DNA from: Gilliamella apis
Lineage (GTDB): Bacteria > Pseudomonadota > Gammaproteobacteria > Enterobacterales > Orbaceae
Direction of reading: 5' to 3'
Length of the DNA stretch: 64,000 nucleotides
Assembly: GCF_002142155.1 (NCBI RefSeq)
Contig: NZ_NASD01000003.1
Span: forward strand, 1 to 64,000
The stretch's first letter is position 1. Each line of letters begins with the position of its first letter. The position numbers and the translations under genes are program-made. Shown one piece after another: positions 1-64,000 of the stretch. The notes under the pieces were generated by a model that saw nothing but the letters and a program-made list of their open reading frames with translations, was not told the origin of the DNA and did not search any database.

Positions 1-67
1 AATAAAAATAGTGAAATATTTTTTTAAATCGAATAAAAATAATAAAATACCTATAAAAGCCCCTAAA

Positions 68-87
68 TTTGTGACGAAGATCACATA
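68..87. promoter_or_regulatory. CRP-binding site upstream of the glycerate operon
   Basis: TGTGA (70-74), six bases, TCACA (81-85) match the CRP consensus exactly in both half-sites. The site lies about 140 bp upstream of the GntP permease start and is the only strong one in the leader; a weaker TGTG...CACAT element follows near 136-150. Catabolite control of glycerate use is inferred from this match. Confidence 0.7.
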
Positions 88-225
88 AAACTATTATAAC
101 GCCCAATATTTTTTTAGTTTTTATTGCTTACATTTGTGCAAAACCACATAGCATAACCAACAAATTCAATAATAAAATTAGTGCAACTTTTTTTTAATAG
201 TTATAAAAACATGAGGAAAATTTAA

Positions 226-1530
226 ATGACTGAACTCATTAGTTGGTATGGAGCAATTATAGGGCTTTTTCTTGCTATTTTTTTAATTCTACGCGGAATA
301 AATCCTGTTTATTCGTTATTTTTTGGCGCGATAATTGGTGCTTTTATTGGCGGTGCAAATCTAGTACAAACTGTTTCCGTTTTAACTAGCGGTACACAAA
401 GTATTATGGGTACCGTAATAAGAGTATTAGCGGCAGGTATTCTAGCTGGTGTAATGATGGAATCTGGTGCTGCGGAAACCATCGCGCAAGCTGTGGTAAA
501 AAAATTAGGTGAAAAAAAAGCATTACTCGCTTTAGCATTAGCTACGGGCATTATCACTGCATCAGGGGTATTTATTCCTGTTGCGGTATTAATTGTTGCC
601 CCAATTGCGCTTTCTGTAGGTAATAAAATGGGCATTTCCCGATTAGCTTTATTACTAGCACTTTCAGGTGGTGGTAAAGCGGGAAATATTATCTCCCCTA
701 ACCCAAATACTATTGCGGTTGCCAATGGATTCAATTTAAGCTTGAGTGACGTGATGATAGCTGGTTTTATTCCTGCACTATTTGGTTTAATTGCAACAGT
801 TTTAATTGCTTCATTAATCAAAAAGAAAGGTGATAAAGTAACTGATCAAGAAGTGATTGCTTTGCAAAAAAATGATACTGAACAAAAAAATAACAACCCT
901 TCTCTAGGTAAAGCTGTTGTTGCACCTGTAACCGCAATTTTACTATTAATGATCAATCCTATCGGTAATATTTTCCATATTGAAGCATTAGCTAATTTAA
1001 AACTTGATGCTTTATATGTACTGCCTGTTGCGGGGATCATCGGAATGCTAGCCATGGGACAACATCGTAACATTGCTATGTATACCAAATCGGGAATTGA
1101 AAAAATGACACCAACTGTACTCATTTTGGTCGGTGCTGGTGCTATTGCTGGTTTAATTGGTGCATCAAACCTGGCAGCTCAAGTTATCTATATTATTGAT
1201 TCCATGGGTATCTCAGGCTATTACTTATCACCAATTTCCGGCGTATTAATGGCAGCAGCCACAGCTTCAACCTCTACTGGTGTTATTTTAGCAACAGGAA
1301 CTTTTGGTTCAACCATTACTGACATGGGTATACCTGCTATTAGTGCAGCAGTTATGATGCATACCGGTGCAACGGTTATTGATTCATTACCTCAAGGAAA
1401 TTACTTCCATGTCACTGGTGGAAGTATGAATATGACAATTAAGCAACGTATGAAACTGATCCCATATGAAGCTATGGTTGGTGGAACAATGACACTCGTT
1501 GCCACTATTTTCTATCAATTTATTATGTAA
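226..1530 (+). CDS. GntP-family permease (probable glycerate/sugar-acid:H+ symporter)
   Basis: This 434-residue protein is hydrophobic throughout, with about 12 predicted membrane segments and glycine-rich loops typical of the GntP (gluconate:H+ symporter) family, including a conserved loop around LSGGGKAGNIISPNPNTI. It sits in the inner membrane. GAGGA at 211-215 precedes the ATG. The next gene, 17 bp downstream, is a glycerate kinase and the one after it a CdaR-like sugar-diacid regulator, so D-glycerate or a related sugar acid is the most likely substrate. The family identity is firm; the substrate is inference from context. The CRP site upstream suggests catabolite control. Confidence 0.85.
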   Translation: MTELISWYGAIIGLFLAIFLILRGINPVYSLFFGAIIGAFIGGANLVQTVSVLTSGTQSIMGTVIRVLAAGILAGVMMESGAAETIAQAVVKKLGEKKALLALALATGIITASGVFIPVAVLIVAPIALSVGNKMGISRLALLLALSGGGKAGNIISPNPNTIAVANGFNLSLSDVMIAGFIPALFGLIATVLIASLIKKKGDKVTDQEVIALQKNDTEQKNNNPSLGKAVVAPVTAILLLMINPIGNIFHIEALANLKLDALYVLPVAGIIGMLAMGQHRNIAMYTKSGIEKMTPTVLILVGAGAIAGLIGASNLAAQVIYIIDSMGISGYYLSPISGVLMAAATASTSTGVILATGTFGSTITDMGIPAISAAVMMHTGATVIDSLPQGNYFHVTGGSMNMTIKQRMKLIPYEAMVGGTMTLVATIFYQFIM

Positions 1531-1547
1531 TATTAAGAGTAATTTTT

Positions 1548-2693
1548 ATGAAACAAAAAACATTTGTACTTGCACCTGACTCGTTTAAAGAAAGTTTAAC
1601 GGCAAAACAAGTCTGTCAGGCAATGGAATCAGGGTTAAAAAAAGTTTTTCCTGATGCAAAATATATTCATGTCCCGATGGCTGATGGCGGTGAAGGTACA
1701 ACACAGTCATTAGTAGATGCCACTAACGGTACATTATATGCTTGTGAAGTTACAGGCCCGCTGGGTAACAAGGTAACGGCCTATTATGGAATTTTGGGTG
1801 ATAACGCAACCGCAGTTATTGAAATGGCATCTGCAAGCGGTATTCACCTTGTTCCTAAAGAACAACGTAATCCACTAATAACTACAACCTTTGGAACTGG
1901 GGAGCTAATTCTCGATTGCTTAAAACGGGGAATTAAAAAAATCATCTTAGGTATTGGTGGTAGTGCCACTAATGATGGCGGAGCTGGCATGGCACAAGCT
2001 TTGGGTGTAAAACTTTATGATAAAAATAATCAATTACTTCCTAAAGGCGGTGGTGCATTAGGAGATTTAGCTAAAATTGATACCTCGGAAATCAATCCTC
2101 AATTAGATACCGTTGAATTTATTGTTGCTAGTGATGTTACCAATCCATTATGTGGCGAAAAAGGTGCTTCAAGAGTCTTTGGTCCGCAAAAAGGAGCAAC
2201 CCCTGAAATGGTTGAACAACTAGATGCGAACTTACAGCATTATGCATCAATCATAAAGACTCAGCTAAATAAAGATGTCGCAACGATTCCTGGCGCAGGC
2301 GCTGCTGGTGGATTGGGTGCCGGATTAATGGCTTTTACCAATAGTAAAATGGAAAAAGGCATTGATATAGTTATCAAGTACAGTAATTTAGAAAATCAAT
2401 TAATTGGTGCTGATTTCTGTTTTACCGGCGAAGGTGGAATTGACTTTCAAACTAAATTTGGAAAAACGCCTTATGGTGTTGCACAAACGGCTAAAAAGCA
2501 CAATGTTCCGGTTATTGCATTAGCGGGAATGATTGGTGAAAATATCGAGGAACTTTATCCTGAAGGTATTAACACCATTTTTGGCATTATTCCTTCTTTA
2601 GCTAAGATTGAAGATTTATTAGCAGATGGCTTTAAAAATATTGAACGCACCAGTGAGAATATTGGTCGTCTAATTAATATTACTCAACTTTAA
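1548..2693 (+). CDS. garK: Glycerate kinase (GarK/GlxK family)
   Basis: The 381-residue product has the full length of the glycerate kinase type 1 family, which phosphorylates D-glycerate to 2-phosphoglycerate and feeds glycolysis. Visible family motifs are APDSFKESL (9-17), PMADGGEGT (43-51), and the glycine-rich LGIGGSATNDGGAGMAQALG stretch around 130-150. A second signature, GAGAAGGLGAGL, lies near residue 245. It is in the same direction as the permease with a 17-bp gap and surely forms an operon with it. Whether the ortholog is GarK or GlxK cannot be decided by eye. Confidence 0.9.
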   Translation: MKQKTFVLAPDSFKESLTAKQVCQAMESGLKKVFPDAKYIHVPMADGGEGTTQSLVDATNGTLYACEVTGPLGNKVTAYYGILGDNATAVIEMASASGIHLVPKEQRNPLITTTFGTGELILDCLKRGIKKIILGIGGSATNDGGAGMAQALGVKLYDKNNQLLPKGGGALGDLAKIDTSEINPQLDTVEFIVASDVTNPLCGEKGASRVFGPQKGATPEMVEQLDANLQHYASIIKTQLNKDVATIPGAGAAGGLGAGLMAFTNSKMEKGIDIVIKYSNLENQLIGADFCFTGEGGIDFQTKFGKTPYGVAQTAKKHNVPVIALAGMIGENIEELYPEGINTIFGIIPSLAKIEDLLADGFKNIERTSENIGRLINITQL

Positions 2694-2723
2694 CATTTTC
2701 AGACAACTAACAAGTAAGAGAAT

Positions 2724-2754
2724 GGGGAAATAAAGAGGCTATTTTTATTTCCCC
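2724..2754 (+). terminator. Hairpin after garK
   Basis: GGGGAAATA at 2724-2732 is repeated inverted as TATTTCCCC at 2746-2754, 30 bp after the garK stop. The T-run after the stem is weak, so it may act as a partial terminator separating garK from the regulator gene. Confidence 0.5.
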
Positions 2755-2907
2755 AATTATTATAAACACCAATAATTTTTATCATTAAAATAACCTATTC
2801 AAATTAGCTTTAATTGAAATGCTTCAGACGATATCGATAAGGGTCCTAGCAATAAAAACCAATAAGCTATAAAGTATAGGTCATTAAAAATAAAAGAGTT
2901 TATCACT

Positions 2908-4056
2908 ATGAAAGTTCAAAGCATCTCTCCAAAACTTGCTCAGTATATTGTTGATAAAACCATGCAAATCATCAATTGTAACGTAAATATAATGAATAAC
3001 CATGGAGAAATTATCGGTAGCGGTGATTTAGAACGAATTGGCGAATTACATGAAGGTGCAGTATTAGCCATATCACAAGGCAGAGTGGTTACCATTGACA
3101 ATCCAACTGCCAAAAAACTTAAAGGTGTTAAACCGGGTGTTAATTTTCCGTTGAAACTTAAAGATGAAATTGTTGGCGTTATTGGTGTCACGGGCGAACC
3201 AAATAAAATCATCCAATTTGCAGAACTAGTAAGTATGACAGCTGAGATGATGATGGAACAAGCGCTATTACTTAATCAGCTCTCTCAAGATAATCGTTTA
3301 AAAGAAGAATTTATATTATCAATAATTCAATCAGATAACACAATGGCAAACATAACTGAGTGGAGTCGAAAATTAAATATTGATTTATCTTTACCGTATG
3401 TAACTGTGATTATTGAAATCGAAAGTGGCCAGTTAGGAATTCAAACAGCTATGAGTGAATTACAACAAATTCAAAATGAACTCGAAACAATAACCAAATT
3501 AGTTGCCATAAAATCGCTAACCGAAATTGTGATATTACTTCCAGCTTTAAATAAATTTAATCGATGGGATTTAGCAGAACATAAAACAAAATTAGAAAAG
3601 TTAGTTAGTCAGACAAAACTGCTCAGTCAATTTAAAATAAAAATATCTTTAGGAAATTATTTTCATCAAGGTAACGATACCATAGCAAGATCTTATCAAA
3701 CCGCCAAAACCGCCTTAGAAATCGGCAAAAAAAGATTTCCACATTGCCGTAATTATTATTATCAAGACCTAATTTTACCGGTTTTATTGGATGGTTTAAA
3801 CCAAGATTGGCAAGCGGAAGAGTTACTTTCACCGTTAAATAAATTAAAAGCATCTGATAAAAATGGCTTACTGCAAAATACTCTCCAAACTTGGTTTATT
3901 CATAATCTTCATAACAATAATACTGCAAAAGCCCTATTCATACATCGCAATACACTTGAATATCGATTAAACAATATTGCCAAAGTAACAGGATTAGATT
4001 TATCAAAATTCGATGATCGTGCACTGCTTTATATTGCATTACAACTCGATAAATAG
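2908..4056 (+). CDS. cdaR: CdaR-type sugar-diacid utilisation regulator
   Basis: The 382-residue protein starts with a putative sugar-diacid recognition domain (residues about 1-135; MKVQSISPKLAQYIVDK is a typical start). It ends with a PucR/HTH_30-type helix-turn-helix around 338-363, containing the hallmark HRNTLEYRLNNIAKVTGLDL. In E. coli CdaR activates glucarate, galactarate and glycerate genes. Here it lies 214 bp downstream of the permease and kinase and reads the same way, so it probably activates them in response to glycerate. That target is inferred from location. Confidence 0.85.
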   Translation: MKVQSISPKLAQYIVDKTMQIINCNVNIMNNHGEIIGSGDLERIGELHEGAVLAISQGRVVTIDNPTAKKLKGVKPGVNFPLKLKDEIVGVIGVTGEPNKIIQFAELVSMTAEMMMEQALLLNQLSQDNRLKEEFILSIIQSDNTMANITEWSRKLNIDLSLPYVTVIIEIESGQLGIQTAMSELQQIQNELETITKLVAIKSLTEIVILLPALNKFNRWDLAEHKTKLEKLVSQTKLLSQFKIKISLGNYFHQGNDTIARSYQTAKTALEIGKKRFPHCRNYYYQDLILPVLLDGLNQDWQAEELLSPLNKLKASDKNGLLQNTLQTWFIHNLHNNNTAKALFIHRNTLEYRLNNIAKVTGLDLSKFDDRALLYIALQLDK

Positions 4057-4062
4057 CTTTAT

Positions 4063-4272
4063 CTATTGGATATTAATCCTTTTCACCCTCCCCCCAATAA
4101 GCGGTAAATATTCTTGCCAGCGATATTCTCTTATTGGCATTGGATTAGCATTTTTAAAATATAAAACTAACGCTGGCTTGATACCATTCCAATTATCGAC
4201 AAACTCATAGTGAATCAAATACCCTTGTGAGATCAGTTTTTTGGCTTTAGCATGATAATTAAAATATGCCAT
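4063..4272 (-). CDS. Small conserved hypothetical protein (69 aa)
   Basis: The gene reads MAYFNYHAKAKKLISQGY and ends convergently with the CdaR gene, 6 bp away. It has no membrane segment or signal peptide. The layout NYHAKAKKLI...ALVLYFKN..PMPIREYRWQEYLPLI resembles a small conserved protein of Pasteurellaceae and related bacteria sometimes named thermostable hemolysin delta-VPH. That name is from memory and is not functional evidence. The coding potential looks real, but the function is unknown. Confidence 0.6.
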   Translation of the reverse strand: MAYFNYHAKAKKLISQGYLIHYEFVDNWNGIKPALVLYFKNANPMPIREYRWQEYLPLIGGRVKRINIQ

Positions 4273-4481
4273 GTTTTATCCTGTTTCTTGATAAACGTTA
4301 TATGTGGGCATAACTGAATCAATGGTTTACAATAAATGATGGGTACTTTTTTGATTGTTTAATTGACTAATAATTTAATAAATAACATTAAAAATCGAAA
4401 ATATTTTTACAATTACAAAAATACCTGAACTACAAATGGACTTTAATGATGATATTCAGCTTTAAGATTACTAAAGAATGG

Positions 4482-4937
4482 TTATTTTGATTCATCTTTT
4501 AACATTTCCAAACAGTCTTTACTATCTATAGTAAAAGAAAATAAATATTTATTATTTTCTTCATTATACATGTATTTAAAAATCGCCCCTTTATTTATTG
4601 CTTTTTTTGTACTTTCTTCAGTACAAAGAAGGTTTCTTACAGTCAAAAAAAGTTTATTTTCAACAAAACCCATTTCTAAATCTTCAAAATTAATATTAAA
4701 AATTGTCATTTTGTAAACTATTGTATTTTTATATGCCATAGTTGAATCTAAAATGGTAAACTGATCTAACTGATATGGAGTATTTTTATTTATTTCTTTT
4801 GACATGGTAACTAACTGCTTTTCAATATTTTTTTTATCAAATAGGTCAAATTGATTAATAAAAAAGAAAACTGCTACTGAAGCAATAATAAATGATAACC
4901 AATATCTAAGTTTTTCTACCGTCATAATAATACTCAA
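4482..4937 (-). CDS. Hypothetical single-pass membrane protein (151 aa)
   Basis: One hydrophobic segment near the N-terminus (LRYWLSFIIASVAVFFFINQ, residues about 10-29) anchors an approximately 120-residue domain, probably periplasmic. Two cysteines (CTEE and DCLEM regions) could form a disulfide. I do not recognise the family. It stands alone between the small conserved gene and the tRNA. Confidence 0.55.
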   Translation of the reverse strand: MSIIMTVEKLRYWLSFIIASVAVFFFINQFDLFDKKNIEKQLVTMSKEINKNTPYQLDQFTILDSTMAYKNTIVYKMTIFNINFEDLEMGFVENKLFLTVRNLLCTEESTKKAINKGAIFKYMYNEENNKYLFSFTIDSKDCLEMLKDESK

Positions 4938-5038
4938 TTCGCTATAATTATCATTAACTATATCATATAAAGAATAAATATCTCTATTAACTTGATAGTT
5001 TATTCGAGCAAATACTGTAGGTAACTTATCGATTTTAA

Positions 5039-5112
5039 TGGAGGCGCGTCCCGGAGTCGAACCGAGGTAGACGGATTTGCAATCCGCAGCATGGCCACTC
5101 TGCCAACGCGCC
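5039..5112 (-). tRNA. tRNA-Cys (GCA)
   Basis: Read on the minus strand, the acceptor GGCGCGT (from 5112) pairs with ACGCGCC (5049-5043), followed by discriminator T and an encoded CCA (5041-5039). The anticodon loop TTGCAAA gives anticodon GCA. The T-arm GGTTCGACTCC is canonical. At 74 nt it is a complete tRNA. It is not used as an attachment site here. Confidence 0.95.
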
Positions 5113-5510
5113 GAAGAGGTCTATCTGAATAGGTGGCAAATATTAGCATTGGCTTACCTTATCGTCAAGTTTTAATAGGTTATAAATACAGCAGTCGCAT
5201 AGAATATTTTAAATGTCCTAAATATAGGACATCAATAAAAAGGATGAGTTAAATTTATATAGCTTATTTACAACTAAAATCATAAAAATTTTGAGGAGCG
5301 GGCTTTTTTTAGGGTAAAATGAGACATAATTTCCAGTAACGCTTTTATTTATCATAAAAAAACATATGCTGCACTAAATTCACAATCTTAAAATTCAAAC
5401 TGACAATGTTATAAATTATTTTCAATTAAAAGACATTTATTGCTTGAAAATTAACTCTTTTAGTATAAAAATAGCTCTGCTTTTATAATATTTATTTTTA
5501 AGGAATGGAA
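5113..5510. other. Gene-free stretch with a 20-bp perfect palindrome
   Basis: No coding region is convincing. The one distinct structure is a perfect palindrome at 5213-5232, ATGTCCTA-AATA-TAGGACAT, which looks like an operator for a dimeric regulator. A TATAAT-like element at 5483-5488 probably belongs to the promoter of the lipoprotein gene that follows. Confidence 0.5.
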
Positions 5511-5810
5511 ATGTTTAAAAAACTATTAGCTGTATCATTATTAAGTTTTGCGTTAATTGGTTGTGGTGGTGGTGATGCACCTAAAATTGATTTTACAACA
5601 CAAGAAACTTTTACTAGTTCTGTAAAAACAGCTAGTGAAAAATTAAGTGATAACGATAAAATTGCTTTTGCTCGTGCCATTGTTAAAGCAACAACTGCTG
5701 CGGCAACTAATCCAGCTAATGCTGGCGATGAAGCTAAAGTAACTGCAGATCTTAAAAGCAAACTTAATGGTAAAACAGCTAAAGAAATTATCAGCGAATT
5801 TGATAAATAA
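5511..5810 (+). CDS. Small lipoprotein (DUF6694-like)
   Basis: A lipoprotein signal (MFKKLLAVSLLSFALIGC, lipobox LIGC) is followed by a glycine-rich linker and a short helical domain rich in Ala, Lys and Thr. The mature protein is about 80 residues and should be anchored in an envelope membrane. ATG 5511 is preferred over ATG 5505 because AGGA at 5501-5504 is then 6 bases away. The DUF6694 assignment is from recall of similar small lipoproteins and is tentative; no function is known. Confidence 0.7.
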   Translation: MFKKLLAVSLLSFALIGCGGGDAPKIDFTTQETFTSSVKTASEKLSDNDKIAFARAIVKATTAAATNPANAGDEAKVTADLKSKLNGKTAKEIISEFDK

Positions 5811-5830
5811 TTTTAACTGATTAGCGCTAA

Positions 5831-5853
5831 AGCCCGCATAAGCGGGTTTTTTT
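5831..5853 (+). terminator. Rho-independent terminator after the lipoprotein gene
   Basis: The stem CCCGC-ATAA-GCGGG at 5833-5846 is followed by seven T residues, 22 bp after the stop codon. Confidence 0.85.
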
Positions 5854-6057
5854 ATAAATAAATTTCACCTCATTACGTAATTTATTTTTAATAATACATA
5901 TCGTGATATACCCAATTACCATTATTTTAGTTGAATTACTTTTGATTATGACAACTTGATTTGTATATAATTTAGTCTATTGAAGTTAATTTTTTTTTAA
6001 TTTCCTGAACAATTTTTATATACTTATAGCAATAGAACAGTAAATTTGAGGTATCTA

Positions 6058-6909
6058 GTGATTGAGTTAAAGCTTAGAGAAGTAAAAAAAGACTTATCAA
6101 CTAAAGAGCTTAAAGTTGCTTACTATATTATTGATAATATCCAAGCACTCAAGAATATGAGCATCCAAACTTTAGCAAAACTCAATCACGTAAGTACCAC
6201 CACTATTTTACGTTTATGTAATAAATTAGGATATAAAGGATTCAGTGATTTCAAGGTCGATCTGATTGGCTCAATCCCTAAAAAACTTAATAATGAGATA
6301 TTACAAGATGATATCAATTTGAACGATTCTCTTGCTGATGTGAATAGTAAAGTCCAAGCAATGGAAAAATCCTCAATTGATGAAACCCACTCTATCGTTA
6401 ATATTCATGCATTAAATAATGCCATTGATTTAATTATTAATTGTCAAAAAATAGTTATATTTGGTGTTGGCAGTAGTGGCTTAGTTGGTAAAGAACTGGA
6501 ATATCAACTTATCAAAATAAAGAAAGATGTCAATTGTCACTTCGATGCTCACATTACTCGAAGTCTCATCAGTACATTAGATAAAAATGATCTTGTTATT
6601 ATTATTTCACACTCAGGAGAAACGCCTGATTGTGTTGAGTTATTAAAACTAGCTGGTCAATCTTCGGTTCCTTCTCTTGCTATCACTAAAATGGGACAAA
6701 GTCAGATTTCATCCTTAGCCACCATAGTGTTACATACTACATCGATGGAGCATGCTTCAAGATTAATACCAATACGATCTAAAATCTCTCAAATATCTGT
6801 AGTAAATATGCTCTTAACTAACTTATTTATTCGCCAATATGATGAACGATTACTCTTACAAACTCAAAATAGAGAAAAACGTAAATATCCAGCCAAAACA
6901 ACAAAATAA
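6058..6909 (+). CDS. MurR/RpiR-family transcriptional regulator
   Basis: The protein has an N-terminal RpiR-type helix-turn-helix (about residues 1-75, with MSIQTLAKLNHVSTTTILRLCNKLGYKGFSDFK as core) and a C-terminal SIS sugar-phosphate-binding domain (from VIFGVGSSGLVGKELEY). I place the start at GTG 6058 because GAGG (6048-6051) lies 6 bases upstream; a TTG at 6046 is the alternative and gives 287 residues. It is immediately upstream of the PTS operon in the same direction, so it probably senses the sugar phosphate made by that PTS. A strong inverted repeat in the intergenic region is a candidate operator. Confidence 0.85.
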   Translation: MIELKLREVKKDLSTKELKVAYYIIDNIQALKNMSIQTLAKLNHVSTTTILRLCNKLGYKGFSDFKVDLIGSIPKKLNNEILQDDINLNDSLADVNSKVQAMEKSSIDETHSIVNIHALNNAIDLIINCQKIVIFGVGSSGLVGKELEYQLIKIKKDVNCHFDAHITRSLISTLDKNDLVIIISHSGETPDCVELLKLAGQSSVPSLAITKMGQSQISSLATIVLHTTSMEHASRLIPIRSKISQISVVNMLLTNLFIRQYDERLLLQTQNREKRKYPAKTTK

Positions 6910-6981
6910 TCACAAAAAAGAAAAACACAAGTACTTTAGCTCTAACTTGTTAGTTATAACCATCATCTTTCTTTGCATAAA

Positions 6982-6997
6982 TTTGATCTCGTTCACA
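6982..6997. promoter_or_regulatory. CRP-like site upstream of the PTS operon
   Basis: TTTGA-TCTCGT-TCACA matches the CRP consensus TGTGA-N6-TCACA with one mismatch. It lies about 115 bp before the IIA gene. Confidence 0.5.
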
Positions 6998-7046
6998 AAA
7001 TCATAAAAATTTCTTAAAAAATAGATGACTATTTGCCTCCGTAGAT

Positions 7047-7083
7047 GTAACTTTGTTACTAAATAAATAAAAATATTTAGTAA
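7047..7083. promoter_or_regulatory. Inverted repeats upstream of the PTS operon (candidate RpiR operator)
   Basis: TTACTAAATA (7056-7065) is perfectly inverted as TATTTAGTAA (7074-7083). An overlapping GTAAC-TTT-GTTAC dyad lies at 7047-7059. Both lie within 65 bp of the IIA start, where a repressor would act. Assignment to the adjacent RpiR regulator is inferred from proximity. Confidence 0.5.
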
Positions 7084-7109
7084 TAAAATTACAAAACAAG
7101 GAAATTTCT

Positions 7110-7541
7110 ATGCCACAACCTTTACCCATCATTCTAGCTAGTCATGGCCCATTTGCTCAAGGCGCTTTAGAGTGTGCACAAATGCTTATGGGAGAACAAG
7201 ACAATGTTCATGTTATATCAGTTTTAATTGATAGTAATATCGATAATCTACGTCAAGAAATGCAAAGTAGTTACAAAAAACTAAATCAAGGTAATGGCGT
7301 AATTATATTGGTGGATATCATGGGGGGAACACCCTGCAATCTAGCCACCGAACTACTCATATCACATGACGATGTATTGTTATTTTGTGGTTTTAATATT
7401 CCAGTATTACTTGAAGTTTTAAATAATCGTGAAGGGACATTAAATGACGCCAAATTTGCTATTGAGGAAACTTTTCCCGAAAGCTGTAAAGATGTTCGGC
7501 AGATTCTAAATGTTCAACAAGAACAATCTAATGAGTTGTAA
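7110..7541 (+). CDS. PTS mannose-family EIIA
   Basis: The 143-residue cytoplasmic protein carries the EIIA-Man signature ILASHGPFAQGAL with the phospho-accepting His12, followed by a typical IILVDIMGGTPCNLATEL region. It accepts phosphate from HPr and passes it to the IIB protein. GGAA precedes the ATG, and IIB follows 12 bp later. It is a separate IIA domain rather than the IIAB fusion of E. coli ManX. Confidence 0.9.
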   Translation: MPQPLPIILASHGPFAQGALECAQMLMGEQDNVHVISVLIDSNIDNLRQEMQSSYKKLNQGNGVIILVDIMGGTPCNLATELLISHDDVLLFCGFNIPVLLEVLNNREGTLNDAKFAIEETFPESCKDVRQILNVQQEQSNEL

Positions 7542-7553
7542 GGAGAAGACAAA

Positions 7554-8027
7554 ATGCCAATAAATGTAGCAAGAATTGATGATCGCTTGATTCATGGACA
7601 AGTTATTACTACTTGGGTAAAAAACTATGACATTGAACAAGTATTAGTTATTAATGATAAAGTCGCTGAAGATAAAGTTCAGCAATCGGTACTCACTATG
7701 TCGGCACCTCCTGGTCTAAAAGTTTTAGTATTTGGGGTACAACAATTTATCGAAATTCTAAAAAAGACCCCTATCAAAAAAAGAACCATGTTACTTTTCA
7801 CGAATAGTATTGATGTTAATGCTTTAGTTGAAGGAGGACTATCGCTAGAAAAAGTGAATGTAGGCGGCATGAGAATGCAAGATGGCCGACATCAATTATC
7901 AAGAGCGGTTTCGGTAACACCAGAAGAGGAACAAGCATTCAAAAATCTTATTGCTAAGAATATTCCAGTTGAGGTGCAGATGGTTCCTAAAGATCCAATA
8001 GTCGATCTGAAATCACTACTTAACTAA
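7554..8027 (+). CDS. PTS mannose/fructose/sorbose-family EIIB
   Basis: The 157-residue protein begins with the family signature ARIDDRLIHGQVITTW, in which His14 is the phosphorylated residue. The rest follows the EIIB-Man/Sor fold (LSLEKVNVGGMRM; LIAKNIPVEVQMVPKDP). It transfers phosphate to the sugar bound by the IIC/IID membrane pair. AAGGAGAAG just before the ATG is a strong ribosome site. Confidence 0.9.
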   Translation: MPINVARIDDRLIHGQVITTWVKNYDIEQVLVINDKVAEDKVQQSVLTMSAPPGLKVLVFGVQQFIEILKKTPIKKRTMLLFTNSIDVNALVEGGLSLEKVNVGGMRMQDGRHQLSRAVSVTPEEEQAFKNLIAKNIPVEVQMVPKDPIVDLKSLLN

Positions 8028-8069
8028 ATAATCTTTCGAAATATTTATTTTTAATTTGGAGGTTAACAT

Positions 8070-8864
8070 ATGTTAACACAAGCTATTCTTGTCGCCATTT
8101 GGGCGGGAATTTGTTCTTTGGATGATGTTGGTCCGCAGATGTTACGTCGCCCATTATTAACAGGTACCATTGCAGGTATTATTATGGGCGATATGGTTCA
8201 AGGGTTAGCAATTAGTGCAACACTTGAATTAATGTGGATGGGTATTGGTAATGTAGGGGCATATTCAGCACCAGACATTGTTGCCGGTGCCATTATCGGC
8301 GTTTCACTAGGTATCACCACTGGCGGAGGTATTGCTACTGGTATTGCATTAGGCGTACCTGTGTCATTGTTATGTCAACAATTACTCATTATATGGCGTT
8401 CATTCGCATGTTTTTTAAATCCTTGGGCAGAACGTTCTGTTTTAAATGGTAATTATAAAGCACTAGCTAAAGTTCACTTTTTCTCAACACCGGTTTGGTT
8501 TTTAATTCGTGCAGTTCCTTGTTTTATTGCAATTTATTTTGGTAGTGATTTAGTTAAAACTATTTTAGATGCGATTCCAAAAAGCATCATTGATGGTATG
8601 GGCGTTGCTTCCAAATTAATTCCAGCAGTAGGTATTTGTATTTTATTACTGATGTTACTCAAGGGCAGAATGTGGTTCTTTTTCCTATTAGGTTTCATGC
8701 TAACTACCTATTTAAAATTACCAATTATTCCTGTGACCTTTATCGCCCTTGCTTTCGCAGTCCTATATGACATGGCGTCAACTAATAGCAGAAACAGTAA
8801 TAATAATGAATCCGATAACCAAACATCAATGAATAGCAACACTGAAGAGGAATATGATCTATGA
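8070..8864 (+). CDS. PTS mannose-family EIIC permease
   Basis: This 264-residue membrane protein has the EII-Sor (IIC) pattern, with several transmembrane segments and conserved LLTGTIAGIIMGDMVQGL and LELMWMGIGNVGAYSAPDI stretches. It forms the sugar-translocating channel with IID. The C-terminal 20 residues are Asn/Ser-rich and hydrophilic. GGAGG precedes the ATG, and its stop overlaps the IID start by 4 bp, indicating translational coupling. Confidence 0.9.
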   Translation: MLTQAILVAIWAGICSLDDVGPQMLRRPLLTGTIAGIIMGDMVQGLAISATLELMWMGIGNVGAYSAPDIVAGAIIGVSLGITTGGGIATGIALGVPVSLLCQQLLIIWRSFACFLNPWAERSVLNGNYKALAKVHFFSTPVWFLIRAVPCFIAIYFGSDLVKTILDAIPKSIIDGMGVASKLIPAVGICILLLMLLKGRMWFFFLLGFMLTTYLKLPIIPVTFIALAFAVLYDMASTNSRNSNNNESDNQTSMNSNTEEEYDL

Positions 8865-9676
8865 GTACTCTACATAAAATTACCAAAAAAGATCTGAATC
8901 GTATCTTTTGGAACTTACAAACAATGTCATTTTCATATAACTATGAAAAAATGCAAATGATAGGATTTGCTCATTGTATGATACCTGTACTAGATCGACT
9001 TTATAAAGATGCAGATAAAGAAACTCGTATCCGAGCAATGAAACGCCATTTAGAGTTTTTCAATACACAAATTAATGCTGGCGCTTTAATTTTGGGCGTC
9101 ACCGCCGCAATGGAAGAGAAAACCAGTGAAGAAGAAAAAGATGCGGTAGTCTCTGTTAAAGCTGGCTTAATGGGACCTTTTGCAGGTTTAGGTGATAGTT
9201 TACTTAAATTCACTTGGATGCCGATTTGCGGCAGTATTGGCGCAGCATTTGCGTTGCAAGGCAATATCATTGGCCCTATATTAATGTTTTTAATTTATAA
9301 CCTTGTTAATGTATTAAGCAAATATTTCTTTATTCATTATGGTTATAACAAGGGTGTAGATTTAATTGAGCAATCAAAAAATTCAAACATTATTCAAAGA
9401 ATAAGTAACTTGGCTAATGTTGTTGGTGTCATGGTCTTGGGTTCGCTCATTGCATCAACGGTCAAAGTTGCTACACCACTAACAATAAATGTTGGCGAAC
9501 AATCGATTAAAGTTCAAGAAATGTTCGATAAAGTCATGCCAAATTTTTTAACCTTACTTTTTGCATTAGCCACATTCTTCATCGTTAGGAAGTTTCAAGG
9601 GAAATACACAGTTAGCTTAATACTGGCAGTAATGGTGATTGGCGTAATATTTTCAATGTTTGGTATTTTAAAGTAA
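8861..9676 (+). CDS. PTS mannose-family EIID
   Basis: The 271-residue protein has the EIID-AGA/Man start ITKKDLNRIFWNLQ...SFSYNYEKMQMIGF and the KAGLMGPFAGLGDS motif. C-terminal membrane helices follow. It completes a full IIA-IIB-IIC-IID set. The transported sugar cannot be named from sequence; sorbose, mannose, N-acetylgalactosamine and fructosamine systems share this architecture. Confidence 0.9.
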   Translation: MSTLHKITKKDLNRIFWNLQTMSFSYNYEKMQMIGFAHCMIPVLDRLYKDADKETRIRAMKRHLEFFNTQINAGALILGVTAAMEEKTSEEEKDAVVSVKAGLMGPFAGLGDSLLKFTWMPICGSIGAAFALQGNIIGPILMFLIYNLVNVLSKYFFIHYGYNKGVDLIEQSKNSNIIQRISNLANVVGVMVLGSLIASTVKVATPLTINVGEQSIKVQEMFDKVMPNFLTLLFALATFFIVRKFQGKYTVSLILAVMVIGVIFSMFGILK

Positions 9677-9685
9677 GGAATAAAT

Positions 9686-10750
9686 ATGGTAGTTAAAATT
9701 AAAACAGCTTCATTAAATCGAAATAAGCAAGGTCAATTAACTGTCTCATTTGAAAACAATTCAGATCAACGTGTAGATTTATATTGGACTGAAGAAGCAA
9801 ATGTTAATGCAACAAATAAAACATTAATCAGTCAAGATATTAAATCACCATTTAGTTTTGAAGATCCTTTACAAGCAAAACGTCGTATTTATTTGATTTT
9901 ACAAATTGGTAATGATTCTTCATATCTAGTTGCCGAAAGGACTTTACCAATTACAGGTCTAAATAATTTCCGTGATTTTGGTGGTTATATTGGTGCAAAT
10001 GGAAAACGGGTAAAATGGGGATTATTATACCGTTCTAATCATCTTCATGGCTTAAAACCTGATGCACAACAATATATTAAAACATTAAACATCCAAACAA
10101 TTATAGATTATCGTTGTGAAAATGAGATTAAAACTAGTCCGAATTCTTCAATTGGTGAAAAACAAACCTTTAATTTTGATGCTTCAGCACAAACAGCAGA
10201 ACTTGCAGCCCAATTTGCAGCCGATCCCAGCAATGAAGATCGAGCTTTAATTGAGAGTGTGTTAAGAGATATTCCGAAAGAATTAGTCAATGGTGAAGGC
10301 ACCCAAGTTCTTGAACAATATCGTAACTTTGTATTGAGTGAAAAGTCAAAAAATGCTTATCGACAAATGTTGAGAGTGGTATTAGATGGCCACAATAGTC
10401 CAAGTATTCAACACTGTCGTGGTGGTAAAGATAGGACTGGCTATGGCGTATTACTTATTCAGATAATGTTAGGTGTATCTGAGTCAGATATTATTTATGA
10501 TTATATGCTAACTCATGATAACCGTTTAGAGCGCAATAAAATCAAAATGGAAGCTTATCGAAAAATAACCGATAATGAGGATGTTTTAGGATATCTGCTA
10601 AGTCTAATTGATACTCGTGAAAGTTTCGTATTAGAAATACTCAATACGATGAAAAAAGTTGCTGGAACACCAAGCAATTACATTAAACAAGAACTTGGTT
10701 TCACCGATCAAGATTTTGAAAAAATGCAGGCTATTTATTTAGAATCCTAA
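9686..10750 (+). CDS. Tyrosine phosphatase of the PTS operon
   Basis: The 354-residue protein has an N-terminal beta-rich domain (about 1-88), then LNNFRDFGGY (about 92-100), a typical start for a bacterial Y_phosphatase3 domain. The catalytic loop HCRGGKDRTG lies near 243-252, with the Cys and Arg of the CX5R motif intact. No signal peptide is visible, so it is probably cytoplasmic. It starts 9 bp after IID and is the last gene of the operon. Its substrate is unknown; a phosphosugar or phosphoprotein are both possible. Confidence 0.85.
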   Translation: MVVKIKTASLNRNKQGQLTVSFENNSDQRVDLYWTEEANVNATNKTLISQDIKSPFSFEDPLQAKRRIYLILQIGNDSSYLVAERTLPITGLNNFRDFGGYIGANGKRVKWGLLYRSNHLHGLKPDAQQYIKTLNIQTIIDYRCENEIKTSPNSSIGEKQTFNFDASAQTAELAAQFAADPSNEDRALIESVLRDIPKELVNGEGTQVLEQYRNFVLSEKSKNAYRQMLRVVLDGHNSPSIQHCRGGKDRTGYGVLLIQIMLGVSESDIIYDYMLTHDNRLERNKIKMEAYRKITDNEDVLGYLLSLIDTRESFVLEILNTMKKVAGTPSNYIKQELGFTDQDFEKMQAIYLES

Positions 10751-10766
10751 CTTAATACCCTTAATC

Positions 10767-10797
10767 AAAAAGCGTAATGACCCATTACGCTTTTTTT
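10767..10797 (+). terminator. Terminator of the PTS operon
   Basis: The stem AGCGTAATG-ACC-CATTACGCT (10771-10791) is followed by seven T residues and closes the operon 17 bp after the phosphatase stop. Confidence 0.9.
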
Positions 10798-10902
10798 AGA
10801 ACCACTTTAGTCTTTAGCCAAAGGCAAATTTTTAATCATAAATGCACTTAATCGTGATTAATTAATCTTGATTTTGTTATAAACCTTCCAGCAATTACTT
10901 AG

Positions 10903-11511
10903 TTAGTTTTCCGGATAACTATATATCCAAGTAACATCTGAATAATTGGCAAAAGCGCTCGGAAATAGATAATGACCACGCAATAAAGGGAAATTAGCAT
11001 ATTTCCATTCTGGGTTAAAATCAGATTTATATTTGATAATAACGTCATACAATAACGTTGTGCAATATAGATGATCTTCCTCACGAGAAGCAAGTTTAAA
11101 CTCTTCTCCTTGTTTAGTTAACAACTCGGCAATAATTTGTAACTTTTGCTCATCTGTTAAAAAGTTTGGTCGCGCTATGGCATATTTCTCAGCTAATTCT
11201 GGAGCAGTAAAATCAGCCAAACTTGAAATAATAACTTGATTTGGAATATTCTCATCATCAGTTGTCGTGGCATGAATAACTTTTATTTCCGGTTCAATCG
11301 CGACAACCATGCCTATATGAGAAAATATACCACCATCAAGTTTTTTAACGATAAAACTATCTGTCTGAACACCACTACGAAAAATCCAATCACCAACATT
11401 AATTAATGAAGTCTTTTCCATATAGGAATTATCGGAATTTGCTAATTCTTGAGCATAAACTGGATTTATGATAAAGAGGAAAAAAATAAAAATATAATAT
11501 GAAAATTTCAT
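10903..11511 (-). CDS. YiiX/YebB-like exported permuted papain-fold (NlpC/P60-type) protein
   Basis: A signal peptide (about 1-20, ending PVYAQ) precedes a YiiX/YebB-like domain of the permuted NlpC/P60 papain superfamily. The likely catalytic His is in GGIFSHIGMVV, and the likely nucleophile Cys is in LYCTTLLYD. The circularly permuted order, His before Cys, is as expected for this group. It is probably periplasmic, acting on an amide or thioester. The substrate is unknown, and it has no operon partner. Confidence 0.7.
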   Translation of the reverse strand: MKFSYYIFIFFLFIINPVYAQELANSDNSYMEKTSLINVGDWIFRSGVQTDSFIVKKLDGGIFSHIGMVVAIEPEIKVIHATTTDDENIPNQVIISSLADFTAPELAEKYAIARPNFLTDEQKLQIIAELLTKQGEEFKLASREEDHLYCTTLLYDVIIKYKSDFNPEWKYANFPLLRGHYLFPSAFANYSDVTWIYSYPEN

Positions 11512-11584
11512 AAAATTTAGATTGGTTATCTATAACCTAAAAAGGATAGAATCACCTCTTTAGGTTATCAAATAATTATAAGAA

Positions 11585-11998
11585 TTATTTTATATTAATT
11601 AACCATTTACCATCAACTTTGATTAATGATAATGCTGAATTATTCTCAGTTCCATCTTTAAAAATAATGATTGTCTTGATAGTAGCTTGAGTTTTATCAT
11701 TATTATATTCAGTTGAAGATATTTTGACTTGATCAAATCCACCATTTTGTTTTGCAGTGGCAACAGCTTGATCAATAGCTACTTTCATTTTACTTTTCAT
11801 TAATACTTTAATATCTACACCATTAGTTTTTAATTCATCAGGAATATATAAAGCATCGAGAATACCATCAACATTACCACTGTAAGAATCTTTAATAAAT
11901 TTCTCTGCAGCCACTTCAGGTGTATTATCATCTGAAGAACAAGCAGTAACGACTAATGCTAATAAAAACACACTTAAAAATTTAACTAACAATTTCAT
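11585..11998 (-). CDS. DUF4878-type lipoprotein, copy 1
   Basis: A lipoprotein signal with lipobox VTAC (about residue 20) precedes a roughly 115-residue NTF2-like DUF4878 domain, beginning TPEVAAEKFIKDSYSGNVDGIL and ending KVDGKWLINIK. It is closely related to the next gene and of the same length (137 residues), so the two arose by tandem duplication. An inverted repeat at 11532-11568 follows the stop. Confidence 0.7.
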   Translation of the reverse strand: MKLLVKFLSVFLLALVVTACSSDDNTPEVAAEKFIKDSYSGNVDGILDALYIPDELKTNGVDIKVLMKSKMKVAIDQAVATAKQNGGFDQVKISSTEYNNDKTQATIKTIIIFKDGTENNSALSLIKVDGKWLINIK

Positions 11999-12054
11999 AT
12001 TTTATTTCCTTTTTTGATTTTTTATCCAATAAATTGGTATTCTCATTGAACAAC

Positions 12055-12086
12055 AAAAAAGAGTAAAAGCTAATTTACTCTTTTTT
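12055..12086 (-). terminator. Terminator of lipoprotein copy 2
   Basis: AAAAAAGAGTAAA (12055-12067) pairs with TTTACTCTTTTTT (12074-12086). Read on the minus strand it ends in a T-run after the gene at 12122-12535, so the two lipoprotein genes have separate transcripts. Confidence 0.8.
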
Positions 12087-12121
12087 ATATTTAAACGAGT
12101 AGTAATATATTATGTTTAAAA

Positions 12122-12535
12122 TTAAAAACCTACTTCAATAAACCAATTTCCATCAACTTTGGTTAATTTAAGATCTTCATTTTTATTGGTATTATCTTTG
12201 AAGATTACATCTATATCAATAATAGCACGACTTTTATCATCATTTAGATATTTAGTTGGTTGATATTCAACTTTAGCAATACCACCGTGTTGCTCAGCAT
12301 AAGCTTTGGCTCTTATTGTTGCATCTTGCAATTTACCCTTAATCATCGTGCTCGCATCCGAAGATTTCCCTTCATCTGGCATATAAATCATTTTTATTAT
12401 TGCATCAGCATCACCACTATACATGGCTGATACATACTTTTCTGCGACTTTTTCTGGTGAACTTTCACCTGATGAACACGCGATAGCGAATAAAGTTAAA
12501 AAGAAGATACTTACATACTGAGTTAATCGTTTCAT
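12122..12535 (-). CDS. DUF4878-type lipoprotein, copy 2
   Basis: This is a paralogue of the preceding gene. It shares the lipoprotein signal (AIAC lipobox), the SPEKVAEKYVSAMYSGDADAII start and the KVDGNWFIEV end, again 137 residues. It has its own terminator and a 230-bp AT-rich region upstream that presumably carries the promoter. The role in the envelope is unknown. Confidence 0.7.
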   Translation of the reverse strand: MKRLTQYVSIFFLTLFAIACSSGESSPEKVAEKYVSAMYSGDADAIIKMIYMPDEGKSSDASTMIKGKLQDATIRAKAYAEQHGGIAKVEYQPTKYLNDDKSRAIIDIDVIFKDNTNKNEDLKLTKVDGNWFIEVGF

Positions 12536-12760
12536 TGTTTTTCCTAAATAATTTACTAAATTTAACTATTATTAATACTTGAAAATGTTAACAATATTTT
12601 GAAAGTATGGTGATAAGTACTCTGCAGATATTGTTTAATATTTAGATATGCGGCTTAAGGTTATAGTAACTAAATCAATAATGCAATAAAATTTGTTTTG
12701 CAAATAAAAAATCAAATACCACTAATAAATTTAAATTAATTATCAATAAAGTCATTAACT

Positions 12761-13471
12761 TTATCTAAAATTTTTTAATACTGTTAACCACTCTTCGCTT
12801 AAATTTGCATGGATAGTTAATGGTTCATGGGTGACTGGGTGCATCATTTTAATAGTGCTAGCATGTAACATAAGACGTTTAATATCGAAATAATGATTAA
12901 AAGCACGATTTTGATGGAGATCACCATGTTTACTATCACCAATAATTGGATGGAAAATATGTTTTAAATGGCGACGTAATTGATGTTTTCGACCGGTCTG
13001 CGGTTTTAACTCAACAAAACTATATCTTGCCGTTTGGTATTTGCCTACCGCTATAGGTAATTCTATTTTACTAAGACCTTTGTAAAAGGTTATTGCTTCT
13101 TGGGCAGGTTTATCTTTGTTGGCAAATTTATCAGCAATTTTATCTAACTCTTCAACTAATGGATAGTCAATGGTAGCTTCACCATCAATATAACCTCGCA
13201 CAATAGCATGATAAGTTTTTTCGATCTGTTTTTCCGCAAACTGTTGTGACAATAAACGAGCAATATCGCTAGATAAGGCAAAAACTAATACCCCAGAGGT
13301 TGGTCGATCTAAACGGTGGATAGGATAAACATGTTGTCCAATTTGATCACGCAACGTTTGCATCACAACCACTGTTTCATTTTTATCAAGCCAGCTACGA
13401 TGTACCAACCACCCTTCTGGCTTGTTAATTGCTATTAAATCATTGTCCTGATAAAGAACCTCAAAAACCAT
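12761..13471 (-). CDS. truC: tRNA pseudouridine(65) synthase TruC
   Basis: The 236-residue protein has the RluA-family catalytic motif HRLDRPTSG (52-60) with Asp55 as nucleophile. The N-terminal LYQDNDLIAINKPEGWLVHRS and the PQTGRKHQLRRHLKHIFHPIIGD region are typical of TruC, which modifies U65 in tRNA. No S4 domain is present, as expected for TruC. It reads 18 bp downstream of the ybhA gene and is probably co-transcribed. Confidence 0.9.
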   Translation of the reverse strand: MVFEVLYQDNDLIAINKPEGWLVHRSWLDKNETVVVMQTLRDQIGQHVYPIHRLDRPTSGVLVFALSSDIARLLSQQFAEKQIEKTYHAIVRGYIDGEATIDYPLVEELDKIADKFANKDKPAQEAITFYKGLSKIELPIAVGKYQTARYSFVELKPQTGRKHQLRRHLKHIFHPIIGDSKHGDLHQNRAFNHYFDIKRLMLHASTIKMMHPVTHEPLTIHANLSEEWLTVLKNFR

Positions 13472-13489
13472 TTTAATTAATCCATTTGG

Positions 13490-14308
13490 CTATAAAAATA
13501 ATTTTTTAAGCTCATTAGCGATACTAGAGCTATTATTATCACCAATTGTATAACTGGCTTTGGCTTTAACTTCATCATCAGCATTGCCCATAGCAATACC
13601 TAGTCCAGCAATAGCAAACATACTGATATCATTATAACTATCACCAAAAGCAACTATTTCACTTAATTTAATATTTTCATGTTCAGCCCAATGCTTTAAA
13701 CCATTACCTTTTGTGTTACCTTTAACCGCAATATCGGCACGATTAGACCATGACCACTCACATGAGAACTCATCAAGTGCATCAACTGCATCGGAAAATT
13801 GTTTTAAGGCAGGTAAATTATGGCTACTGGTAGCAAATTTGAAAATCATATTTGCTTGTTCAATGACTTGTTCAAAATTATCAACTTTTTTGACTTCTGG
13901 TTGTAAGAATTCTGGTAATGAATTCAACCATTCAAAGAATCCTTCAAGATGATCATCAAGAACTTCATAATTCATAACTTGATCAGTATAAATCATGGTA
14001 TGAATACCAAATTGGTTAACTAAATTTAATAGTTTTTTTGCTTGCTGTTTAGTCATCGGTTTAGCAGCAAAATTTTGTTGTTTTTTGAAATCATATAAAT
14101 AAGAACCATTACAACAAATTGCCGGTGTTGATAATTTGAGTTGATAATAATAAGGATGTATTACAGTATGATGACGACCGGAGACTAAAATAACTTTAAT
14201 GCCTTTCTCGCTAATTTTTTGGATCATATCTACTGTTTCAGGCAGAATTAAACGATTACTCGCCAGTAAAGTACCATCCATATCAAAAGCAACTGCTTTA
14301 TATTTCAT
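13490..14308 (-). CDS. ybhA: YbhA-like HAD-IIB phosphatase (pyridoxal phosphate phosphatase)
   Basis: HAD motif I is DMDGT (9-13); motif IV is FGDSYNDISM near residue 222. The segment SGRHHTVIHPYYYQL followed by TPAICCNGSYLYD closely follows E. coli YbhA, which dephosphorylates pyridoxal 5'-phosphate and other small phosphates. Length (272) agrees. The YbhA assignment rests on recall of that sequence rather than an alignment. Confidence 0.8.
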   Translation of the reverse strand: MKYKAVAFDMDGTLLASNRLILPETVDMIQKISEKGIKVILVSGRHHTVIHPYYYQLKLSTPAICCNGSYLYDFKKQQNFAAKPMTKQQAKKLLNLVNQFGIHTMIYTDQVMNYEVLDDHLEGFFEWLNSLPEFLQPEVKKVDNFEQVIEQANMIFKFATSSHNLPALKQFSDAVDALDEFSCEWSWSNRADIAVKGNTKGNGLKHWAEHENIKLSEIVAFGDSYNDISMFAIAGLGIAMGNADDEVKAKASYTIGDNNSSSIANELKKLFL

Positions 14309-14395
14309 AACATCTCTCTTTCTAATTTTTGCTAAAATCTACGAATATTTACTAAATAATCTGTTTTATCTATTACGATAAACCATTAAATAACA

Positions 14396-15001
14396 CTAAA
14401 ATTCTATCTTTTGTCGACCAACAAATGAATGCGATAAGGTAGTACCGTCAACCATTTCAAGTTCACCACCCACAGGTACGCCATGAGCAATCCGAGTCGC
14501 AACGATATTAAACTCATTACACATCTGAGCAATGTAATTAGCTGTTGCATCACCTTCAACCGTTGGATTGGTCGCTAAAATGACTTCATGAATTGATTCT
14601 GACGCTAATCGGTTTTTTAGTAAATCAAGACCAATATCTGTTGGTCCAATACCATCTAGTGGCGATAAATGACCAAGTAAAACAAAGTAACGACCACTAT
14701 ACTGTCCGGTTTGTTCAATGGCAAAAATATCTGCTGGAGATTCAACCACACAGAGTTGATCACTGCTTTGACGACGAACATTAGCACAAATGGTGCAGAT
14801 CTCTTGCTCAGTAAAAGTTCTACATGCTTTACAATGACCAATGTTATTCATTGCCTCATTTAGCTGATCAGCCAAATGAAGTCCTGCTTGACGGTTACGT
14901 TGTAGTAGATGATAAGCCATTCGTTGTGCTGATTTTGGACCAACACCAGGTAAACAACGAAGTGCACTAATAAGTGATTCGAGTAACGGACTGATTTGCA
15001 T
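14396..15001 (-). CDS. recR: Recombination mediator RecR
   Basis: The 201-residue protein has the helix-hairpin-helix start [20 protein letters not shown], a four-Cys zinc finger (CKAC and CTIC) and a Toprim domain ([16 protein letters not shown]). The Walker-B-like [12 protein letters not shown] is also present. RecR loads RecA in the RecFOR pathway. Its usual dnaX-ybaB neighbours are absent; here it precedes ybhA in the same direction. Confidence 0.95.
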
Positions 15002-15202
15002 GAATTATTTTGTTACCATATAGTTATATATAATTAATCAATAATACCTTGTTTCAATTATCTATAAAACAAGAAATATTCTATTATTTCAATTCCAAAT
15101 TAATTAAATGCTAAAGAATGTAAGATGAAATTACTTGCTTTATACTTTTAATATTTTAATCATTGTTAGGATTGGCAATTAAAGTATAAACATCTCATGA
15201 AA

Positions 15203-15802
15203 CTATTTTCTGCTACGCCTAGTATAACTTTTTGGCTCTTCACCTTTAAATAATCGCATAATATTACTACTATGACGAATAATAATTAAGCAAGAGAGCA
15301 TTGTCACTGGTAACGTTAATTCGGGCTTGAAAAACCAGACATATAAAGGTGCAAAAAGGAAACCGACAATTGCAGCCACAGATGAATAGCCAGTAATAAT
15401 TAACGCTAACAACCACGTTAAGAGAAAACAACCAGTAAAATCAAGTCCAATAGGCGCCATCATACCTAAAGCAGTCGCAACGCCTTTACCACCACGAAAA
15501 TGAAAGAAGCAAGGGAAAATATGACCAAGACAAGCAGAAATACCGATTATCCCTAAAAAGAAAGGTGATATCCCAAGTCGATAAGCGATATAAACAGGAA
15601 TCGCACCTTTTAACATATCAAAAATTAATACGATAACGGCAGGTAAACGGCCATTAACTCTTAATACATTAGTTGCGCCCGGATTATGAGAACCATACAA
15701 ACAGGGATCATGTAGCTTCATCACATGGCAAATAATCATTGCACCAGATAGTGAACCACAGAGATAAGCAATGATGATCATTAATATAATTTGTAATGTC
15801 AA
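15203..15802 (-). CDS. plsY: Glycerol-3-phosphate acyltransferase PlsY
   Basis: The 199-residue membrane protein has five predicted helices and the three PlsY loops: [19 protein letters not shown] and [12 protein letters not shown]. It acylates glycerol-3-phosphate from acyl-phosphate in the inner membrane, the first step of phospholipid synthesis. It follows uvrA in the opposite-to-map direction as a separate unit. Confidence 0.95.
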
Positions 15803-15847
15803 AATACTTCTCCTATGGTTACCGTAATTTAGAAATATAAGTCTAGA

Positions 15848-18694
15848 TTATTTATCTTTTTGTCGTTGCAATAATGGTTTTAAATATTGACCAGTATAGG
15901 ATTTTTTCAATTTAGCAACATCTTCAGGGGTACCTTCAGCAATGATCTCACCACCACCACTACCACCTTCAGGACCTAGATCGACAATCCAATCAGCAGT
16001 TTTAACAACATCTAAATTGTGTTCAATCACTACGATAGTATTGCCCTTATCTCTTAAAGAGTGTAATTGAGCAAGTAATTGTTTTACATCGGCAAAATGT
16101 AAACCGGTAGTTGGCTCATCAAGTATGTAAAGAGTACTACCAGTATCTCGCTTAGATAACTCTTTTGCAAGTTTCACCCGTTGTGCTTCACCACCAGATA
16201 AAGTAGTTGCTGACTGACCAATGGTAATATAAGCAAGACCAACATCAATTAAAGTCTGTAATTTACGTGAAATCATAGGTACTGCATCAAAGAACTCTCG
16301 CCCTTCTTCAACCGTCATGTTTAGGATTTCATTAATCGATTTACCTTTATACTTAATCTCTAATGTTTCACGATTATATCTTGCACCATGGCACTGATCA
16401 CAAGGTACATAGATATCAGGTAAAAAGTGCATTTCGACTTTTATTAAACCATCACCTTGACAAGCTTCACAGCGTCCACCTTTGACATTAAAACTAAACC
16501 TTCCTGGATTATAACCTCGTGCTCTAGCTTCTGGCACACCAGCATAAAGTTCACGAATCGAAGTAAAAAAGCCTGTGTATGTAGCAGGGTTTGAACGTGG
16601 TGTTCGACCTATAGGGCTCTGATCAATTGCGATAACTTTATCAAAATAATTTAATCCTTTGATTGCTTCATAAGGTGCAATGTCACTTTTTTCCGCACCA
16701 TTAAGTTCATTTTGGGCTAAAGGATACAAAGTGTCATTAATCAAAGTTGATTTACCTGAACCAGATACACCAGTAATACAGGTAAATAAGCCAACTGGGA
16801 TATTCAAGGTAACATTTTTAAGATTATTTCCCGTCGCACCAATGAGTGATAACATTTTTTTCTTATCGATTTTGGTTCGCTCAGCAGGAATTTCAATTTT
16901 TTCCTCGCCAGAAAGGTATTTACCCGTTAATGAATTTTTACATCCCATTATCTGTTTTGGCGTACCTTGTGCAACAACTTCACCACCATGAACACCTGCG
17001 CCAGGACCGATATCAATAACATAATCAGCAGCCATAATCGCTTCTTCATCATGTTCAACGACAATAACGGTATTACCTAAATCGCGTAAGTGGGTCAATG
17101 TATCAATTAAGCGACTATTATCACGTTGATGTAAACCAATCGACGGTTCATCAAGAACATACATCACACCAACTAATCCGGCGCCAATTTGGCTAGCCAG
17201 TCGGATACGTTGCGCTTCACCACCAGATAAGGTTTCAGCAGAACGTGATAAGGTTAAATAATTTAAACCGACATTAATCAAAAATTGCAGCCGATCATTA
17301 ATTTCTTTTAAAATCTTTTCAGCTATTTGTGCCCGTTGTCCGGTCAATGATAACTTATCAAAAAAGTCCTTCGCTTGTTGGGTACTTAAATTACTAATAG
17401 TTGGTAAATTAGTATCATTAATAAAAACATGTCGGGCTGTTTTACATAACCTTGAGCCTTCACAACATGGGCAAGGTCGATGGCTAATATATTTAGCTAA
17501 CTCTTCACGAATAGTTTGCGAATCGGTTTCTTTATAGCGACGAGAAAGATTATTGATAATACCTTCAAAAGCATGTTTACGCTTCACAACGTCACCACGA
17601 TCATTAGTGTAAACAAATTGTATTTCGTCACCACCTGAACCATTTAGTAAAATATCTTTCACTTTTTCAGGTAATTTTTGATATGGTTGATCGATATCAA
17701 ATTTATAGTGTTCAGCTAACGATTTTAACATCTGAAAGTAATAGAAATTACGTCTATCCCAACCTTTAATCGCGCCTGCAGCTAAAGAAACTTCTGGCAT
17801 TTGTACAACACGTTTTGGATCAAAATATTGTTGTACCCCTAAACCGTCACATTCAGGACAAGCACCAGCAGGATTGTTAAATGAAAACAATCTTGGTTCA
17901 AGTTCAGAAATACTATAGCCACATATTGGACAAGCAAAATTGGCAGAGAACAGATGTTCTTCAGCTTTGGGATCATCCAAATTTGCGACTTTAACAATAC
18001 CATTGGTAATTGAAAGTACTGTTTCAATTGATTCAGCTAAGCGTAGTTTCAAATCATCACGAATACGAAAACGATCCACCACCACTTCAATAGTATGTTT
18101 TTTCTGTAGTTCAAGTGTCGGAGGATCGGAAAGATCATAAACATCACCATCAACCCGAACGCGAATATAACCGCTAGCAGCAAGTTGTTCGAATAATTTC
18201 ACAAACTCACCCTTACGCTCAGTAACCACCGGCGCAAGTAACATATAACGATTTTCTGAAGGTAATGCCATAATACTGTCAACCATTTGCGAAACCGTTT
18301 GCGCAGCTAATGGTAGATTATGATTTGGGCAACGTGGTTCACCAATTCGAGCAAATAACAGACGTAAATAGTCATAAATTTCGGTGATTGTGCCGACTGT
18401 TGATCGCGGATTATGTGATGTTGATTTTTGCTCAATTGAAATAGCTGGCGATAAGCCTTCAATATGATCAACATCAGGTTTTTCCATTAGTGATAAAAAT
18501 TGACGAGCATAAGCTGATAACGACTCAACATATCGTCTTTGACCTTCAGCATATAAGGTATCAAACGCTAGTGATGATTTACCAGAACCAGACAGACCTG
18601 TAATTACCACCAATTTATCTCTAGGGATAACTACATTAATATTTTTTAAGTTATGTGTTCTTGCACCACGAATATCGATATCTTTAATTGACAT
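15848..18694 (-). CDS. uvrA: Excinuclease ABC subunit A
   Basis: At 948 residues this is full-length UvrA. Two ABC ATPase modules are visible (Walker [10 protein letters not shown] near residue 32 and GVSGSGKST near 645), each with an LSGGEAQR signature, plus CPICG...CPEC and CEACQGDG...CDQCHG zinc fingers. It recognises bulky DNA lesions with UvrB. A LexA-like box 47 bp upstream of the ATG indicates SOS control. Confidence 0.97.
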
Positions 18695-18740
18695 AGATCT
18701 CTTCTTATATGAGTGTTTAGATAAATAGACAAAAGATAAA

Positions 18741-18756
18741 CTGTATATTATACCAG
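18741..18756. promoter_or_regulatory. LexA (SOS) box upstream of uvrA
   Basis: CTGT-ATATTATA-CCAG matches the gammaproteobacterial LexA box CTGT-N8-ACAG with one mismatch and sits where it would cover the uvrA promoter. The rest of the 318-bp uvrA/cyclase divergent region (18695-19012) shows no gene. Confidence 0.7.
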
Positions 18757-19012
18757 TATGGATTGATTAAATATACAACTATATAGCTCAATAGGGTCGG
18801 TTATTAGAATTTCAATAATATAAACCAAATTTGTACATTAAATAACAAAAATAAAGCATTTTTTACTCATTCAAAAACCCCGTTCCTCAAAATTTTTCTA
18901 AATAGATCTTAGAACTAAAAAATATATTCCTATAACTTAAAATTATTTGTTTACAAAATATAGCTATTTTACAATAAAAAAATAATCGTGTTTTAAAGTG
19001 TGAGGATTAGTT

Positions 19013-19750
19013 TTGAATAATGATGTATTACAAGCTTTAAATTTATTAAAATCAAAAAAATGGATTGATTTAACCCATACATTTGATCACAATTCACCAC
19101 ATTTTTTTATGTTTAATCCAGCCGAAATCAAAACGCTGTTTGATCATAATGATGGCTTTTTGGCACAAAACTTTAGTTTTGCTGGGCAATATGGTACTCA
19201 CTTAGATGCACCTATTCATTTTGTGCCTAATACCCGCTATTTGCATGAATTACAATTACAAGAATTGGTATTACCGTTAATTGTTATCGACCAATCGCAA
19301 CGAGCACAACAAGATCCTAATTTCTCTTTTTCTGTAGCAGACGTATTAAGCTTTGAAAAGCAACATGGACAAATTGAAGCTGGTAGCTTTGTTGCATTAC
19401 GAACAGATTGGAGTAAAAAATGGCCATCACAAACGGCAATGGAAAACAAAGATGCTGATGGAAATAACCAAATTCCGGGATGGGGACTTGATGCACTGAA
19501 ATTTTTATTTGAGGAACGAAAAATTAAGGCTATCGGTCATGAAACTTTTGATACTGATTCAGCCAAAGCATTTAGGGAAAATAATGCTTTAAAAGGCGAA
19601 TACTATGTTTTAGAGCAAGATACTTATCAAGTTGAGTTAATGACCAATTTAGATCAACTGCCTGCTAAAGGAGCGGTTATCTTTAATATTGTAGCCAAGC
19701 CTAATAATGCATCTGGTTTTCCGGTTCGTTCTTTTGCAATATTACCTTAA
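19013..19750 (+). CDS. Cyclase-family (kynurenine formamidase-like) metal hydrolase
   Basis: The 245-residue protein has the cyclase-family metal-binding motif GTHLDAPIHF near 63-72 and a second conserved region GHETFDTDSA. These enzymes hydrolyse amides or cyclic substrates such as N-formylkynurenine. Start is TTG at 19013, supported by GAGGA at 19002-19006. No kynurenine pathway genes are nearby, so the substrate is open. It converges on kdgK. Confidence 0.75.
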   Translation: MNNDVLQALNLLKSKKWIDLTHTFDHNSPHFFMFNPAEIKTLFDHNDGFLAQNFSFAGQYGTHLDAPIHFVPNTRYLHELQLQELVLPLIVIDQSQRAQQDPNFSFSVADVLSFEKQHGQIEAGSFVALRTDWSKKWPSQTAMENKDADGNNQIPGWGLDALKFLFEERKIKAIGHETFDTDSAKAFRENNALKGEYYVLEQDTYQVELMTNLDQLPAKGAVIFNIVAKPNNASGFPVRSFAILP

Positions 19751-19827
19751 TCTATTCATCATACCCAACTGTTTATATTGGTTGGATATTAAGGGCTAAT
19801 TTTTCGGCAAATATTGATTTGCAATAA

Positions 19828-19851
19828 AAAACGGTCATGATGACCGTTTTA
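19828..19851. terminator. Bidirectional terminator between cyclase gene and kdgK
   Basis: AAAACGGTCA-TGACCGTTTT style hairpin (stem ACGGTCAT/ATGACCGT, 19831-19846) with A-run before and T-run after serves both convergent genes. Confidence 0.85.
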
Positions 19852-19855
19852 TTTA

Positions 19856-20794
19856 TTAATTCTCAATTAATTTCGGTGTAGCGTCCAAAGGGATTATAGC
19901 ACCACGATACTGAATCACAGTTCCGGCAACTAAATGACCTTGACTGGCTGATTGTGAAGGAGTTTTACCACTTAAACGAGCAGCTAAATATCCGGCACTA
20001 AATGAATCACCGGCAGCTGTAGTGTCAATAACATCTTCTTTGGCAATTTTGTTAGCAGGAACTTCAAAACGGCCTTCTAATGAATCAATGATACAACTAT
20101 CACTTCCGCGTTTTATCACAATTTCTGAAACACCAAAGTTTTTAGTACGCTCGATAACTTGTTCATAAGGTAATTTACCCCATAATAGATCTTCATCATC
20201 TAAAGTTAAAAAAGCAATATCAGTGTATGACAAAATATCCGAATAAACGCTACGAGCTAAGTCAAAGCTACTCCACAAACGCGGACGGAAATTATTATCA
20301 AAAATAACTTTACCGCCATTCGCCTTAACTTGCTTTAATAGCGCTAATAATTTAACGATACTTTCTGCATCTAAAATTGCGATACTAATACCACTTAAAT
20401 AAACATAATCACATTTAGCTATTTGCTCACTAACTTTGGCTGTTTCAGCTGTTTTTAACCAAAATTTAGCCGCTGCATCATTACGCCAATAATAAAAAGA
20501 ACGTTCACCTTGCTCGTCAGTCACAATTGAGTAAAGTCCTGGCATTTTATCAGCCATTCTTTGAACTAGATCAGTTGAAATACGCTCTTTTTGCCAACTA
20601 TCAAGCATTTCTTGGCTAAAAGGATCGGTTCCTAAGCCTGTCACATAGTGAATCGAAAAATCTTTATTGGTTAACAAACGCGATAAATAAACCGATGTAT
20701 TGAGAGTGTCGCCACCAAAATTACGGGTTGTAGAATCTTGTTTTATTGAAAGTTCAATCATACATTCGCCAATAACAGCGATATTTGTAGTCAT
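19856..20794 (-). CDS. kdgK: 2-dehydro-3-deoxygluconokinase KdgK
   Basis: The 312-residue PfkB-family kinase opens with IAVIGECMIELS and has FGGDTLNTSVYLSRLL, RSFYYWRNDAAAKFWL and the anion-hole motif DTTAAGDSFSAGYLA. These closely follow E. coli KdgK, which phosphorylates KDG for the pectin/hexuronate and Entner-Doudoroff-linked route. The YhcH-family gene 26 bp upstream is likely in the same transcript. Confidence 0.93.
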   Translation of the reverse strand: MTTNIAVIGECMIELSIKQDSTTRNFGGDTLNTSVYLSRLLTNKDFSIHYVTGLGTDPFSQEMLDSWQKERISTDLVQRMADKMPGLYSIVTDEQGERSFYYWRNDAAAKFWLKTAETAKVSEQIAKCDYVYLSGISIAILDAESIVKLLALLKQVKANGGKVIFDNNFRPRLWSSFDLARSVYSDILSYTDIAFLTLDDEDLLWGKLPYEQVIERTKNFGVSEIVIKRGSDSCIIDSLEGRFEVPANKIAKEDVIDTTAAGDSFSAGYLAARLSGKTPSQSASQGHLVAGTVIQYRGAIIPLDATPKLIEN

Positions 20795-20820
20795 AGTGTT
20801 ACCTAAAATCCTTACTCTAT

Positions 20821-21291
20821 CTATAAATAATTCAATGCAATTTTTACCACAACCTTACGAACCGTAGCAATCTTATTATCGACAGCACAAAGCGGTTTAT
20901 GAACTTCATTGGGTAAAAAAACAATAAAATCGTTAGGCTGTAATACTAACATAGTTTCTTCGTTAGGCGTTTTGATAAAAGCAATATCATTTTCTGCTAT
21001 TTTATCATCTAAAACTTGAGTGTGTGGAGGCAAAGTACAAATAGCCATACCTTCCTGACCTTCTAAAACAATTTGCACATCAATATACTTTTTATGATAT
21101 TCAGGATTAGCGTCATGAATATATCTTAATGAATTATCAGAGACCATAAAAAACATATTATCACCATCAATATCATAACGACCAGCTGGTGTATTGCTAT
21201 TAACGTTGTCCTTTACGTATTCAATCGATTGTTTAATTTTGGTCGGCAAATATGGAACTAAATCCAAATGATTAACATTACCTAAAATCAT
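20821..21291 (-). CDS. YhcH/YjgK/YiaL-family protein
   Basis: The 156-residue cupin-like protein (DUF386) starts MILGNVNHLDLVPYLP, typical of the family. It contains the metal-site region ...HKKYIDVQIVLEGQEGM and ends near LPNEVHKPL. Members are linked to sialic acid or other sugar catabolism, possibly as anomerases. I chose 21291 over the upstream start at 21324 because GGAG at 21300-21303 is well placed and homologs start at MI. Pairing with kdgK suggests a sugar-acid role. Confidence 0.8.
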   Translation of the reverse strand: MILGNVNHLDLVPYLPTKIKQSIEYVKDNVNSNTPAGRYDIDGDNMFFMVSDNSLRYIHDANPEYHKKYIDVQIVLEGQEGMAICTLPPHTQVLDDKIAENDIAFIKTPNEETMLVLQPNDFIVFLPNEVHKPLCAVDNKIATVRKVVVKIALNYL

Positions 21292-21493
21292 ACTTAATGC
21301 TCCTTCACTTATAAATTGATGCAATAACTATTCACTATACTCTTCTACATACAACTATATGGAAGAATAAAATCTTTAGGCAAGAGTATATACTCAAGCA
21401 ATAATTTTTTATAGATCATTTGTTAATAAGTATTGTTACTTTTTATGATTTTTTTGCCATGTTATAATTTAGAAGAATAAGGAAAAAGAAAAA

Positions 21494-22243
21494 ATGAAAA
21501 CATTTATAATTAACTTAGAAAGACAATCATTAAAAAAAGCCAATATTGAAAAAATATGTCAACGTTTAGAGCTAAACTACCAATTTATTAAAGCTATTGA
21601 TGGTTATCAATTATCTGATGATTACATTCGAAGTATTTCCAACGATTATCCTAACAATTATCTAACTAAAGGTGAAATTGGCTGTGCTCTAAGCCATATT
21701 AGTGTTTATAAAGAAATTATTGATAATAACCTACCATATGCCTTAATTCTTGAAGATGATTCTGTATTAAAAACAGAAGTACCAAAATTTTTAAACAGTT
21801 TTGAAGAGAAAAATTTTAAACATGGAATTTATCTACTTACTGCCGATTTTCATTATCTCATGAATAAAAAAACCAAGATGGGTGAATTTGAACTGTATGA
21901 AGTCACTAAAGCGGTGAGAGCAAATGGATATATAATCACAAATGACGCAGCAAGAAAATTAATCAACTTTTTATATCCTATTCGATATGAAGCAGATATT
22001 TTTAAAGTATTTAGATTATGTGCCGGCATAAAGATATACGGTTTAATACCCCATTTGATCGAGGTAACTAAAGATTATAATTTAAACTCTTCGATTGATG
22101 CTGATAGAGCTTTATTAATTAAACAACGTTCAAAATACAGAAAAACTATCTTTAAAAAAGATGTCAAAAAAAGACTAATATCTTACTTGCTTTGGAAAAT
22201 AATATTAAAGAAATTCGAAAAAACTAAATATTATGTTGATTAA
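21494..22243 (+). CDS. Glycosyltransferase family 25 protein
   Basis: The 249-residue protein has the GT25 start FIINLERQSLKKANIEKICQ, then GEIGCALSHISVYKEIID and the metal-binding LILEDDSVL (EDD near residue 91). GT25 enzymes in Pasteurellaceae and Neisseria add galactose or glucose to lipooligosaccharide. It stands alone, with GGAAAAAG before the ATG. The acceptor is unknown. Confidence 0.88.
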   Translation: MKTFIINLERQSLKKANIEKICQRLELNYQFIKAIDGYQLSDDYIRSISNDYPNNYLTKGEIGCALSHISVYKEIIDNNLPYALILEDDSVLKTEVPKFLNSFEEKNFKHGIYLLTADFHYLMNKKTKMGEFELYEVTKAVRANGYIITNDAARKLINFLYPIRYEADIFKVFRLCAGIKIYGLIPHLIEVTKDYNLNSSIDADRALLIKQRSKYRKTIFKKDVKKRLISYLLWKIILKKFEKTKYYVD

Positions 22244-22255
22244 ATTTCTTCAATG

Positions 22256-22273
22256 AAAAACCCGCTAGGCGGG
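22256..22273 (-). terminator. Terminator of the exported phosphatase gene
   Basis: CCCGC-TAG-GCGGG (22261-22273) is preceded on the plus strand by AAAAA. On the minus strand this gives a stem followed by a T-run, 43 bp after the stop of the gene at 22316-22840. Confidence 0.8.
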
Positions 22274-22315
22274 TTAAGATTTTTAGATTAATAATTAATA
22301 AAAAAATAGATCAAA

Positions 22316-22840
22316 TTATTTCTCTTTAGCAATTTTATCCAATGCCAATGGTAAAAATTCATCTAATTGTTTTTCTACTTTGATATAAGCAGATAATGGT
22401 AATTTGTATGGGTCAGAAAGATCTTCATTTTTACCTGTGGCAAATTCAGATAATGTAAATACTTTATCTTTCGATTCTGGGAATTGATCCAAAATTTTAT
22501 CTTTATGTTTTTGCGTCATTGTCAGTAAATATTCTGATTTATCGATATCTTCTTTAACTAATTGCGTTGCTTTATGTGACGATATATCAATATTTCTATC
22601 TTTTAATACTTTAACTGTATTTTCTTCTGGGATTAATTCATTCGGATCAACATTGACACCTCGTGATTGAACTTCAATATTGAGATTATGTTTGTTGACA
22701 TAATCCTTAGCTAATGCTTCGGCCATAGGGCTACGGCCGGTGTTACCAGTACAAACAAAAGTAACAACGTGATCGAGAGCAAAACAAGAAGCACTAAACA
22801 ATGCTAATAAACCAACTAAATATTTTTTTAAATTAAACAT
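22316..22840 (-). CDS. Exported low-molecular-weight protein-tyrosine phosphatase
   Basis: A hydrophobic N-terminal signal (residues about 4-21, LKKYLVGLLALFSASCFA) precedes a complete LMW-PTP/arsenate-reductase-like domain. The P-loop is FVCTGNTGRSP (Cys30, Arg36), and the general-acid region LSDPY lies near residue 142. Ordinary LMW-PTPs are cytoplasmic and have no leader. The prediction is a periplasmic phosphatase, cut after CFA. No polysaccharide gene cluster (wza/wzc) is adjacent. Confidence 0.8.
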   Translation of the reverse strand: MFNLKKYLVGLLALFSASCFALDHVVTFVCTGNTGRSPMAEALAKDYVNKHNLNIEVQSRGVNVDPNELIPEENTVKVLKDRNIDISSHKATQLVKEDIDKSEYLLTMTQKHKDKILDQFPESKDKVFTLSEFATGKNEDLSDPYKLPLSAYIKVEKQLDEFLPLALDKIAKEK

Positions 22841-23186
22841 ATTTTTACCTTAATAATTAACCAAATAATAGATTTTATAATAACAAAAATAATGTTAAAT
22901 CCTAATTAATTTTACTTCAATGCTTATTGGCTTATATCATTCTATTTACTTCATTATTTCGAACATCTTTAATCTACAAAAATAAACAAGGATAACCACT
23001 GCCTAGCGATATAATGGGATTATTAAAAGAAAACTACCCACAATTTTTATCAATATCGTGTAATTAAAATGATAACCCTAATCCATACAGGATTAACTTA
23101 TCCATTGTTTTGTAAATTTAGGTAACAACCCACTCTATTTTAATATTTGGCTATTAAAAACCTATTCTGACGGTGAAAAATGAATT
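22841..23186. other. Intergenic region, nothing recognised
   Basis: These 346 AT-rich bases show no gene, RNA or repeat that I can support. They separate two minus-strand genes, so part must hold the promoter of the exported phosphatase. Confidence 0.5.
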
Positions 23187-23531
23187 TTAATTTTCTTCTA
23201 ACAAGGCTAATAAATGATTACGGCTTTGCTGTAAAAGTTGAATTTGCTCATCTATTTTTAATAAAGTGTCACTCAATCCATTTTTGAATTCTTTACAAGG
23301 CGAAAACTTTTTATTTTGATGTTGCCAACAAGGGAGGATCTTACGAATCACTTTTAATGTTAATCCGGCACTATTTAACTTATGAATTAACTTAACTCGC
23401 TCAATGTCCGCTATTTCAAACTGGCGATAACCTGAAACAGAACGTTTTGGAGCAAGCAATCCTGCTTCTTCATAGTATCTAAGCATCCTTATACTAATTT
23501 GACTAAGTTTGGATAATTCACCAATTTTCAT
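23187..23531 (-). CDS. MerR-family transcriptional regulator
   Basis: The 114-residue protein begins MKIGELSKLSQISIRMLRYYEEAGLL, the MerR winged-helix signature, and continues SGYRQFEIADIERVKLIHKL. A coiled coil fills the C-terminus. A single Cys (PCWQ) and KFSPCKEF do not form a clear metal-binding loop. I chose 23531 because AGGAGG lies 5 bases upstream; the longer form from 23564 has no such site. It is divergent from the EthD gene and likely controls it. Confidence 0.88.
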   Translation of the reverse strand: MKIGELSKLSQISIRMLRYYEEAGLLAPKRSVSGYRQFEIADIERVKLIHKLNSAGLTLKVIRKILPCWQHQNKKFSPCKEFKNGLSDTLLKIDEQIQLLQQSRNHLLALLEEN

Positions 23532-23542
23532 AACACCTCCTA

Positions 23543-23574
23543 TTGACTCTAACAGCGCTGTCATACTTTACCAT
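23543..23574 (+). promoter_or_regulatory. MerR-type divergent promoter/operator
   Basis: TTGACT (23543-23548) and TACCAT (23569-23574) are separated by an overlong 20-bp spacer with the perfect palindrome ACAGCGCTGT at 23552-23561. An overlong spacer with a central dyad is the hallmark of MerR-activated promoters. It would drive the EthD gene. Confidence 0.55.
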
Positions 23575-23603
23575 ATGGTTTTATTTATTAAAGGAGATAT
23601 TAA

Positions 23604-23975
23604 ATGATCAAATTAATTACGTTAGTTAAACGCAAAAAGACATTAAGTTATCAGGAATTTGATGATTATTGGCGTAACCATCATGCGACTTTAGTTAATT
23701 CACAAAAAGAAGCACTGGGAATTCTTCATTATGTCCAAAGCGTACCATTACAAGATAAAAAACCGGGAAATGCCATGCGCAATAGCAGAGGTGCGCCCAT
23801 TTTTGATTTTGATGGAATGGCAGAAATTTACTGGCAAAGTAAAGAAAAAATGTTAAGTATCAGAACTTCACCTGAAGCCAAAAGAGCCATCCAATTATTA
23901 TTAGATGATGAAAATCAGTTTGTCGATCACTCACAATCGCTAATCTGGTATGCAACAGAGCGAACGATTATTTAA
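23604..23975 (+). CDS. EthD-domain protein
   Basis: The 123-residue ferredoxin-like dimeric alpha/beta barrel protein starts MIKLITLVKRKKTLSYQEFDDYWRNHHATLV. The YQEFDDYWRNHH element is typical of EthD proteins, which include small decarboxylases and cyclases. AAGGAG precedes the ATG. It is transcribed divergently from the MerR regulator through a MerR-like promoter, so it is probably induced by that regulator's ligand. Confidence 0.8.
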   Translation: MIKLITLVKRKKTLSYQEFDDYWRNHHATLVNSQKEALGILHYVQSVPLQDKKPGNAMRNSRGAPIFDFDGMAEIYWQSKEKMLSIRTSPEAKRAIQLLLDDENQFVDHSQSLIWYATERTII

Positions 23976-24039
23976 ATGCACATGTTTTACTATAATTCGT
24001 TGTTATCATTTTAAATTCTAATAATTTTATTCTGATTAA

Positions 24040-24067
24040 AAAAGCCATTCTGAAATGAATGGCTTTT
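24040..24067 (+). terminator. Terminator after the EthD gene
   Basis: AAAAGCCATT (24040-24049) pairs with AATGGCTTTT (24058-24067), 65 bp after the stop and just outside the prophage. Confidence 0.85.
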
Positions 24068-24102
24068 ATATAGATTAACAGAAATTAATAACTATAAAAT
24101 CT

Positions 24103-24117
24103 TTACTCCCACTCAAT
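24103..24117 (-). other. attL: Prophage left attachment site (displaced guaA 3' end)
   Basis: Read on the minus strand this is ATT-GAG-TGG-GAG-TAA, encoding IEWE-stop. It matches the end of the intact guaA at 51293-51307 (ATA-GAG-TGG-GAA-TAA) at 13 of 15 bases, with TCCCACTC identical. A duplicated 3' end is what site-specific insertion into guaA leaves behind. guaA is a known integration site for islands. Confidence 0.8.
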
Positions 24118-24177
24118 TATTGAAATTAATATCAATTCTTTTAAATTCAATTAATTATAACAATGCCAATTTGCACC

Positions 24178-24197
24178 TACCGTCAAAAATACCGTCA
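24178..24197 (+). promoter_or_regulatory. Candidate integrase arm-type sites, left end
   Basis: TACCGTCA occurs twice (24178-24185 and 24190-24197) in direct orientation, 60-95 bp inside attL. The same word recurs beside attR, the placement expected for Int arm-binding sites. Confidence 0.5.
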
Positions 24198-24283
24198 TCA
24201 GTATTTATTTAAATCTCACTTCACAATTTCACATCAAAACACAATCAATATAAAATACCCAAAAAATTCTAACCTTACTCATC

Positions 24284-24490
24284 ATGATAACAATAAACTA
24301 CACGCTACCAATTTACATACGCCCGAAGATTTTATCGGGCGAGTGCTACATTATCAACAGCGACGACGAGCACAATTACGTGTTCTATCAAACACGGAAA
24401 ACACTATACGATATCGCCGATTTTGTAATGCTACATGACGCTGTTGAATATTGTAAGTTGAAGATTGAGAATGGTGTTTGGTCTATTTGA
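24284..24490 (+). CDS. Hypothetical prophage protein (68 aa)
   Basis: The frame encodes MITINYTLPIYIRPK and ends KLKIENGVWSI. It is the only plus-strand gene at this end. A similar C-terminal string (SKLKID) is readable at about 25535-25560, possibly a decayed copy. No family is recognised and the ribosome site is weak. Confidence 0.4.
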   Translation: MITINYTLPIYIRPKILSGECYIINSDDEHNYVFYQTRKTLYDIADFVMLHDAVEYCKLKIENGVWSI

Positions 24491-24508
24491 TGAGTTAACT
24501 ATAATGAT

Positions 24509-24928
24509 TTATTCATGCTTATAAACTTTAAAATCAAAATCAATCCAAATTATGTGAAATATACGATCTTCTCTAAATCCAATCATCGGCTTCATTCCAT
24601 TAAACCTTAAAGATAAAAAATTAATGTCTTCCTGACCATGTAATTTTGTTGGAATTTTTTCGTTAATGGAGTCCCTAGCAATTTTTTCACACCCCAATTT
24701 ATATCTGGAAGATGAAAGTATTTGATTCCATGTCATTTTGCTCAATAATCTTATTCTCTTGACCAATGCAACTAAATCATCATTTTCACAACAATCTACA
24801 CAATGACACTTGTCTATCATGTGCTCAAATGAAAATATGGGTGTAAATGTGTTTGTAGAAACCTTTTTATTTTCTCTTGGTTTTATTATTGAATTATCTT
24901 GTTTGTTTGGGGGCTTTATTTTGGCCAT
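24509..24928 (-). CDS. Candidate toxin partner of the Panacea-domain gene
   Basis: The 139-residue protein has a basic N-terminus, a Cys-rich patch (CHCVDCCEND) and a C-terminal part, LRFNGMKPMIGFREDRIFHIIWIDFDFKVYKH. That region looks like the last strands of a RelE/YoeB-type RNase fold (the IFHIIWID..KVY pattern). It starts 10 bp after the stop of the Panacea gene, a typical antitoxin-toxin spacing. Start at ATG 24928 rather than TTG 24934. Toxin function is inferred from context and a weak pattern; the sequence gives no catalytic proof. Confidence 0.5.
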   Translation of the reverse strand: MAKIKPPNKQDNSIIKPRENKKVSTNTFTPIFSFEHMIDKCHCVDCCENDDLVALVKRIRLLSKMTWNQILSSSRYKLGCEKIARDSINEKIPTKLHGQEDINFLSLRFNGMKPMIGFREDRIFHIIWIDFDFKVYKHE

Positions 24929-24938
24929 GAACAAAAAG

Positions 24939-25391
24939 TTAATTTTCTATTTGCGTTAAAAAGTATTTTTTCATGCTATCTAAGGAAATTTCTGTAGAAT
25001 CACCTCGACCATATGCACCAATCCATGTTGGTTCTTCATGCGTTAAATTTCGTAATTTCCATGCTGAGTATTGTCCGTACATATTAAATACATCTTGAAT
25101 TAAATCTTTTTCATCTTCAGAAAACTTACTAAAATCAATGTCGAGGTTATCTGTATCTATTGCTCCAGAACCAAAACTCTTGTACTTATGGTATAGGTCG
25201 GGAATAACAGGTCCGTGCATCCATGCTTCTATTTTTTCATTAAATAAAGGTTTACCCAAGATAGCTAAAGAAAAGCCTTGAGTGTAATAAACTAGTTTTT
25301 GTAGCTTCAAATTTGAAATAAGGTCACCGGCATCGTTATCATTTAATGAAAGAATGTAGTTTGCTACATCAAAGCACGTTAAATTTGTCAT
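24939..25391 (-). CDS. Panacea-domain (DUF4065) protein, probable antitoxin
   Basis: The protein contains the Panacea/DUF4065 core: LISNLKLQKLVYYTQGFSLAILGKPLFNEKIEAWMHGPVIPDLYHKYKSFG. Panacea proteins act as antitoxins for many unrelated toxins and also occur as GepA and SocA. ATG 25391 (MTNLTCFDVANYIL) is preferred over an upstream GTG at 25424 by family alignment. With the downstream gene it likely forms a two-gene addiction or phage-exclusion module in the prophage tail end. Confidence 0.82.
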   Translation of the reverse strand: MTNLTCFDVANYILSLNDNDAGDLISNLKLQKLVYYTQGFSLAILGKPLFNEKIEAWMHGPVIPDLYHKYKSFGSGAIDTDNLDIDFSKFSEDEKDLIQDVFNMYGQYSAWKLRNLTHEEPTWIGAYGRGDSTEISLDSMKKYFLTQIEN

Positions 25392-25563
25392 AATATGCAA
25401 CCTTTTTGTTAGAAAATTATCCACAACTCACGTTGTTAACTTTGAGCGATTATAATTTAAGTTATCTAAATAGGAAAGATTTATTCAACAAATTATTGGG
25501 ATTGTATTAATACTAAATTCAAGTACTAAAAAGTCTAAGTTGAAGATTGATAGTGTGTTTTGA

Positions 25564-26094
25564 TTATTCAGGTTTTGCGGGAAATACAGCATTAATATCA
25601 GACGCATCAACGCGGGTTAATAAAATGCGATATTTTTTCCGCTGTTTAAGTTGCTGTTCTTCATCTGTCTCTTGCATATCTAGATCAATGATATCTTGAA
25701 GTAACGCTATTTTTTCGCTAGCTTCGTTGATTAATGAGTTTTTTAAATTTTGATTATTTTTGATGAGATGTTCATTTTTTGCATCTTCATCTAAGATCCA
25801 TTTTTCACCATTCCACGTACAGAATTCGAATGGTTTAAGCAGTGTAAAACCATCACGAATTTTACCGAGATAATCGATTTTTTCCGCTTCTTTCGTTTCA
25901 ATGTTATATACCGTTTTGTTTCTGTTATCTTCGATTAAAATCCAAGCGCCATTTTGCTCGCATGGCCAATAGCCGTCCCTGAATTCAGGCGCTATCCGTA
26001 ACGCATTATCTGGCGGTAATGTGTCATTATTTGCATCAAGTTGATGTGTGAATGGTTTTAGTTCATTTGTATTGTCAAAATAATAATTTATCAT
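25564..26094 (-). CDS. tfa: Tail fibre assembly chaperone (Tfa family)
   Basis: The 176-residue protein begins INYYFDNTNELKPFTHQ, contains GYWPCEQNGAWILIEDNR, and ends TRVDASDINAVFPAKPE, a pattern of Tfa-type fibre assembly proteins. It lies immediately downstream of the fibre cassette, outside the left inverted repeat, so one chaperone would serve both fibre tips. AAGGAAAAA precedes the ATG. Confidence 0.82.
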   Translation of the reverse strand: MINYYFDNTNELKPFTHQLDANNDTLPPDNALRIAPEFRDGYWPCEQNGAWILIEDNRNKTVYNIETKEAEKIDYLGKIRDGFTLLKPFEFCTWNGEKWILDEDAKNEHLIKNNQNLKNSLINEASEKIALLQDIIDLDMQETDEEQQLKQRKKYRILLTRVDASDINAVFPAKPE

Positions 26095-26116
26095 AATTTT
26101 TCCTTTTTAATTTTAC

Positions 26117-26653
26117 CTACTCGACAGGTAGGTAGCGCTGAAGATGACGCAATCCGCAATATAACTGGTCTGTTTTTATCGTTTTCTGCATTAGATGCAA
26201 AATTGTTTTATAAGCAGTCGGTGTGGGGAGCTGGGGCGCAAATAGCAACTGGTGATTGTCATGGTATGTCTATGAATTGTTTTGATGCATCACGAGTTGT
26301 ACCTACCGCACATGAAAATAGACCGCTTAACATCGGGTTAACACCTGTTATTTATCTTGGAGTCTAAACACCTAAATACATTACTGGAGTCATGCCAATA
26401 TTTAATGGTCTATTTTCATTAGATGTTGGAACGACTCTCGAAGCATCAAAATCAAAAAACATCCATCTCAATTTGCGGCTTGACGACGAGCTTGCGAGAT
26501 AATCATCTCCAGCCGATTGTATTGATATTGCACCATTTTTATCACCAGACTCGATTTTTTCGTGTCCAAGCAGAGCTTTAGAATTACCTGAAGGCAAACC
26601 GCCTTTAATATTACGAATAGCATCACCTTCGGTGCTACCTACCTGTCGAGTAG
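26117..26653. repeat. Invertible segment bounded by 20-bp perfect inverted repeats
   Basis: CTACTCGACAGGTAGGTAGC occurs at 26117-26136 on the plus strand and exactly inverted at 26634-26653. Between them lie two converging fibre-tip cassettes that meet at 26364-26367. Each repeat itself contains an ACCTAC/GTAGGT dyad. Inversion would swap the tip joined to the fixed 5' part (26654-26753) in frame, because TTRQVGS is encoded by the repeat. No invertase gene is present in the window. Confidence 0.85.
26134..26367 (+). pseudogene. Silent alternative tail-fibre tip cassette
   Basis: Reading the plus strand from the left repeat gives VGSAEDDAIRNITG and ends DASRVVPT..ENRPLNIG..PVIYLGV-stop. This is homologous to the active tip on the opposite strand over both ends but different in the middle. 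It has no start codon or promoter of its own, so it is a stored variant of the receptor-binding tip rather than an expressed gene. Confidence 0.85.
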
Positions 26654-26753
26654 TTCCATTAACCGCACGTTCAAAATACCCTCTACCATCAGGTGCAAAT
26701 GCGGACGGTACATTAATATATTGCTGACCATCTATTGTTTTGATTGTTATCAA
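26364..26753 (-). pseudogene. Tail fibre C-terminal fragment with active tip cassette
   Basis: This frame encodes a fibre C-terminus: TIDGQQYINVPSAF, then TTRQVGSTEGDAIRNIKGGL at the inverted repeat, ending ENRPLNIGMTPVMYLGV. The usual several-hundred-residue N-terminal shaft is missing, and the frame begins with a TTG inside the truncated gpL gene. A deletion has fused gpL to the fibre and removed K, I, J and the fibre shaft. The fragment is 129 codons. Confidence 0.8.
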
Positions 26754-27192
26754 ATATTGAGTTTTGTTGTTTTACCTGCTCAATCACATAATTTGAGATG
26801 ATTTCACAAATCGGATCTGCATATTGGTTGCCGTTCTCAAAATTCACCGCATCCAGATATTTAATAGGCACTTCGTGACGTGTAACAACTGCGCCAAGCA
26901 ATCCATCAAAATCGGAGATTAAGCCAGTGATAAAGCCCATGGCATTGCTAACGCTCATTGTTGGGCGGTTACTAGTGCCCTGTCCGTTTTTTTGAAAACC
27001 CTCAACTTTAATAGGGTATGGCTCATAAATATTACCCTGCCATGTAATCGGACGCCTCAGCTCATTTAATCCGTTATGAAATCGAAATATCGTTTTATTA
27101 CCCACGATCTTCGTTAAATCGACTTCATACAAATCAATAATCGCATCTTGTGCTATTTTGGTTATATCAAGTAACATTTTTTTGGGGATCAT
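26713..27192 (-). pseudogene. Minor tail protein gpL, C-terminally truncated
   Basis: The first 140 or so residues follow lambda gpL (LYEVDLTKI; RPITWQGNIYEPYPIKVEGF; RPTMSVSN; ADPICEIISNYVIEQ). Lambda gpL is 232 residues with a C-terminal Cys cluster. Here the frame runs into fibre DNA at about 26765 and stops after 159 codons, so the metal-binding domain is lost. Its ATG overlaps the gpM stop (ATGA). Confidence 0.82.
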
Positions 27193-27518
27193 GCGACTAC
27201 CTCTTCGAATGTTGCAGAAATTGTTTTAGCTGCGCTGTTGGGCGTTGATGTCCAAGAACGACAAACAACTTTTATTGTTTTATTAGTGTTAGGCTCTCGC
27301 CACAAAAAGGCTTTAACAGCATTGTGTCTGCTAAGAAAATCATCAATCAAACTGATGTCTTCTGATAACCCAACAAATGTCACATTGTATGAGCGCAAAT
27401 CGTTGTTAATACCGTCCCGAATTCGTTGCTCATAACCGTCACCAAATTTAATGACTTTCACTTTTGGTGATACTGATGTGGTAGAGCTGTTTTGAGGTCT
27501 CCAGTGGAATGTTTCCAT
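27189..27518 (-). CDS. Phage minor tail protein gpM
   Basis: The 109-residue protein METFHWRPQ...KVIKFGDGYEQRIRDGINN is the size of lambda gpM and follows its pattern. Start 27518 is chosen because GGAG sits just upstream; upstream ATGs at 27533 and 27548 lack one. It is intact and is followed directly by truncated gpL. Confidence 0.82.
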   Translation of the reverse strand: METFHWRPQNSSTTSVSPKVKVIKFGDGYEQRIRDGINNDLRSYNVTFVGLSEDISLIDDFLSRHNAVKAFLWREPNTNKTIKVVCRSWTSTPNSAAKTISATFEEVVA

Positions 27519-27534
27519 ATTTTCTCCAGACATA

Positions 27535-27562
27535 AAAAAAGCCCGCAATAGCGAGCTTTAGG
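27535..27562 (-). terminator. Terminator of the HigB/HigA-like operon
   Basis: AAGCCCGC-AATA-GCGAGCTT forms a stem with one G-T pair. On the minus strand it is followed by seven T residues. It separates the toxin-antitoxin operon from gpM. Confidence 0.7.
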
Positions 27563-27606
27563 TTTGATTTTATTTTGTATATCTACATTAGATTTTCCAT
27601 ACTCAG

Positions 27607-27909
27607 TTAACAACAATCAGCATGTTTTTGTGAGGAAAACTGCATTTGCAAACCTAATGCTTGAACAATTTTAAAGATTGTATTAAAAGTGGGGTTCCCC
27701 TCACCTGATAACGCTTTATAAATACCCTCACGACTTATACCTGTATCACGTGAAAGCTGACTGATGTTTTTAGCTCTAGCTATATCACCAAGTGCAATAA
27801 ATAAAAATTTAGGGTCTCCTTCTTCTATTGCGGCATTTAAATATTCTTGCATTTCTTCATCAGTATTTAAAAAATCAACCACATCAAAAGTTTTTAGTTT
27901 TGTAGTCAT
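27607..27909 (-). CDS. Addiction-module antidote (HigA/HI1420-like HTH antitoxin)
   Basis: The 100-residue protein has a short acidic N-terminus (DVVDFLNTDEEMQEYLNAAIEEGDP) and an Xre-type helix-turn-helix (ISQLSRDTGISREGIYKALS). This is the layout of HI1420-type antidotes. ATG 27909 begins 2 bp after the toxin stop; the longer frame starting at 27921 overlaps the toxin. It should bind the toxin and repress the shared promoter. Confidence 0.85.
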   Translation of the reverse strand: MTTKLKTFDVVDFLNTDEEMQEYLNAAIEEGDPKFLFIALGDIARAKNISQLSRDTGISREGIYKALSGEGNPTFNTIFKIVQALGLQMQFSSQKHADCC

Positions 27910-27911
27910 AA

Positions 27912-28205
27912 TTAACCCCATTTATTTGCTAATTCTTTAGCAATTTTAATATCTGTTTGTTGTGTATCCTTGTCACCGCCACACAATAAAATAACAATTT
28001 CATTATTGCGGTTAACAAAATAAACCCTATACCCTTTTCCACAGTGAATACGCATTTCTGATACACCGCTGCCTACAGGCTTAACATCACCAAAATTACC
28101 TTCTTGCATGCGACGAATTCGAACTTTAATTTTAGCAGCTGCAGTTTTATCTTTAAGCGACTTCAACCATTTTTCCATTTGCTGTGTATAACTTACAGTA
28201 ATCAT
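27912..28205 (-). CDS. RelE/HigB-type toxin (HI1419-like killer protein)
   Basis: The 97-residue basic protein has KWLKSLKDKTAAAKIKVRIRRMQEGNFGDVKPVGSGVSEMRIH and GYRVYFV...IVILLCGGDKDTQQTDI, the pattern of the Gp49/HI1419 branch of RelE/ParE ribosome-dependent RNases. The toxin gene is first in the operon, as usual for this branch. AAAACAGGAATAAAGC precedes the ATG. Confidence 0.88.
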   Translation of the reverse strand: MITVSYTQQMEKWLKSLKDKTAAAKIKVRIRRMQEGNFGDVKPVGSGVSEMRIHCGKGYRVYFVNRNNEIVILLCGGDKDTQQTDIKIAKELANKWG

Positions 28206-28340
28206 GCTTTATTCCTGTTTTAATTTAAAACTATTATATCTTACACCGTTAGAATGTCAACTATGGTTATCAATTATAATTATTTATATTTTTACTAAAC
28301 TTATATAATGCTTATATTGAGGTTAATCATAAAAATAATA

Positions 28341-28589
28341 ATGAATAAAACAATCGATGTTGAAACAGGTGTACCAAACGAAGTTGTTAATATGGTTTTT
28401 GATAATAACTATTCTCCTGCACAAGCGTGGCGTGAGTATTTAAAATTATCTCAAGTTGAAGTTGCGAATAAAATAGATATTAGCCAATCAGCTTATTCTC
28501 AATATGAAAAAAGCCAAAAGTTAAGAAAAGCAACACGGATTAAAATTGCCGAAGCGCTACAAATCAAGCCTGAACTGTTAGATTTTTAA
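28341..28589 (+). CDS. Xre-family helix-turn-helix protein (82 aa)
   Basis: The C-terminal half is a compact HTH (QVEVANKIDISQSAYSQYEKSQKLRKATRIKIAEALQI); the N-terminal half reads DVETGVPNEVVNMVFDNNYSPAQAWREYLK. It is divergent from the HigB/HigA operon, 135 bp away, and may be an orphan antitoxin or a regulator. Start at ATG 28341; the upstream ATG 28308 adds only hydrophobic residues. Confidence 0.7.
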   Translation: MNKTIDVETGVPNEVVNMVFDNNYSPAQAWREYLKLSQVEVANKIDISQSAYSQYEKSQKLRKATRIKIAEALQIKPELLDF

Positions 28590-28590
28590 T

Positions 28591-28610
28591 AAAAAACCCG
28601 CCGAAGCGGG
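28591..28610 (-). terminator. Terminator after the membrane protein gene
   Basis: CCCGC-CGAA-GCGGG (28597-28610) with AAAAAA on its plus-strand left gives a T-run on the minus strand, 12 bp after the gene at 28622-29173. Confidence 0.75.
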
Positions 28611-28621
28611 GTAGAATCTAA

Positions 28622-29173
28622 TTACATTAAAATCAAGGAATCAAAAATTAACTTAACTGCCAAATTTGCCAAGGAGAAACCAATAAATGCAGCTAAAAAA
28701 ACTAAAACGGAAATCGCAAGAATTTCCATACGCCTATTTTTAATTATTTTTTTTCTATCGACCATCATTTTCCATATTAAAATTCCCATCAGGAGAATAC
28801 CTATTACAACAAATACTATTATCATATCAGACTTATTTATATCTAAATTAAATACTTTGGACAAAAAAAAGGAAACTGCAGGGAGCATTAATGTAAAAAA
28901 AGCCATGCAAGTATTTATATCTCTAAACCAGATAAATAATAAAGTGGTAAATGAGTCTTCATTAAATTCTGATTTATCAACACTTTTAGGTTCTGAGCTA
29001 ACTTTTTCAGCATAAAGTTTCAAGTTCGAAGACATCTTCTCCAATCTATTACCAAGCTTCTTCATTAATTCATAGGTCTTATTTATTTTAGAAAAAGTTA
29101 TGAAAATGAGAACGAAAACTAAAGTTATAACTAAAACCGCTATCAGAATAATCATCCAAATTGGAATAAACAT
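28622..29173 (-). CDS. Hypothetical prophage membrane protein (183 aa)
   Basis: Four hydrophobic segments are visible (about 5-27, 88-106, 115-135 and 150-175), with a charged helical loop between the first two. I do not recognise a family. It has its own terminator and lies beside the Septu operon in the same direction. A role as a membrane effector or exclusion protein is possible but unproven. Confidence 0.55.
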   Translation of the reverse strand: MFIPIWMIILIAVLVITLVFVLIFITFSKINKTYELMKKLGNRLEKMSSNLKLYAEKVSSEPKSVDKSEFNEDSFTTLLFIWFRDINTCMAFFTLMLPAVSFFLSKVFNLDINKSDMIIVFVVIGILLMGILIWKMMVDRKKIIKNRRMEILAISVLVFLAAFIGFSLANLAVKLIFDSLILM

Positions 29174-29319
29174 ATAACCAAACTACCTCTATTAATTAAT
29201 AAAAGAGTTAATAGTTTGTTTATTAATAATACAAAAATCAAATGTAAATAGATTAAATAACGTCCGCTGGATTATTTTTTATCCAAAAAAAACAAAAAGA
29301 GTTATATAGACATTCACAG

Positions 29320-29342
29320 GTCATCTTCATTATGAAGATGAC
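29320..29342. repeat. Palindrome left of the Septu operon
   Basis: GTCATCTTCAT-T-ATGAAGATGAC is a perfect 23-nt palindrome. Its core TCTTCATAATGAAGA (read on the minus strand) recurs at 31426-31442 on the other side of the operon. Confidence 0.6.
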
Positions 29343-29350
29343 TGATAATA

Positions 29351-29371
29351 AAAACCACCCGAAAGTGGTTT
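29351..29371 (-). terminator. Terminator of the Septu operon
   Basis: AAACCAC...GTGGTTT pairs around CCGAAA; the minus strand reads into TTTTTA. It lies 28 bp after the ptuB stop. Confidence 0.75.
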
Positions 29372-29398
29372 AATTGAATTTGGTTGGTTAACGATAAA

Positions 29399-30124
29399 TT
29401 ATCTAGAGTCTAGGGCTATTTTTTTGCAGGTTTCATACATTTCATTAAGATCATCATCCCATAAGTCATTATCGATTAAAACTTGTTTGATTATTTTTGT
29501 ATCTTTGTTATTAAGCAAAGTAAAAGCGAGAAAAGCAGAAAAAGCTTTATCTGGTTGGCACAGTTCCAGTGTTGTGATCATATTATTTCTAACATAATCA
29601 ATATTACTTTTATTATTAACTAAATCGTCTATATATTTATTTATACGATTTGAAGCCTCGAATCTTGATTGCAACAATCGTTCATAGTCATTTAAAGCCA
29701 ATTTTTTAATAGTATTGTCACCTTTTGAACCTACATTTCCTTTTGGATACAAACGACAAGCTTGAATAGATAAATGTAATTTAGGATCATCCTCATAAGG
29801 ATTTATAATAGGTGTTATAACAACATCCAAACTCCCTTTTCTGAGATTACACCTTTTACATGAAGGTAACAAATTATCCCAATTTACGACTTCATCAGGA
29901 TATCGTTTTTTACATTTAAAATGCTCAACTTCAACGTATGAATCTTCAATCTGTAATTGACATTCACAATAAGCGCATTTAGAGTTGCTGCTTTCTAATA
30001 ATCGCTCCTTTATTTTTTCGTGATTCCATACAGTATCAGAATTAGACTTATACCTTTCTATTAGTTCTTGAACTTTATCATCGCTTAAGTAATCGGGTTT
30101 TTTCCCTTTTTCTAACTTAATCAT
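29399..30124 (-). CDS. ptuB: PtuB-like HNH endonuclease of a Septu defence system
   Basis: The 241-residue protein has an HNH nuclease core: CAYCECQL, then VEVEHFKCKKRYP with the catalytic His, and WDNLLPSCKRCN closing the zinc site, followed by KGS. This is the TIGR02646/PtuB family. It starts 3 bp after the PtuA stop. In Septu, PtuA and PtuB form a complex that degrades DNA on phage infection. All HNH residues appear intact. Confidence 0.87.
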   Translation of the reverse strand: MIKLEKGKKPDYLSDDKVQELIERYKSNSDTVWNHEKIKERLLESSNSKCAYCECQLQIEDSYVEVEHFKCKKRYPDEVVNWDNLLPSCKRCNLRKGSLDVVITPIINPYEDDPKLHLSIQACRLYPKGNVGSKGDNTIKKLALNDYERLLQSRFEASNRINKYIDDLVNNKSNIDYVRNNMITTLELCQPDKAFSAFLAFTLLNNKDTKIIKQVLIDNDLWDDDLNEMYETCKKIALDSR

Positions 30125-30127
30125 GGA

Positions 30128-31285
30128 TTAACCCTTAAGCCCATCCAATTGCATTTTAAAAAGTGCTCTTAAAGGGTATGTAGGATGAAGTAATTTATCC
30201 AATTCGTTATGAGCTTCAGTAGCAGCTTTTATATCATTATCATCTAGCGCCCTACTAAATTTTGTGTAAACTTCCCTATATTTTTCTGTTCGAACATCTC
30301 TCATACCCATTACATCAGTAAGAATTTCCTCAACTGTCCATCCTTTAAAGCCATGTGGGGCGATATCTAAGGTTCTTTTTTCTAAATGACCATTTTCTCC
30401 AGATAAAGCTATAACTTCGTTCGCCTCGGCGGTTTGAATAACGTGAGGGCTATGCGTACTGATGATAAATTGGGCTTTCGGAAATGTTTTTGTAAGAACG
30501 CTGCAAACTTTACCTTGCCATTCAGGATGAAGGTGTAACTCTATCTCATCAATTAGAATAATTCCATTAAAGTCTGATGCTAAAACATTGTTGTCTTGGA
30601 ATCGATATTCAATTTCTTTAATTATTCCCAATAAAATAAATAAAATTGACCTAAATCCAGAAGATAAAAGTTCAAAATATATTTCTCCTGTAGGTGTTTT
30701 TACAATTATCTCATTTTGAGTGGTAGTTTTACAAAAGGTAACCTTATTATCAAGTAACGAAAAACAGCTTATTGCTAATTTAATGTTTTCTTGTTGAACA
30801 TCAGTTAAATTATTAACATGCGCGCTATGCAAATACCTAGAAACAAACCATTGTTTTATATCATCGTTATCTAAACCTTCAGCGTTTTCCGTTGTTCTAT
30901 TGATAACGTCTGGGTCTGAATTAATACTACTTTCTCGCCTATATTTAAAAACGCGATTAACTTTTAAATATAGTAAATTGAAATTTGCATTTTCATCATT
31001 AACACATTCCCATGTTTTATAGGTAAGATTTGTATATTTTTTCTTTATTGGTCGCGAAATTACTTTTCCATCTACTGAGCTTTTTATGCATCCTTGTTCA
31101 AAACCTGATTTAACACTAATAGATATCGGTTCATAACTTGAAAACAATGATGCAATTGAATCCAAAATATTTGTTTTACCAATTCCGTTTTCACCGCAAA
31201 TAATATTTAAGTTGGGGTCAAAACTATCTAACGACAAGCTAGATATACCGCCAACATTTTCTATTTTTAGTGATTCAATTTTCAT
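30128..31285 (-). CDS. ptuA: PtuA-like ATPase of a Septu defence system
   Basis: The 385-residue SMC/RecF-like ATPase begins MKIESLKIENVGGISSLSL and has Walker A GENGIGKTN, a signature-like LLSSGFRSILFI, Walker B GIILIDEIELHLHPEWQ and the H-loop FIISTHSPHVI. Start 31285 has AGGA 7 bases upstream; the longer frame from 31381 has no ribosome site. Its partner is an HNH protein, making this a two-gene Septu operon with no reverse transcriptase, so it is not a retron. Confidence 0.86.
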   Translation of the reverse strand: MKIESLKIENVGGISSLSLDSFDPNLNIICGENGIGKTNILDSIASLFSSYEPISISVKSGFEQGCIKSSVDGKVISRPIKKKYTNLTYKTWECVNDENANFNLLYLKVNRVFKYRRESSINSDPDVINRTTENAEGLDNDDIKQWFVSRYLHSAHVNNLTDVQQENIKLAISCFSLLDNKVTFCKTTTQNEIIVKTPTGEIYFELLSSGFRSILFILLGIIKEIEYRFQDNNVLASDFNGIILIDEIELHLHPEWQGKVCSVLTKTFPKAQFIISTHSPHVIQTAEANEVIALSGENGHLEKRTLDIAPHGFKGWTVEEILTDVMGMRDVRTEKYREVYTKFSRALDDNDIKAATEAHNELDKLLHPTYPLRALFKMQLDGLKG

Positions 31286-31639
31286 TGCATTATCCTGTTT
31301 ATTTTTATCGTCAGAATAATAGCATAATATTTCGATAAGTTGATCATTAAATGATCTCTTAAAGGTGATGGATTTTTTCATATTATTAATAAACCAAGAA
31401 GAAATTAGAGGGTTATAGAATCTCAGTCTTCATAATGAAGACGCAGGTTTTCATTACTTCGTCACGCATGATACGGTTATACTGAGATCCCCACTACAAA
31501 CCAATATTCTTACAAATGGGGCGCATTGAAACATAAAGCTGTCCATTATGCTCAATGGCTTGGATTGTTGTATTGCAAAATGGGACTTATAATTTTTTTA
31601 AATTATTCATTAATCACTCCTTTTACCTTTTTAATAAAA

Positions 31640-31710
31640 GCTCACATGAAAACAATCCACTGAAGGTAGGCAGCTTCATGCTTTTGCTCCGTCGAGCTAT
31701 TCATGTGAGC
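31640..31710. ncRNA. Candidate structured RNA element
   Basis: GCTCACATGAA (31640-31650) is exactly inverted at 31700-31710. The 49-bp interior contains a nested TGAAG/CTTCA hairpin (31671-31688). It is followed 40 bp later by a strong terminator. No family match is known to me; it could also be an inverted-repeat scar. Confidence 0.3.
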
Positions 31711-31750
31711 GTTAAATCTGTTATTGATTTGCGGAATAATGAGCAATAAA

Positions 31751-31770
31751 AAACCGCCAGAAGGCGGTTT
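31751..31770 (+). terminator. Terminator between structured element and CRISPR array
   Basis: AAACCGCC-AGAA-GGCGGTTT. It could end transcripts from either side, including the leftward crRNA precursor. Confidence 0.75.
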
Positions 31771-31789
31771 GTGATAGTTTTAATTTTGA

Positions 31790-32117
31790 ATTTTTGGCTA
31801 CCTACACGGTAGTGAACGCGAACTGCTCGGCGTATCTTCAAATAAAATTTTTCTAAACTACCTATGCGGCAGTGAACTTGATTTTTGCACGTAAACACGT
31901 GAACCGTTATTTCTAAACTACCTACACGGTAGTGAACAATTGCGAACGTGACAGGTTTGTGTAAATCAATTTCTAAACTACCTACACGGTAGTGAACGGA
32001 AAACTATGATGTAATAAAAAATATTAATATTTCTAAACTACCTACACGGTAGTGAACCATGGATGTTGGCATTCGCTCTTCGCAATGATTTTCTAAACTA
32101 CCTACACGGTAGTGAAC
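31790..32117 (-). CRISPR. Type I-F mini CRISPR array, 6 repeats and 5 spacers, no cas genes
   Basis: Six 28-bp repeats start at 31790, 31850, 31910, 31970, 32030 and 32090, with 32-bp spacers, a 60-bp period. On the minus strand the repeat begins GTTCACTACCGTGTAGGTAG and ends TTTAGAAA, the type I-F form. Repeats 3-6 are identical. Repeat 2 has internal changes, and repeat 1 (31790-31817) is altered at its far end, which marks it as the trailer. The leader is therefore to the right. No cas gene is in the 64 kb. Confidence 0.95.
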
Positions 32118-32255
32118 TAGAACATTATACACAATAAACTTTGTTCAGAAAAAGAATAATAACCAATTTGTAGCTAAAAACCCTTTTTTTACACCTGTTT
32201 ATAATCATTTGATTTTAAATGAATTATAAGAATCAGCAAAAAAAGGGTTAACTAA
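32118..32255 (-). promoter_or_regulatory. CRISPR leader
   Basis: AT-rich region on the leader side, between the array and the antirepressor gene. It contains AACCCTTTTTTT (about 32178-32189) and its inverse AAAAAAAGGGTT (about 32239-32250). Transcription of the array would start here and run leftward. Confidence 0.6.
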
Positions 32256-33077
32256 TTAATGATGTCTAATTACAGGTAAAACCCTATTCCATTTGTCTAT
32301 TATATTTTTTGCTTTAATATGCGCTGTTTCTCGCTCAATAATTAATTTTGCACTATGTAAATTTCGTTTGTACTCGATTGACATAGAGTGAAATGCACTG
32401 ACAAAACTAGAATCAATTGCCCTAAGGGCTGGCTCGATAAGCTCAATTTGAGAACGCATCCTATCTGCTACTTTATAAAGCCAAGCTAAATCGTACCAAT
32501 CTTCATCAGACAACCCGTTTCTCATGCTTACACCACCCAACCACTTAATAGCCTCGTCAAACTTGCTAGCTGGCAAATCTTGGTAACGCGGTACTTTGAA
32601 CTGCAAATAGAATTTAGAATAAATAGCTTGATGATGTTCACCTGTGCGGTATGAACGCTCATTAACAGCCTGTTTAATTGCCTGCTGTTGTTCAACTGAA
32701 ATAGTGTTAGGGTGTTGTTGAGCTACTTTCGGCATGAAGTGGTTATAAAGTACATCGAAACATTCTAATTGATATTGTTTTAAGATAGGTTTTATTTCTG
32801 GATTAACCCTGCTTAATTCTATACCTGCAAGCCAGCCATTGAGATAACCAAGAGGTAAACATAAAACTTCTCTATTTTTACCGTCTTTTGCAACTACCTT
32901 TATCATAAAGGCAGTTGAATTAAGTATTTCATTTCTTTTAATTCTTTGTCTTTGAGCTTCCCAATCCAAACCTATGTTCTCGCATATTGGTTTGATAGCA
33001 ACATAAGGCTTATTATTATAATTGAGAATTGATATTTGTTGATTGTGAAATTGAACTAACTGAATTTGGTTTGACAT
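32256..33077 (-). CDS. P22-type phage antirepressor
   Basis: The 273-residue protein has the P22_AR_N domain (VQFHNQQISILNYNNKPYVAIKPICENIGLDWEAQRQRI and LPLGYLNGWLAGIE) and an antirepressor C-terminal domain with DLPASKFDEAIKWLGG. Antirepressors inactivate prophage repressors. A c4-like RNA with complementarity to its leader lies 135 bp upstream, so expression is probably blocked in the lysogen. AGAGGATATAGT precedes the ATG. Confidence 0.88.
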   Translation of the reverse strand: MSNQIQLVQFHNQQISILNYNNKPYVAIKPICENIGLDWEAQRQRIKRNEILNSTAFMIKVVAKDGKNREVLCLPLGYLNGWLAGIELSRVNPEIKPILKQYQLECFDVLYNHFMPKVAQQHPNTISVEQQQAIKQAVNERSYRTGEHHQAIYSKFYLQFKVPRYQDLPASKFDEAIKWLGGVSMRNGLSDEDWYDLAWLYKVADRMRSQIELIEPALRAIDSSFVSAFHSMSIEYKRNLHSAKLIIERETAHIKAKNIIDKWNRVLPVIRHH

Positions 33078-33212
33078 ACTATATCCTCTTTGATTTTATT
33101 ATTAACCCCATTTTGAGTAGGGCGATCAGGAGCTCAAAACTGCAAAGAGACAGCGGACTTATTTCCCGAGGGTGTTTTATTAGTCGCACTCCCGATCATA
33201 AAATCTGGATAT
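33078..33212 (-). promoter_or_regulatory. Antirepressor mRNA leader with c4 target segments
   Basis: On the plus strand, GCTCAAAAC (33132-33140), CAAAGAG (33143-33149) and CGCACTCCCGAT (33185-33196) recur in the same order within the small RNA upstream, the last with two extra bases. The RNA can therefore base-pair with the antirepressor leader at three points. Confidence 0.6.
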
Positions 33213-33272
33213 AAAAAAGCCGCATTTTCTATCGGGTGCGGTTACCGCTCTTTGAAGGTGTTTTGAGCACCT
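33213..33272 (-). ncRNA. c4-like antisense RNA controlling the antirepressor
   Basis: A promoter (-35 TTGACT at 33308-33303, -10 TATATT at 33284-33279, 18-bp spacer) is followed by about 60 nt ending in a terminator stem CCGCA...TGCGG plus TTTTTT (33241-33213). The RNA contains GCUCAAAAC, CAAAGAG and CGCACCCGAU, complementary in order to the downstream antirepressor leader. This is how the c4 RNA of phages P1 and P7 represses ant. Assignment is from structure and complementarity, not a covariance search. Confidence 0.6.
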
Positions 33273-33321
33273 ATTTAGAATATATATTAATTTAATAAGA
33301 GAAGTCAACTACTATTATTAA

Positions 33322-33408
33322 TAGGTGCCAAGAGGCTCAAAAGCCCAACAAAGATAGGCTGGAGTTATTCCCATTGCTGGTATTTTATTCCTCGCCCTCT
33401 CGGCATTG
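33322..33408. repeat. Diverged second copy of the antirepressor leader
   Basis: Plus-strand sequence here (GAGGCTCAAAAGCC...CAAAGAT...TTATTCCC...TATTTTATT...TCGCCCTCTCGGCAT) aligns with 33128-33196 over about 75 bp in the same order. The c4-like RNA gene lies between the two copies. Confidence 0.55.
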
Positions 33409-33426
33409 AATTTTAGAGTCTAGATT

Positions 33427-33996
33427 TTACAAACGACTTTCTAAAGGTACGCTTGGATCACTTTCTTTTATTGGTTTTGGTATTTCTATATCTACTTTAG
33501 GTAGAGAGCTTAAACCATATTTGACAGTAAGATATTTTTGTTGCAATGCTGCTAATGATTGTTCTTTAGTGGCTATAGTCATTAACTTCATAGATAGAAT
33601 CAGTCCACCGCTATATTTTGAAGCTTCATTTTTATCAATCTCAATTTCTTGTTTTATTGATTGTATTTCGCTTTGTAAATGCTCGGCAAGTTCAGGGTTA
33701 GGATTTGTAACCAACGTTTCGACTTTAACCGCTGATCCAGATTCAATGGAATTTATCCGTTGCTCAACTAAATTTTTGTTTGTTTTTAGAACTTCAAGTC
33801 TCGCAGCAATTAACGATTTTATTAATCCCCCACTATATTGTTCATAATTTTCTGTAGTCGCTTTTATATCATCGTTTGTCTGAGTTAACTCAATATTCAA
33901 TGCTGCCACTTTAGCTTTGTCTTCTTCTGATAATTGTTTATTGCACCCACTTACAAATAAAAGCAATAAAAAAATATAAATTGTATGTTTTAACAT
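33427..33996 (-). CDS. Prophage-encoded lipoprotein
   Basis: A lipoprotein signal (LLLLFVSGC) precedes a coiled-coil-rich domain with two repeats, each centred on YSGGLI.S (EQYSGGLIKSLIAARLEV and SKYSGGLILSMKLMTIA). The two repeats are about 75 residues apart, suggesting an internal duplication. It belongs to a run of exported cargo genes and is plausibly expressed in the lysogen to alter the envelope. Function unknown. Confidence 0.65.
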   Translation of the reverse strand: MLKHTIYIFLLLLFVSGCNKQLSEEDKAKVAALNIELTQTNDDIKATTENYEQYSGGLIKSLIAARLEVLKTNKNLVEQRINSIESGSAVKVETLVTNPNPELAEHLQSEIQSIKQEIEIDKNEASKYSGGLILSMKLMTIATKEQSLAALQQKYLTVKYGLSSLPKVDIEIPKPIKESDPSVPLESRL

Positions 33997-34007
33997 TTTA
34001 TCTCCTA

Positions 34008-34610
34008 CTATAATCCGTTTTTAATTTTATTTTCATTTTCATTTTCTTTATCTGCTTTATATTTTGTAAATAACTCAGATTCATAGACAATGCTTAAATT
34101 ACCTTTACCTCTTTCTATCCCCTCTAGCTGTAGAGATAAATGATCTCCAAAAACTGATGCATAATAACCACATCCTTCATACTTTAAACATTGATAAAAT
34201 TCATCACTATCTTTATAAAGCTTCAACCCTACACTTTCAAGAGAATTATCAGGTTTGCCAAATTTATTTGTTAATGCTTCTTTATATTTAAAATATTCTT
34301 TTTTACCTTTGGTGCCGTATATGTCTGATGTTATTTTTTCATTCATAATAATTTTCATTGCTCCTAAATCTTTATGAACTAATACAAAATATTCAGTAAA
34401 CTTCGGCAATGTCATTGGTGGAGATTTTAAAGAATATATAGATACATTTTCATCAATTGGAGTCGGCTCTAACACAGCACCAGCTTTAGACTCCAATTCT
34501 GCTACTGTCATACCCCATTTCAACCCAAGGGGTGCATCTGGATATTGAGTTTCTGCTAAAACAAATGGGCTTATAAAAAACGATGCTACAATAAAAATTA
34601 ATTTCTTCAT
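34008..34610 (-). CDS. Exported hypothetical cargo protein (200 aa)
   Basis: A signal peptide (about 1-19, ending SPFVLAE) precedes a domain beginning PDAPLGLKWGMTVAELESKAG, a form seen in periplasmic proteins of unknown function. Two cysteines (CLKYEGC) may be disulfide-bonded. The C-terminus is highly charged (KADKENENENK). It lies 11 bp upstream of the lipoprotein gene in the same direction. Confidence 0.6.
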   Translation of the reverse strand: MKKLIFIVASFFISPFVLAETQYPDAPLGLKWGMTVAELESKAGAVLEPTPIDENVSIYSLKSPPMTLPKFTEYFVLVHKDLGAMKIIMNEKITSDIYGTKGKKEYFKYKEALTNKFGKPDNSLESVGLKLYKDSDEFYQCLKYEGCGYYASVFGDHLSLQLEGIERGKGNLSIVYESELFTKYKADKENENENKIKNGL

Positions 34611-34698
34611 ACCATTCTCCTTAGTTTTTAGGTAATGGTATGTTATTTAAAGGATTTTGGCAAGAAAAGCCGCCACTAGGGCTGTTTGTGATGGATTT

Positions 34699-34726
34699 GT
34701 GATTAATCCCTGCGTGTACAGGGAAC
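34699..34726 (+). repeat. Solitary type I-E-like CRISPR repeat
   Basis: GTGATTAATCCCTGCGTGTACAGGGAAC, a dyad-bearing 28-mer, resembles a degenerate type I-E repeat (TATCCC-GCG..-GGGAAC pattern). No second copy lies 61 bp to either side. Its minus-strand translation ITFPVHAGIN is the familiar pseudo-peptide of such repeats. Confidence 0.4.
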
Positions 34727-34754
34727 GTGATACCGAGATCTCTGTATCGCTCAA

Positions 34755-35033
34755 TTATTGCTGTTGAGCCGATTCTTGGCAAATTGAAAGAGCTTCCTGT
34801 AGATGCCACAAAACATTTGGTATTAAAACTATTAGGTTTGGGTTTATCTCGGACTCCTGACGTAATTCAACTAATTTCATCATGCTTCCAGCCTTAATAA
34901 ATTCATTATGGTCTCTAACTTTGGTTAAGCGACCATAATACTTCCCAAATAACCTTATCCAACAATCATCATGCCGATCTGTAGCGAGTATTACGCCATT
35001 TTTATCATGAAAAACTATGGAAAAAACTTTCAT
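34755..35033 (-). CDS. Hypothetical prophage protein (92 aa)
   Basis: The protein begins MKVFSIVFHDKNGVILATDRHDD and has no leader or membrane segment. AAGG lies 9 bases before the ATG. No family is recognised. It is one of several short cargo genes between tape measure and gpM. Confidence 0.5.
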   Translation of the reverse strand: MKVFSIVFHDKNGVILATDRHDDCWIRLFGKYYGRLTKVRDHNEFIKAGSMMKLVELRQESEINPNLIVLIPNVLWHLQEALSICQESAQQQ

Positions 35034-35060
35034 ATGGATACCTTATTTTAGATAATAAAA

Positions 35061-35077
35061 AACCCTCTAAGAGGGTT
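35061..35077 (-). terminator. Terminator of the 338-residue cargo gene
   Basis: AACCCTC-TAA-GAGGGTT, followed on the minus strand by T residues. Confidence 0.8.
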
Positions 35078-35086
35078 TGAATTGCT

Positions 35087-36103
35087 TTAAATGGTGTAAT
35101 ATTTAGTTAACATATCATATAGCGTAATGATTTCTTTTATCTTTTTGATACTTTCTTTATCGACCTGTTTATCTTTATTGTAATTAGAGCCATAGAATCT
35201 TACAGTCGCTTCTTCATTTTCATCTAACAATCTAATGCTATCCAAATCTTCTTTGGGACATGCGAAGTTATACCATTCAACAACGACTGATCTGCTGTCT
35301 CTTTTAAATTGAACATTATTGCGAGATAGTCTTTTTCCATTTTGAAAAACAACAAAACTATCTGCAAAAACCCAGTTTGAGCCACCATACGTCACCTTAG
35401 CAACTGGCATTATTTTTTTTGTGCCAAAAATTTTTAAAAACAGTTCTAGCGGTGAGTTACCACCCATGGAAATTTGATAAAAATCATCTATATCATCGTA
35501 ATAGAGATAAATGCCGCCTCCCTTTAATGTGTTTATTAAGAGTTTTACATCAGTTTCATCAGTTATATTTTTAATAAAGTTTTGTAATACTTTAAAATCA
35601 TTCCATCTTAAAGTTAATCCATTAGATAATGTAACATTATAAATGCCATCCTTGCCTGCTGTTGCTGCTTGGACAGAAATATCACTTATATTATGAAGTT
35701 TTATTTTCTTTGTTCCTTCGACATTATTTTTTACTTTCTCATATTCCCCCATACTAATCAAATATTCTTCCGATTCATACTTTGGTTCAGATGTTCCGAA
35801 TGAAGTTTTATCTAAATAAAAAACATCTCCATTTTTCAAAACAATCTTTTTATAAGAATCGTAATTAGTTTTAATTATTTTATCAACATACCCAACCATG
35901 CCTTTATATTTTTCGATGGGTAAAAATTTGGATGTTCCAACCTCTGGGGCTGTATGTACTTGTATACGAGCTACTGGAGCATATTCGTTAATAATAAATA
36001 ATTCTTTCCCATCGGGCTTAAATTTTTCTTTTTTCCCAGCAGCCTCTGAGATAAATGAAATAAAACACAGAAAAAAAATTAAATAACATAAAATCTTTTT
36101 CAT
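35087..36103 (-). CDS. Exported hypothetical cargo protein (338 aa)
   Basis: A signal peptide (about 1-21, FFLCFISFISEAAG) precedes a mainly beta protein with a region similar in style to SH3-like or von-Willebrand-free beta barrels (VGYVDKIIKTN..., FKVLQNFIKNI...). I do not recognise the family. It lies directly downstream of the tape measure gene, where lambdoid phages carry lysogenic conversion genes, and has its own terminator. Confidence 0.55.
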   Translation of the reverse strand: MKKILCYLIFFLCFISFISEAAGKKEKFKPDGKELFIINEYAPVARIQVHTAPEVGTSKFLPIEKYKGMVGYVDKIIKTNYDSYKKIVLKNGDVFYLDKTSFGTSEPKYESEEYLISMGEYEKVKNNVEGTKKIKLHNISDISVQAATAGKDGIYNVTLSNGLTLRWNDFKVLQNFIKNITDETDVKLLINTLKGGGIYLYYDDIDDFYQISMGGNSPLELFLKIFGTKKIMPVAKVTYGGSNWVFADSFVVFQNGKRLSRNNVQFKRDSRSVVVEWYNFACPKEDLDSIRLLDENEEATVRFYGSNYNKDKQVDKESIKKIKEIITLYDMLTKYYTI

Positions 36104-36148
36104 ACCATCTCCTTTTTTGGGTAATGGTATGAAATTTCGATAATTAAA

Positions 36149-38723
36149 TCAACGACGATTTAACAATCCGCCGGGTCGTTGTTCTTTTTGTATCTGTGCT
36201 CGTATCGCTTGCTCGATGTTTTTAGCTAATTGCTGTCCGTCCTGCTCTGACATTCCGCCGCTATCACCTACATTTACAGGCATATTTATAGTAAGGCTAA
36301 CACTGGAGCCGCCTTTTCCTGATGTGATTTGGCGGTTGCTTAAAACTCGCCCATTTTCACCCGGAATTAAGTATTGTCGTCCGCCTTGCATCAATATCTC
36401 TGGTTTACCACCCTCACCAACTCGATACATTTTACTGCCGTCAACTGGACCACCGTTTTTACGTGCACCTGCTATACCCAACGCTTTCATTGAGCCAATA
36501 GCTGTTGCATATGCCTCTGCGCCCATCGCTGCTGCTGCGCCCTGCGTGGCAATAGATGCGTTCATTGCCGCCGGTTCATATGCTAAAGCTAATGCTTCAG
36601 CTTCAAGTACTTGAGCTGCTGTCGTTTTAGCTACAATTGCGTTCTTGACGTATTGCATGCCCATTTGAACCAGCGAGCCTATTGCCTCATTCAAAATCAC
36701 ATTAGCAAAGTTCTGCATTGCTTGCGTTGCTGTCATGGTGCCTGATGCTAAACCTGATATTGTGCTTGTCGCACTGCTTGCTAAGCCTTCCAGTGATGAC
36801 GCCAAAAACTCGTTAGCATCACTTTGATTTCGCCAAATTTCCCATTGAGCATTGATTCTATTCTGCTCGAATTGACGATTAGCTTCCTCTCTAAGTTCAA
36901 TAGCTCTTTGCTCAGTAAGCCATTTTTGATTTTCAAATTCTTGGATTAATGCTAACTTTCGTGCGTTTTCATTTTGAAGCGCTTGCACAGGGTCAACTTG
37001 AGCTACTGCATCATCGACTTTAGATACTGCCGCATCAGATTTTATTTTTGCTAAATTGATTTGATGTTGTTCTTCGAGCTGTTCGAGTTTTGAATAATAT
37101 TCAGCTTGTTTTAGCTCGCCTAGTTGATGAAGTTTATCGAGTGATTCTTTAGATTGTTTGAAAGAATCATTTTCAGCGTCAATTGGGCTTTTTAGAGAAC
37201 CTAAGGCTTTATATGCTTGCGATGCTTCAATTAGCTTTTTCAGCTCTTCAGTTTGTTCTGCCGTAACTTTGCTACCCATTTTTTGAGTGATTGATAGCAA
37301 TTCAGCTTCAACAGTAAGTCCTTTTGCCTCAAGTTTCGCAACCTCAAGCTTGTCTTTCAGTTCTTTTACTTCTTCCGCATAAGTTCTTGTTGTGCCTCGT
37401 CCACTTTTTTTACTAGCATTTAGCTTTTCGTTTTCGTCATAAATTTTACCAAGAGTATCAAATAATGGTTGTAGCACTTTTCGAACTTCTTCAGATACTT
37501 CTGACCATTTTTTTGTTTTATCGATTAACCCCAGAATTGTTGTTTTATACTGTTCGCCAACATCGCCTAGCTCATTTAACGCATTTTCATATATGTACGC
37601 TGCTTTTTTCGCTCCTTTGGTTTTCATTTGAACTATTTCGAGTTGCGTAGAAAGCGCTTTAACTTTATCGTCAACTTTGTTTTTGCCAAGTTTTTCTAAC
37701 ACTTTAGCAAAGCCGTCAACGTCAGTAGCCGCTTGCTCTGATGATGATGATAATTCTTCATTAACTCCGTTAAGTGATTGTATTTGCCTCTCTAGCTCAT
37801 TTGCACCTTGTTTCATGTCCGCCAAGTTTCCGCGTGCGATACTTAATTTTTCGTTTAATTCATCTAGAGTATAGAGTTCAAACCCGTTTTCACCGTAATG
37901 CTCTAAATTTGTCAGAATCGCAGTAATCCGACCCTCTTCTTCTTTTATTTCTTTAACTTGCTCCGATAATTTAATGTTTAATTTTGTAAGCGCAGCCTCT
38001 CTTTGCTCTTTATTCATCTTTTTGAATTCTTCGGTTAAATCTTTTATGTAATCTTTAAGATTAACCGCAGCTTCTCTCGCTTCATTTGCTTTGCTCGCCC
38101 AAGTCATTAATGCGCCAGCCGCTAAAATTAATATACCTGCTGGGCCGCCTAGCATTGACATTGTAGCTTGCAATCCTTTAGTGGCAAAAGACGTAGCTTT
38201 CACTGCTACACTAAGTCTTGCTTGCGCGGCCGTATGCTCATTTGTAGTAGTGACAAGCTGTTTCTCAACTACGGCAAGCTGTTTATTTAATGCAGTTTGT
38301 GCTTTTAAATTATTACATTGCGCTTGTGCCATGATAATATTTTGTCGCTGAATTTGCAGTGCTTTGACGTTTTGGCTGGTTCTTTCAACTTCCGCTTGTA
38401 ATAAAACTTTCTCAGCTTGAGCTTGACGCATATCAGCAAGGTTTTTTCTACACTTTGTTTGGTAGCGCTTGCTAATGAAGTGATATATTTCCCGGCATAA
38501 ATCGCTGCCAGTGCGCCAACTCCTGTCATTAGTATATCGACATGTTGAGACATCAAAATCAGCGAATCAACTAAAACTTTGGTTGCGCCAGTTGAGTTAT
38601 TTAGCTCGCCGAAATATTTTTTTAGATTATTGGTTACACGATTGATCCCGTCCTGTACAGTATTTCGCATATTATCAGCAAGTTCGGCGGTTTCTTCTTG
38701 TGCTGCAATCATTGCTTCGGTAA
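36149..38723 (-). pseudogene. Tail tape measure protein, 5'-truncated and frameshifted
   Basis: The main frame (36149-38431) is rich in coiled coil, has the membrane-like GGPAGILILAAGALMTWAS stretch and ends QRPGGLLNRR, as tape measure proteins do. Upstream, 38432-38723 continues the protein in another frame (TEAMIAAQEETAELADNM...KYITSLASATKQSVEK). The frames join if the A6 tract at about 38441-38446 had one more A. The N-terminal part is lost at 38723, where an unrelated gene fragment begins. Confidence 0.85.
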
Positions 38724-38873
38724 AAAAAACGAGGAGTTAAAGTAAAAGGTTTCAAACTACACGTTGACGATATCGCATTAATTGAACAAGCGAGTAAAAA
38801 CCTAAATATACCACAAGCCCAACTTATTATTGATGCAATTAAATTCTATCTTGAAAATAAAAAAGCCTCATAA
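38724..38873 (+). pseudogene. Fragment of a small ribbon-helix-helix-like phage protein
   Basis: Plus-strand frame RGVKVKGFKLHVDDIALIEQ...IPQAQLIIDAIKFYLENKKAS-stop looks like a short DNA-binding protein lacking only its start. It abuts the broken 5' end of the tape measure gene, marking the edge of a large deletion. A terminator hairpin (AAGCCTC-ATAA-GAGGCTT, 38863-38880) overlaps its stop. Confidence 0.6.
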
Positions 38874-38885
38874 GAGGCTTAATTT

Positions 38886-39566
38886 TTAAATTTTCAAAGA
38901 AGGTAATAATTTTTTAAAATAACTATTTTTAATTTCTAAAAACTCTTCTTTATCTTTTTTTCTTATAATGAGACTACAAAAATAAACAGCTTGAACCACC
39001 AAAAGAAGAAAAAACACAGACAATATTGAAATTTGAATTATTGATAAAGGGTTACGAAAAAAGCATAAATATAAAAATAATAAAGCTTGAGTAAAAAACA
39101 GTATTGCAAAAGAAGCATAGAAAATATTATCAATTAAAATCGTTTTATTACATAATTTAATCTCATTATTCTCAATACGAATATGGCTATAAAATTTTTT
39201 AAAATGTGATGGCGAAATTTTATTTTTTGTAATAAAAGTTAACTGAGCAAAAAACAAAGATAGACGTCTATTTTTACATTTAGTTAAACGCATTATATCT
39301 GCAATTTCTTTTTCCTTTGAATAGATTTCGTTATATTGTTTACTTTCTAATAAATTGGTATTTGAAACCTGCACTGAATTTACTTGTTTTTTGAATGTAT
39401 TAAACGATTTAGGAAGGGACAGCATAAGCTTTAGTATGTAAATCAACATGATTAACGCAATAAGTAAACAGAAAGTAATCGAGAAAAAAGTTTTTGGACC
39501 TGCTGGAAGGTAATAAAACACATAATTTAATGTGTTTTCACTGACTATATTAATTAAATCTTTCAT
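38886..39566 (-). CDS. Hypothetical prophage membrane protein (226 aa)
   Basis: Hydrophobic segments lie near the N-terminus (FSITFCLLIALIMLIYILKLM) and in the C-terminal half (two helices with FYASFAILFFTQALLFLYLC). Between them is a basic loop (KCKNRRLSLFFAQL). Start is uncertain; MKDLINIV (39566) has AAGAG nearby, and MNKRIA (39584) is the alternative. Located in the late region downstream of Q, but it does not look like a holin. Confidence 0.5.
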   Translation of the reverse strand: MKDLINIVSENTLNYVFYYLPAGPKTFFSITFCLLIALIMLIYILKLMLSLPKSFNTFKKQVNSVQVSNTNLLESKQYNEIYSKEKEIADIMRLTKCKNRRLSLFFAQLTFITKNKISPSHFKKFYSHIRIENNEIKLCNKTILIDNIFYASFAILFFTQALLFLYLCFFRNPLSIIQISILSVFFLLLVVQAVYFCSLIIRKKDKEEFLEIKNSYFKKLLPSLKI

Positions 39567-39678
39567 TGCTATTCTCTTGTTCATGAAAAAGGAAACAATA
39601 GAATAGTATAATTGCAAAAAAAACCCAATTAATAATCAGGCTTTTTATTCTATGCGCTTTAAACCGCATTTTGTACCA

Positions 39679-39708
39679 ATTATATATGCGCATTTGCGCA
39701 AAGTCCAG
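39679..39708 (-). promoter_or_regulatory. Candidate late promoter (pR'-like)
   Basis: Minus strand CTGGAC (39708-39703), 18-bp spacer, TATAAT (39684-39679), directly after the Q-like gene where lambdoid pR' lies. An overlapping TGCGCA-TT-TGCGCA dyad is adjacent. Confidence 0.45.
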
Positions 39709-39733
39709 CATTTTAATAACACTTTTTTGAATT

Positions 39734-40087
39734 TTATGCCGCTTTTTTGAAAAAATCGTAAATATTGCCTCTTATAAACATTTCGGCTTGGTTTAATAAA
39801 TTAATAATATCGTGAGGTCTTTTGCCTACAGCTTTAGCTTGAGCATTACACGAAACATCACGCAAATAGTACGCAGTTAATACAATCCACTGGGAATAAT
39901 TATCTAATTTAAGTTTGAGAACTGCATTATCAACAATCTGCGCCTCTTCTTCGGTTAAATACTGGCGATAATCAAAATCCCTAGGTGCACCTTCAATGCC
40001 AGCAGATTTCGACGGATACTCAGTTCCCATCCTTTTTAAAATGCGTGTGTTCTTCCACGCTGTCAGAATATCTTTAGTTTCTCTCAC
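39734..40087 (-). CDS. Phage antitermination protein Q-like (DUF1133)
   Basis: The 117-residue protein has YLTEEEAQIVDNAVLKLKLDNYSQWIVLTAYYLRDVSCNAQAKAVGKRPHDIINLLNQAEMFI, a sigma-like helix-turn-helix layout typical of DUF1133/Q proteins. It begins where ninG ends (1-bp overlap) and is the last gene before the late region. It would allow readthrough from the late promoter, but few late genes remain. Confidence 0.78.
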   Translation of the reverse strand: MRETKDILTAWKNTRILKRMGTEYPSKSAGIEGAPRDFDYRQYLTEEEAQIVDNAVLKLKLDNYSQWIVLTAYYLRDVSCNAQAKAVGKRPHDIINLLNQAEMFIRGNIYDFFKKAA

Positions 40088-40635
40088 TATGCACCTCGTT
40101 TCAATTCTTTCAGTTTTAATTGGTATTTAGCTCTAATATCTTTTATTTGCTCAATAGTGTATTTTTTCGGTTCGTGATAACCCTCTAACCACTCAACTTT
40201 TTCTACACCTATTTTTTTCACTAAATTAATTCTGTATTCAACTATGTTGCCTGATTTATGGTTATTGCACGCCGAGCATTGTTTATGTACGTTTAACTCA
40301 CAGAAACGTGACTCTGGACATACCCCAACACTCCGATAATGCCCTGCGTGATATTGCCCGCTATGATACCGTCCACAACTAATGCACGGCTCGTTTTTAT
40401 CTCTTTCTCGAATAAATGCATTAAATGCTGTTTGCGCATCTCTTAAATGCTCTGAGCGTGTTTTAATCCTTTCTTTTGCAATGTTATGTAATGCTCTTCG
40501 AGTACGCTCTTGAACTTTGTTATCTTTTGCATACTGAATAGCACAATCAACCGAACATACTTGAGCAAGCGAGTTAAATAGCGCAAATTTTCTGCCACAG
40601 CTTTTACATTTTTTTTGCTTTATTTCTCTCTTCAT
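40087..40635 (-). CDS. ninG: Recombination protein NinG (Rap)
   Basis: The 182-residue protein starts with a zinc-binding KKCKSCGRKFALFNSLAQVCSVDC and contains CISCGRYHSGQYHAGHYRSVG and NVHKQCSACNNHKSGN. This is the NinG/Rap (Orf) fold, a structure-specific endonuclease acting on branched DNA. Its ATG overlaps the stop of the small zinc-ribbon ORF upstream (ATGA). Confidence 0.9.
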   Translation of the reverse strand: MKREIKQKKCKSCGRKFALFNSLAQVCSVDCAIQYAKDNKVQERTRRALHNIAKERIKTRSEHLRDAQTAFNAFIRERDKNEPCISCGRYHSGQYHAGHYRSVGVCPESRFCELNVHKQCSACNNHKSGNIVEYRINLVKKIGVEKVEWLEGYHEPKKYTIEQIKDIRAKYQLKLKELKRGA

Positions 40636-40811
40636 CGTCTGAACTTCGTTTTATTCATATAAAACTTACCACAAGACCCTTTTACTTCGCCGTTAACGCC
40701 GATTAGCGGTCTATTGCAAACAAAAAAATCCAAATCAACGTTATACAAGCACTCCCCGCCACATTCTGGACATTTAAAATCAGTTTTGGTTAATTTGTGT
40801 TTCTTCGGCAT
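40632..40811 (-). CDS. Small zinc-ribbon-like nin-region protein (59 aa)
   Basis: MPKKHKLTKTDFKCPECGGE...FFVCNRPLIG...GSCGKFYMNKTKFRR-stop has CPEC plus two further cysteines, consistent with a zinc ribbon. The stop overlaps the ninG ATG, and its start lies inside the upstream 55-residue ORF. Overlapping short genes of this type are normal in nin regions. Confidence 0.6.
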   Translation of the reverse strand: MPKKHKLTKTDFKCPECGGECLYNVDLDFFVCNRPLIGVNGEVKGSCGKFYMNKTKFRR

Positions 40812-40947
40812 TGTCGTTAACCTTGTTTAAATTATGCTGATTAATGTATTCTCTGCGTTGTTCTCTAACTATTGCGATTGCTCGTTCTAACTCTTGTTCT
40901 TTATCGTCGTATAGTTTCAGTTGTTCTTTGTGTTTGTTGTTCATCAT
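40780..40947 (-). CDS. Small charged nin-region protein (55 aa)
   Basis: MMNNKHKEQLKLYDDKEQELERAIAIVREQRREYINQHN is a charged single-helix protein. Its start overlaps the ninB stop (ATGA) and GGTGG precedes it. No family is recognised. Confidence 0.5.
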   Translation of the reverse strand: MMNNKHKEQLKLYDDKEQELERAIAIVREQRREYINQHNLNKVNDNAEETQINQN

Positions 40948-41390
40948 GCCACCTGTTGCATTTTTAATTTTTGATATTCGCTGTCACTCGGTATTCTCAA
41001 TCTAAACCCGTTCTGACTAGCCCAAGTTTCAATTTGTTGTAGGTAAAAATGCATTTCCCCTGTATCAAGTTCTGATGTTTTTCTTAATTGCTGTTTAACT
41101 GTTATCTCACCTGTTAATAGATTTTTATGCTCGACATTTTCGTAACCTAAAAATGTTTCTTTTAAATCGTGCTTAACACTTTCCATGCTGTAGTTATTAG
41201 TTTTTGTTTTAACGTTCGCCTGTTTGGCTAAATCGTCATACCACATGTGAGATAGCGAGTTCTGATCGATAGTGCGCTTATCTTTCCAAATTTTTATAAT
41301 CAGTCTGTATCGTTTGCCGCTTTTAGCTAACTCTAATAGCGTATTTACAATCGATTTGATATTACTTTCGTGTAGACAAAGATCATCCAT
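40944..41390 (-). CDS. ninB: Recombination protein NinB
   Basis: The 148-residue protein has RTIDQNSLSHMWYDDLAKQ and VKHDLKETFLGYE, the core of lambda NinB (Orf family), which modulates RecFOR-dependent recombination by binding SSB and single-stranded DNA. It overlaps the preceding HTH gene by 8 bp. Confidence 0.87.
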   Translation of the reverse strand: MDDLCLHESNIKSIVNTLLELAKSGKRYRLIIKIWKDKRTIDQNSLSHMWYDDLAKQANVKTKTNNYSMESVKHDLKETFLGYENVEHKNLLTGEITVKQQLRKTSELDTGEMHFYLQQIETWASQNGFRLRIPSDSEYQKLKMQQVA

Positions 41391-41730
41391 TGTTATTACC
41401 TAATAGCTCTTCCTGAATTTTTTCAATCTTTATTGCCGCATTATTCATAATTGCTAGTTTTAAAAACTCCTCTCGTTCAGCTTCATTTAATCCCATTTGC
41501 TCAATAAATTTATTGGCAACATTTCGAGTGATTGGTTTTTGTCTTCGTTCAATGAATGATATCGTTGCAACACTAACCTCTAATATTTCAGCAAGCCCAG
41601 CTTGAGAAAGCCCTAACTCAACTCGAACTTTAGCTAAATATTTGCCAAGTTTTCCCTTTTTTCTCGCTATACGAGGTAACAACCATCCGTTAGATATCAA
41701 TACGTCGTTATTTTCCATGTCGTTACTCAT
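41383..41730 (-). CDS. Xre-family regulator in the nin region (115 aa)
   Basis: A helix-turn-helix (LSQAGLAEILEVSVATISFIERRQKP) lies in the centre, preceded by ARKKGKLGKYLAKVRVEL. ATG 41730 has GGAG upstream and overlaps the stop of a 24-residue ORF. Its position between P and NinB is unusual for a repressor, so it could regulate an accessory function. Confidence 0.7.
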   Translation of the reverse strand: MSNDMENNDVLISNGWLLPRIARKKGKLGKYLAKVRVELGLSQAGLAEILEVSVATISFIERRQKPITRNVANKFIEQMGLNEAEREEFLKLAIMNNAAIKIEKIQEELLGNNNG

Positions 41731-41801
41731 TTCGTTACTCTCCAGATAACAAATGCCCAAAAAACTAATAGCGCTATATAAAATATTGTTTTATCACTCA
41801 T
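41727..41801 (-). CDS. Tiny membrane peptide (24 aa)
   Basis: MSDKTIFYIALLVFWAFVIWRVTK is one complete transmembrane helix with a basic end. Its stop overlaps the ATG of the HTH gene (ATGA), as expected for coupled phage genes. Coding status is inferred from this layout only. Confidence 0.4.
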   Translation of the reverse strand: MSDKTIFYIALLVFWAFVIWRVTK

Positions 41802-41970
41802 ACTAAACCTTCACACACTGAAAATTGCGGACCAGAACGTTGACTTTTTCTTTCATGAAACCAACTTTAATCACACCGTACATTTTTATTAACTCCGCCT
41901 CGGTCATTTTTGATTTGGTAATTAATTTGATTACCCCCCCACTCCTGCCAACCTTTTTTTACTTCTGCTG
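41802..41970 (-). other. Two overlapping candidate small ORFs
   Basis: 41803-41907 (34 aa, MTEAELIKMYGVIKVGFMKE) and 41867-41986 (39 aa, MAYKITAEVKKGWQEWGGNQ) overlap in different frames around a G7 tract (41935-41941). At most one is likely real; I cannot choose. Confidence 0.3.
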
Positions 41971-42129
41971 TTATTTTGTAAGCCATTTCTGTATCAACTC
42001 CCTCAATTTTTCTCTTTCTTCATCAGTAAATTTCTTTGCTCGTTCTGCTAACTCATATTTAACTTTTGCTACATTTGCGCCACGTTTTCTGATTTCTGTC
42101 ACATAGTCATATGCTATTTTGTCCAACAT
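41971..42129 (-). CDS. Small helical prophage protein (52 aa)
   Basis: MLDKIAYDYVTEIRKRGANVAKVKYELAERAKKFTDEEREKLRELIQKWLTK is strongly helical and charged. ATG 42129 follows AGGACAGGG. It lies 25 bp after P. A longer start at 42183 overlaps P and is less likely. Confidence 0.5.
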   Translation of the reverse strand: MLDKIAYDYVTEIRKRGANVAKVKYELAERAKKFTDEEREKLRELIQKWLTK

Positions 42130-42154
42130 GTGACCCTGTCCTAGTAGGCAGTGG

Positions 42155-42835
42155 TTAACTCGACATGACATGACCAAAACCAAATTTTTGTTTTATTTCG
42201 TAAAGCTTTGATAATTGTCTCTCACGAGATAACGGTTTTCCTTGAACTGTTTTAGGCAGTGCCTTATTCGGTGTTGGGATTACCCATCCTGTCATTATTT
42301 TTTTTGCCATTTCGCTAATCATTCTTTCCGCTCTGATTAACAATTTTTCTTTTCCCAAATTTTCATCCAGCATTAATCGGTGGAGATCGTTTATTAACCA
42401 GTAATTAGCAGCGCTTCCGTAATCGTAATTGCAAAAATCATCAAAACCCTTGTATTTACCGAATTCAATAACCGCCTTAGTTAAATTTTCTGCGGTTGGT
42501 AATCTGTATTGTTCAGCTAGCCCTTTTTCACACCATCCGATAAACTGCCCTACCGATGGCATAAACGGGTTATTTTGCTGTCTGGCTATACGCATACCTG
42601 CATTAATCATTGCTGGATTAATTCCGTTTTCAATAAAACCAATTATCCACTGCCGTTTAATTGCGTTCTCGTCGTTATGATTTAGAGTGTGGAACATCGC
42701 CGGACATGCGGCTCTCAGCTGACTAAATAATTTATTTACAACCTCCGCAACTAGTTCTTTCTGCTGTTGTTGTTTTTGATTATCAACGGTATTCACAATG
42801 TTGATTTGCGGGACTAATGCAGCAATATTTTTCAT
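42155..42835 (-). CDS. Phage replication protein P
   Basis: The 226-residue protein has the lambda P-like pattern KQWIIGFIENGI (written here as KRQWIIGFIENGINPAM), GMRIARQQNNPFMPSVGQFIGWC and a C-terminal basic region. Lambda P recruits host DnaB helicase to the phage origin. It directly follows the O gene, its ATG overlapping the O stop by 1 bp. Confidence 0.85.
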   Translation of the reverse strand: MKNIAALVPQINIVNTVDNQKQQQQKELVAEVVNKLFSQLRAACPAMFHTLNHNDENAIKRQWIIGFIENGINPAMINAGMRIARQQNNPFMPSVGQFIGWCEKGLAEQYRLPTAENLTKAVIEFGKYKGFDDFCNYDYGSAANYWLINDLHRLMLDENLGKEKLLIRAERMISEMAKKIMTGWVIPTPNKALPKTVQGKPLSRERQLSKLYEIKQKFGFGHVMSS

Positions 42836-43475
42836 CAGAACATTTCTCCATCAAGGTTGTTTATCCATGACGTATCGTCAGTTGCATGGTTGCGAGCAGC
42901 AATATTATTTTTGATGGGAAACAGACCCTGCCAACCGTTCATAATCGATTGGTTAATCATCAATTCCGGGTTTTCTTGCGTCTCCAGCATTTGAGATTGT
43001 TTCACCCACGATTGAGGTTGTAGTTTTTTGCCTAACGAATTTCTGTAATCAATCCAGTTTTTCCAAACGTCAATACTCACGTTTTTTGGCTGGACAGTCA
43101 TAGGGTCAAAATCACTAGTTATTTTTTTTGTAATATTGTTTTTAATAGTGTCTTTTGTAGAGTGACATTTTTTGTTACTGGTTCGGACGATTCAAAAACT
43201 AGTGAATATTCAGTTATTCCACCATTATTTTTAATGGCATTAATTAATCCTAAATTAGCTAATTCAGTTAGCGCCGTGTAAATAGTTCGTCTATCTCTGA
43301 TTCCTAAATAATTCATAAACTGTGACGCACTGATTTTGTCGCTATTTTTACCCCAGCCAGTAGTTTTACGAGTTATTAGGAGATAACAGCGCAATGCATT
43401 GGCTGACATTTTAGCCATTAACTCATCAACTACAGCATTAGGAACCTGAAACGAATTAGCTATAAACTGACTCAT
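42835..43475 (-). pseudogene. Phage replication protein O, frameshifted at a poly(A) tract
   Basis: The first part (43119-43475) is a phage O N-terminal winged helix (MSQFIANSFQVPNAVVDELM...LITRKTTGWGKNSDKIS). The second part (42835-43131) continues as ITSDFDPMTVQPKNVSIDVWKNWIDYR and ends with NQSIMNGWQGLFPIKN, the typical O-like C-terminus. The frames meet at A8 (43132-43139), where one extra A restores one protein. The heptamer A-AAA-AAA is in the right register for -1 slippage just before the stop, so low-level full-length product is possible. Confidence 0.82.
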
Positions 43476-43707
43476 TAATCACCTCTCATTGAATATTCAG
43501 CGTACTGAACGCCATTCTCATGGACTAAACGGCTATCAATATCAAAACCAGCCTGTTTCAGGTCGTAGATACGCGCGCCTAATCTAAAACAGCCGTATAG
43601 ATTCAACGCCTGCAATGGATTAATTGTTTTACCACTCTGCAAATGAATTAATCTCCGCTCGCATTGGCTCAGTGTTTTTTTGTTTTTTTGTTTTTTAGCA
43701 TATTCAT
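43475..43707 (-). pseudogene. Phage helix-turn-helix gene, frameshifted near its start
   Basis: A frame without start codon encodes TLSQCERRLIHLQSGKTINPLQALNLYGCFRLGARIYDLKQAGFDID, a known phage winged-helix family placed between cro and O. The only good ATG (43705-43707) reads MNMLKNKKTKKH and stops. One more A in the second A7 tract would fuse the two. Its stop overlaps the O start. Confidence 0.7.
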
Positions 43708-43713
43708 GATTAC

Positions 43714-43917
43714 CTAATGATTAGAAGTTCCGTAATACAACCATTCAACAGAGCAATTCAAAGCTTTAGCTATCTCAACAATATTTCTTGGCTTTTCAAT
43801 GTTCCCAGCTTCTAAATCGCTAATTGATTGTTGTTTCATTCCGACTAATTTAGCCAGTGATGCTTGGCTAATATTAAGTTCGATTCGTTTATTTTTAACT
43901 CGTTCACCTATTGTCAT
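43714..43917 (-). CDS. Cro-like repressor
   Basis: The 67-residue protein is a single helix-turn-helix (NISQASLAKLVGMKQQSISDLEAGNIEKPRNI). It is transcribed divergently from the CI-like gene with three operators in between. It should compete for these operators during lytic growth. Confidence 0.87.
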   Translation of the reverse strand: MTIGERVKNKRIELNISQASLAKLVGMKQQSISDLEAGNIEKPRNIVEIAKALNCSVEWLYYGTSNH

Positions 43918-43935
43918 TAAAACCTCTGCAAAGAT

Positions 43936-43996
43936 TACAGTTATAACTGTATTAAATAACAGTTTATACTGTTTATCAATTACAGATTTATCTGTA
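43936..43996. promoter_or_regulatory. OR operator region (three operators, PR/PRM)
   Basis: TACAGTTATAACTGTA (43936-43951), AACAGTTTATACTGTT (43958-43973) and TACAGATTTATCTGTA (43981-43996) are near-identical palindromes. A leftward promoter for cro is readable as TTGATA-17 bp-TTTAAT on the minus strand overlapping the middle site. The arrangement is that of a lambda OR. Confidence 0.85.
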
Positions 43997-44029
43997 TTAT
44001 TTTATTAATCACAAAAGGAGAATTTTCAA

Positions 44030-44674
44030 ATGAACAATCTCGGTCAAAGAATTAGAGCCAGACGTGAAGAATTGGGATTAACTCAAGAACAAGTTGCGGA
44101 ACAAGTAGGAATTAAACAACAATCCTACCAAGCTATAGAAAGCGGTGGTGTAAAAAAACCACGCCATTTATACGAAATTTCAGTGACTTTAAAATGTGAT
44201 ATGGCATGGTTATTAAGTGGAAAAGAAAAGGACGTAATAAACGTAGAAAAAATAGAAATTCACGCCCATCAAGTCCCATTAATAAGCTACGTGCAAGCAG
44301 GAGTATGGACAGAGTCGTGTGAACTTAGAGATTCAACTGGATTTGAATATATTATGACATCATTAGAATTATCAAATAAAGCATTTGCACTAAAAATAAA
44401 AGGCGATTCAATGGAGCCAGAATTTAAAGAAGGTGATGTTGTTATTATCGATCCTGCGATAAAACCATTTCCAGGTGAATTTGTGGTAGCTGTAAATGGA
44501 GATGAAGAGGCAACTTTTAAAAAGTACCGTGAATTAGGATATGATGAGCATGAAAGAATGCAGTTTGAACTCATACCACTCAATCCAGATTACACAACCA
44601 TGAGCACATTAAAGCAACAGATTAGAATAATTGGTACCATGGTTGAGCACAGAATTTTTAGAAGAAAAAGGTAA
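44030..44674 (+). CDS. CI-like prophage repressor (S24 peptidase family)
   Basis: The 214-residue protein has an N-terminal Xre helix-turn-helix (LTQEQVAEQVGIKQQSYQAIES) and a LexA-like C-terminus. The self-cleavage site is VQAGVW (Ala90-Gly91), catalytic Ser127 in KGDSMEPEF, and Lys164 in ATFKKYR. RecA-stimulated cleavage is therefore expected. AAAGGAG precedes the ATG. It is intact, so immunity is probably maintained. Confidence 0.92.
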   Translation: MNNLGQRIRARREELGLTQEQVAEQVGIKQQSYQAIESGGVKKPRHLYEISVTLKCDMAWLLSGKEKDVINVEKIEIHAHQVPLISYVQAGVWTESCELRDSTGFEYIMTSLELSNKAFALKIKGDSMEPEFKEGDVVIIDPAIKPFPGEFVVAVNGDEEATFKKYRELGYDEHERMQFELIPLNPDYTTMSTLKQQIRIIGTMVEHRIFRRKR

Positions 44675-44679
44675 TTAAC

Positions 44680-46131
44680 ATGGCTGTTAAATTTAGAAAA
44701 AGAATAAAAATAATACCTGGTGTAAATATAAATTTAAGTTCTAAAGGAGCTAGCGTTAGTCTTGGAGGACGTGGAGCATCAATTAATATAGGAAAAAAAG
44801 GTATTTATGGCAATTTAAGTTTACCAGGTAGCGGATTATCATATCGCACAAAGTTATCCAGTAACGAGCGAAAAAATGCTATAGATTTGGCTCAAAATTC
44901 AATAAACGAATCCATTACTATAAGAGTAAGAATAAATGATGATGGAACAATTGAATATTTAAATTCAAATGATGACAGCTATTTACCAAATAATATTGTT
45001 GCAAGTTTTAAAAAAAATAATAAGGAAACCCTAATATCAATGTTCAAAGAAGCCTGTCAAAAATTTAATGACGGCTTAGAACAGCTTGATAAGATACACT
45101 TAACAGCATTACCTCCATCTGATACCAGAATTTACCATGTAAAAACGTTTTCATCCCCACCACCTAAAAAACAGTTAAGACAGCCAACATTATTAAGTAA
45201 AATATTACCATTTGTCGAGAAAAAACGGTTAAAAATTAATGATAGTTTAGAATCAGAATATATAAAAAAACTAAATATTTGGAATACAAATAAAGAAGAA
45301 TTTGAAAAAAATGAAGAAATCATTGCAAATAAGATAAACATTCTCTTAGCTTCTGGTGATGAAGATACTGTAAATTCAGAACTTGTTACTTTATTATCAA
45401 ATATACATTTTCCTAAAGAGACAAATGTTAATTTTGAATTAAATCAGAATAATTTAATCCTGGATATTGATTTGCCTGAAATCGAAGATATTCCTGATAA
45501 AAAATATACCGCTTCTGAAAGCAGTTTAAGAATTTCAGTTAAAACTATTTCTGATACAGAGAAAAGAAAAATTTATATGACCCATATTCATTCAATAATT
45601 TTTAGAATTATTGCTGATGTATTTGGTTTAATTCCTACTATTGAAAAAATTACTCTTTCAGCATATTCACAAAGGCCAAACGTTCAAACAGGTGAAATTG
45701 AAGATCAATATCTTGTAAGTGTTAACGTTGAAAAATCATCATGGAAATCAATTAATTTTAACAACATTGAAAATATAAATGTTGTAGAGTGCTTTGAACA
45801 ATTTGAATTAGTCCGTAATATGACTAAAACAGGTTTATTCAAGCCAATAATACCATTTGCAACTTTAAACAAAGATAATGATGAAATTGAAGAAGATTTA
45901 ATAAATAAATTCCAACTTTCTGATAATGATGAAAATTTAAATTCACAACTATTAGAACCTCAAGATCAAGTTAAAAAATTAATTCATCCTAACAAATGGT
46001 TGATTATAGGAATAACCTTATTTCCTTATATTTTCTCATGGTTTACTTTAAACAAAGGATATTCAAATTTAGTAAGATTAATTAGCTTTATATGGATGAT
46101 TGTTTTTATCGCTATATGTATTTCAGACTAA
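44680..46131 (+). CDS. DUF4236-domain membrane protein in the rex-like position
   Basis: Residues 1-55 (MAVKFRKRIKIIPGVNINLSSKG...GIYGNLSLPGSGLSYR) form a DUF4236 domain. About 380 residues of charged mixed structure follow, and two C-terminal helices (about 438-482, LIIGITLFPYIFSWF and LVRLISFIWMIVFIAICIS). The gene starts 5 bp after the CI stop and so is co-expressed with the repressor in the lysogen, the position of rexA in lambda. Its function is unknown; superinfection exclusion is an inference from position. Confidence 0.7.
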   Translation: MAVKFRKRIKIIPGVNINLSSKGASVSLGGRGASINIGKKGIYGNLSLPGSGLSYRTKLSSNERKNAIDLAQNSINESITIRVRINDDGTIEYLNSNDDSYLPNNIVASFKKNNKETLISMFKEACQKFNDGLEQLDKIHLTALPPSDTRIYHVKTFSSPPPKKQLRQPTLLSKILPFVEKKRLKINDSLESEYIKKLNIWNTNKEEFEKNEEIIANKINILLASGDEDTVNSELVTLLSNIHFPKETNVNFELNQNNLILDIDLPEIEDIPDKKYTASESSLRISVKTISDTEKRKIYMTHIHSIIFRIIADVFGLIPTIEKITLSAYSQRPNVQTGEIEDQYLVSVNVEKSSWKSINFNNIENINVVECFEQFELVRNMTKTGLFKPIIPFATLNKDNDEIEEDLINKFQLSDNDENLNSQLLEPQDQVKKLIHPNKWLIIGITLFPYIFSWFTLNKGYSNLVRLISFIWMIVFIAICISD

Positions 46132-46150
46132 TTAGTTGAACTTAAATTGC

Positions 46151-46170
46151 AAACCGCTTCGGCGGTTTTT
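46151..46170 (+). terminator. Terminator of the CI operon
   Basis: AAACCGC-TTCG-GCGGTTTTT follows the DUF4236 gene, ending the repressor transcript before the ATPase pair. Confidence 0.88.
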
Positions 46171-46334
46171 GTTTAATTATATAAATAATGTTATAAAACA
46201 TAGAAATATTGAGTAAATTAAATTTTTATGTTTCATAAAAATTTAAGATAGTATATCATAATTGATATAATCAGTTGATCTAATAATTCATTTAAAATGA
46301 TACTGCAACTATCACTTAAGAGAAATAAACTCAT

Positions 46335-47762
46335 ATGAAGTTTAATGTTAACATAAAAAACTTTGGCAAAATTCAAAACGCAAACATAGTACTAAGTAAT
46401 TTTACTGTTATAGCAGGGAAAAATGGATGCGGAAAAAGTTTTGTAACTAGGGCTTTTTATAGTTTCTTTAATACAATAAATAAAGATCATTTGACAAAAG
46501 ATTTATTAAAATATATTGGAGAAACTGACTATTTCTTAAATGACATATTATCAAATAAAACACTCAATAAAAAAGAAATTTTATCCCTAACATTAATGAA
46601 ACAATCAATTGATGATTGTGTTAATTTTATACAAAGCAATATTAATGCTCATTATTTAACAGAACAATTCTTGCTAAAAAAACAAATAGAAGAAAAATTA
46701 GATAACATAATAAATAATTTCAATGATTTTAAACAAGAGCTTGGTAATAAGAAAAAAAAGAGTTCTTTCGTTAGAGAATTAGATGTATTAGAGCATATCA
46801 TTTTCAATTTAACTAATTTAGCTAAAAATCCCGAACAAAATATAGCAAAATCAATTGAACAAGATCTTAGATTTGAATTGCAAGAAAATTTTCAACTTTC
46901 TAAATTATCCCAATTAGTTAATTATCATAACAATAAAGAATTTTCTTTTGATTTTGAAAAACTAGGCACAATAAGTGTGCAATTTAATAAAGAAAAAGCA
47001 CAAGACCAAATTGCATTTCAACTGAATCGTTCTAGTATAGATGAGTTTCAACAACTCAACAATATTGTATATATAGAATCCCCTATATTTTGGAAAATAC
47101 GGCCTGCTTTAAATTTAATTAAAAGAAACCAATTGATTAATAGGTCTATTCGTTCTAAATTTTTTCAAAAAGAATTACTAGGAATTCCCAAATACTTCTT
47201 TGATTTATCAAATTTATTAGAGGTTAATTATACATTATCACCTATAGTTTCTAAATTTGAAAAAATATCTTCTAACCTAAAAAGCGCAATTGGTGGAAAA
47301 TTTGACATATCTGAAAGTGGGGATATCTTTTTTAAAGAAGAAAATTGCAAAAACACAGCTTTTTCACTTTATCTAACTTCTACAGGAACGACAAACTTGG
47401 GAATGTTATCTTTATTGTTAGATAAAGGTATTATTTCTGATGGTAGCTATTTATTTATTGATGAACCTGAAATTAATCTGCACCCGAATTGGCAAAAAAT
47501 AATGGTTGAATGTTTATTAGAATTATCAAAATTAAACGTTCACGTTGTAATAGCTACTCATAGTATTGATATGATTAAGTGTATCGAATTGTTAATTAAT
47601 AAAAATCAAGATTTAGTAAACAATGAACATTTTGCAATTAATCAACTATCATCCGAAGGAAGTTCGATCAATGCTGAAGAAAGTATATCCAACAAAATTA
47701 CAGCAATAAAAGATGATTTAGGTGAATCTTTTTTACAGATGTTTTTAGAAGAAAATGGCTAA
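46335..47762 (+). CDS. OLD-like/SMC-type ATPase of a two-gene cargo system
   Basis: The 475-residue ATPase has Walker A GKNGCGKS (28-35), a long coiled-coil-rich insert (about 75-200), Walker B YLFIDEPEINLHPNWQ and H-loop HVVIATHSIDMI. No TOPRIM nuclease domain follows, unlike OLD. Its last 8 bp overlap the next gene, so the two act together. The layout, lysogen-expressed locus and nuclease-like partner suggest phage defence. It differs from the Septu ATPase in this prophage and I cannot name the system. Confidence 0.75.
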   Translation: MKFNVNIKNFGKIQNANIVLSNFTVIAGKNGCGKSFVTRAFYSFFNTINKDHLTKDLLKYIGETDYFLNDILSNKTLNKKEILSLTLMKQSIDDCVNFIQSNINAHYLTEQFLLKKQIEEKLDNIINNFNDFKQELGNKKKKSSFVRELDVLEHIIFNLTNLAKNPEQNIAKSIEQDLRFELQENFQLSKLSQLVNYHNNKEFSFDFEKLGTISVQFNKEKAQDQIAFQLNRSSIDEFQQLNNIVYIESPIFWKIRPALNLIKRNQLINRSIRSKFFQKELLGIPKYFFDLSNLLEVNYTLSPIVSKFEKISSNLKSAIGGKFDISESGDIFFKEENCKNTAFSLYLTSTGTTNLGMLSLLLDKGIISDGSYLFIDEPEINLHPNWQKIMVECLLELSKLNVHVVIATHSIDMIKCIELLINKNQDLVNNEHFAINQLSSEGSSINAEESISNKITAIKDDLGESFLQMFLEENG

Positions 47763-48339
47763 AATTGAATTAAATAATTTTTTTAAAAAAATAGATCCAG
47801 AATTTAGAGATATAACAGAGGAATTGCTAGAACGATTACCTAATGGTTATTTGCTTGATAATGATAATGGGTTAAAAAAACATTGTAATTGTGATAATTT
47901 AAAGTCTGTTGATTTTCTATTAGAAAAAGATGAAAATCTATATTTTACCGAATTCAGTGATTTAAATTCTGAAGATAGAAATATTAGAGAGAAAATAAAA
48001 CAACAGATTAATTGTTGTGAACAAGCAAAATCTTGTCCAGTTAAAGGAGACTATCCCAAGCTACTTCAGAATATTAAAGTAAATGATTTTGCTTTAAAAT
48101 ACAAAGATACTTTATTATTATTACTCTCAATTAAAAACGATCTGGAACCTAAAACCATATTTCATGAAAATACAGATAAATGGCATTTTTTAATAGTTTA
48201 TAATAAAAAACCTAATCTTGATCTTGTAAGATACTTAGATTTATTAAAATCGAATATAAAATCTTCATTACCTACAAGATTATTGAATAAAGATAACTTT
48301 AAAATTCAAAATTTAGATAACTTCATCAATAATTTTTAG
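47755..48339 (+). CDS. Nuclease-like partner of the ATPase (194 aa)
   Basis: The segment KSVDFLLEKDENLYFTEFSDL resembles the D...E-x-K core of PD-(D/E)XK nucleases, with Ser where Lys is usual. A Cys-rich patch (KKHCNCDN, NCCEQAKSCP) is also present. There is no signal or membrane segment. It overlaps the ATPase gene by 8 bp. The nuclease reading is a visual guess; the family is otherwise unrecognised. Confidence 0.55.
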   Translation: MAKIELNNFFKKIDPEFRDITEELLERLPNGYLLDNDNGLKKHCNCDNLKSVDFLLEKDENLYFTEFSDLNSEDRNIREKIKQQINCCEQAKSCPVKGDYPKLLQNIKVNDFALKYKDTLLLLLSIKNDLEPKTIFHENTDKWHFLIVYNKKPNLDLVRYLDLLKSNIKSSLPTRLLNKDNFKIQNLDNFINNF

Positions 48340-48394
48340 TCCGTGTATTTACAATAGTCTAGTTGAAGCTGCTTAGTTCATTCGAGATAAAATA

Positions 48395-48416
48395 AAGCCC
48401 CTTCTGGGGCTTTTTT
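48395..48416 (+). terminator. Terminator of the ATPase/nuclease-like pair
   Basis: AGCCCC-TTCT-GGGGCT followed by six T residues. Confidence 0.9.
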
Positions 48417-48495
48417 CACGCCTAAAATCCCCACCACAACTTTAAAACACCTTTCTGATTAAAAAATAATCAGTTAGATTAATTACAGCCAAAAA

Positions 48496-48534
48496 TACAG
48501 TTTTATCTGTTTATATCAAACAGTTTTAACTGTA
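48496..48534. promoter_or_regulatory. OL operator region (two operators)
   Basis: TACAGTTTTATCTGTT (48496-48511) and AACAGTTTTAACTGTA (48519-48534) match the OR sites 4.5 kb away. They lie before the rightward early genes, so repressor bound here would shut the PL-equivalent promoter and could loop with OR. Confidence 0.82.
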
Positions 48535-48673
48535 ATATTAATACATCAAAACAAATCAACCTACTAACCAATTAGCAATACTACGAGTTACTAATTAGGT
48601 AGCAAGATTCAAGTAGACAGTTCTAGTCATATGAAAGTTAGAACGGTTTTGGATAAAAATCACATAAGTGATA

Positions 48674-48830
48674 GCTCTTTAAAAATTAGCAAAGACGGAC
48701 TTAGTTAGCTGGTAATAGTGTTAGCGTCACTGTTATTACTGTTTAGACCCGAGCATACAAAATTGCCCGAACTTACCAAGAAGACCTTTTGGTAACTTAC
48801 GGAAAAAGGCAACACTGGCAAAAGGTTAAC
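48674..48830 (+). ncRNA. Early leader RNA with boxA and hairpins (nut/put-like)
   Basis: A boxA-like GCTCTTTAAAAATT (48674-48687) is followed by a hairpin with bulge (GTAATAGTG...CACTGTTATTAC, about 48712-48740) and a second one (TACCAA...TTGGTA, about 48776-48796). No N gene is recognisable. The layout suggests an antitermination leader, either nut-like or RNA-only as in HK022 put. No gene was found in 48340-48839. Confidence 0.45.
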
Positions 48831-48839
48831 TAAGATGAA

Positions 48840-49058
48840 GTGAATGGATTGCCTAAATATTGTTTTTATAAAAATGTAATCTACAGATTTGATAATTACG
48901 TTGCAGAGGAGTGCTGCTATGGTAATAAATTCATTAGAAATTCCGATAGCTCTATTGATTTTGTCAGCATGTTTTATAACGGTGGAACAAATTTTTATGA
49001 GGAGCTGAAAAACGGGTTTGATGAATTATTGAACAAGGAAAACAAATATGAAAATTGA
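48840..49058 (+). CDS. Hypothetical early prophage protein (72 aa)
   Basis: MNGLPKYCFYKNVIYRFDNYVAEECCYGNKF with a GTG start; first gene after the OL leader. Its end overlaps the next ORF by 11 bp. No family recognised. Confidence 0.5.
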   Translation: MNGLPKYCFYKNVIYRFDNYVAEECCYGNKFIRNSDSSIDFVSMFYNGGTNFYEELKNGFDELLNKENKYEN

Positions 49059-49266
49059 TAAAGGGCTTAATACAGAGAGTACTATGTTTTATGACCTACA
49101 AGCAGGTGAAACATTTATATATGAAAATGATAACTATATCAAAGCGATTGACAAAAACAATTCATACTATGCGATAAGACTCAGAGATGGGCATTGTTAT
49201 ATCAATATGGATTATCAAATGAGAGTCCCTAAAATAAAAACAAAAATCGTGCTAGATAACGACTAA
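49048..49266 (+). CDS. Hypothetical early prophage protein (72 aa)
   Basis: MKIDKGLNTESTMFYDLQAGETFIYENDNYIKAIDKN is a small beta-type protein. AACAAGGAAAAC within the preceding gene is its ribosome site. Homologous small proteins are common in phage early regions; function unknown. Confidence 0.6.
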   Translation: MKIDKGLNTESTMFYDLQAGETFIYENDNYIKAIDKNNSYYAIRLRDGHCYINMDYQMRVPKIKTKIVLDND

Positions 49267-49299
49267 CCCACCCTAACCTATCCAAATCAAGGAAAAATT

Positions 49300-49413
49300 A
49301 TGACACAACCAACGCTAGAACAATTTTTAAATGACGTTAAAAATCGAAGAGTATTAAACAATATCCCCATCACTGAGGGGGATAACTCTAATGAATTAAC
49401 GCCAAAATTCTAA
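49300..49413 (+). CDS. Hypothetical early prophage protein (37 aa)
   Basis: MTQPTLEQFLNDVKNRRVLNNIPITEGDNSNELTPKF, preceded by CAAGGAAAAATT. Coding status rests on the ribosome site and tight fit between neighbours. Confidence 0.45.
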   Translation: MTQPTLEQFLNDVKNRRVLNNIPITEGDNSNELTPKF

Positions 49414-49422
49414 GGAAATCAA

Positions 49423-49668
49423 ATGAAAAAACGTAGAGCGGTAACAATCAGCGTAACTCAGGCTGAATATGATTCTATCTGTACCGCGTTTGGAGAGTAT
49501 TTTAATAAATGCGAGGGCGCTGATGATGATGTTTTTGTAGAAGACGCTAATCGGGACGGAAATAATTTTAAAACGTTCCAAAAAAAATATAAAAGAGCGT
49601 GTCAAAGACAGCTAGTAAAAGACACTGTTAAAAAAGCACTAGCTACACAAAAAAGCAAAGAGAGATAA
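49423..49668 (+). CDS. Hypothetical early prophage protein (81 aa)
   Basis: MKKRRAVTISVTQAEYDSICTAFGEYFNKCEGADDD... is basic at both ends and acidic in the middle. AAGGAAATCAA precedes the ATG. No family recognised. Confidence 0.5.
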   Translation: MKKRRAVTISVTQAEYDSICTAFGEYFNKCEGADDDVFVEDANRDGNNFKTFQKKYKRACQRQLVKDTVKKALATQKSKER

Positions 49669-49717
49669 TTGTTATTGCTGAGTGTTATTTGTTGATGAGA
49701 GAGAATCAGAGGTAATT

Positions 49718-49885
49718 ATGGAAAAAATTATTTTAACAAAAGCAGTATCGTTGCAAGGCGTAAAATCTATAACAAGCTTTAGCCGAGCAACAATATATAA
49801 AAAAATACAAACAGAAAACTTCCCAAAACCAATAAAAATATCAGCCAAAATGGTCGTCTGGGAAGAAGCTCAAGTAAAAAATTGA
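49718..49885 (+). CDS. AlpA-family excisionase/regulator candidate
   Basis: The 55-residue protein has an AlpA-type helix-turn-helix (LQGVKSITSFSRATIYKKIQTENFPKPIKIS...VWEEAQV). AlpA proteins often act as excisionases beside a P4-type integrase, which is the case here (convergent, 13 bp apart). GAGG precedes ATG 49718; the in-frame upstream start at 49682 lacks one. Confidence 0.8.
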   Translation: MEKIILTKAVSLQGVKSITSFSRATIYKKIQTENFPKPIKISAKMVVWEEAQVKN

Positions 49886-49898
49886 TTGCAAGAAAAGG

Positions 49899-51092
49899 CT
49901 AACTCGTATATTCAATAGTCCACTTATCTATCATATCAGCCCAATCTTGCAATAATTTTCGCCGTTGCTCTGAGTATTCAGCTTTATTGTAAACAGCTCT
50001 AACACCTCGTTGCTCATGAGCTAAAGCCTTTTCTATCCAGTCCGAATTGTAACCGGCCTCGTGTAAGTGAGTTGATGCAGTTCTTCTCATATCATGCACA
50101 GTAAAATCACCGAGATTAAAACCGTTTTTTTGGGCTAATTGAATAGTGTGTGTGCATGCTCTGTTTATTGATGATTTAGATATATTCCCGTACTTTGATT
50201 GCCCAAAGCTTGGTAAAACAAATGGCGATTCGCTTGATAATATCTTTAGTTGCATAAATAAATCAATAGCTTGCTTAGATAAATAAACAACATGAGGCCT
50301 ACCTGCCCCCTGCCGGCTCGCTTTCATGCGTTCGGCAGGGATTGTCCATTCCGCATTTTTAAAATCTATTTCATCCCACGTCGCATCAACTATTCCGCTT
50401 TTTCTTGTCATTGTTAGCATAATTAGCTTTAATGCGATCTTTAATTGAAGAGACGTTTTGCTAATTTTCAATGTGTTAAAAAATATACCCACTTCTTGCT
50501 TTGTTAACGCTCTGTCTCTTGGCGCGAAAGTCGCTATTGAAGCTCCTTTTACATAATCAGCCGGGTTTTCATAATTAGCCCCTCTTGCTTTCGCATACGT
50601 AAAAACCATCCCCACAATATCACGTGTTCTTACTGCCGTTACAGGCGCGCGTTCTTTGATTTTCTCACAATATTGCCTCAACATTGTTGGTGTTATTTAT
50701 GACAATAACAATTTACCAAATTTTGGAGCAACATCTCTTGCGATTATCCCTTGCACTACATCTCTGGTACTAATTGCATAATCAACATCATTAAACCATT
50801 TGTCCAACCAATACCCAAAAACATCATTATTTCTTGTTTGCTTTTCCTTAGCCGGTGAAAGTCCATTTGCAATTAACTTCTTTGCTTCAAGTAGTTTATC
50901 TCTTGCTTCAGATAGTGATAATTCACCATGCTTACCAAAAGTAATTGTTTCTCGTCGCCCGTTAATCCGGTAATCATAACGAAAAGATAATGTTCCCGAT
51001 TTAGATACAGCAACATACAACCCATCGCGGTCTGGAAGTTTATATTGTTTATCTTTTGGTTTTATTGATTTAAGCTTTGTTTCTGTTAACAT
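49899..51092 (-). pseudogene. int: P4-type tyrosine integrase, interrupted by one stop codon
   Basis: The N-terminal part (MLTETKLKSIKPKDKQYKLPDRDGLYVAVS...) is a DUF4102 domain. The C-terminal part keeps the catalytic motifs HDMRRTASTHLHEAG (HxxR) and a Tyr in AHEQRGVRAVYNKAEY. In the same frame, LLLS-TAA-ITPTMLRQYCEK shows an in-frame stop at 50697-50699 (codon 132) where related integrases carry Lys. Start 51092 follows GGAG. Loss would lock the prophage in guaA. Confidence 0.88.
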
Positions 51093-51104
51093 AGTAATCT
51101 CCGA

Positions 51105-51177
51105 TACCGTCATTCATGTCGGTAATTTTAGTAAAACATTCTATGTTAAAATTACGATACCATCAAAGCTACCGTCA
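51105..51177 (+). promoter_or_regulatory. Candidate integrase arm-type sites, right end
   Basis: TACCGTCA occurs at 51105-51112 and 51170-51177, with TACCATCA at 51158-51165, in the same orientation as at the left end. Confidence 0.5.
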
Positions 51178-51224
51178 AAAAAAGTAAGCTTAAATGAGAC
51201 AAAATAAGACTGGGTGAGATAAAA

Positions 51225-51245
51225 AAGCCTTGAAAAACAAGGCTT
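51225..51245 (-). terminator. Terminator of guaA
   Basis: AAGCCTTG-AAAAA-CAAGGCTT, with a T-run on the minus strand. It lies inside the prophage boundary, so integration supplied or kept a terminator for guaA. Confidence 0.75.
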
Positions 51246-51292
51246 AAAATAACAAAAAAAGACAATATGAGATTACATGATATTAAATGCAA

Positions 51293-51307
51293 TTATTCCC
51301 ACTCTAT
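51293..51307 (-). other. attR: Prophage right attachment site in guaA 3' end
   Basis: Final codons of guaA (ATA-GAG-TGG-GAA-TAA), matching 24103-24117 at 13 of 15 bases. Confidence 0.8.
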
Positions 51308-52876
51308 AGTCGCTGGCGGTTTGCCACTGATATCATAGACCACGCGTGATATGCCATTAACTTCATTGATAATACGGTTTGATACTCTTCCTAAAAAGTC
51401 GTAGGGAAGATGAGCCCAATGAGCGGTCATAAAGTCGATGGTTTCTACGGCACGTAGCGAGACAACCCAATCATAGCGACGACCATCGCCCATAACACCA
51501 ACTGAACGTACTGGTAGAAATACGGTAAACGCTTGACTAACTTTGTGGTATAGTTCAGCTTTGTAAAGTTCTTCGATAAAGATAGCATCCGCTTGTCTTA
51601 ATAAATCACAGTACTCTTTTTTCACTTCACCTAATACGCGTACACCTAAACCAGGTCCAGGGAATGGATGACGATATAGCATATCGTATGGTAAACCAAG
51701 TTCTAAACCAACTTTACGTACTTCATCTTTGAATAATTCACGTAATGGTTCAACTAAGCCCATTTTCATATCTTCAGGTAAACCACCGACATTATGGTGA
51801 GATTTGATGACATGTGCTTTACCTGTGTCAGCAGCTGCTGATTCAATAACATCGGGATAAATAGTCCCTTGAGCAAGCCATTTTACATCTTTAAGTTTTG
51901 CTGCTTCTTCATCAAAAACTGCAACAAATTCACGACCGATGATTTTACGTTTTGCTTCAGGATCTGCTTCACCTTTTAGTGCCGCCATAAAGCGATCTTC
52001 AGCATTAACAGCGATAATATTTAAACCAAATTTATCACCAAACATGTCCATCACTTGCTGTGCTTCATTTAAACGTAATAAACCATGATCCACAAAAACA
52101 CAGGTTAACTGATCGCCGATGGCTTGATGTAATAATAGTGCAGTAACCGAAGAATCAACACCACCAGATAGACCTAATAATACTTTATCTTGACCAACTT
52201 TCTCTTTAATACGAGCCACTGCATCAGTAATAATTGAAGAAGGTGTCCACAATTTTTCACAATGACAAATATCGATAACAAAGCGTTGTAATAGTTCAAA
52301 TCCTTTAACGGTATGAGTAACTTCAGGATGAAACTGTACACCATAAAATTGTTTTTCATCATTTGCCATGATTGCAAATGGACAGGTTTCTGTTTGACCG
52401 ATTAAGTTAAAACTGTCAGGTAATGAGGTTACTTTATCACCGTGACTCATCCAAACATCAAGTTGATTAATACCTTGATCATTAATGCTATCTAAAATTC
52501 CGTCTGTTAATTTTGATTTTGCAACAATATCTACTTTAGCATAACCAAATTCACGTTGATTAGATGCAGTAACGACTCCGCCCTTACCTAACTGGATCGC
52601 CATTGTTTGCATACCATAGCAAATACCTAATACCGGCACGCCTGCGTTAAACACATATTCAGGTGCACGAGGGCTATTTTGCTCGGTAGTACTTTCGGGA
52701 CCACCCGATAAAATGATACCTTTAGGATTAAATTGTTTGATTTTTTCTTCCGAAACATCCCATGGCCAAAGTTCACAATAAACACCGATTTCACGAACTC
52801 GTCGAGCAATTAATTGCGTTACTTGTGAGCCAAAATCCAAAATTAATATACGCTGCTGGTGGATGTCTTTATTCAT
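51293..52876 (-). CDS. guaA: GMP synthase (glutamine-hydrolysing)
   Basis: The 527-residue enzyme has a class I glutamine amidotransferase domain (Cys in [18 protein letters not shown]) and an ATP-pyrophosphatase domain ([15 protein letters not shown]). It converts XMP to GMP. The last residues are IEWE, which the prophage insertion recreates, so function is preserved. ATG 52876 is used; the TTG at 52879 adds one residue. guaB is not adjacent. Confidence 0.97.
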
Positions 52877-53186
52877 CAATCTTAATTCCTAAAATATGGG
52901 CTAATATAAAAGTTGGTGGCTATTGTATCATCTAATCATTATGCTTAAATAGCCTAGCAGTATTTTTTTTGTATATTGTGTCTATGTATTAATATATCGA
53001 TAACTTGCTTAGAGAAATGAACTGCGTAATGGAAATAATTCTATAGGCACTTGAAGTAATAGTTGTGGGAAATTTTTCAAAATAGTTTATGAAGAATAAA
53101 AAAATATATACATAGTAACTATAAAGCAAATTACTATGTATATATTAGTAGATAAAACTAAGCAACTTTATGTATTACCATTGATA
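52877..53186. other. Intergenic region, nothing recognised
   Basis: AT-rich region between guaA and the autotransporter gene. It must contain the guaA promoter, but no element stands out. Confidence 0.4.
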
Positions 53187-56100
53187 CTACCATTTGTGCT
53201 CAACACCAATATTACCCTGATAACCTTGATGTTTAGTACTACTAAAATTATGTTCCAAGCGCGCATCACCGTATAAATAGGTATCTTTAACTATTGGTGT
53301 TTTTGCGCCTAAACCAATTTCCCCCCAACTACTGTTATATTTTTCACTTAAACGATCTCTACCCACTTCAATACTACTTGGTTTAATAAAATCGTGCCAA
53401 ACATTGGCTATAGTATAAAGAGAAGATCTTTGTTCCGATTGAACCTGATCATTGTAAGCCAATCGAACACCAATGCGGCCACGAAGTAATTTTTGGTTAT
53501 TTTGATCCACACTTCGATATTTATCCTTAAAGTTATCCAAATTAATATACTGATAGACAAGTTGCATTTGTGGTTCTATTGACCAATCGCTTTGCTTAAT
53601 ATCATTTTGGCCAAAATTAAAAGCAGATCCAGCTTCTGCGGAAACCGCTACACCAAAGCCATTTTGGTGAATTGAACTAGTGCTTTTATGCGCATCATAT
53701 TTGTTTCGTAATGCCGAGAATTGGCCTACTAAATCGATGTAACTATTATCAACTGAAAAATAAGTATTAGTTAATCCAAGGTTAAATGCTTCCGAGTTAC
53801 CTTTACCTGTTTTTTTGTTATGAGCAATTAAACCATTAACTGCACGATATTTATCGGAAAAATCAGTATTGGCTTTAGTATATGAAAAATAGGCACCGAT
53901 ATAATTGTGGCTACCATCGGCAAATAAATTATTTACCAGATCATGACCAAGTTGTAATCCATAGACATCAGTATCTAAATTCAGCCGTTTTTTCCCATCT
54001 AATTTTAGATGTTTTCCTAATATTCTTCCCCATGTTTCACTTAGATAGTTATCACAGGTACTACATTTTGCTAAATTAAAATTGGTATAGCTACCTCTAC
54101 GTTCATGCAAAGTACCAACACTTAATAGACCTTGCTCTTGATTTACTCGTGGCATTGAAACATATCCGGCCACTGCATGTGAATAAATCACTTTTTTTGG
54201 TGGCGCCGGAGGGACTAGTGATGATGATGGTGTTGTTTGCTTAGCAGCATCCATAGTCCAATAGTATTCATCACCATTAGCTGTTTGGCGTTTTGCTAAT
54301 TGAATTTCAGTCGCACCTTTGGTTTGAGCATCGCCAATAAAATTGTTTACGGTGGTTGATTTTTCTATTTTAATAATCGGTGTACTATTCAATACTGTAG
54401 CAACTTGATGTATATTGCCATCAATAACATTTTCATCGCCATTGGTATCAACTGGTATGATTTTGGTCAAACCTTTAACATCACCAGTAATTTTCAGTAA
54501 ATCTGATTGCGAATTGTTTGCATAAGTATCACTTACATTATTCCATAATGTATTCATCTTAACTATCGCATTATTGGATGCAAAATAGTTACCTTGAATG
54601 GTTAAAATATCATTATATTCTCCATGAGAACGGTTATCCATACTGATAATGCCACCATCATTGATAACATTACCTTGTAAAACAAATTCATTGCCGCCGG
54701 CATTATCAAATGCCGCATTGAGTACTGCACCATTTGCTAAGGTCAAATTATCAAATAATGCGGTTTTATTAGTACCATTTGCTTTCAAATTCCAAGTAAA
54801 ACCATTTTTTAAGTTTAAATTAAGTGATGGTGTTTTATCGGTATCTAATACTTCACCCTCTTCTGTTTTAACCAAACCTTTATAAACTAACCCAGTCATA
54901 CTACCCTTATCAGAAGCATTAAAGGTTACCGATGACGCTAGATAGGCATCATGGCCCTGTTCATCACCAGCTTGATCATAAGTGTTAGAAAAGAATTGAT
55001 ATCCAGAAGCGGTATAATTACCACTCACATTAATAATATAACCAGAATCATTTGCCGTAAGATCTGTTTTATCACCACTAAATGATAAAACGGTATTGAC
55101 TTGCCCTTGATCGACAAATATTAAATCTTTACGACCTACAGAACCACTAATAGCTGGATCAGCACTGGTACCATTAGTAGTAAATATGGCATTTTTAAAA
55201 CTAGCACTAACATTATGTGAGGCAGCTTGTTCAAACTCGCCATTTGAATTAGTATCATCATGGGTACCTATTTCAAGTGCATAACCATTGGTTTTAATAA
55301 TTGTCGAACTAGTATCATAATCAGCTTTCAATAAAGAATTTCGTATCATTTTGATACCAGAACCATTTAAAGCATTAGTCGTATCAATGGTGAGTTCGCC
55401 GTGAGATTCTAAAATACCGGGCCCTTCTCCCATATTACGTGCCTTACCTAATTTAATACCACTACTGTCCCAATCTAATGATGAACTATCACTACCTTTA
55501 TTCAAAACAATACTATTTTTAGCACCTTTTAAAATCACTATTGGCGTCAATTGACCATTAGAACCTGTTTCGTTGGCTCCATTATAATTGGTTGCATTAC
55601 CAGATACATAAATACCTACAGCACGATTACCTGTCAACGTCATATCCAAATCATCATTAACAATAACTCGGCCGGTTGAACCATCGCCGCTATTAGTATA
55701 TGCACCTTGAATAGCGCGAATACCATTATTTAATAACGGTGAAGTTTTACCTCCTGATGTTGTTTGATTGATTGTCAGTTTATCGACTGTAATTGTGCTA
55801 TATTTACCATTATAGGCGTTTCCTTCATCTGAATTGATGGAAGAGCCTGCTAATATTCCATAAGCTTGAACCGAACCACTAGAGTTTTGACCACGGGTAT
55901 AATTATCAGTTATATTTAATGCAACATCTTTAGCAGTTATATCTACGTTGTTGTAGGTAATCAACCCCACCACATTACCATTATTATTAATAGTAAAATT
56001 CAAATTACCAGCATTAATTGAACTACCATAAACACCATAAGTATATTGGTTACCTAAACCGGTATAATTGCCGTTAACATTTGCGGTAAGAGTTGTATCG

Positions 56101-56384
56101 CCAACATTAAGTTGTTCATGCAATTTACTCCTTGTTAAAATATAGAAACTTGCATTACCTGTTTGTGTTACAGTTGCCGACTTTATATTATTGCAACTAG
56201 GGCTATTTTGACCGACTAAATAAGATCCATCAGCCCTCGGCGTACAATCTAAAGCAAAAGATGAGGCGGAGGCAGATAAAATTGAAACCGTTATCATTAC
56301 TTTACTAACACGTCGTGTCAATTCAGAACAAACTATGCTAGTACCAGTAATAAAATTATATTTAGTTTGGTATATTCGATTCAT
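53187..56384 (-). CDS. Autotransporter (type Va) with beta-helix passenger
   Basis: The 1065-residue protein starts MNRIYQTKYNFITG, an extended signal peptide (ESPR) with cleavage near SASASSFA. A passenger of about 690 residues with many Asn/Gly/Thr repeats (short beta-helix-like strands) follows. A proline-rich linker (SSSLVPPAPPKK) sits near residue 740, and a C-terminal autotransporter barrel ends in Trp (GVEHKW). No protease triad or RTX repeats are evident, so it is more likely an adhesin. The HlyC-like gene 19 bp upstream is probably co-transcribed. Confidence 0.88.
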   Translation of the reverse strand: MNRIYQTKYNFITGTSIVCSELTRRVSKVMITVSILSASASSFALDCTPRADGSYLVGQNSPSCNNIKSATVTQTGNASFYILTRSKLHEQLNVGDTTLTANVNGNYTGLGNQYTYGVYGSSINAGNLNFTINNNGNVVGLITYNNVDITAKDVALNITDNYTRGQNSSGSVQAYGILAGSSINSDEGNAYNGKYSTITVDKLTINQTTSGGKTSPLLNNGIRAIQGAYTNSGDGSTGRVIVNDDLDMTLTGNRAVGIYVSGNATNYNGANETGSNGQLTPIVILKGAKNSIVLNKGSDSSSLDWDSSGIKLGKARNMGEGPGILESHGELTIDTTNALNGSGIKMIRNSLLKADYDTSSTIIKTNGYALEIGTHDDTNSNGEFEQAASHNVSASFKNAIFTTNGTSADPAISGSVGRKDLIFVDQGQVNTVLSFSGDKTDLTANDSGYIINVSGNYTASGYQFFSNTYDQAGDEQGHDAYLASSVTFNASDKGSMTGLVYKGLVKTEEGEVLDTDKTPSLNLNLKNGFTWNLKANGTNKTALFDNLTLANGAVLNAAFDNAGGNEFVLQGNVINDGGIISMDNRSHGEYNDILTIQGNYFASNNAIVKMNTLWNNVSDTYANNSQSDLLKITGDVKGLTKIIPVDTNGDENVIDGNIHQVATVLNSTPIIKIEKSTTVNNFIGDAQTKGATEIQLAKRQTANGDEYYWTMDAAKQTTPSSSLVPPAPPKKVIYSHAVAGYVSMPRVNQEQGLLSVGTLHERRGSYTNFNLAKCSTCDNYLSETWGRILGKHLKLDGKKRLNLDTDVYGLQLGHDLVNNLFADGSHNYIGAYFSYTKANTDFSDKYRAVNGLIAHNKKTGKGNSEAFNLGLTNTYFSVDNSYIDLVGQFSALRNKYDAHKSTSSIHQNGFGVAVSAEAGSAFNFGQNDIKQSDWSIEPQMQLVYQYINLDNFKDKYRSVDQNNQKLLRGRIGVRLAYNDQVQSEQRSSLYTIANVWHDFIKPSSIEVGRDRLSEKYNSSWGEIGLGAKTPIVKDTYLYGDARLEHNFSSTKHQGYQGNIGVEHKW

Positions 56385-56403
56385 AATTTAATCCTTATAG
56401 ACT

Positions 56404-56880
56404 CTAACATTGAACTTTTTTTACAACAGTGTTTGTTTTCGATTTGTGATAACCAAAAAAGCAGAGATTATTTTTTAGGACTTTTTTACATATTGATTTG
56501 ATTAAGAGAGATTCATTCAATCCAAATGGACAAAAAAAAGATAAAATCCATAAATTTTTGCTATCATCTTTGGTATTGCATTGAACAAAATTCACATAAT
56601 TATCTTTTTTATTTAAGTAGTTATATTCTTCTTCTGAGTTCAAATAAGCCCAATTGAGATAACCCAATGGTCGGTTATTTTTAATGAGTAAAATGAAATT
56701 TTTAGACTGAATGATAGGTAGTAATATTTCCACCGCCGAGTTTATGGCTGTATTTCGGTAATATGAGTTTCTGTTCCACAACCAAACCATGGCACCTAAT
56801 ACTTCTGCCTCATTCCATGAAGTGTCATGATATATATTTGGTGCAATAACTCTGATGGAGTCATGATTAAGACAGTTCAT
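56404..56880 (-). CDS. HlyC-like toxin acyltransferase homolog lacking catalytic residues
   Basis: The fold pattern is that of RTX toxin-activating acyltransferases: EVLGAMVWLWNRNSYYRN, LLPIIQSKNFILLIKNNRPLGYLNWAYLNSEEEYNYL and LWILSFFCPFG. In E. coli HlyC the catalytic His23 (SPLHRN) and Asp92 (FIDWIAPFG) align with Tyr41 and Ser114 here. No RTX toxin is nearby. It lies directly upstream of the autotransporter. It may be a decayed or repurposed enzyme. The alignment is by eye. Confidence 0.72.
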   Translation of the reverse strand: MNCLNHDSIRVIAPNIYHDTSWNEAEVLGAMVWLWNRNSYYRNTAINSAVEILLPIIQSKNFILLIKNNRPLGYLNWAYLNSEEEYNYLNKKDNYVNFVQCNTKDDSKNLWILSFFCPFGLNESLLIKSICKKVLKNNLCFFGYHKSKTNTVVKKVQC

Positions 56881-57250
56881 TTCGTTCTACCTTTTATAAA
56901 ATTAATGAGAAATTGATCTATTTGAAAAAATAAAACCTAATTTTTTAACGTAGAAATAGAGACGTAAAACCGTCATTTTTTTAATTAAATAATTAAAGAG
57001 GTAAGGCATAACAGCAAATGTAACTAAATGATTGAATTACAGAAATATAGGTCAAAATAAAAAAACATTTAAATATTAACCAAAAACTATTCAATAACTA
57101 TGAGAATAAGATCAAAAAACAGCATTAAACAATGTAAAACTTACATCATCCTTAACTAATTTTGTCATTTATAAAAAAGATAAGACTTGTGAGACAGGAA
57201 AATTGAGAGGTTATAGAAAAACCTCTCATAAATTAAAACATAGATTTTAA
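56881..57250. other. Intergenic region, nothing recognised
   Basis: 370 bp of AT-rich DNA between the acyltransferase-like gene and pta. No gene or clear element is visible. Confidence 0.4.
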
Positions 57251-59401
57251 CTATTTGCTAGCATTTTGTTCTTGAGCGGATTGAATCGCTGTTAATGCAA
57301 TAGTATAAACGATATCGTCAACTAAAGCGCCACGTGATAGATCGTTCACAGGTTTACGCATACCTTGCAACATAGGACCAATTGAGACAAGATCAGCTGA
57401 TCGCTGTACCGCTTTGTAAGTGGTATTACCAGTATTTAAATCTGGGAAGATAAACACTGTCGCTTTACCCGCTACTTGTGAATTTGGAGCTTTAGATTTA
57501 GCCACATCTGGCATCACTGCCGCATCATATTGTAACGGTCCATCAATCATTAGATCAGGGCGTTTTTCTTGTGCTATACGAGTTGCTTCTTTCACTTTCT
57601 CAACATCGGCACCTTGACCAGAACTTCCGGTTGAATAAGAGATCATTGCAACACGTGGTTCAATACCAAAGGCAATTGCAGTATCAGCAGATTGAATAGC
57701 AATTTCCGCAAGCTCTTGTGCATTTGGATCTGGATTGATTGCACAGTCACCATAAATATAAACTTGATCAGGCATTAACATAAAGAACACCGATGATACA
57801 AGTGAGCTTCCTGGTGCAGTTTTGATTAATTGTAATGGTGGACGAATTGTATTAGCCGTAGTGTGTACCGCACCTGAAACTAAACCATCAACTTCGTTTG
57901 CTTCAAGCATCATTGTACCAAGTACTACATTATCCGCTAATTGCTCACGAGCAATGACTTCAGTCATACCTTTGTTTTTACGCAATTCAACTAAACGTGG
58001 TACATATTTTTCACGAATACTATCAGGGTCAACAATTTCTACACCAGCACCTAAGGTAACACCTTGTGATGCTGCCACTTTACGAACTTCATCTGGATTA
58101 CCAATCAGCACACATTTTGCAATGTTACGCTCGGCACAAATTGCAGCAGCTTTGATGGTTCTTGGTTCGTCGCCTTCTGGTAATACCACGACTTTTTTCG
58201 CATTACGAGCAAGTTCAGTTAATTGATAACGGAATGCTGGTGGAGATAAACGTCGTGCAGAATTTACAACTTCATTTAATGATTTAATCCAATTTGCATC
58301 AATATGGTCAGCAACAAAGTTTTGAGTATTATCCATACGCTCTTTGTCATCAACAGGGATTTCTAGATTAAATTGTTGTAAGTTAATTGAAGTTTGGAAT
58401 GTATTTGTTTTAACCGTAAATACCGGTAAACCAGTATCAAATGCTGGTTGACATAACTTATACACTTTTTCATCAATCTCGTATCCACCAGTTAGTAATA
58501 CCCCACCAATAGCAACACCATTCATCGCGGCTAAACTAATAGTAACCAATACATCTGAACGATCGGCTGAAGTTACTAAAAGCGCATTTGGTTGCAGGTG
58601 ATTGATGATATTTTGGACGCTACGAGAACAGAAAGAAACGTGTTTAATTCGGCGATTTTTAATTGCACCTTCATTAATGATTTTTGCATCAAAATGTTTA
58701 GCAATATCGATTGCTCGGCAAGCACTCAAATCAATATTCCAAGGAATACAGCCAAGTACAGGTAAAGGACTGTGTTCATTTAAATCTTTAATTGTGATTT
58801 TTTTACCGTCAAATTTAGGGGTATGATAAATTTCAACCACATCTGGACGAGCAAGATTTTGCTCTTCAACCGGTGCATTTACTTTATTAACAATGACGCC
58901 AATAATCTTATCATTTTTAATGCCACCAAAATTAGAACGGGCAATCTCAATACGATCTTTAAGCTGTTCAGGATTATCTTTACCCATATTTACAACAAAA
59001 ATAATTTCAGCGCCAAGTGTTTTAGCAATGTTATTATTTAACTCATTAGCAAATGGATAATCAGTTGTTGGTACAATACCTTCAACTAAAACAACATCAG
59101 CACCTTTGGTATTTTCAGCATACAGAGCGACAATTTCTTCCATTAATACATCTTGTTGATTTAAACCTAATAGGTTCTCAACATGACTCATTTTTAACGG
59201 TTTTAAAGTAGGAATGGATGTGTTTGTGCTAACTAAAGTAGTTGTATTATCAGGAGCATCACCACCTGCTCTTGGTTGCGCAACTGGTTTAAATACATTT
59301 AAATTAATACCTTGACGCTCCATCGCTCGAATAACACCTAGACTTACACCTGTTAAACCAACGTTAGTACCTGTTGGAATCAGCATAATGGTACGAGACA
59401 T
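57251..59401 (-). CDS. pta: Phosphate acetyltransferase
   Basis: The 716-residue long-form Pta has an N-terminal P-loop/BioD-like domain ([20 protein letters not shown]), a DRTGG-type middle domain and the catalytic C-terminal PTA domain (about 390-716, [16 protein letters not shown]...[18 protein letters not shown]). It interconverts acetyl-CoA and acetyl phosphate. It follows ackA with a hairpin in between. Confidence 0.97.
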
Positions 59402-59440
59402 AATTTGTTTCCTCTTAATTCTTTATTAAATCCAAAAAAC

Positions 59441-59462
59441 AAACCGCCTTATAGGCGGTTTT
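59441..59462 (-). terminator. Hairpin between ackA and pta
   Basis: AAACCGCC-TTAT-AGGCGGTTT. On the minus strand it ends in TTTG-TTTTTT, so it may attenuate transcription from ackA into pta. Confidence 0.65.
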
Positions 59463-59470
59463 AAAAACTT

Positions 59471-60676
59471 TTAAGCTGTTAAACGTGCAGCATCTTGAGC
59501 AATGACAAGTTCTTCATTGGTTGGAATTACCATCGCGATTGCTGAGCCATCTTTAGTAATGGTACCGCCTTTACCAAAACGAGCCGCTAAGTTGCGTTCT
59601 TGATCAAGTTCAAAACCAAGTAAGCTTAATTTTTGTAAAGCCATACGACGAACTTCCTCTGCATTTTCACCGATACCACCAGTAAACACGATTGCATCAA
59701 GACGACCGTCTAATAACATTGCATAACCACCAATGTATTTAACTAAACGATGAACAAAAACATCTAAGGCATTTTTTGCATTTTCATCTTTTTCGTAATT
59801 TTCGGTTACATAACGACAGTCACTGCTAACACCAGTTAAACCTAGTAAACCGGATTTTTTGTTTAATAAATTGTTAATGTCAGCAACAGACATTTTTAAG
59901 TTGTCATGTAAGAAGAACATAATAGCAGGATCAATATCACCACTACGAGTACCCATAACGAGACCTTCAAGTGGCGTTAATCCCATTGAAGTTTCAACAC
60001 ATTTACCATTTTTAACTGCAGTAATAGAGGCACCATTACCTAAGTGACAAGTAATCACGTTAGTTTCTTCTACAGGTTTATTTAATAATTTAGCAGCTTC
60101 ACGGCTAACATAATAGTGGCTTGTACCATGAGCACCATAACGACGAATACCATGTTTAGTATATAATTCATTAGGAATTGCATATAAATATGCTTCTTTA
60201 GGCATTGTAGTATGGAATGCGGTATCAAATACTGCGACGTTTTTATCTTTTAAATGAGGAAAAGCAACATAAGCTTCACGAATACCAATTAAATGAGCTG
60301 GATTATGTAAAGGTGCGAAAGCTGCTGCTTCTTCAATCCCTTTTAATACTGAATCATCAATTACAACTGATTGGGTATATTTCTCACCACCATGAACAAT
60401 ACGGTGCCCAATTGATTTGATACTATCTAATAATTCTGGTTTTTGTGGAAAAATACTGTTTACAATAAATCTAATTGCTTCGCTATGCGCTGCACCAGCA
60501 CCTAAAGAAGCTTCTTTCTTTTCACCATCTAATTTCCATTTAATACGAGCATCAGGAAGGTGAAAACATTCAGCTAAGCCAGATAAAAATTCATCACCAT
60601 TTTCAGGGTTTATGATTGCAAATTTTAAAGATGAACTTCCACAATTCAGAACAAGAGCGTTATTACTTGATGACAT
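59471..60676 (-). CDS. ackA: Acetate kinase
   Basis: The 401-residue protein starts [21 protein letters not shown] and has the family motifs [11 protein letters not shown] and [13 protein letters not shown]. It makes ATP and acetate from acetyl phosphate. ATG 60676 has AGGA 6 bases upstream; the longer frame to 60718 is unlikely. Confidence 0.97.
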
Positions 60677-60848
60677 AGTAATTCCTATAAATTGAATAAA
60701 AAGATTTATACCAATCAAAATTGGTAACTCTACACATGATTAAATAATCAATGTGATATACAAGGCGACTTCTGATATCTTGGTTTTTAAGATAAAATAA
60801 AGAGAGCCCCCAATTTGAATGACACTATTTTAAGACATTAAAATGTGA

Positions 60849-61325
60849 ATGTCGAGGAATCCAAATCAGATGAATTTAGTTAAAAAATTTAAGGCAGGTC
60901 AAACATATATGGATCTTTGCCCCAAAGATAAGGCGCTTTCATATTCATTTCCGGAACTAAAAATTATTAACCACATAAAAACCACGAAAAAAATCTTACC
61001 ACCCATTATTATTGGCCTAATTGTTTGGCAATATTATTTGCCGGCACAATTAGCGGTAACTATTGTTACCATTTTATTTGCCTTGAGCTTACCCATTCAA
61101 GGAATATTATGGTTAGGCTATCGAGCTCAATCACCATTACCACTAAATTTGGTTGATGATTATAACCGTATTAAATTACAACTAATCGAAAAAAAAGTAA
61201 TCAGTCCAAATCGCAATCCTAATGAAAAATTAACGTTTGAAGCATTAATGAAATTGATGAATCTATCTAAAATTCATTTAGGCAATTATTTTGGACAAGA
61301 TGATGATACATCTAACCAACAATGA
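60849..61325 (+). CDS. yfbV: UPF0208 membrane protein YfbV
   Basis: The 158-residue protein has two adjacent hydrophobic segments (ILPPIIIGLIVWQYYL and VTIVTILFALSLPIQGILWLG) and the conserved FALSLPIQG motif of YfbV. In enterobacteria yfbV lies divergent from ackA, as here. ATG 60849 matches the length of E. coli YfbV; ATG 60870 is the alternative with GAGGAA upstream. Confidence 0.85.
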   Translation: MSRNPNQMNLVKKFKAGQTYMDLCPKDKALSYSFPELKIINHIKTTKKILPPIIIGLIVWQYYLPAQLAVTIVTILFALSLPIQGILWLGYRAQSPLPLNLVDDYNRIKLQLIEKKVISPNRNPNEKLTFEALMKLMNLSKIHLGNYFGQDDDTSNQQ

Positions 61326-61335
61326 AGATATATTT

Positions 61336-61842
61336 ATGCAGAACTTTTTGGAAAAATTAAAAGAGCAGATCAATCAACTTGAGCAACAGATCAACCTAGC
61401 TGATCAACCTGCTTATCAAGAACACTATTTTGATGAACATCTGTTTAATAGCAGTAAGATTGAAGTCGATTTTCAATTTTATATCGATAAGATTAAGCTT
61501 ACTTATCAATCCCTCTGTGATGCCGCTTTAACCGAAAAACTAAGTCAAATTGAATTTTTATCAGAAAAACTTATTGACCAAATCACTGCTCTAAGTCGAG
61601 AACTTGCTACTGTACATTTACGTAAGCAACCAACCAGTTACGTGATTAAAGAAACCGTTGCGGAAAAACATTCCAGACATTTAGATTATCTGCGTCGATT
61701 GCAAGAGATGAAATACGAATTAGAACTATCACCTGAGGCTATTGATTATACAAAAATAGCAGCATTAGATAATCGAATATATCGTTGTGAACAAGCGATT
61801 AAAAAAATTGAGTTAGATATGGAAAATGAGGTCTTCGATTAA
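61336..61842 (+). CDS. priC: Primosomal replication protein PriC
   Basis: The 168-residue helical protein has HYFDEHLFN near the N-terminus and EKHSRHLDYLRRLQEM...LDNRIYRCEQAIKKIE at the end, the PriC pattern. PriC reloads DnaB at stalled forks. It starts 10 bp after the yfbV stop, with ATG 61336 matching family length better than the 61291 start. Confidence 0.85.
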   Translation: MQNFLEKLKEQINQLEQQINLADQPAYQEHYFDEHLFNSSKIEVDFQFYIDKIKLTYQSLCDAALTEKLSQIEFLSEKLIDQITALSRELATVHLRKQPTSYVIKETVAEKHSRHLDYLRRLQEMKYELELSPEAIDYTKIAALDNRIYRCEQAIKKIELDMENEVFD

Positions 61843-62218
61843 GTTGAATTATTTTTATCAATGTATTGCGCTTAAAATATTACTTTTTCTAAAAAGTTTA
61901 CTATACGGATAAGAAATTATCTTTTAGCTAATTATTACTCTTTATCAAAATATTAATTTATATTACCTTTTTTATATGTACAACATAAATTTAGTAGACT
62001 TACTGTAATTTGGCGATAGATATACATGCCAATTTAAGCTAATCCGTTATTCATCATGATAATGTTCAAGTATTTGCTCTTTTAATCTATTGCTTATTAC
62101 CAAAATGCATATTGTTATAATTATTAATTAGTTTCATCTTTTATAGTTATATTTATAATGATATTAATCTTAACAAAGTGATACTATTTATCATTAGGCA
62201 ATAAAAAAGGATTCAAAC
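61843..62218. other. Intergenic region, nothing recognised
   Basis: 376 bp of AT-rich DNA before cysK. Presumably holds the cysK promoter; no CysB site can be identified by eye. Confidence 0.4.
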
Positions 62219-63184
62219 ATGAGTAAAATATTTGATGATAATTCACAGACCATTGGCCATACACCTTTAGTTCGATTAAAACATTTCGGACGAGGAAATA
62301 TATTAGCCAAAGTAGAATCTCGTAACCCTAGTTTCAGTATTAAGTGTCGCATTGCATCAAATATGATTTGGGATGCTGAGAAACGTGGTTTATTAAACCC
62401 TGATGTTGAACTTATCGAACCAACCAGTGGTAATACTGGTATCGCACTTGCTGCGGTTGCAGCTGCTCGTGGATATAAATTAACTTTAACCATGCCTGAA
62501 AGCATGAGCATTGAACGCCGTAAACTTTTAAAAGCTTTAGGTGCTAATCTTGTGCTAACCGATGCAGCTAAAGGAATGAAAGGCGCAATCGAAAAAGCAG
62601 AAGAGATCGTTGCCAGTAATCCTAAACACAATATTATGCTACAACAATTCAGTAATGCCGCTAATCCAGAAATTCATGAAAAAACTACCGGACCAGAAAT
62701 CTGGCTTGACACAGATGGACAAGTCGATATTTTTGTTGCTGGTGTCGGCACTGGTGGGACTTTTACTGGTGTAACTAAGTACATTAAAAAAACACAAGGT
62801 AAAAACATCACTGCAGTAGCGGTTGAACCAAGTACCTCACCTGTTATTAGCCAAGCCCTTGCGGGTGAGCCAATCAAACCAGGACCACATAAAATACAAG
62901 GTATTGGTGCAGGATTCATTCCTGATAATTTAGATTTAAGTTTGATTGATTTGGTCGAAAAAGTAAGCAATGAAGATGCTATCGATACTGCGCGTATAAT
63001 AATGGAAAAAGAAGGCATCTTAGCGGGAATTTCATCCGGTGCGGCAGTATTTGCTGCTGACCGCTTGGCGCGACTACCAGAAAATGCCAATAAAACCATC
63101 GTGGTTATCTTACCATCTTCAGGTGAACGTTATCTTAGTACTGATTTATTCAGTGGTATTTTTACTGAAAAAGAACTCGGTTAA
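62219..63184 (+). CDS. cysK: Cysteine synthase A
   Basis: The 321-residue PLP enzyme has the Lys42-containing [12 protein letters not shown], substrate loop [12 protein letters not shown] and PLP-phosphate loop [10 protein letters not shown]. It makes cysteine from O-acetylserine and sulfide. AAAAAGG before the ATG. Confidence 0.95.
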
Positions 63185-63202
63185 TTTATACTACAAAAGC
63201 AA

Positions 63203-63226
63203 AACACCGCCAATCGGCGGTGTTTT
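63203..63226. terminator. Bidirectional terminator between cysK and ruvB
   Basis: AACACCGCC-AATC-GGCGGTGTT flanked by A-run and T-run; serves both convergent genes. Confidence 0.9.
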
Positions 63227-63268
63227 ATCAAATATTCGGCAATTTAAACTGAAAGTCAGCTGGTCTAG

Positions 63269-64000
63269 TTAATCATCTTGAACAATACCAAAATGTCGAT
63301 AAGCATGAGGTGTGGCAATTCGGCCTCTCGGCGTTCTTTGGATATAACCTTGTTGAATCAAAAATGGTTCTAACACATCCTCAATAGTTTCACGCTCTTC
63401 ACCTATTGCAGCTGCAATATTATCTAATCCTACCGGCCCACCCATAAATTTCTCGATAATAGCCAGAAGTAACTTACGATCCATATAATCAAAGCCTTCA
63501 TTATCGACATCTAACATATCTAATGCTTGAGTGGCAATTCGTTCATCAATAACGCCTTTAGATTTGACATCAGCATAATCCCTAACCCGCCGTAACAAAC
63601 GGTTAGCAATCCGTGGCGTACCTCGCGAACGCTTGGCAATTAGGTAAGCACCTTCTTTAGAAAGATCCATACCTAAAAATTTTGCACTACGGCTAACAAT
63701 ATATTCCAAATCTTCTACACGATAAAACTCAAGTCGTTGCACAATACCAAAACGATCACGTAATGGTGATGTTAATGAACCCGCTCGAGTCGTTGCGCCA
63801 ATAAGGGTAAAAGGTGGCAGATCTATTTTAATTGAACGTGCTGCTGGCCCTTCACCAATCATAATATCAAGTTGATAATCTTCCATTGCCGGATATAATA
63901 TTTCTTCAACAACTGGCGATAATCGATGAATTTCATCAATAAATAGCACATCATTAGGTTCTAAATTGGTTAGCATAGCAGCTAAATCACCCGCTTTTTC
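63269..64000 (-). CDS. ruvB: Holliday junction helicase RuvB (5' end outside window)
   Basis: The frame is open to the window edge ([27 protein letters not shown]). Walker B is FIDEIHRL; sensor 1 is LIGATTRAG. The C-terminal winged helix ends [21 protein letters not shown]. About 243 of roughly 335 residues are present; Walker A is cut off. It drives branch migration with RuvA. Confidence 0.96.

Follow-up and report, generated by a model that had tools for sequence, protein, structure and literature searches.

A cas-less type I-F CRISPR array in a Gilliamella prophage, probably using host Cas proteins against other phages

A CRISPR array that lies inside a prophage, with no cas genes beside it, raises two linked questions: whether it belongs to the phage or to the host, and against what its spacers are directed. 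We addressed them for an array at positions 31790..32117 of a 64,000-nt stretch of Gilliamella apis DNA, the whole of which is called the window here. Sequence comparisons lead us to consider it likely that this locus is a cas-less type I-F array of a Gilliamella temperate-phage lineage, which would use the Cas proteins of its host against other phages, close relatives among them. Its leader and seat are common to prophages and not to the other arrays of the host; otherwise its build is that of an ordinary I-F array.

Array, prophage and host cas locus

The array comprises six 28-nt repeats and five 32-nt spacers with an exact 60-nt period; its crRNA strand is the minus strand, with the leader at the right. 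On that strand the repeat reads GTTCACTACCGTGTAGGTAGTTTAGAAA, and five of the six copies reached the gathering score of Rfam CRISPR-DR4, the terminal copy (31790-31817) falling below it. The four leader-side repeats are identical, the fifth carries three differences and the last five, all within its final 8 nt (3′ end). Identical repeats on the leader side and altered ones at the far end indicate the usual polarity, with growth at the right-hand end. All six copies retain the 5-pair stem. A repeat with a hairpin, 32-nt spacers with CC at the target and cas genes in the genome were all found, as expected of a type I-F array.

Conservation of the hairpin was assessed on 29 repeat types, mostly internal, from arrays of leader classes A and B (see below) and similar arrays, together with one chromosomal type from genome G027; terminal repeats were left out. 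Stem cells were paired in 97.2% of cases compared with 85.6% in shuffles, 26 cells were changed on both sides compared with 8.8, and the covariation score was 0.518 compared with 0.266, with 0/500 shuffles as high for each of these measures. Structures slid along the repeat were 11-50% paired. Two of the five covariation measures stood at shuffle level, namely pairs changed on both sides (3 versus 2.7) and further pair types (5 versus 5.9). On balance, these comparisons suggest that the hairpin needed for Cas6f recognition is conserved across repeat types.

The array stands directly behind a P22-type antirepressor gene (32256..33077, minus strand), whose product has P22_AR_N and P22_AR_C domains. 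Its downstream neighbours are the Septu genes PtuA (30128-31381, minus strand) and PtuB (29399-30124, minus strand), so that its seat is flanked by Septu (29399-31381) and the antirepressor. Lambda-like genes lie near it: a CI-type repressor (44030-44674), O split over two ORFs, P, NinB, NinG and a Q-like gene. Further prophage genes encode a tape measure, a minor tail protein, a tail fibre assembly protein and an integrase (49899-50684), the last near the GMP synthase gene. A prophage location with no cas genes alongside is what a virus-borne array should present. The tape-measure gene is truncated at its start, and only ∼1.3 kb separates it from the Q-like gene. Since this gap, where lambda order puts the head genes, is too small for them, and since no prophage ORF scanned matched terminase, portal or capsid, the prophage is probably defective in this strain. 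Given such a defect, the current beneficiary of the array may be the host.

Elsewhere in the window, an AAA_15 ATPase gene (46335-47762; phrog_14430) in the prophage region and its small neighbour (47755-48339) form a possible additional defence pair. A 948-aa protein (15848-18694) matches phrog_21263, and its last third also matches the PADLOC model mad3.

Host Cas proteins were sought in the whole 2.52-Mb genome (54 contigs; G000), in which the window lies on contig C23. Contig C2 carries one complete I-F cas locus (Cas1f, Cas2-3, Cas8f, Cas5f, Cas7f, Cas6f). The genome has a single Csy2 match, on C2, and Cas1 matches on C2 and C27; neither protein is matched on C23. The C27 gene (14013-14633) is a second Cas1, perhaps from a second CRISPR-Cas system. 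Eleven further I-F arrays, whose repeat equals or closely resembles that of the window array, are spread over eight contigs (C2, C8, C12, C18, C19, C23, C29, C34); each is preceded by a copy of a common leader of some 200 nt, as judged by eye. Chromosomal arrays with exactly the window repeat occur on C12, C18 and C34.

These results bear on several statements of a preliminary description made from the window sequence. It had placed six I-F repeats and five 32-nt spacers at 31790..32117, inside a prophage between Septu and an antirepressor, and both the coordinates and the setting proved right. Its label cas-less applies to the window contig but not to the genome, given the complete locus on C2. 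Its suggestion that the host be searched for I-F cas genes and comparable repeats yielded both.

Csy2 was present in 23/44 genomes of the family searched. In six of them (G014, G016, G017, G018, G023, G024) the repeat of Csy2-adjacent arrays differs from the class A/B repeat, so the fit to Cas6f is not given by repeat identity there; for G023, length served to pair the contig with its IMG/VR counterpart. The Csy2-adjacent array of G005 has a repeat identical to one from the G016 prophage, which indicates that the boundary between repeat lineages is not strict. Arrays of class A or B are present in G022 as well, a genome that gave no Csy2 match.

A solitary I-F repeat lies on C2 between cas2-3 and csy1 (84736-84763; L010 13002-13029). 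It is followed by 16 nt (TATGACATTCTTTTGA) and then, by eye, a hairpin and a T-run; a second copy of TATGACATTCTTTTGA precedes csy1, 99 nt beyond the first. From its sequence this element looks like a CreR-type autorepressor guide, a kind of guide named for types I-B, I-E and V-A only in the portions of the review PMC13131331 drawn on here.

Leader classes and their seats

The leader of the window array (32118..32255, minus strand; class A) is 138 nt long and spans the whole gap from the antirepressor stop codon to the first repeat. It is distinct from the leader that the 11 other arrays of the genome have in common, sharing only a core with it. At 32202..32214 (minus strand), 84 nt ahead of repeat 1, the sequence AATCAAATGATTA matches without mismatch WATCAANNNNTTR, which we take to be the IHF consensus. 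Such an IHF-like site stands 82-84 nt before repeat 1 in 11/11 of the other leaders of this genome, by simple pattern match. It is absent from the truncated leaders of two one-spacer class A arrays (G017 2189024 and G036). Leaders of a second class, B, have no IHF-like site at ∼84 nt and mostly show a reverse site with one mismatch at about 94 nt. The site in the window is enclosed by an inverted repeat (32179..32249, minus strand) with 27-nt arms that are 78% complementary. IHF and leader inverted repeats have been described as taking part in I-F integration (PMC12259127, preprint), and in Acinetobacter a 60-bp leader gave no detectable uptake, while a high rate was obtained with 100 bp or more (PMC9602844). 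With its IHF-like site, 138-nt length and enclosing inverted repeat, the window leader looks adaptation-competent.

Signals for transcription were sought as well. A TATAAT hexamer (32124..32129, minus strand) adjoins repeat 1; it was seen by eye and is missing from the promoter-scan output. The sigma-70 scan gave no hexamer pair next to the first repeat, and its site count was below that of shuffled sequence. Past the last repeat lies an intrinsic-terminator-like hairpin (31751..31770, minus strand; 1 found versus 0.4 expected). In 7/14 class B arrays the last repeat passes directly into a T-run, and such terminal repeats could, judging from their sequence, themselves stop transcription.

With the class A leader as query, some match at E 0.001 was obtained in 26 of 44 genomes. 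Near-full-length copies (80-92% identity) occur at five places, in G017 (2), G016 (2) and G022 (1); remaining matches are shorter or at most 76% identical, very short ones excepted. G016, G022 and G036 belong to the same genus as the window genome. At L049 (G017) the antirepressor ahead of the leader is 89% identical over 272 residues, and at L051 (G016) 86% identical over the last 149 residues; both regions contain tape-measure genes, and the array stands among tail genes. At the second G017 copy, L050, the antirepressor is reduced to the end of its gene. For the G022 copy, L052, similarity to the window extends over 205 nt, of which 56 nt belong to the end of the antirepressor gene. Six proteins around L050 and L052 were compared with phage structural families and 0/6 matched, so these places are not called prophages. 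The refuting condition named in the preliminary description, a location outside the prophage in relatives, thus applies only in part: not at L051 and L049, and possibly at L050 and L052, where the genes other than the antirepressor end are not clearly of phage origin. This slightly lessens the weight of a phage-lineage reading, the bolder version given below included, and adds slightly to that of a host array. Spacers are not the same between the arrays of the window genome, G016, G017 and G022.

The G022 array at L052 (10315-10462) has broken repeat stems, which may point to decay or to use as a decoy. Beside the second G017 array, a protein (L050 10966-11670) weakly matches phrog_8545 (superinfection exclusion).

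The same seat was found in IMG/VR. Antirepressor loci numbered 26, and in 8 of the 24 examined (L095 and L096 being left out) repeats lay at most 900 nt behind the gene, the record of the window prophage itself among them. Over all 57 called arrays, eight had a class A leader, one of these (IMGVR_UViG_2684622924_000002) duplicating G016, and 14 had a class B leader, all on IMG/VR contigs. In genomes, the class B leader was found at 85-92% identity at eight places in six genomes. The other class A and B arrays hold 1 to 14 spacers each. On the viral contig IMGVR_UViG_2870902796_000001, 10 spacers stand in one array and 14 in another (L084 8601-9228, 10980-11847), both close to the antirepressor of that contig; one of the two arrays mixes several repeat types, as if assembled from different arrays. 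Outside this set, the stretch 31382-32255 of the window resembles arrays on seven Acinetobacter plasmids, including NZ_CP156788, NZ_CP156769 and NZ_CP156773, at 66-76% and at up to 11 places per plasmid.

Targets of the spacers

Three of the five window spacers are directed at viruses other than the carrier. Spacer S3 (31938..31969, minus strand) matched 32/32 in two IMG/VR contigs (L150, L151) next to CCC; its target is a short ORF of unassigned kind, and these contigs are not counted among relatives of the window prophage. A degenerate-pattern search of IMG/VR for S3 returned the record of its own prophage and two others, and none of the other 43 genomes searched contained it even with 3 mismatches allowed. 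Spacer S4 (31878..31909, minus strand) matched 32/32 in three places, its target being a phage tail tube gene (PF08813); at 26/32 or better it matched 25 places, with CC at all 25. Spacer S5 (31818..31849, minus strand), the oldest by position, matched KilA-N genes (PF04383) of other prophages at 30/32 and 29/32 next to ACC. Homologues of the S4 tail tube and S5 KilA-N target proteins were not found in the window. The newest spacer by position, S1 (32058..32089, minus strand), had no target match, and its degenerate pattern returned from IMG/VR only the record of its own prophage; S2 (31998..32029, minus strand) matched neither its own genome nor the target set. In imperfect targets, mismatch positions showed no clear seed pattern. 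Comparison of the array with a public phage collection gave, in the best 40 of 265 records, chance-level matches only (best E 0.3).

Self-targeting or chromosomal regulation was considered and rejected: with as many as 3 mismatches allowed, 0/5 spacers had a match in their genome beyond the array itself, and the best matches elsewhere in the window covered 20-22 of 32 positions. The alternative raised in the preliminary description, that chromosomal genes are the targets, is thus not supported. Its search for targets with a CC motif succeeded for S3, S4 and S5. Its main proposal, host I-F Cas proteins acting in trans against rival phages, is supported by these matches in other phage contigs and by the cas set on C2. 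Both results also run counter to its first refuting condition, a lack of I-F cas genes in every carrier strain together with a lack of spacer matches. The exact matches of S3 and S4, the four identical repeats and the leader with its IHF-like site also agree with its view that the array is not ancient debris.

The window prophage is in turn a target. A protospacer in its tape-measure gene (37824..37855, plus strand) matches 32/32, next to GCC, a spacer on IMGVR_UViG_2870902796_000001, a contig with two weaker matches (27 and 26 of 32) to the window prophage as well. Reciprocal targeting of this contig by S5 was considered, and the match (26/32) was too weak to count.

The pattern extends to the called arrays as a whole. 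Targets were sought in 93 pieces from 80 contigs (1.32 Mb), picked mostly by relatedness to the window prophage, with genome stretches added, so that sibling targets are over-represented. Arrays were called automatically, and a few false two-repeat 'arrays' and end pseudo-spacers were kept (for example C2:84736 and C8:55423 of the window genome), which makes the denominators slightly too high. At 26/32 or better, 38/212 distinct called spacers had a target, compared with 0/212 reversed controls, none of which exceeded 25. Immediately ahead of the best target stood CC in 34/38 cases, CA in 2 and CT in 2, while CC occurred at 8/212 reversed spacers and at 5/149 real spacers matching at 23/32 or less. 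I-F interference has been reported to require a PAM-CC almost exclusively (PMC9602844). For 35/38 matching spacers the best match was on a viral contig.

Matching spacers made up 26/68 in class A and B arrays (22 with CC), 4/52 in the host's own chromosomal arrays and 8/92 in all others; the difference between class A and B and own chromosomal arrays has p = 1e-4. At 28/32 with CC, 64 links lead from class A or B carriers to contigs, 22 of them to contigs that bear such arrays (G016 and IMGVR_UViG_2684622924_000002 enter this count twice). No reciprocal carrier pairs occurred among the 64 links, and one called spacer matched its own contig (26/32). Nineteen contigs were matched at 26/32 or better by both the window array and the own chromosomal arrays, which indicates that host and prophage array have enemies in common.

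A short ORF lies beside the arrays of the G017 and G016 prophages, and IMGVR_UViG_2857868033_000001 carries a spacer that matches it (32/32 at L049 11690; 31/32 at L051 7483).

Explanations and known systems

If the locus is the array of a phage lineage that we believe it to be, it would be transcribed from its own leader, and host Cas6f would cut the transcript at the repeat hairpins. The host I-F effector, loaded with these crRNAs, would then act on incoming phages, close relatives included, and prophage and host would be kept clear of competitors. New spacers would be gained at the leader end, probably by host Cas1 and Cas2-3. A bolder version holds that this is an adaptive memory owned by the phage, in which both leader classes, together with the repeats and the terminator, follow the evolution of the phage rather than that of the host, and sibling-phage spacers are gained through any host I-F machinery met; we put this forward tentatively, as a possibility that we would not expect to hold in full.

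Several facts would also fit a host array caught by chance in the remains of a prophage, as another of the dispersed arrays of this genome, to the benefit of the host only. The genome has 11 others with an identical or nearly identical repeat, its own chromosomal arrays match 19 of the contigs matched by the window array, the prophage looks defective, and two other places of the class A leader (L050, L052) are outside clear prophages. We nevertheless think this unlikely, because the leader is unlike that of the 11 arrays, the G016 and G017 copies stand among tail genes and are preceded by the same antirepressor, and class A and B spacers match more often than chromosomal ones.

The presence of five spacers, of which three have phage targets next to CC, and of an intact stem in six of six repeats makes it very improbable that the locus is an RNA anti-CRISPR decoy of the Racr kind, the repeats of which would sequester host Cas6f and Cas7f and shield the phage from host CRISPR. 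Racrs are solitary repeats, although a type I-F Racr does exist in a prophage (PMC10651486), and the broken stems of the G022 class A array, like the truncated leaders and single spacers of the arrays G017 2189024 and G036, would suit a decoy. That the array is debris, functionless and retained by chance, is scarcely credible: the last two repeats are altered and the prophage is degraded, but four leader-side repeats are identical, the leader keeps an IHF-like site, and S3 and S4 match existing phage contigs at 32/32. An array of a phage lineage acting through host Cas proteins is the reading that we retain.

Among the listed titles and abstract openings of open-access papers, none dealt with arrays in Gilliamella prophages. 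In bee-phage studies CRISPR has been used for host assignment (PMC10259446, PMC12586679, PMC13331135, PMC12607879, PMC9040601), bee-gut phages being assigned to hosts through their spacers (PMC12586679); prophage-borne arrays would add to such assignments links between phages, not links of phage to host. Phage-against-phage CRISPR has been modelled in theory (PMC7099407) and, according to a review (PMC8616872), tested in archaeal viruses. The Gilliamella prophage array could offer a culturable bacterial model of it, and its two leader classes make it possible to examine if phages adjust leader and repeat to a host machinery that varies between strains.

Among known systems, the mini-CRISPR arrays of the Sulfolobales viruses SPV1 and SPV2 are virus-borne, cas-less and provided with a leader, are thought to use host Cas proteins in trans, occupy the same seat with differing spacers in relatives, and have spacers directed against close relatives (PMC6858448). 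They belong to archaeal viruses, hold 1-2 spacers per array and have leaders similar to those of the host (PMC6858448), whereas the window array lies in a bacterial temperate prophage, is of type I-F, has five spacers (up to 14 in a related contig) and has a leader unlike that of the host's 11 arrays. Its five spacers also place it outside the narrow mini-CRISPR definition of one or two spacers given in that account (PMC6858448). The leaderless mini-arrays of phages and prophages (Faure 2019, as cited in PMC6858448, PMC7099407 and PMC8616872) are likewise cas-less and directed against related phages; they mostly have one spacer, while the window array has a recurring leader. Racrs and solitary repeat units share with it I-F-like repeats in prophages and host Cas6f as partner, but consist of a single repeat without spacer (PMC10651486), compared with six repeats and five spacers, with targets, here. 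In Clostridioides difficile, type I-B arrays occur several per genome, some in prophages, with spacers mostly against phages, and exclusion of related competing phages has been proposed (PMC6079278). Subtype and host differ; in two strains the highest crRNA expression came from prophage arrays, and phage-particular leader classes do not figure in the portions of that account drawn on here (PMC6079278). Phage-borne cas-less arrays are thus already known from Sulfolobales viruses and C. difficile prophages, and the Gilliamella locus is a type I-F form with leaders of its own.
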